From contig NZ_CAMLIX010000218.1 in assembly GCF_946479975.1 (NCBI RefSeq), forward strand, positions 1-8,085: a DNA stretch of 8,085 nt, given 5' to 3'. Below the pieces are notes generated by a model, which was given only the letters and a program-made list of their open reading frames with translations, searched no databases and had not been told where the DNA came from. Below, in pieces: positions 1 to 8,085 of this stretch. The DNA comes from an uncultured Flavobacterium sp. (lineage in GTDB: Bacteria > Bacteroidota > Bacteroidia > Flavobacteriales > Flavobacteriaceae). Position numbers and translations under genes: made by a program. Positions within the stretch are counted from its first letter, which is position 1, and each line of letters begins with the position of its first letter.

Positions 1-97
1 CAACGAATTCATTAAAAAACATCAAGGCGAAATCTGGGCAGAAAGCAAACTCGGTAAAGGCAGTACTTTTAAATTCATACTGCCATTAGATAAATAA
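1..97 (+). CDS. Sensor histidine kinase, C-terminal end only (partial)
   Basis: The open frame enters from the left edge and stops at TAA 95-97, leaving 31 residues. They read as the end of a HATPase_c domain: an H-Q-G-E-I-W-A-E-S segment, then G-K-G-S-T-F-K-F and a final I-L-P-L. This is the G2-box and last beta strand that close the ATP-binding fold of two-component histidine kinases. Nothing follows the kinase domain, so this copy has no fused C-terminal receiver. The sensory part, HisKA domain and N, G1 and F boxes lie outside the window, so the stimulus cannot be guessed. The gene converges on ilvN, with 62 bases between the two stop codons. Confidence 0.85.
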   Translation, partial: NEFIKKHQGEIWAESKLGKGSTFKFILPLDK

Positions 98-159
98 AAT
101 ACAAGTTTTTTATTGTCATTATCACGAAGATAAAAGTGATTTCATTTCTAAATCTAGAA

Positions 160-675
160 TCAAAAGTCTTCGCCAAATTCATCTCTAAAACCTTTTCCAG
201 ATTTGATCAAAGCAATACGCGGACTTTTGACAAATTCTATAAGACCGTAGTTTTTTAGAGATTCGGTTAAAGTATCAAGTTCTATTTCTTGCGCTGTCAC
301 TTCAAAAACCGTATACTCTCGTTCCAAAGATTTAAATTGCGCGTTATATTTTTTCATTAAATCCTTAACCTTTTCTGTTATAATCATTTCTGTCGGAAGT
401 TTGTATAAAGCAGTCTGCGTGTACACAATTTCCTGATTGGAATTGTAATAACATTTATAAACATCAATAACTTTCTCCATCTGTAAAGCTAAGTTTCGTA
501 CTGTTTCTGCCGTTTCGGTAACCACAATAGTAAATCTGTACATACCGCTAATTTCACAAGTAGAAATATTGAAACTCTCAAAACTAATTTTTCTTCGTGA
601 AAAAATTACGGCTGTTTTATTGATAAGTCCCATTTGATCTTCGGTGTAAAACGTTAAAGTGAATTGCTCTTTCAT
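160..675 (-). CDS. ilvN: Acetolactate synthase small (regulatory) subunit
   Basis: This 171-residue protein has the two-part layout of IlvN/IlvH: an N-terminal ACT domain (about residues 4-75, with the T-E-D-Q-M-G turn at 11-16 and R-R-K-I-S-F-E-S at 27-34) and a C-terminal domain (about 85-160). IlvN binds the catalytic subunit IlvB, stimulates it and confers feedback inhibition by branched-chain amino acids at the first common step of isoleucine and valine synthesis. Aligning G16 with E. coli IlvH G14 puts D13 and S31 where E. coli has N11 and N29, residues linked to valine binding; this alignment was made by eye. The gene stands alone: no ilvB, ilvD or ilvC is adjacent, and the opposing kinase gene follows. 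It is preceded by two Ile-rich leader ORFs with terminators, which supports both the annotation and attenuation control. It could be a second paralogue beside a standard ilv operon elsewhere. Confidence 0.88.
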   Translation of the reverse strand: MKEQFTLTFYTEDQMGLINKTAVIFSRRKISFESFNISTCEISGMYRFTIVVTETAETVRNLALQMEKVIDVYKCYYNSNQEIVYTQTALYKLPTEMIITEKVKDLMKKYNAQFKSLEREYTVFEVTAQEIELDTLTESLKNYGLIEFVKSPRIALIKSGKGFRDEFGEDF

Positions 676-742
676 TAGATATTTGTTATAGAATTGTTTT
701 AAATTTTTATGATTAAGTTTTTGGTGTGTTTTGAATTAAGTC

Positions 743-778
743 AAAAAAAAACCTTTCTCAGTTAAATGAGAAAGGTTT
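743..778 (-). terminator. Attenuator terminator 2 of the ilvN leader
   Basis: A perfect 12-bp inverted repeat (749-760 with 767-778, 6-base loop) is followed on the minus strand by nine T. It lies between leader ORF 2 and ilvN, whose ATG is about 68 bases downstream. It is intrinsic and its sequence can also form a competing antiterminator (see 793-804). Terminated transcripts would contain no ilvN. Confidence 0.9.
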
Positions 779-792
779 CTATTATGCAATAC

Positions 793-804
793 AATCCTGA
801 CTCA
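793..804 (-). promoter_or_regulatory. Antiterminator strand of attenuator 2, overlapping the leader stop
   Basis: Minus-strand TGAGTCAGGATT imitates the right arm of terminator 2 (TGAGAAAGGTTT), matching at 9 of 12 positions. It can therefore pair with the left arm and block termination. Its first three bases are the stop codon of leader 2, so a ribosome finishing the leader would cover it. It also overlaps a small protecting hairpin, TTCATC (818-813) with GATGAG (806-801), whose left side includes the end of the last Ile codon. Together these give the 1:2, 2:3 and 3:4 pairings of a classic amino-acid attenuator. The pairings were found by eye and not folded. Confidence 0.72.
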
Positions 805-858
805 TCGTGGGAGATGAATAATAATTGTGCTAATAATAATTGCTATTGAATGCTTCAT
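802..858 (-). CDS. Ile-rich leader peptide 2 of the ilvN attenuator
   Basis: The 18-residue ORF reads MKHSIAIIISTIIIHLPR. Seven of its residues are isoleucine (one ATA, six ATT, with two runs of three), and there is one Leu codon. It starts 8 bases after the T-tract of terminator 1 and ends just before the antiterminator and terminator of attenuator 2. A ribosome short of charged isoleucyl-tRNA would stall in the ATT runs. It has no valine codon, so the signal appears to be isoleucine, perhaps with leucine. The peptide itself probably has no function; its translation is the sensor. Its size, codon bias and placement before two competing hairpins argue against chance. Confidence 0.82.
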   Translation of the reverse strand: MKHSIAIIISTIIIHLPR

Positions 859-866
859 TTTATTTC

Positions 867-897
867 AAAAAAAAACCTCCCGATAAAGGAGGTTTTT
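867..897 (-). terminator. Attenuator terminator 1 of the ilvN leader
   Basis: A 10-bp perfect stem (AAAAACCTCC at 897-888 with GGAGGTTTTT at 880-871, 7-base loop) runs into nine T on the minus strand. It sits between leader ORF 1 and leader ORF 2. No plus-strand gene ends nearby that would need it, so it belongs to the minus-strand leader. Confidence 0.88.
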
Positions 898-924
898 AAA
901 AATTGTACTGTTATACTTTTATAT

Positions 925-935
925 AAAATCCCCTT
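925..935 (-). promoter_or_regulatory. Antiterminator strand of attenuator 1
   Basis: Minus-strand AAGGGGATTTT lies 4 bases after the stop codon of leader 1. It can pair with the left arm of terminator 1 (AAAACCTCCTT side) with one mismatch and one G-U pair. A ribosome at the leader stop would cover it and let the terminator form. A ribosome stalled on upstream Ile codons would leave it free. It could also pair weakly with TCCCT inside the leader, a possible protecting stem. Confidence 0.65.
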
Positions 936-939
936 ACTA

Positions 940-993
940 CTACCAGTCGATAATAATATTGCTAATAATTAGGGAAATAATTTGGTTTCTCAT
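940..993 (-). CDS. Ile-rich leader peptide 1 of the ilvN attenuator
   Basis: The 17-residue ORF reads MRNQIISLIISNIIIDW and ends in TAG, followed by in-phase TAG and TAA. Seven residues are isoleucine (six ATT, one ATC), in runs of two, two and three, plus one Leu codon (CTA) and no Val. It begins about 18 bases after a TATATTTG -7 motif, fitting a short untranslated leader, and is followed by an antiterminator and terminator. It shares the core pattern ATTATTAGCA then ATTATTAT with leader 2, which suggests that the two attenuators arose by tandem duplication. Stalling at these codons would allow read-through into the second attenuator. Confidence 0.82.
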   Translation of the reverse strand: MRNQIISLIISNIIIDW

Positions 994-1011
994 TTTTGTC
1001 TTTGTTGAGCA

Positions 1012-1019
1012 CAAATATA
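1012..1019 (-). promoter_or_regulatory. Probable -7 promoter element for the ilvN leader transcript
   Basis: Minus-strand TATATTTG is an exact match to the Bacteroidota -7 consensus TAnnTTTG, and transcription from it would begin just before leader 1. A convincing -33 TTTG at the usual distance is missing; the nearest TTG is 14 bases upstream, which is too close. Confidence 0.55.
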
Positions 1020-1069
1020 TTATTTTTTCCAGACAATATATTTTTATTTTAGTTTTTTGAAGACCAAAC

Positions 1070-1103
1070 CGTATCATTTTGAAAATAGAGCGTATCATTT
1101 TGA
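1070..1103. repeat. Two direct copies of CGTATCATTTTGA, 21 bp apart
   Basis: The 13-base sequence CGTATCATTTTGA occurs at 1070-1082 and 1091-1103. The 21-base period equals two helical turns, so a regulator could contact both on one DNA face. The second copy lies inside a palindrome, TATCA-TTT-TGATA; the first differs at one base of it. The pair sits about 50-90 bases upstream of the ilvN leader promoter (minus) and about 140 bases upstream of the small membrane protein gene (plus), so it could serve either. The cognate protein is unknown. Confidence 0.4.
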
Positions 1104-1240
1104 TAGGTTTATGGTATTTGAATTAATATGTTTTATTTTTATTTCATTGATTACTAAATGTTTATTTTTGTTTTAATGTTTTGGTACACCCTTTGTTTTT
1201 TGTCATTCGCAAATTAATAGCAATATCAAATATTTAGCAG
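1104..1240. other. T-rich intergenic stretch between divergent transcripts
   Basis: This very AT-rich stretch has no convincing ORF. A plus-strand TATTTTTG at 1163-1170 fits TAnnTTTG and could be the -7 element for the 1241-2009 pair, with a leader of about 65 bases. In such T-rich sequence this match may be chance, and no -33 element is evident. Confidence 0.3.
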
Positions 1241-1384
1241 ATGAAAACCAAAACAAGAAGCAAGGAAATTACAAAACAGTACGTATCAACTAAATCGAAA
1301 CAAAATAAAGAAAGGATAATCAATGTAATGGTATTTACCCTAATGTTCTTTATTGCGCTTTTATTGATTTCACAAATAGTTTAA
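1241..1384 (+). CDS. Small basic single-pass membrane protein (hypothetical)
   Basis: This 47-residue ORF is not a family I recognise. Residues 1-25 are strongly basic, with nine Lys or Arg (K2, K4, R6, K8, K12, K18, K20, K23, R25). Residues 26-47 form one hydrophobic segment rich in Val, Met, Phe, Ile and Leu that ends the protein. By the positive-inside rule the basic part should face the cytoplasm with the C-terminus in the membrane or periplasm. It ends 13 bases before the GNAT start on the same strand, so co-transcription is likely. That spacing and the sharply divided composition support a real gene. The hydrophobic tail could alternatively be chance coding in AT-rich DNA. Confidence 0.5.
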   Translation: MKTKTRSKEITKQYVSTKSKQNKERIINVMVFTLMFFIALLLISQIV

Positions 1385-1397
1385 TTCCATAAAGAGT

Positions 1398-2009
1398 ATG
1401 AAAACTATAGTGTTTAAAAAAGATAAAACTGCAATTTTCCCCGCAGTGGCAACGCAAGAATCAATTTATTTTAGTATCGAAAAAGCAAGATCTGTTCATA
1501 CCTATTGGGTCAAACAAATCTGCGAAGTTACTTTATCATCAGCTATTGCAAGGGGAACTGGTATTGCTGGACGTTCAGCAGAATTATTAGAATCAAAAAT
1601 GAAAAGAGGAGAAGCAATTATCGCTTTTGCATCAGACGGGAGATGGGCTGGTTTTTCTTTTATTTCTTCTTGGGAAAACGGCAGATTTGTCTCTAATTCT
1701 GGTTTAATTGTAGCACCTGAATTTCGACATACCGGACTTGCCAAAAAAATCAAAACCAAGATTTTTGAACTCAGCAAAGAAAAATATCCCAATGCAAAAA
1801 TCTTTAGTTTAACAACTGGATCAGCAGTCATGAAAATGAATCACGAACTAGGCTTTGAACCTGTAACTTATGCTGAACTGCCTACTGATGAACGTTTTTG
1901 GGACAATTGTAAAAGCTGTATCAATTGTCCAATATTAGTTAGTAAAGAAAGAAAAAATTGTCTGTGCACGGCAATGCTTTACGATCCAAAAGAAAAACAA
2001 CTTGTTTAA
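1398..2009 (+). CDS. GNAT N-acetyltransferase, arginine-operon type
   Basis: This 203-residue protein is a GNAT-fold acetyltransferase. The acetyl-CoA signature is V-A-P-E-F-R-H-T-G-L-A-K-K-I at 105-118 (R110, G113, A115), and L-T-T-G-S-A-V-M-K-M-N is at 138-148. Its overall pattern (A-R-G-T-G-I-A near 51, S-G-L-I-V at 101, F-E-P-V-T near 153, C-L-C-T-A-M-L-Y-D-P at 188-197) resembles, from memory, the GNAT that opens arginine operons of Bacteroidota, where a role in N-acylating glutamate has been suggested. Here no arginine genes are adjacent, so the substrate is uncertain. The C-terminus carries a cysteine cluster, C171, C174, C177, C188 and C190, which could bind a metal. The gene probably forms a two-gene unit with the small membrane protein upstream, and its stop codon lies inside a terminator stem. 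The ATG is chosen because it follows the upstream stop closely. Confidence 0.8.
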   Translation: MKTIVFKKDKTAIFPAVATQESIYFSIEKARSVHTYWVKQICEVTLSSAIARGTGIAGRSAELLESKMKRGEAIIAFASDGRWAGFSFISSWENGRFVSNSGLIVAPEFRHTGLAKKIKTKIFELSKEKYPNAKIFSLTTGSAVMKMNHELGFEPVTYAELPTDERFWDNCKSCINCPILVSKERKNCLCTAMLYDPKEKQLV

Positions 2010-2032
2010 AAGGAGTAAACAAGTTGTTTTTT
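1993..2032. terminator. Bidirectional terminator between the GNAT and alkaline phosphatase genes
   Basis: A perfect 16-bp stem (1993-2008 with 2016-2031, 7-base loop) has a T-tract on the plus side and an interrupted T-tract on the minus side. Its left arm contains the last codons and most of the stop codon of the GNAT gene, and it lies 12 bases beyond the phosphatase stop, so it can end both converging transcripts. Confidence 0.9.
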
Positions 2033-2043
2033 ATTATTGAATA

Positions 2044-3450
2044 CTAAATTTCCTTTCCAATAGAAGCTTCCAGCATTAAATAATGAAGATCTATATTTTG
2101 TACAAAAGGTTTTAATAATTCGCTTCCAGGACCAAACATAGCAAGTTCCACATAATCTCCAGAATGATCCATACTGATCCAGCCCACATTATTATGCTTT
2201 TTCTGAATTTCTGAATACGCTTTAAAAGGCAGTTTTTTATAATTGTATAAACCGTCTTCTTGTTTTTCAAGACCAGAATAAAAATCCTTTAAATGTTTGG
2301 CTTCATCATCTGTCAAACTGATTTTATTGGTTTCTTGGATCCAGTCTTTAATTTGCTGCAGATTAAAATCAGCATGAATTGCGTTTAAAATATATTCGTT
2401 GGTGTATTTATAATCGGCAATACTGCTGAAATTTTTTGTTGCATCTGCACCGTAAATAAGACCAGGATTTGCATTTCCATGATCGGTCGTTATAATTACA
2501 AGCGTTTCCTGATCTTTTTCGGCAAAATCAATTGCCGTTTTTACCGCTTCGTCAAAAGCCAGCTGATCATGAATCAAAGCGGCAATATCATTAGCATGTG
2601 CTGCCCAGTCTACTTTTCCACCTTCAATCAGTAGAACAAAACCCTCTTTATGATCTTTCATCTGATTTATTGCAGCTGCGCTCATTTCTGCAAGAGTTGG
2701 TGTCTTTTGCAATGCCTCAATATTTTTTCTGTCAATCGTGTAGGGAAGTGCTCCCGTATTAAAAACGCCTAGTGTTTTCTGATCTTTTTTAATGTTTTCT
2801 AAATCTGATTTTTCTTTTAAAACCTGATATCCTTTTTCTTCATAAATCTTATAAATGTCTTTTTTATCAGCTCTTTTTGAAGCATTAAAAAATTCATCAC
2901 CGCCGCCCATCATAACATCTAAACCAAGGTTGGCGTACATTTCTGCAATTTCATTTTCGGCATTTCTACTGTCAGAATTCACACAAAAACCAGCAGGAGT
3001 AGCGTGAGTTATGGTAACGGTAGTAACGCATCCTGCTTTTTTACCCGCTTTTTTAAATTTCTGCCAGATTGGAAGGTACTTTTCTCCATTTGCACCCACA
3101 TTCAAAACACCGTTTCTAACGCGGTGACCACCTCCAAAAGACGAACTTGCCGCAGCAGAGTCTGTAACAACAGAACTTGCAGATGCTGTGTCCATTAAAG
3201 CTCTTGAAACCTTATTTTCTTTATAAAGATTCATCCAGTTTCCATTTTTCCCTAAAATATTCTGAGAGTAAAGATTTGCCATTTGGAGCGTTCCAGTACT
3301 CATTCCGTCACTGATTAGGAAAATGATGTTTTTGGCTTTTTTTCCTTTTTTGGTTATTTCTTCTAAATCTTTTGCAAGAATTACGGATGGACTAAGAGTA
3401 AATAGTCCTGCCAATACTGATGAGCCTTTTAAAAACCTGCGTCTGTTCAT
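2044..3450 (-). CDS. Alkaline phosphatase, PhoA family, Tat-exported
   Basis: This 468-residue enzyme hydrolyses phosphate monoesters outside the cytoplasm. Residues 2-8 (N-R-R-R-F-L-K) form a twin-arginine signal followed by a hydrophobic stretch, with probable cleavage near A26. Family residues are present: D48 in I-S-D-G-M, the nucleophile S98 in T-D-S-A-A, T151 in H-A-T-P-A, zinc and magnesium ligands E276, D281 and H285 in E-G-G-K-V-D-W-A-A-H, D323-H324 in T-T-D-H-G-N, and H429 near the C-terminus. At the positions of E. coli D153 and K328 it has H149 and W282, the pair found in Vibrio-type cold-active phosphatases. Length fits the family and no domain is missing. It is apparently monocistronic and ends at the shared terminator. 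A near-match to the -7 motif (TATATTTC, 3496-3489) lies upstream. Phosphate control is plausible but is not shown by the sequence. Confidence 0.93.
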   Translation of the reverse strand: MNRRRFLKGSSVLAGLFTLSPSVILAKDLEEITKKGKKAKNIIFLISDGMSTGTLQMANLYSQNILGKNGNWMNLYKENKVSRALMDTASASSVVTDSAAASSSFGGGHRVRNGVLNVGANGEKYLPIWQKFKKAGKKAGCVTTVTITHATPAGFCVNSDSRNAENEIAEMYANLGLDVMMGGGDEFFNASKRADKKDIYKIYEEKGYQVLKEKSDLENIKKDQKTLGVFNTGALPYTIDRKNIEALQKTPTLAEMSAAAINQMKDHKEGFVLLIEGGKVDWAAHANDIAALIHDQLAFDEAVKTAIDFAEKDQETLVIITTDHGNANPGLIYGADATKNFSSIADYKYTNEYILNAIHADFNLQQIKDWIQETNKISLTDDEAKHLKDFYSGLEKQEDGLYNYKKLPFKAYSEIQKKHNNVGWISMDHSGDYVELAMFGPGSELLKPFVQNIDLHYLMLEASIGKEI

Positions 3451-3641
3451 TTTGATTTATTTAGTAGAGCATAAATTAAATACATTTTGAAATATAACGC
3501 AACTATATTGCATTAAATAATTGTTTCGTTTTGATTATTTCTATTCTTTTGTTGCATTAGATGAAAATCTTTCCTTATGAAAGGCGACAATTTTTGGCTA
3601 AATCTTAAAATTCAAACGCAGAAAAACTCAATAATGATGCG

Positions 3642-3649
3642 TATATTTG
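3642..3649 (+). promoter_or_regulatory. Probable -7 promoter element for the luciferase-like monooxygenase gene
   Basis: TATATTTG fits the Bacteroidota TAnnTTTG motif exactly. Transcription would begin near 3656, leaving about 12 bases before the first ATG (3668) or about 20 before the second (3677). No clear -33 TTTG was found. Confidence 0.5.
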
Positions 3650-3667
3650 GGTTTATAATTACAAATA

Positions 3668-4699
3668 ATGCTATTTATGAAGAATATAGGATTTCTATCG
3701 TTTGGGCATTGGGCCAATCATCCTTCTTATAAGGCTCGTACAGCAGCAGATACACTTCTTCAATCTATTGATTTAGCAGTTGCAGCCGAAGAAATTGGTA
3801 TAGATGGTGCCTATTTTAGAGTACATCATTTTGCACGACAACTGGCATCGCCGTTTCCTTTACTTTCTGCTATTGGAGCTAAAACAAGTAAAATAGAAAT
3901 TGGAACTGGAGTTATTGATATGCGTTACGAGAATCCGCTTTATATGGTGGAGGATGCTGGTGCAGCTGACTTAATTTCGGAGGGACGTTTACAATTGGGA
4001 ATCAGCAGAGGTTCGCCGGAACAAGTTATCGACGGCTGGCGTTCTTTTGGATATGAACCTTTGGAAGGAGAAACGGATGCTGATATGGGGCGTAGAAAAG
4101 CGCTAGAATTTTTGCAAAGACTTGATGGAGTAGGATTTGCAGAACCAAATCCATATCCAATGTTTCCAAATCCGCCGGGTTTATTGCGTTTAGAACCACA
4201 TTCTGAAGGACTTCGAAACCGAATTTGGTGGGGTGCAGCGTCTAATGCTACTGCAATTTGGGCAGCAGAAAACGGAATGCATCTGCAGAGTTCTACGCTT
4301 AAGTTTGACGAAAATGGAAAACCTTTTCACATTCAGCAGGCAGAACAAATCAGATTATACAAAGAAGCTTGGAAAAAGGCCGGACACAAACACGAACCAA
4401 GGGTTTCTGTGAGCCGTTCTATATTTGCATTGGTTACAGACGAAGACAGAATGTACTTTGGAAATCAAGGAAAAGATGCGGATAGTTTTGGTTATATCGA
4501 AAGTGATAAACGAGCTATCTTTGGAAAAGGATATACAGCCGAACCAGATAAACTTGTTGCAGAACTGGCCAAAGATGAAGCAATTCAGGAAGCTGATACG
4601 GTACTGCTTACTATACCAAACACTTTAGGCGTTGATTACAATGTACATGTATTGGATTCTATATTGAAATATGTAGCACCAGAACTGGGTTGGCGTTAA
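3668..4699 (+). CDS. Luciferase-like (LLM class) flavin-dependent monooxygenase
   Basis: This 343-residue protein belongs to the bacterial-luciferase-like superfamily, TIM-barrel enzymes that use reduced FMN or F420 to oxidise small organic substrates. The typical features are the N-terminal strand G-F-L-S-F-G-H-W, A-A-E-E-I-G-I-D-G-A-Y-F-R-V-H-H-F near 39-55, I-G-A-K-T-S-K-I-E-I-G-T-G-V near 69-82, and G-R-L-Q-L-G-I-S-R-G-S at 106-116. The lack of known F420 organisms in this phylum makes FMN more likely. The substrate cannot be read from the sequence. The protein may really start at the second Met (3677, M-K-N-I-G-F), which is the usual start in relatives I recall and gives a better leader length. 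The gene is monocistronic, with its own -7 motif upstream and a strong terminator downstream. Confidence 0.88.
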   Translation: MLFMKNIGFLSFGHWANHPSYKARTAADTLLQSIDLAVAAEEIGIDGAYFRVHHFARQLASPFPLLSAIGAKTSKIEIGTGVIDMRYENPLYMVEDAGAADLISEGRLQLGISRGSPEQVIDGWRSFGYEPLEGETDADMGRRKALEFLQRLDGVGFAEPNPYPMFPNPPGLLRLEPHSEGLRNRIWWGAASNATAIWAAENGMHLQSSTLKFDENGKPFHIQQAEQIRLYKEAWKKAGHKHEPRVSVSRSIFALVTDEDRMYFGNQGKDADSFGYIESDKRAIFGKGYTAEPDKLVAELAKDEAIQEADTVLLTIPNTLGVDYNVHVLDSILKYVAPELGWR

Positions 4700-4713
4700 T
4701 TTCAAAACAAATC

Positions 4714-4758
4714 AAAAAAAAAATGAAGCTCTCTTAAAAAGAAAGCTTCATTTTTTTT
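4714..4758. terminator. Bidirectional terminator after the monooxygenase gene
   Basis: A stem of TGAAGCT with AGCTTCA (4724-4730, 4744-4750), extended inward by TCTT/AAGA after one mismatch, is flanked by ten A on the left and eight T on the right. It therefore has a good T-tract in both directions. It lies 15 bases after the monooxygenase stop and 16 bases beyond the stop of the minus-strand 68-residue gene. Confidence 0.9.
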
Positions 4759-4774
4759 GAATCAAAATTCAAAA

Positions 4775-4981
4775 TTATCTTTTACCGTATGAAGTCTCAA
4801 GTCGGTTAGAATCGGCAATAACATCCATATTCTGATTGGCAGTTTCTGGTTTTTCATCCCAATGTCCCCAATCTCCTTTATAGACTTTCACACAAATTAA
4901 TTCGTTATTGTCTCCAGGATACATTTTAGTATAAGAAATGCTGCAAGCGCTTTTGCCAATGTTTGTTTTTATATTTTCCAT
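4775..4981 (-). CDS. Hypothetical 68-residue protein
   Basis: I do not recognise this protein. It has no signal peptide or membrane segment. It contains two cysteines (C13, C30), a V-K-V-Y-K-G-D-W-G-H-W-D-E-K-P stretch at 32-46 rich in aromatic and charged residues, and a polar C-terminus, which suggest a small soluble cytoplasmic protein. The gene lies 26 bases downstream of a predicted lipoprotein gene on the same strand and ends just before a strong terminator, so the two may be co-transcribed. That placement is the main argument that it is real. The alternative is a chance ORF, but nothing else explains a terminator oriented for the minus strand here. Confidence 0.5.
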   Translation of the reverse strand: MENIKTNIGKSACSISYTKMYPGDNNELICVKVYKGDWGHWDEKPETANQNMDVIADSNRLETSYGKR

Positions 4982-5007
4982 ATCTTGAAATTTTTAGAGT
5001 ATTCTAT

Positions 5008-5169
5008 TTAGTCAATTTGCGATGTTTTTAAACTATCAATTTTATGTAAGGATGCTTCTGTTTGATTTCTAGAACTAGAATCATTTTCATCTTCACAAAG
5101 GTGTTCACAACTATAATTTAAAATTGAAGTAAGAACTATTATTAGTAATACGGCACTACACTTTTTCAT
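5008..5169 (-). CDS. Small predicted lipoprotein (hypothetical)
   Basis: This 53-residue ORF starts M-K-K-C, has a hydrophobic segment (about residues 5-18) and then L-N-Y-S-C at 17-21, a loose lipobox that would make C21 the lipidated residue. After C21 comes an acidic stretch (E-H-L-C-E-D-E-N-D), reminiscent of the acidic lipoprotein export signals of Bacteroidota that direct lipoproteins to the cell surface; that parallel is an inference. The mature part would be only about 33 residues, rich in Ser, Asp, Glu and Asn. A TATCTTTG -7 motif about 30 bases upstream supports expression, and the 68-residue gene follows closely. No function can be assigned. Confidence 0.55.
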   Translation of the reverse strand: MKKCSAVLLIIVLTSILNYSCEHLCEDENDSSSRNQTEASLHKIDSLKTSQID

Positions 5170-5198
5170 ATTTAATTGTTTGTGAGAAATTGAGATTA

Positions 5199-5206
5199 CA
5201 AAGATA
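5199..5206 (-). promoter_or_regulatory. Probable -7 promoter element for the lipoprotein / 68-residue gene pair
   Basis: Minus-strand TATCTTTG fits TAnnTTTG exactly, placing the transcript start about 23 bases before the lipoprotein ATG. No -33 TTTG was found at the usual spacing. Confidence 0.5.
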
Positions 5207-5458
5207 AATTTAAGACCGTCAGCTATTTACAGAATTATTTTCTCGATTTATATAATTCCCATTATCTAAAAATTTTGATTTAAATTTTATAATAACTTTT
5301 AAATCATTTGAGATTTTGATATTAGAAAGGTTCTAGACTTAAAAATTTAGGTTAAACATGGAAATTATGAAACATCTGAAATGAAATTGTATAAATTGAT
5401 GATTTAATTCTCTTGATATTTGTAAATTCTCTAAGTATAACCCCCTAAAAAAAATCGC
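5207..5458. other. AT-rich intergenic region between divergent genes
   Basis: There is no supported gene here. GATATTTG at 5415-5422 is one base off the -7 motif TAnnTTTG and could drive the receiver-like gene, giving a leader of about 30 bases that contains a run of five C (within 5441-5446) and then eight A. No repeat or hairpin stood out. Confidence 0.35.
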
Positions 5459-5911
5459 ATGGATAAGAAAGGGCCAATCATAATTATAGAAGAAAATATA
5501 GAGGACCGCCAATTATTTGCTCAACTATTTCTGGAATTATCCATAAACAATGAAGTGCTTTATTTTGACACCCTTCAAGAAGCAGATCAAGAATTAGTAT
5601 TGAGTAATAAAAAGCCTTTTATATTTTTTGCCAACATTCTTCAATTACAGGAAGACAGCAAACATCAGAATTTGGAACATCATAAAGATATTAGTCAAAA
5701 ATCAGATAGTCCATGTTTATTCTATTCCGTTCTGTTTCCTAATTGTTTTATCATCGACACTTACTCTGTTCCTACGCAGAGTTATTTTATAAATCCTTAT
5801 AGCGAAGAAAAATTCAAACAAGTTTTAGATTCCATTATTAAATTTTGGAACAACAAGAAAGAACAAAAAGCTGAAGGAGGTAAGGAAAAAAAACAAAAAC
5901 AAAACTTATAA
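5459..5911 (+). CDS. Degenerate receiver-domain protein (pseudo-response regulator)
   Basis: This 150-residue protein has the layout of the stand-alone CheY-like receivers common in Flavobacterium: strand 1 with an acidic pair (I-I-I-I-E-E, 7-12), strand 3 (P-F-I-F-F-A-N-I, 53-60), strand 4 (C-L-F-Y-S, 86-90), an I-D-T-Y-S segment (99-103) and strand 5 with Y-F-I-N-P (109-113). By alignment the phospho-acceptor Asp is replaced by N59 and the conserved Lys by N112, while E11, E12 and S90 remain. It should therefore not be phosphorylated in the usual way and may act as a constitutive or partner-binding pseudo-receiver. The loop after strand 3 is altered, and the C-terminal 18 residues are Lys- and Gln-rich. 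There is no output domain and no adjacent kinase. Only the fold assignment is firm. Confidence 0.72.
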   Translation: MDKKGPIIIIEENIEDRQLFAQLFLELSINNEVLYFDTLQEADQELVLSNKKPFIFFANILQLQEDSKHQNLEHHKDISQKSDSPCLFYSVLFPNCFIIDTYSVPTQSYFINPYSEEKFKQVLDSIIKFWNNKKEQKAEGGKEKKQKQNL

Positions 5912-5948
5912 AAAGAAACCCATCTAATTTTTAGATGGGTTTCTTTTT
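5910..5948. terminator. Bidirectional terminator shared by the receiver-like gene and the stress operon
   Basis: A perfect 18-bp stem (5910-5927 with 5931-5948, 3-base loop) starts within the stop codon of the receiver-like gene and ends 2 bases from the stop of the acidic-protein gene on the other strand. Both directions end in T-rich tracts. Confidence 0.9.
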
Positions 5949-5950
5949 AA

Positions 5951-6250
5951 TTATAAATTTCGATCTGGATCTGTGCCGTCTTCGTCGTCAAGATCTTCTA
6001 AATCTGCATTGTCAACGTCTTCATCAAAGTCATCTTCATCATCGAAGTCGTCGTCATCCTCAAATTCATCAGCATCTGCGTCTTCAGTAGCCAGATCATT
6101 AACTTCTAAGTCGTCGCCATAATCTGGTTCTGCATTATCAGAAATTGGATGATCTGTTGGCGGCATGTCTATATCTGGATCTTCGTAAGGTTCTTTATTT
6201 TGAAAATTCTGATCTGCTAGATTGTAATTTTCTTTTTCTTCTAAATTCAT
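5951..6250 (-). CDS. Extremely acidic 99-residue protein (hypothetical)
   Basis: About 45 of 99 residues are Asp or Glu, against three Lys or Arg. The acid is concentrated at 56-91, where D and E runs alternate with Phe, Ala and Leu. The N-terminal 50 residues are also polar, with a P-D-I-D-M-P-P-T-D-H-P segment near 25-35. No signal peptide, membrane segment or known domain is visible, so a largely disordered cytoplasmic polyanion is likely. It is the last gene behind the DUF892 gene, 57 bases away on the same strand, and ends at the shared terminator. By inference such a protein might bind metal ions or basic proteins, or act as a stress-time chaperone-like polyanion. No function can be assigned from sequence. 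Confidence 0.72.
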   Translation of the reverse strand: MNLEEKENYNLADQNFQNKEPYEDPDIDMPPTDHPISDNAEPDYGDDLEVNDLATEDADADEFEDDDDFDDEDDFDEDVDNADLEDLDDEDGTDPDRNL

Positions 6251-6307
6251 ATCGCAGTATTTTAAAAGTTATTTTATAAATGTTTTGAGCCAAAGAATAT
6301 TAAAACC

Positions 6308-6910
6308 TTATTCTGCAGCTACGATGTTTACTAAGTTTAATGCTACATCGTTTAAAATACAATCTGCTTCTTTTTCTTCTGCAAGAGTCTGCGTTAGTAA
6401 TTTAGCAGCGTCATTTTCACCAATTGCTTTAGCAAAAGCAACTAGAGTTCCGTAAGTAGCAATTTCATAGTGTTCAATTTTTTGAGAAGCAGCAATGATT
6501 CCTGCATCACGTACAGCGCCTGGAGCGGTTTCTAGAAGAATGCTGTCGCCTTCTTTTAATAATCCAGCCATAGCTTCGCATTTTTTTCCTTCGGCTTTTT
6601 CGCCCAATAACTCAAAAACCTGTTCCAATCGCGCTAACTGATTTTCAGTAACAGAAAGATGTTCTAGAATTGCTCCCGAAAGTCCTGCTGCAGATGCATT
6701 TGCCGCCATTTTTGGCAGTGCGCCAACTAAGGCATTTTCTGCCCAGTAAATATCTTTTAAGCTGTCAATAAATAAATCTTTCAATTCTGTAGCCGCATCT
6801 GGTGCTGGTTCTACAAAATTATTTTTCTTGGCATTGTTTTTTATATCTTTTGACTGAGACGCTTTTGGTTGTGACGCGTTAGTCTGACCTTGTTTTTCTG
6901 AATTTTTCAT
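6308..6910 (-). CDS. DUF892 (YciE/YciF-like) ferritin-like protein
   Basis: This 200-residue protein contains a four-helix ferritin-like DUF892 domain from about residue 40 to 195, beginning E-L-K-D-L-F-I-D-S-L-K-D-I-Y-W-A-E. Candidate diiron ligands are the helix acids and histidines around E58, E83-H84, E89 and E96, K-I-E-H-Y-E (144-149) and A-E-E-K-E-A-D (177-183). Family members are stress-induced; YciF has a diiron-type helical bundle, but its reaction is unknown. Residues 1-38 form a low-complexity tail rich in Lys, Asn, Gln and Ser, absent from short homologues and probably disordered. The gene lies 18 bases downstream of katE on the same strand, so the two are almost certainly co-transcribed. 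That context suggests a role in iron handling or peroxide defence. Confidence 0.88.
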   Translation of the reverse strand: MKNSEKQGQTNASQPKASQSKDIKNNAKKNNFVEPAPDAATELKDLFIDSLKDIYWAENALVGALPKMAANASAAGLSGAILEHLSVTENQLARLEQVFELLGEKAEGKKCEAMAGLLKEGDSILLETAPGAVRDAGIIAASQKIEHYEIATYGTLVAFAKAIGENDAAKLLTQTLAEEKEADCILNDVALNLVNIVAAE

Positions 6911-6928
6911 TTTTTTATTTTTTTGTGA

Positions 6929-8085
6929 TTAATTGTATAAGTTAGGTTCACGCTGCCAAAAACGGTGCATTGTCATAGCCGTGATAAATTCTTGAGCAAA
7001 AGAATCTGTAGCGATTTCGCTAGTTACAATTACGCCTGGATCATCATTTGTAATTTTACCTGCAAAAGGAGCAGCGCTGATAATTTCCGAAGCTTCTCCA
7101 TCGGCACCAATAACTTTACAGTGTTTATAAGCGTCATTTAAATATTCAAGTGCATCTTCATTTTCTGCCAATGCATTTAATCCTAATCCGTGTGGTACGT
7201 AAACAGCATCAAACAATACAGATGAAGCAGTTAAGAAACTAAACTCTGCCGCAATAGCGCCATCGCTGTCTGTTACTACAGAGCCTAAATGCGGTGCTAC
7301 CACACAGCCTTTTGCACCTTCTTTTTTAAGTGCATTTTTCATATTCATCACAGAAGCTTCAGAAACGCCGTCTGTTACCAGAATCGCAACTTTTCTAGAT
7401 TCGATTGTAGGTGAATTTGTTGGATTTTTAATCATGCTTAAAGCTTGCGAAGATTCAACTGCTTGATTTACAGTTTGTGGTTCTTGAGTTCCAGCTTCTT
7501 CTGTTTCTGGAGAAACGCCTTTGTTGATTGGTTTTTCTAAAACTGGAGGAACAGTTGCACCAAGACCTAATGCTACTTTTTCTGCAAGTTCGGTATCTAC
7601 TTGAGATAATAATCCAAGCATTCTTACTCGAATTGCTGTCGTTTCTACTTTTCCAAGTTCAAATCGAAGCGCTTTTACAATATGGCTTTTTTCTTCTGGT
7701 GTCTGGCTGTTAAAAAATAATTTTGCTTGTCCGAAATGATCTGTAAAACTTTCACTTCTGGCGCGCACTTTATGAGCATCTACACGTTCGTTAAAACTTG
7801 AAAAACCTCCTTCGGCAATTTTTGCCTGATACGGACAACCGCCACCCAAAGAATTTGGATGATAACTTACACGTCCTTTGTTGATTTCCTGACGCATATG
7901 TCCGTCACGTTGATTATTGTGAACAGGCGCAACGCTTCTGTTAATTGGAATTTCATGGAAATTAGGACTTCCTAATCGCGATAATTGGGTATCTGTATAA
8001 GAAAACAATCTTCCTTGTAAAAGCGGATCGTTTGTAAAATCGATTCCTGGCACAACATGACCTGGATGAAAAGCAATTTGTTCTG
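6929..8085 (-). CDS. katE: Large-subunit (clade 2, HPII-type) catalase, C-terminal part (partial)
   Basis: The reading frame runs past the right edge of the window; 384 residues are visible, and the GTG at 8053 is an internal Val codon, not the start. Catalase splits hydrogen peroxide into water and oxygen with haem. The visible part begins E-Q-I-A-F-H-P-G-H-V-V-P-G-I-D-F, followed by D-P-L-L-Q-G-R-L-F-S-Y, whose R-x-x-x-Y supplies the proximal haem Tyr. A His lies 23 residues before that Tyr, the spacing of the covalently linked His-Tyr pair in E. coli HPII. After a linker of about 50 residues comes the flavodoxin/DJ-1-like C-terminal domain (R-K-V-A-I-L-V-T-D-G-V onward, roughly the last 155 residues) that marks the large-subunit class. 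It leads the operon with the DUF892 and acidic-protein genes, at least within the window. Confidence 0.93.
   Translation of the reverse strand, partial: EQIAFHPGHVVPGIDFTNDPLLQGRLFSYTDTQLSRLGSPNFHEIPINRSVAPVHNNQRDGHMRQEINKGRVSYHPNSLGGGCPYQAKIAEGGFSSFNERVDAHKVRARSESFTDHFGQAKLFFNSQTPEEKSHIVKALRFELGKVETTAIRVRMLGLLSQVDTELAEKVALGLGATVPPVLEKPINKGVSPETEEAGTQEPQTVNQAVESSQALSMIKNPTNSPTIESRKVAILVTDGVSEASVMNMKNALKKEGAKGCVVAPHLGSVVTDSDGAIAAEFSFLTASSVLFDAVYVPHGLGLNALAENEDALEYLNDAYKHCKVIGADGEASEIISAAPFAGKITNDDPGVIVTSEIATDSFAQEFITAMTMHRFWQREPNLYN

Follow-up and report, generated by a model that had tools for sequence, protein, structure and literature searches.

Two isoleucine-codon attenuators, probably acting in series, precede a stand-alone AHAS small-subunit gene in Flavobacterium

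Introduction

Classical leader-peptide attenuators govern amino acid operons, for example trp, ilv and his. Attenuation of trp is recounted in an article on the Salmonella mgtCBR leader, whose tandem leader-ORF attenuators are termed singular by the authors in the passages cited here (PMC3641672). The leader ORFs mgtM and mgtP sense ATP and proline, the two attenuators are independent and additive and, as far as these passages go, they have no evident intrinsic terminators (PMC3641672). Similar sensors are also repeated in tandem T-boxes and riboswitches, which are expected, in the sections cited, to act as a digital, pseudo-cooperative system (PMC12452182). A second terminator in tandem has been noted before rimP in part of another article (PMC2965389), and a flavobacterial transcriptome contained clues of leader-peptide attenuation before amino-acid operons, ilv not being named in the portions of its main text used here (PMC9723704). 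Leader-peptide attenuators that respond to the same signal and stand in series were not found in the open-licence literature, supplements aside.

The DNA analyzed here, called the window, is a stretch of 8,085 nucleotides from an uncultured Flavobacterium sp. (contig NZ_CAMLIX010000218.1). An earlier note on the letters alone had proposed two independently translated isoleucine attenuators in series upstream of ilvN. This turned out to be the best reading. The ORFs, Ile runs, terminators and hairpins are kept in 28/28 leaders, and the leader very probably consists of two tandem ribosome-mediated transcription attenuators in series, each sensing the charging of tRNA-Ile. As in classical attenuators, a regulatory-codon ORF, a 1:2 hairpin, an antiterminator and an intrinsic terminator are followed by a pathway gene. 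Unlike them, two units (up to three in relatives) stand serially before one gene, Ile is the sole enriched codon and the hosts are Flavobacteriaceae. With mgtCBR, as described in the passages cited, the locus shares a single leader holding two leader ORFs and two attenuators (PMC3641672), but here an intrinsic terminator belongs to each unit, and both units would respond to Ile. The serial repetition of similar sensors is common to the T-box and riboswitch arrays, which, according to the same sections, sense tRNA or a ligand via RNA aptamers (PMC12452182), whereas here the sensor would be the translation of a leader ORF.

Layout of the leader

Every leader element named in the earlier note was located in the window, and the order given there was recovered: on the minus strand of 743-1019 a -7 motif, ORF1, an antiterminator strand, terminator T1, ORF2, a second antiterminator strand and terminator T2 are followed by ilvN, here called ilvN2 (Table 1). 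Both units recur in 28/28 leaders, and the Ile counts claimed for the two ORFs of the window, as well as the lack of Val in either, are correct. We take TATATTTG to be a Bacteroidota-type -7 motif. The form TAnnTTTG is found 5' of ORF1 in 26/28 leaders; in the exceptions, L001 and L059, ORF1 was called from an upstream ATG.

Table 1. Features of the tandem leader and of ilvN2 in the window
Feature	Position	Strand	Description or basis
-7 promoter motif TATATTTG	1012-1019 (element 1009..1019)	(-)	where the leader RNA probably starts
Leader ORF1 MRNQIISLIISNIIIDW	940-993	(-)	17 codons, 7/17 Ile, no Val
Unit 1 consensus 1:2 hairpin ATTATTATC / GGTAGTAGT	936..957	(-)	alignment of 28 leaders
Unit 1 antiterminator strand (segment 2), partner AAAAACCTCC of T1	914..935	(-)	mask folding
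Terminator T1 and T-run	867-897	(-)	conserved hairpin
Leader ORF2 MKHSIAIIISTIIIHLPR	802-858	(-)	18 codons, 7/18 Ile, no Val
Unit 2 1:2 hairpin TTCATC / GATGAG	801..818	(-)	alignment
Unit 2 antiterminator strand GATGAGTCAGGATT, partner CCTTTCTCA of T2	793..806	(-)	alignment and mask folding
Terminator T2 and T-run	743-778	(-)	alignment; consensus scan
ilvN2	160..675, start codon 673-675	(-)	171 aa, HMMs and predicted fold

Such a leader is hardly expected by chance. Among 2000 dinucleotide shuffles of the leader, 9 contained an ORF of 10-30 aa that starts with ATG and has at least 7 Ile, and 0 contained two such ORFs. The folding energy of region 740-1010 is -64.6 kcal/mol (z -5.6), a value as low as this being reached in 0/200 shuffles. 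The built-in consensus terminator scan called T2 and missed T1, probably because the T1 stem uses up part of the T-run; the T1 hairpin and its T-run are kept in all 28 aligned leaders. Both units match the Rfam family Phe_leader (RF01859), at 28.5 and 28.1 bits and thus under the gathering threshold of 55, and no family reached gathering level in the Rfam search of the window. A candidate match to STnc370 (Rfam) over T1 was rejected, being sub-threshold and on the opposite strand. A plasmid collection searched with the leader gave no match.

Conservation of the leader in relatives

The window, L002 from F. quisquiliarum and 26 copies from a search of the genus, among which is L001 from F. panacis, provided 28 leaders, each taken as the 480 nt 5' of ilvN2; genome-wide statements rest on the genomes of the relatives. 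ORF1, T1, ORF2 and T2 follow one another in this order in 28/28 leaders. Conservation of the leader ORFs and their Ile runs in relatives, by which the earlier note had proposed to judge its own reading, was found throughout: counted from the conserved start, ORF1 holds 6-10 and ORF2 6-10 Ile in 28/28, while there are no more than 0-2 Val in each ORF. Over all leaders Ile makes up 42.6% of 533 residues in ORF1 and 42.7% of 515 in ORF2; its share is 10.8% when ORFs are shuffled, and 6.5% among the codons of six window genes. The Ile codons of the leaders are ATT and ATC, ATA accounting for 12/447 compared to 17/115 in the six window genes, as if a single tRNA-Ile were read.

The reading frame has been respected as well. 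Within the first 51 nt, 24/26 gap runs in ORF1 are 3 nt long and 21/21 in ORF2 are 3 or 6 nt, whereas those beyond the ORFs, ragged ends included, are mostly of 1, 2 or 4 nt (runs being counted per sequence, not per event). Leader identity amounts to 80-86% versus 56-61% for the flanks (five pairs). Variability at codon positions 1, 2 and 3 is 0.183, 0.348 and 0.318 in ORF1 and 0.161, 0.245 and 0.274 in ORF2, third positions thus not being clearly the most variable, a comparison that says little in either direction. Comparison of the aligned sequences demonstrates selection on the ORF, the terminator and the 1:2 hairpin of each unit.

The ORF products might conceivably be small hydrophobic peptides with a function of their own, membrane or type I toxin-like, the terminators being incidental. 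Both ORF products are indeed short and hydrophobic, and small hydrophobic peptides occur in repeats elsewhere. Beyond the Ile runs, however, the peptides vary (MRNQIISLIISNIIIDW, MKNLINITIISSIIIIR, MKNIINIASIIITIIIR) while the surrounding RNA pairing is kept, and like arrays precede ilvA, ilvE and ilvD genes, which renders this explanation hardly credible. Regulation might instead lie with a single unit, the other serving as a vestigial or constitutive terminator by which basal expression is reduced. The call of T2 alone by the consensus scan would agree with this, as would the single-unit Ile leaders that seem to be enough before ilvA in relatives. Such a division of roles is improbable, if less so than the peptide explanation, because both units keep their Ile runs, frame, terminator and 1:2 hairpin in 28/28 leaders, with proteins down to 46% identity to that of the window. 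Two complete attenuators remain the preferred reading.

RNA structure and the predicted switch

In the proposed mechanism, a ribosome that reaches the stop codon would cover segment 2, leaving segment 3 to pair with segment 4, and the polymerase would stop. With no ribosome, segment 2 would be kept in the 1:2 hairpin and the 3:4 terminator would form. Under Ile starvation, a ribosome presumed to stall at the Ile codons would block segment 1, so that segment 2 would pair with segment 3 and read-through would result. Only transcripts passing both units would reach ilvN2, and the outputs of the two units would be expected to multiply.

The 1:2 and 3:4 pairings are well preserved. In unit 1, the 1:2 hairpin is a 9-pair helix with 92.9% of cells paired and 5 pairs double-changed, and T1 is a 10-pair helix with 96.4% of cells paired in 28 sequences and 2 pairs double-changed; together they keep 94.7% of pairs and show 7 double-changed pairs versus 1.6 in shuffles, slid versions reaching at most 61.2%. 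In unit 2, 92.6% of the cells of the 1:2 hairpin are paired, with compensatory GC/AU pairs in 5/27 distinct sequences and one pair unpaired in 9 of 27, and the 12-pair helix of T2 has 93.5% of cells paired and a compensatory AU/GC pair in 11/27. Taken together, these two helices are 93.2% paired, with 16 double-changed cells versus 5.6 in shuffles and slid versions at 58.6% or less. For 1:2 plus 3:4 of both units, the paired cells, the double-changed cells and the covariation score exceed all 500 shuffles, and the paired cells exceed every slid version. The count of further pair types does not rise above shuffles in either unit, and the count of double-changed pairs in unit 2 (2) equals the shuffled mean.

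The antiterminator (2:3) pairing is kept in 85.5% of cells in unit 1 and 98.8% in unit 2, and shows no covariation in either unit over the 28 leaders, in unit 2 because it is nearly invariant. The covariation that the earlier note proposed to look for in related leaders is hence present in part: 1:2 hairpins and terminators compensate, 2:3 pairings do not. In the minimum-energy fold of the window, the consensus hairpin gives way to a longer helix in which segment 2 of unit 1 pairs with TCCCTAATTATTA, which lies further 5'.

Folding with and without ribosome-masked segments, also proposed at the outset, revealed the expected switch in both units. Each folded transcript ended with segment 3, and the ribosome was represented, as a simplification, by a mask reaching 12 nt past the first nucleotide of its A-site codon. 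The mean upstream pairing of segment 3 in unit 1 is 0.74 with a stall at the last Ile codon, 0.24 with a ribosome at the stop, 0.27 for free RNA and 0.38 with a shuffled segment 2; the corresponding values are 0.61, 0.04, 0.16 and 0.29 in unit 2, and 0.78, 0.12, 0.28 and 0.55 in unit 1 of the window. Ile-stalled exceeds free RNA in 28/28 leaders for both units and exceeds the stop position in 27/28 (unit 1) and 28/28 (unit 2). Leaders beating 95% of shuffles number 23/28 in unit 1 and only 15/28 in unit 2. The definition of segment 3 was widened to take in CCTCC after a folding with a shorter segment, which lacks it and gives a weaker unit 1 effect (0.44 Ile-stalled, 0.25 stop, 0.13 free). An Ile-dependent switch is thus computed for each unit.

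The gene behind the leader and its genomic setting

The downstream gene of both units belongs to the Ile pathway and encodes an AHAS small subunit. Its product scores 66.7 bits against TIGR00119 (cut-off 56.9), 42.8 against PF10369 (23.2) and 30.2 against PF22629 (27), and 79.1 against PRK11895, which is under the cut-off of 119. The predicted fold (mean pLDDT 85.6) matches 2f1f, 2fgc and 6vz8; with 2f1f_A the E value is 6.6e-10 and TM is 0.58/0.60, so that the IlvH fold is recovered.

IlvN-like matches occur in 163/299 Flavobacterium genomes. The 46 matches better than E 1e-43 comprise 26 copies of ilvN2 in 24 genomes and 20 members of a 195-aa class, for 12 of which ilvB directly upstream was confirmed by tblastn. 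At least one additional IlvN match is present in all 24 ilvN2 genomes of the genus search and in G002; among the matches listed, it is 33-34% identical to that of the window. Exactly one IlvB above the family cut-off exists in 25/25 ilvN2 genomes, where it lies in the ilv operon, and an extra homologue below the cut-off was found in 7/25, away from ilvN2. The operon, fetched from 21 of these 25 genomes, has the order leuA, leuB, ilvD, ilvB, ilvN, ilvC; leuA, leuB, ilvD and ilvC were confirmed by HMM in L075, and other genes separate ilvD from ilvB in L092. Before ilvD a single unit with both Ile and Val (MQISIIITSVVVVNVIHTSASGML and variants) is present in 21/21 fetched operons, all from ilvN2 genomes. 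Searches by tblastn detected no IlvB, IlvD or IlvE in the 28 ilvN2 loci (6.0-8.1 kb, the window ending 159 bases past the gene). The window gene is therefore a stand-alone second AHAS small subunit, distinct from the ilvN of the operon.

The neighbours of ilvN2 vary by clade. An ilvA-like gene comes next downstream in 3/28 loci (L036, L061, L069; HMM-confirmed). In L001, L002 and L056, FecR/sigma-like genes, assigned by reading alone, lie beside ilvN2. The neighbour in the window, similar in position and length to a gene in L057, is divergent and GNAT-like; its Pfam score of 20.4 bits falls just short of the cut-off. Between this gene and the leader promoter, two direct repeats TCAAAATGATACG, 21 bp apart at 1070-1103, look like a candidate operator. 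At its other end (6929-8083), the window contains the last part of a long catalase whose C-terminal domain is DJ-1/PfpI-like; a DUF892 gene adjoins it. Genome G291 has three ilvN2 copies (L036, L037, L058), each with its own complete tandem leader.

In an ML tree of 71 proteins, a branch with support 98/89 parts the 28 ilvN2 products and 10 short IlvN-like proteins from operon IlvN, with the caveat that long branches meet there and that the bootstrap had not settled. The stand-alone L054 groups with operon IlvN, on a very long branch. The 21 operon IlvN reduce to 16 distinct sequences, each counted once, of which 4 are in the tree; the 195-aa IlvN L041, with a miscalled start, was excluded from alignment and residue counts, which therefore cover 19 of the 20.

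The valine site of IlvN2

The residues Asn11, Gly14 and Asn29 are all kept in 16/16 distinct leu-ilv operon IlvN, 9/19 of the 195-aa operon class and 3/4 others, and in 0/28 IlvN2. In the latter, Asn11 is Asp in 26, Gly14 is replaced in 14 and Asn29 is kept in 4. Gly14 is, in our numbering, presumably the conserved Gly of the E. coli AHAS III small subunit. In the sections cited, E. coli AHAS III became valine-insensitive when this Gly was changed, and the residue is not conserved in AHAS II (IlvG-IlvM), which is the isozyme that valine does not inhibit (PMC5727371). Residues 9, 11, 16, 29 and 35 of IlvH have been related to valine binding, and Asp is found at position 11 in C. glutamicum IlvN, whose AHAS is valine-sensitive according to the same part of the article (PMC11893703). 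The incomplete triad therefore points to an altered valine response of IlvN2, perhaps valine insensitivity, which the C. glutamicum case keeps from being proved.

If IlvN2 were valine-insensitive, it would resemble AHAS II in giving a form of AHAS that works despite valine, and in both the conserved Gly is not conserved. AHAS II, as described in the passages cited, has its own large subunit (PMC5727371), whereas IlvN2 has none adjoining and would have to share IlvB.

There is only slightly less than an even chance that IlvN2 is an additional AHAS small subunit, ordinary or in decay, that has no special valine response and whose array simply matches expression to the need for Ile. The gene evolves fast, the proteins being 46-80% identical to that of the window as compared to 97-100% identity to one reference for operon IlvN in 21 loci of ilvN2 genomes. 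Against an ordinary subunit speak the triad, which is incomplete in 28/28 with differing replacements, the leader kept in all 28 and the three copies paired with ilvA.

Arrays of units in Flavobacteriaceae

Arrays of one to three such units stand before ilvA, ilvN-ilvA and ilvE operons in Flavobacteriaceae. At E 0.01, the unit models R1 and R2 matched 89/299 and 116/299 genomes of the genus, respectively, a weak tail included; weak matches (E 0.001-0.01), with cross-hits and likely chance hits, were left unused. In a model search of the family, 29/299 genomes matched at E 0.001, and 11 of these 29 loci (L133-L161) are without any ilv gene sought by tblastn. Since loci were fetched by matching R1 or R2, unit counts are biased to arrays. 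The genes were named ilvE, ilvA, ilvD and ilvB by HMM in L105, L116 and L098 and by tblastn elsewhere.

Two units precede a shorter IlvN-like gene that has ilvA behind it in 10/10 loci (L096-L102, L108, L109, L111) and also in L054; the IlvN-like product of L098 has 146 aa and scores 45.2 bits, below the TIGR00119 cut-off of 56.9, and that of L108 has no ncbifam match at 1e-6. One unit precedes ilvA alone in 7/7 loci (L116-L119, L123-L125). In L118 (991-2307), the peptide of the single unit, MKNLINIIIVIIIIIIR, equals that of unit 1 in tandem ilvN-ilvA arrays (L099, L100), and it looks as if unit 2 and the small ilvN-like gene have been lost. Many ilvE-led operons have two or three units and others one, e.g., L120, L129 and L130. 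Triple arrays before ilvE operons were found in L105, L107, L133 and L134 and, judged by terminators, also in L106, where unit 1 has a terminator and no clean Ile ORF.

Units 2 and 3 of triple arrays are 84-95% identical, so units do duplicate. For the two units before ilvN2, the earlier note had taken a shared core to suggest duplication; they are 67% identical in the window and 64% on average over 28 leaders, whereas non-leader flanks put through the same alignment in five pairs reach 56-61%, and common descent is thus not demonstrated.

Two further observations were made in these loci. On the minus strand of L149 near 1500, an Ile/Thr-rich leader peptide (MNITNIISTIITSIP) and a terminator lie 30 nt before a 491-aa gene that by reading looks like an aspartokinase, with ilvA upstream. 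In L112 (2050-3722) and L130 (3312-4987), ilvD is split over two frames, perhaps by an assembly error or a true frameshift.

Significance

In these genomes the operon has one Ile+Val lock; the Ile-only double lock before ilvN2 contrasts with it and fits a product that is needed when Ile alone is short. The double lock suggests a tight response to Ile shortage, and it is plausible that tandem units sharpen the response to Ile. Serial attenuators for the same amino acid could steepen a leaky switch by multiplication, an effect that the sections cited have argued for tandem riboswitches and T-boxes (PMC12452182). The ilvA, ilvN2 and ilvE operons offer a natural series of 1, 2 and 3 units in which the influence of copy number can be tested directly.

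We consider it a fair question, with odds somewhat below even, whether, on Ile starvation, the array releases an alternative AHAS subunit that may be insensitive to valine. Besides the C. glutamicum case, two findings speak against this role: the 195-aa operon class, whose single IlvN has the full triad in only 9/19, and the extra IlvB homologue under the cut-off in 7/25 ilvN2 genomes. IlvN2 with its altered valine site would then join the IlvB of the cell, and Ile would be made when Ile, but not Val, is short. Starvation for Ile, for example when valine shuts the only AHAS, would open both attenuators, and Ile synthesis would resume without a second catalytic subunit. If IlvN2 is valine-insensitive, valine-induced Ile starvation would be bypassed by a swap of the control subunit and not by a second enzyme. 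More tentatively still, a valine-insensitive IlvN2 may replace IlvN on the shared IlvB, and Flavobacteriaceae may set the stringency with which each of their branched-chain amino acid genes is controlled by the number of units (1-3) and their codon mix.
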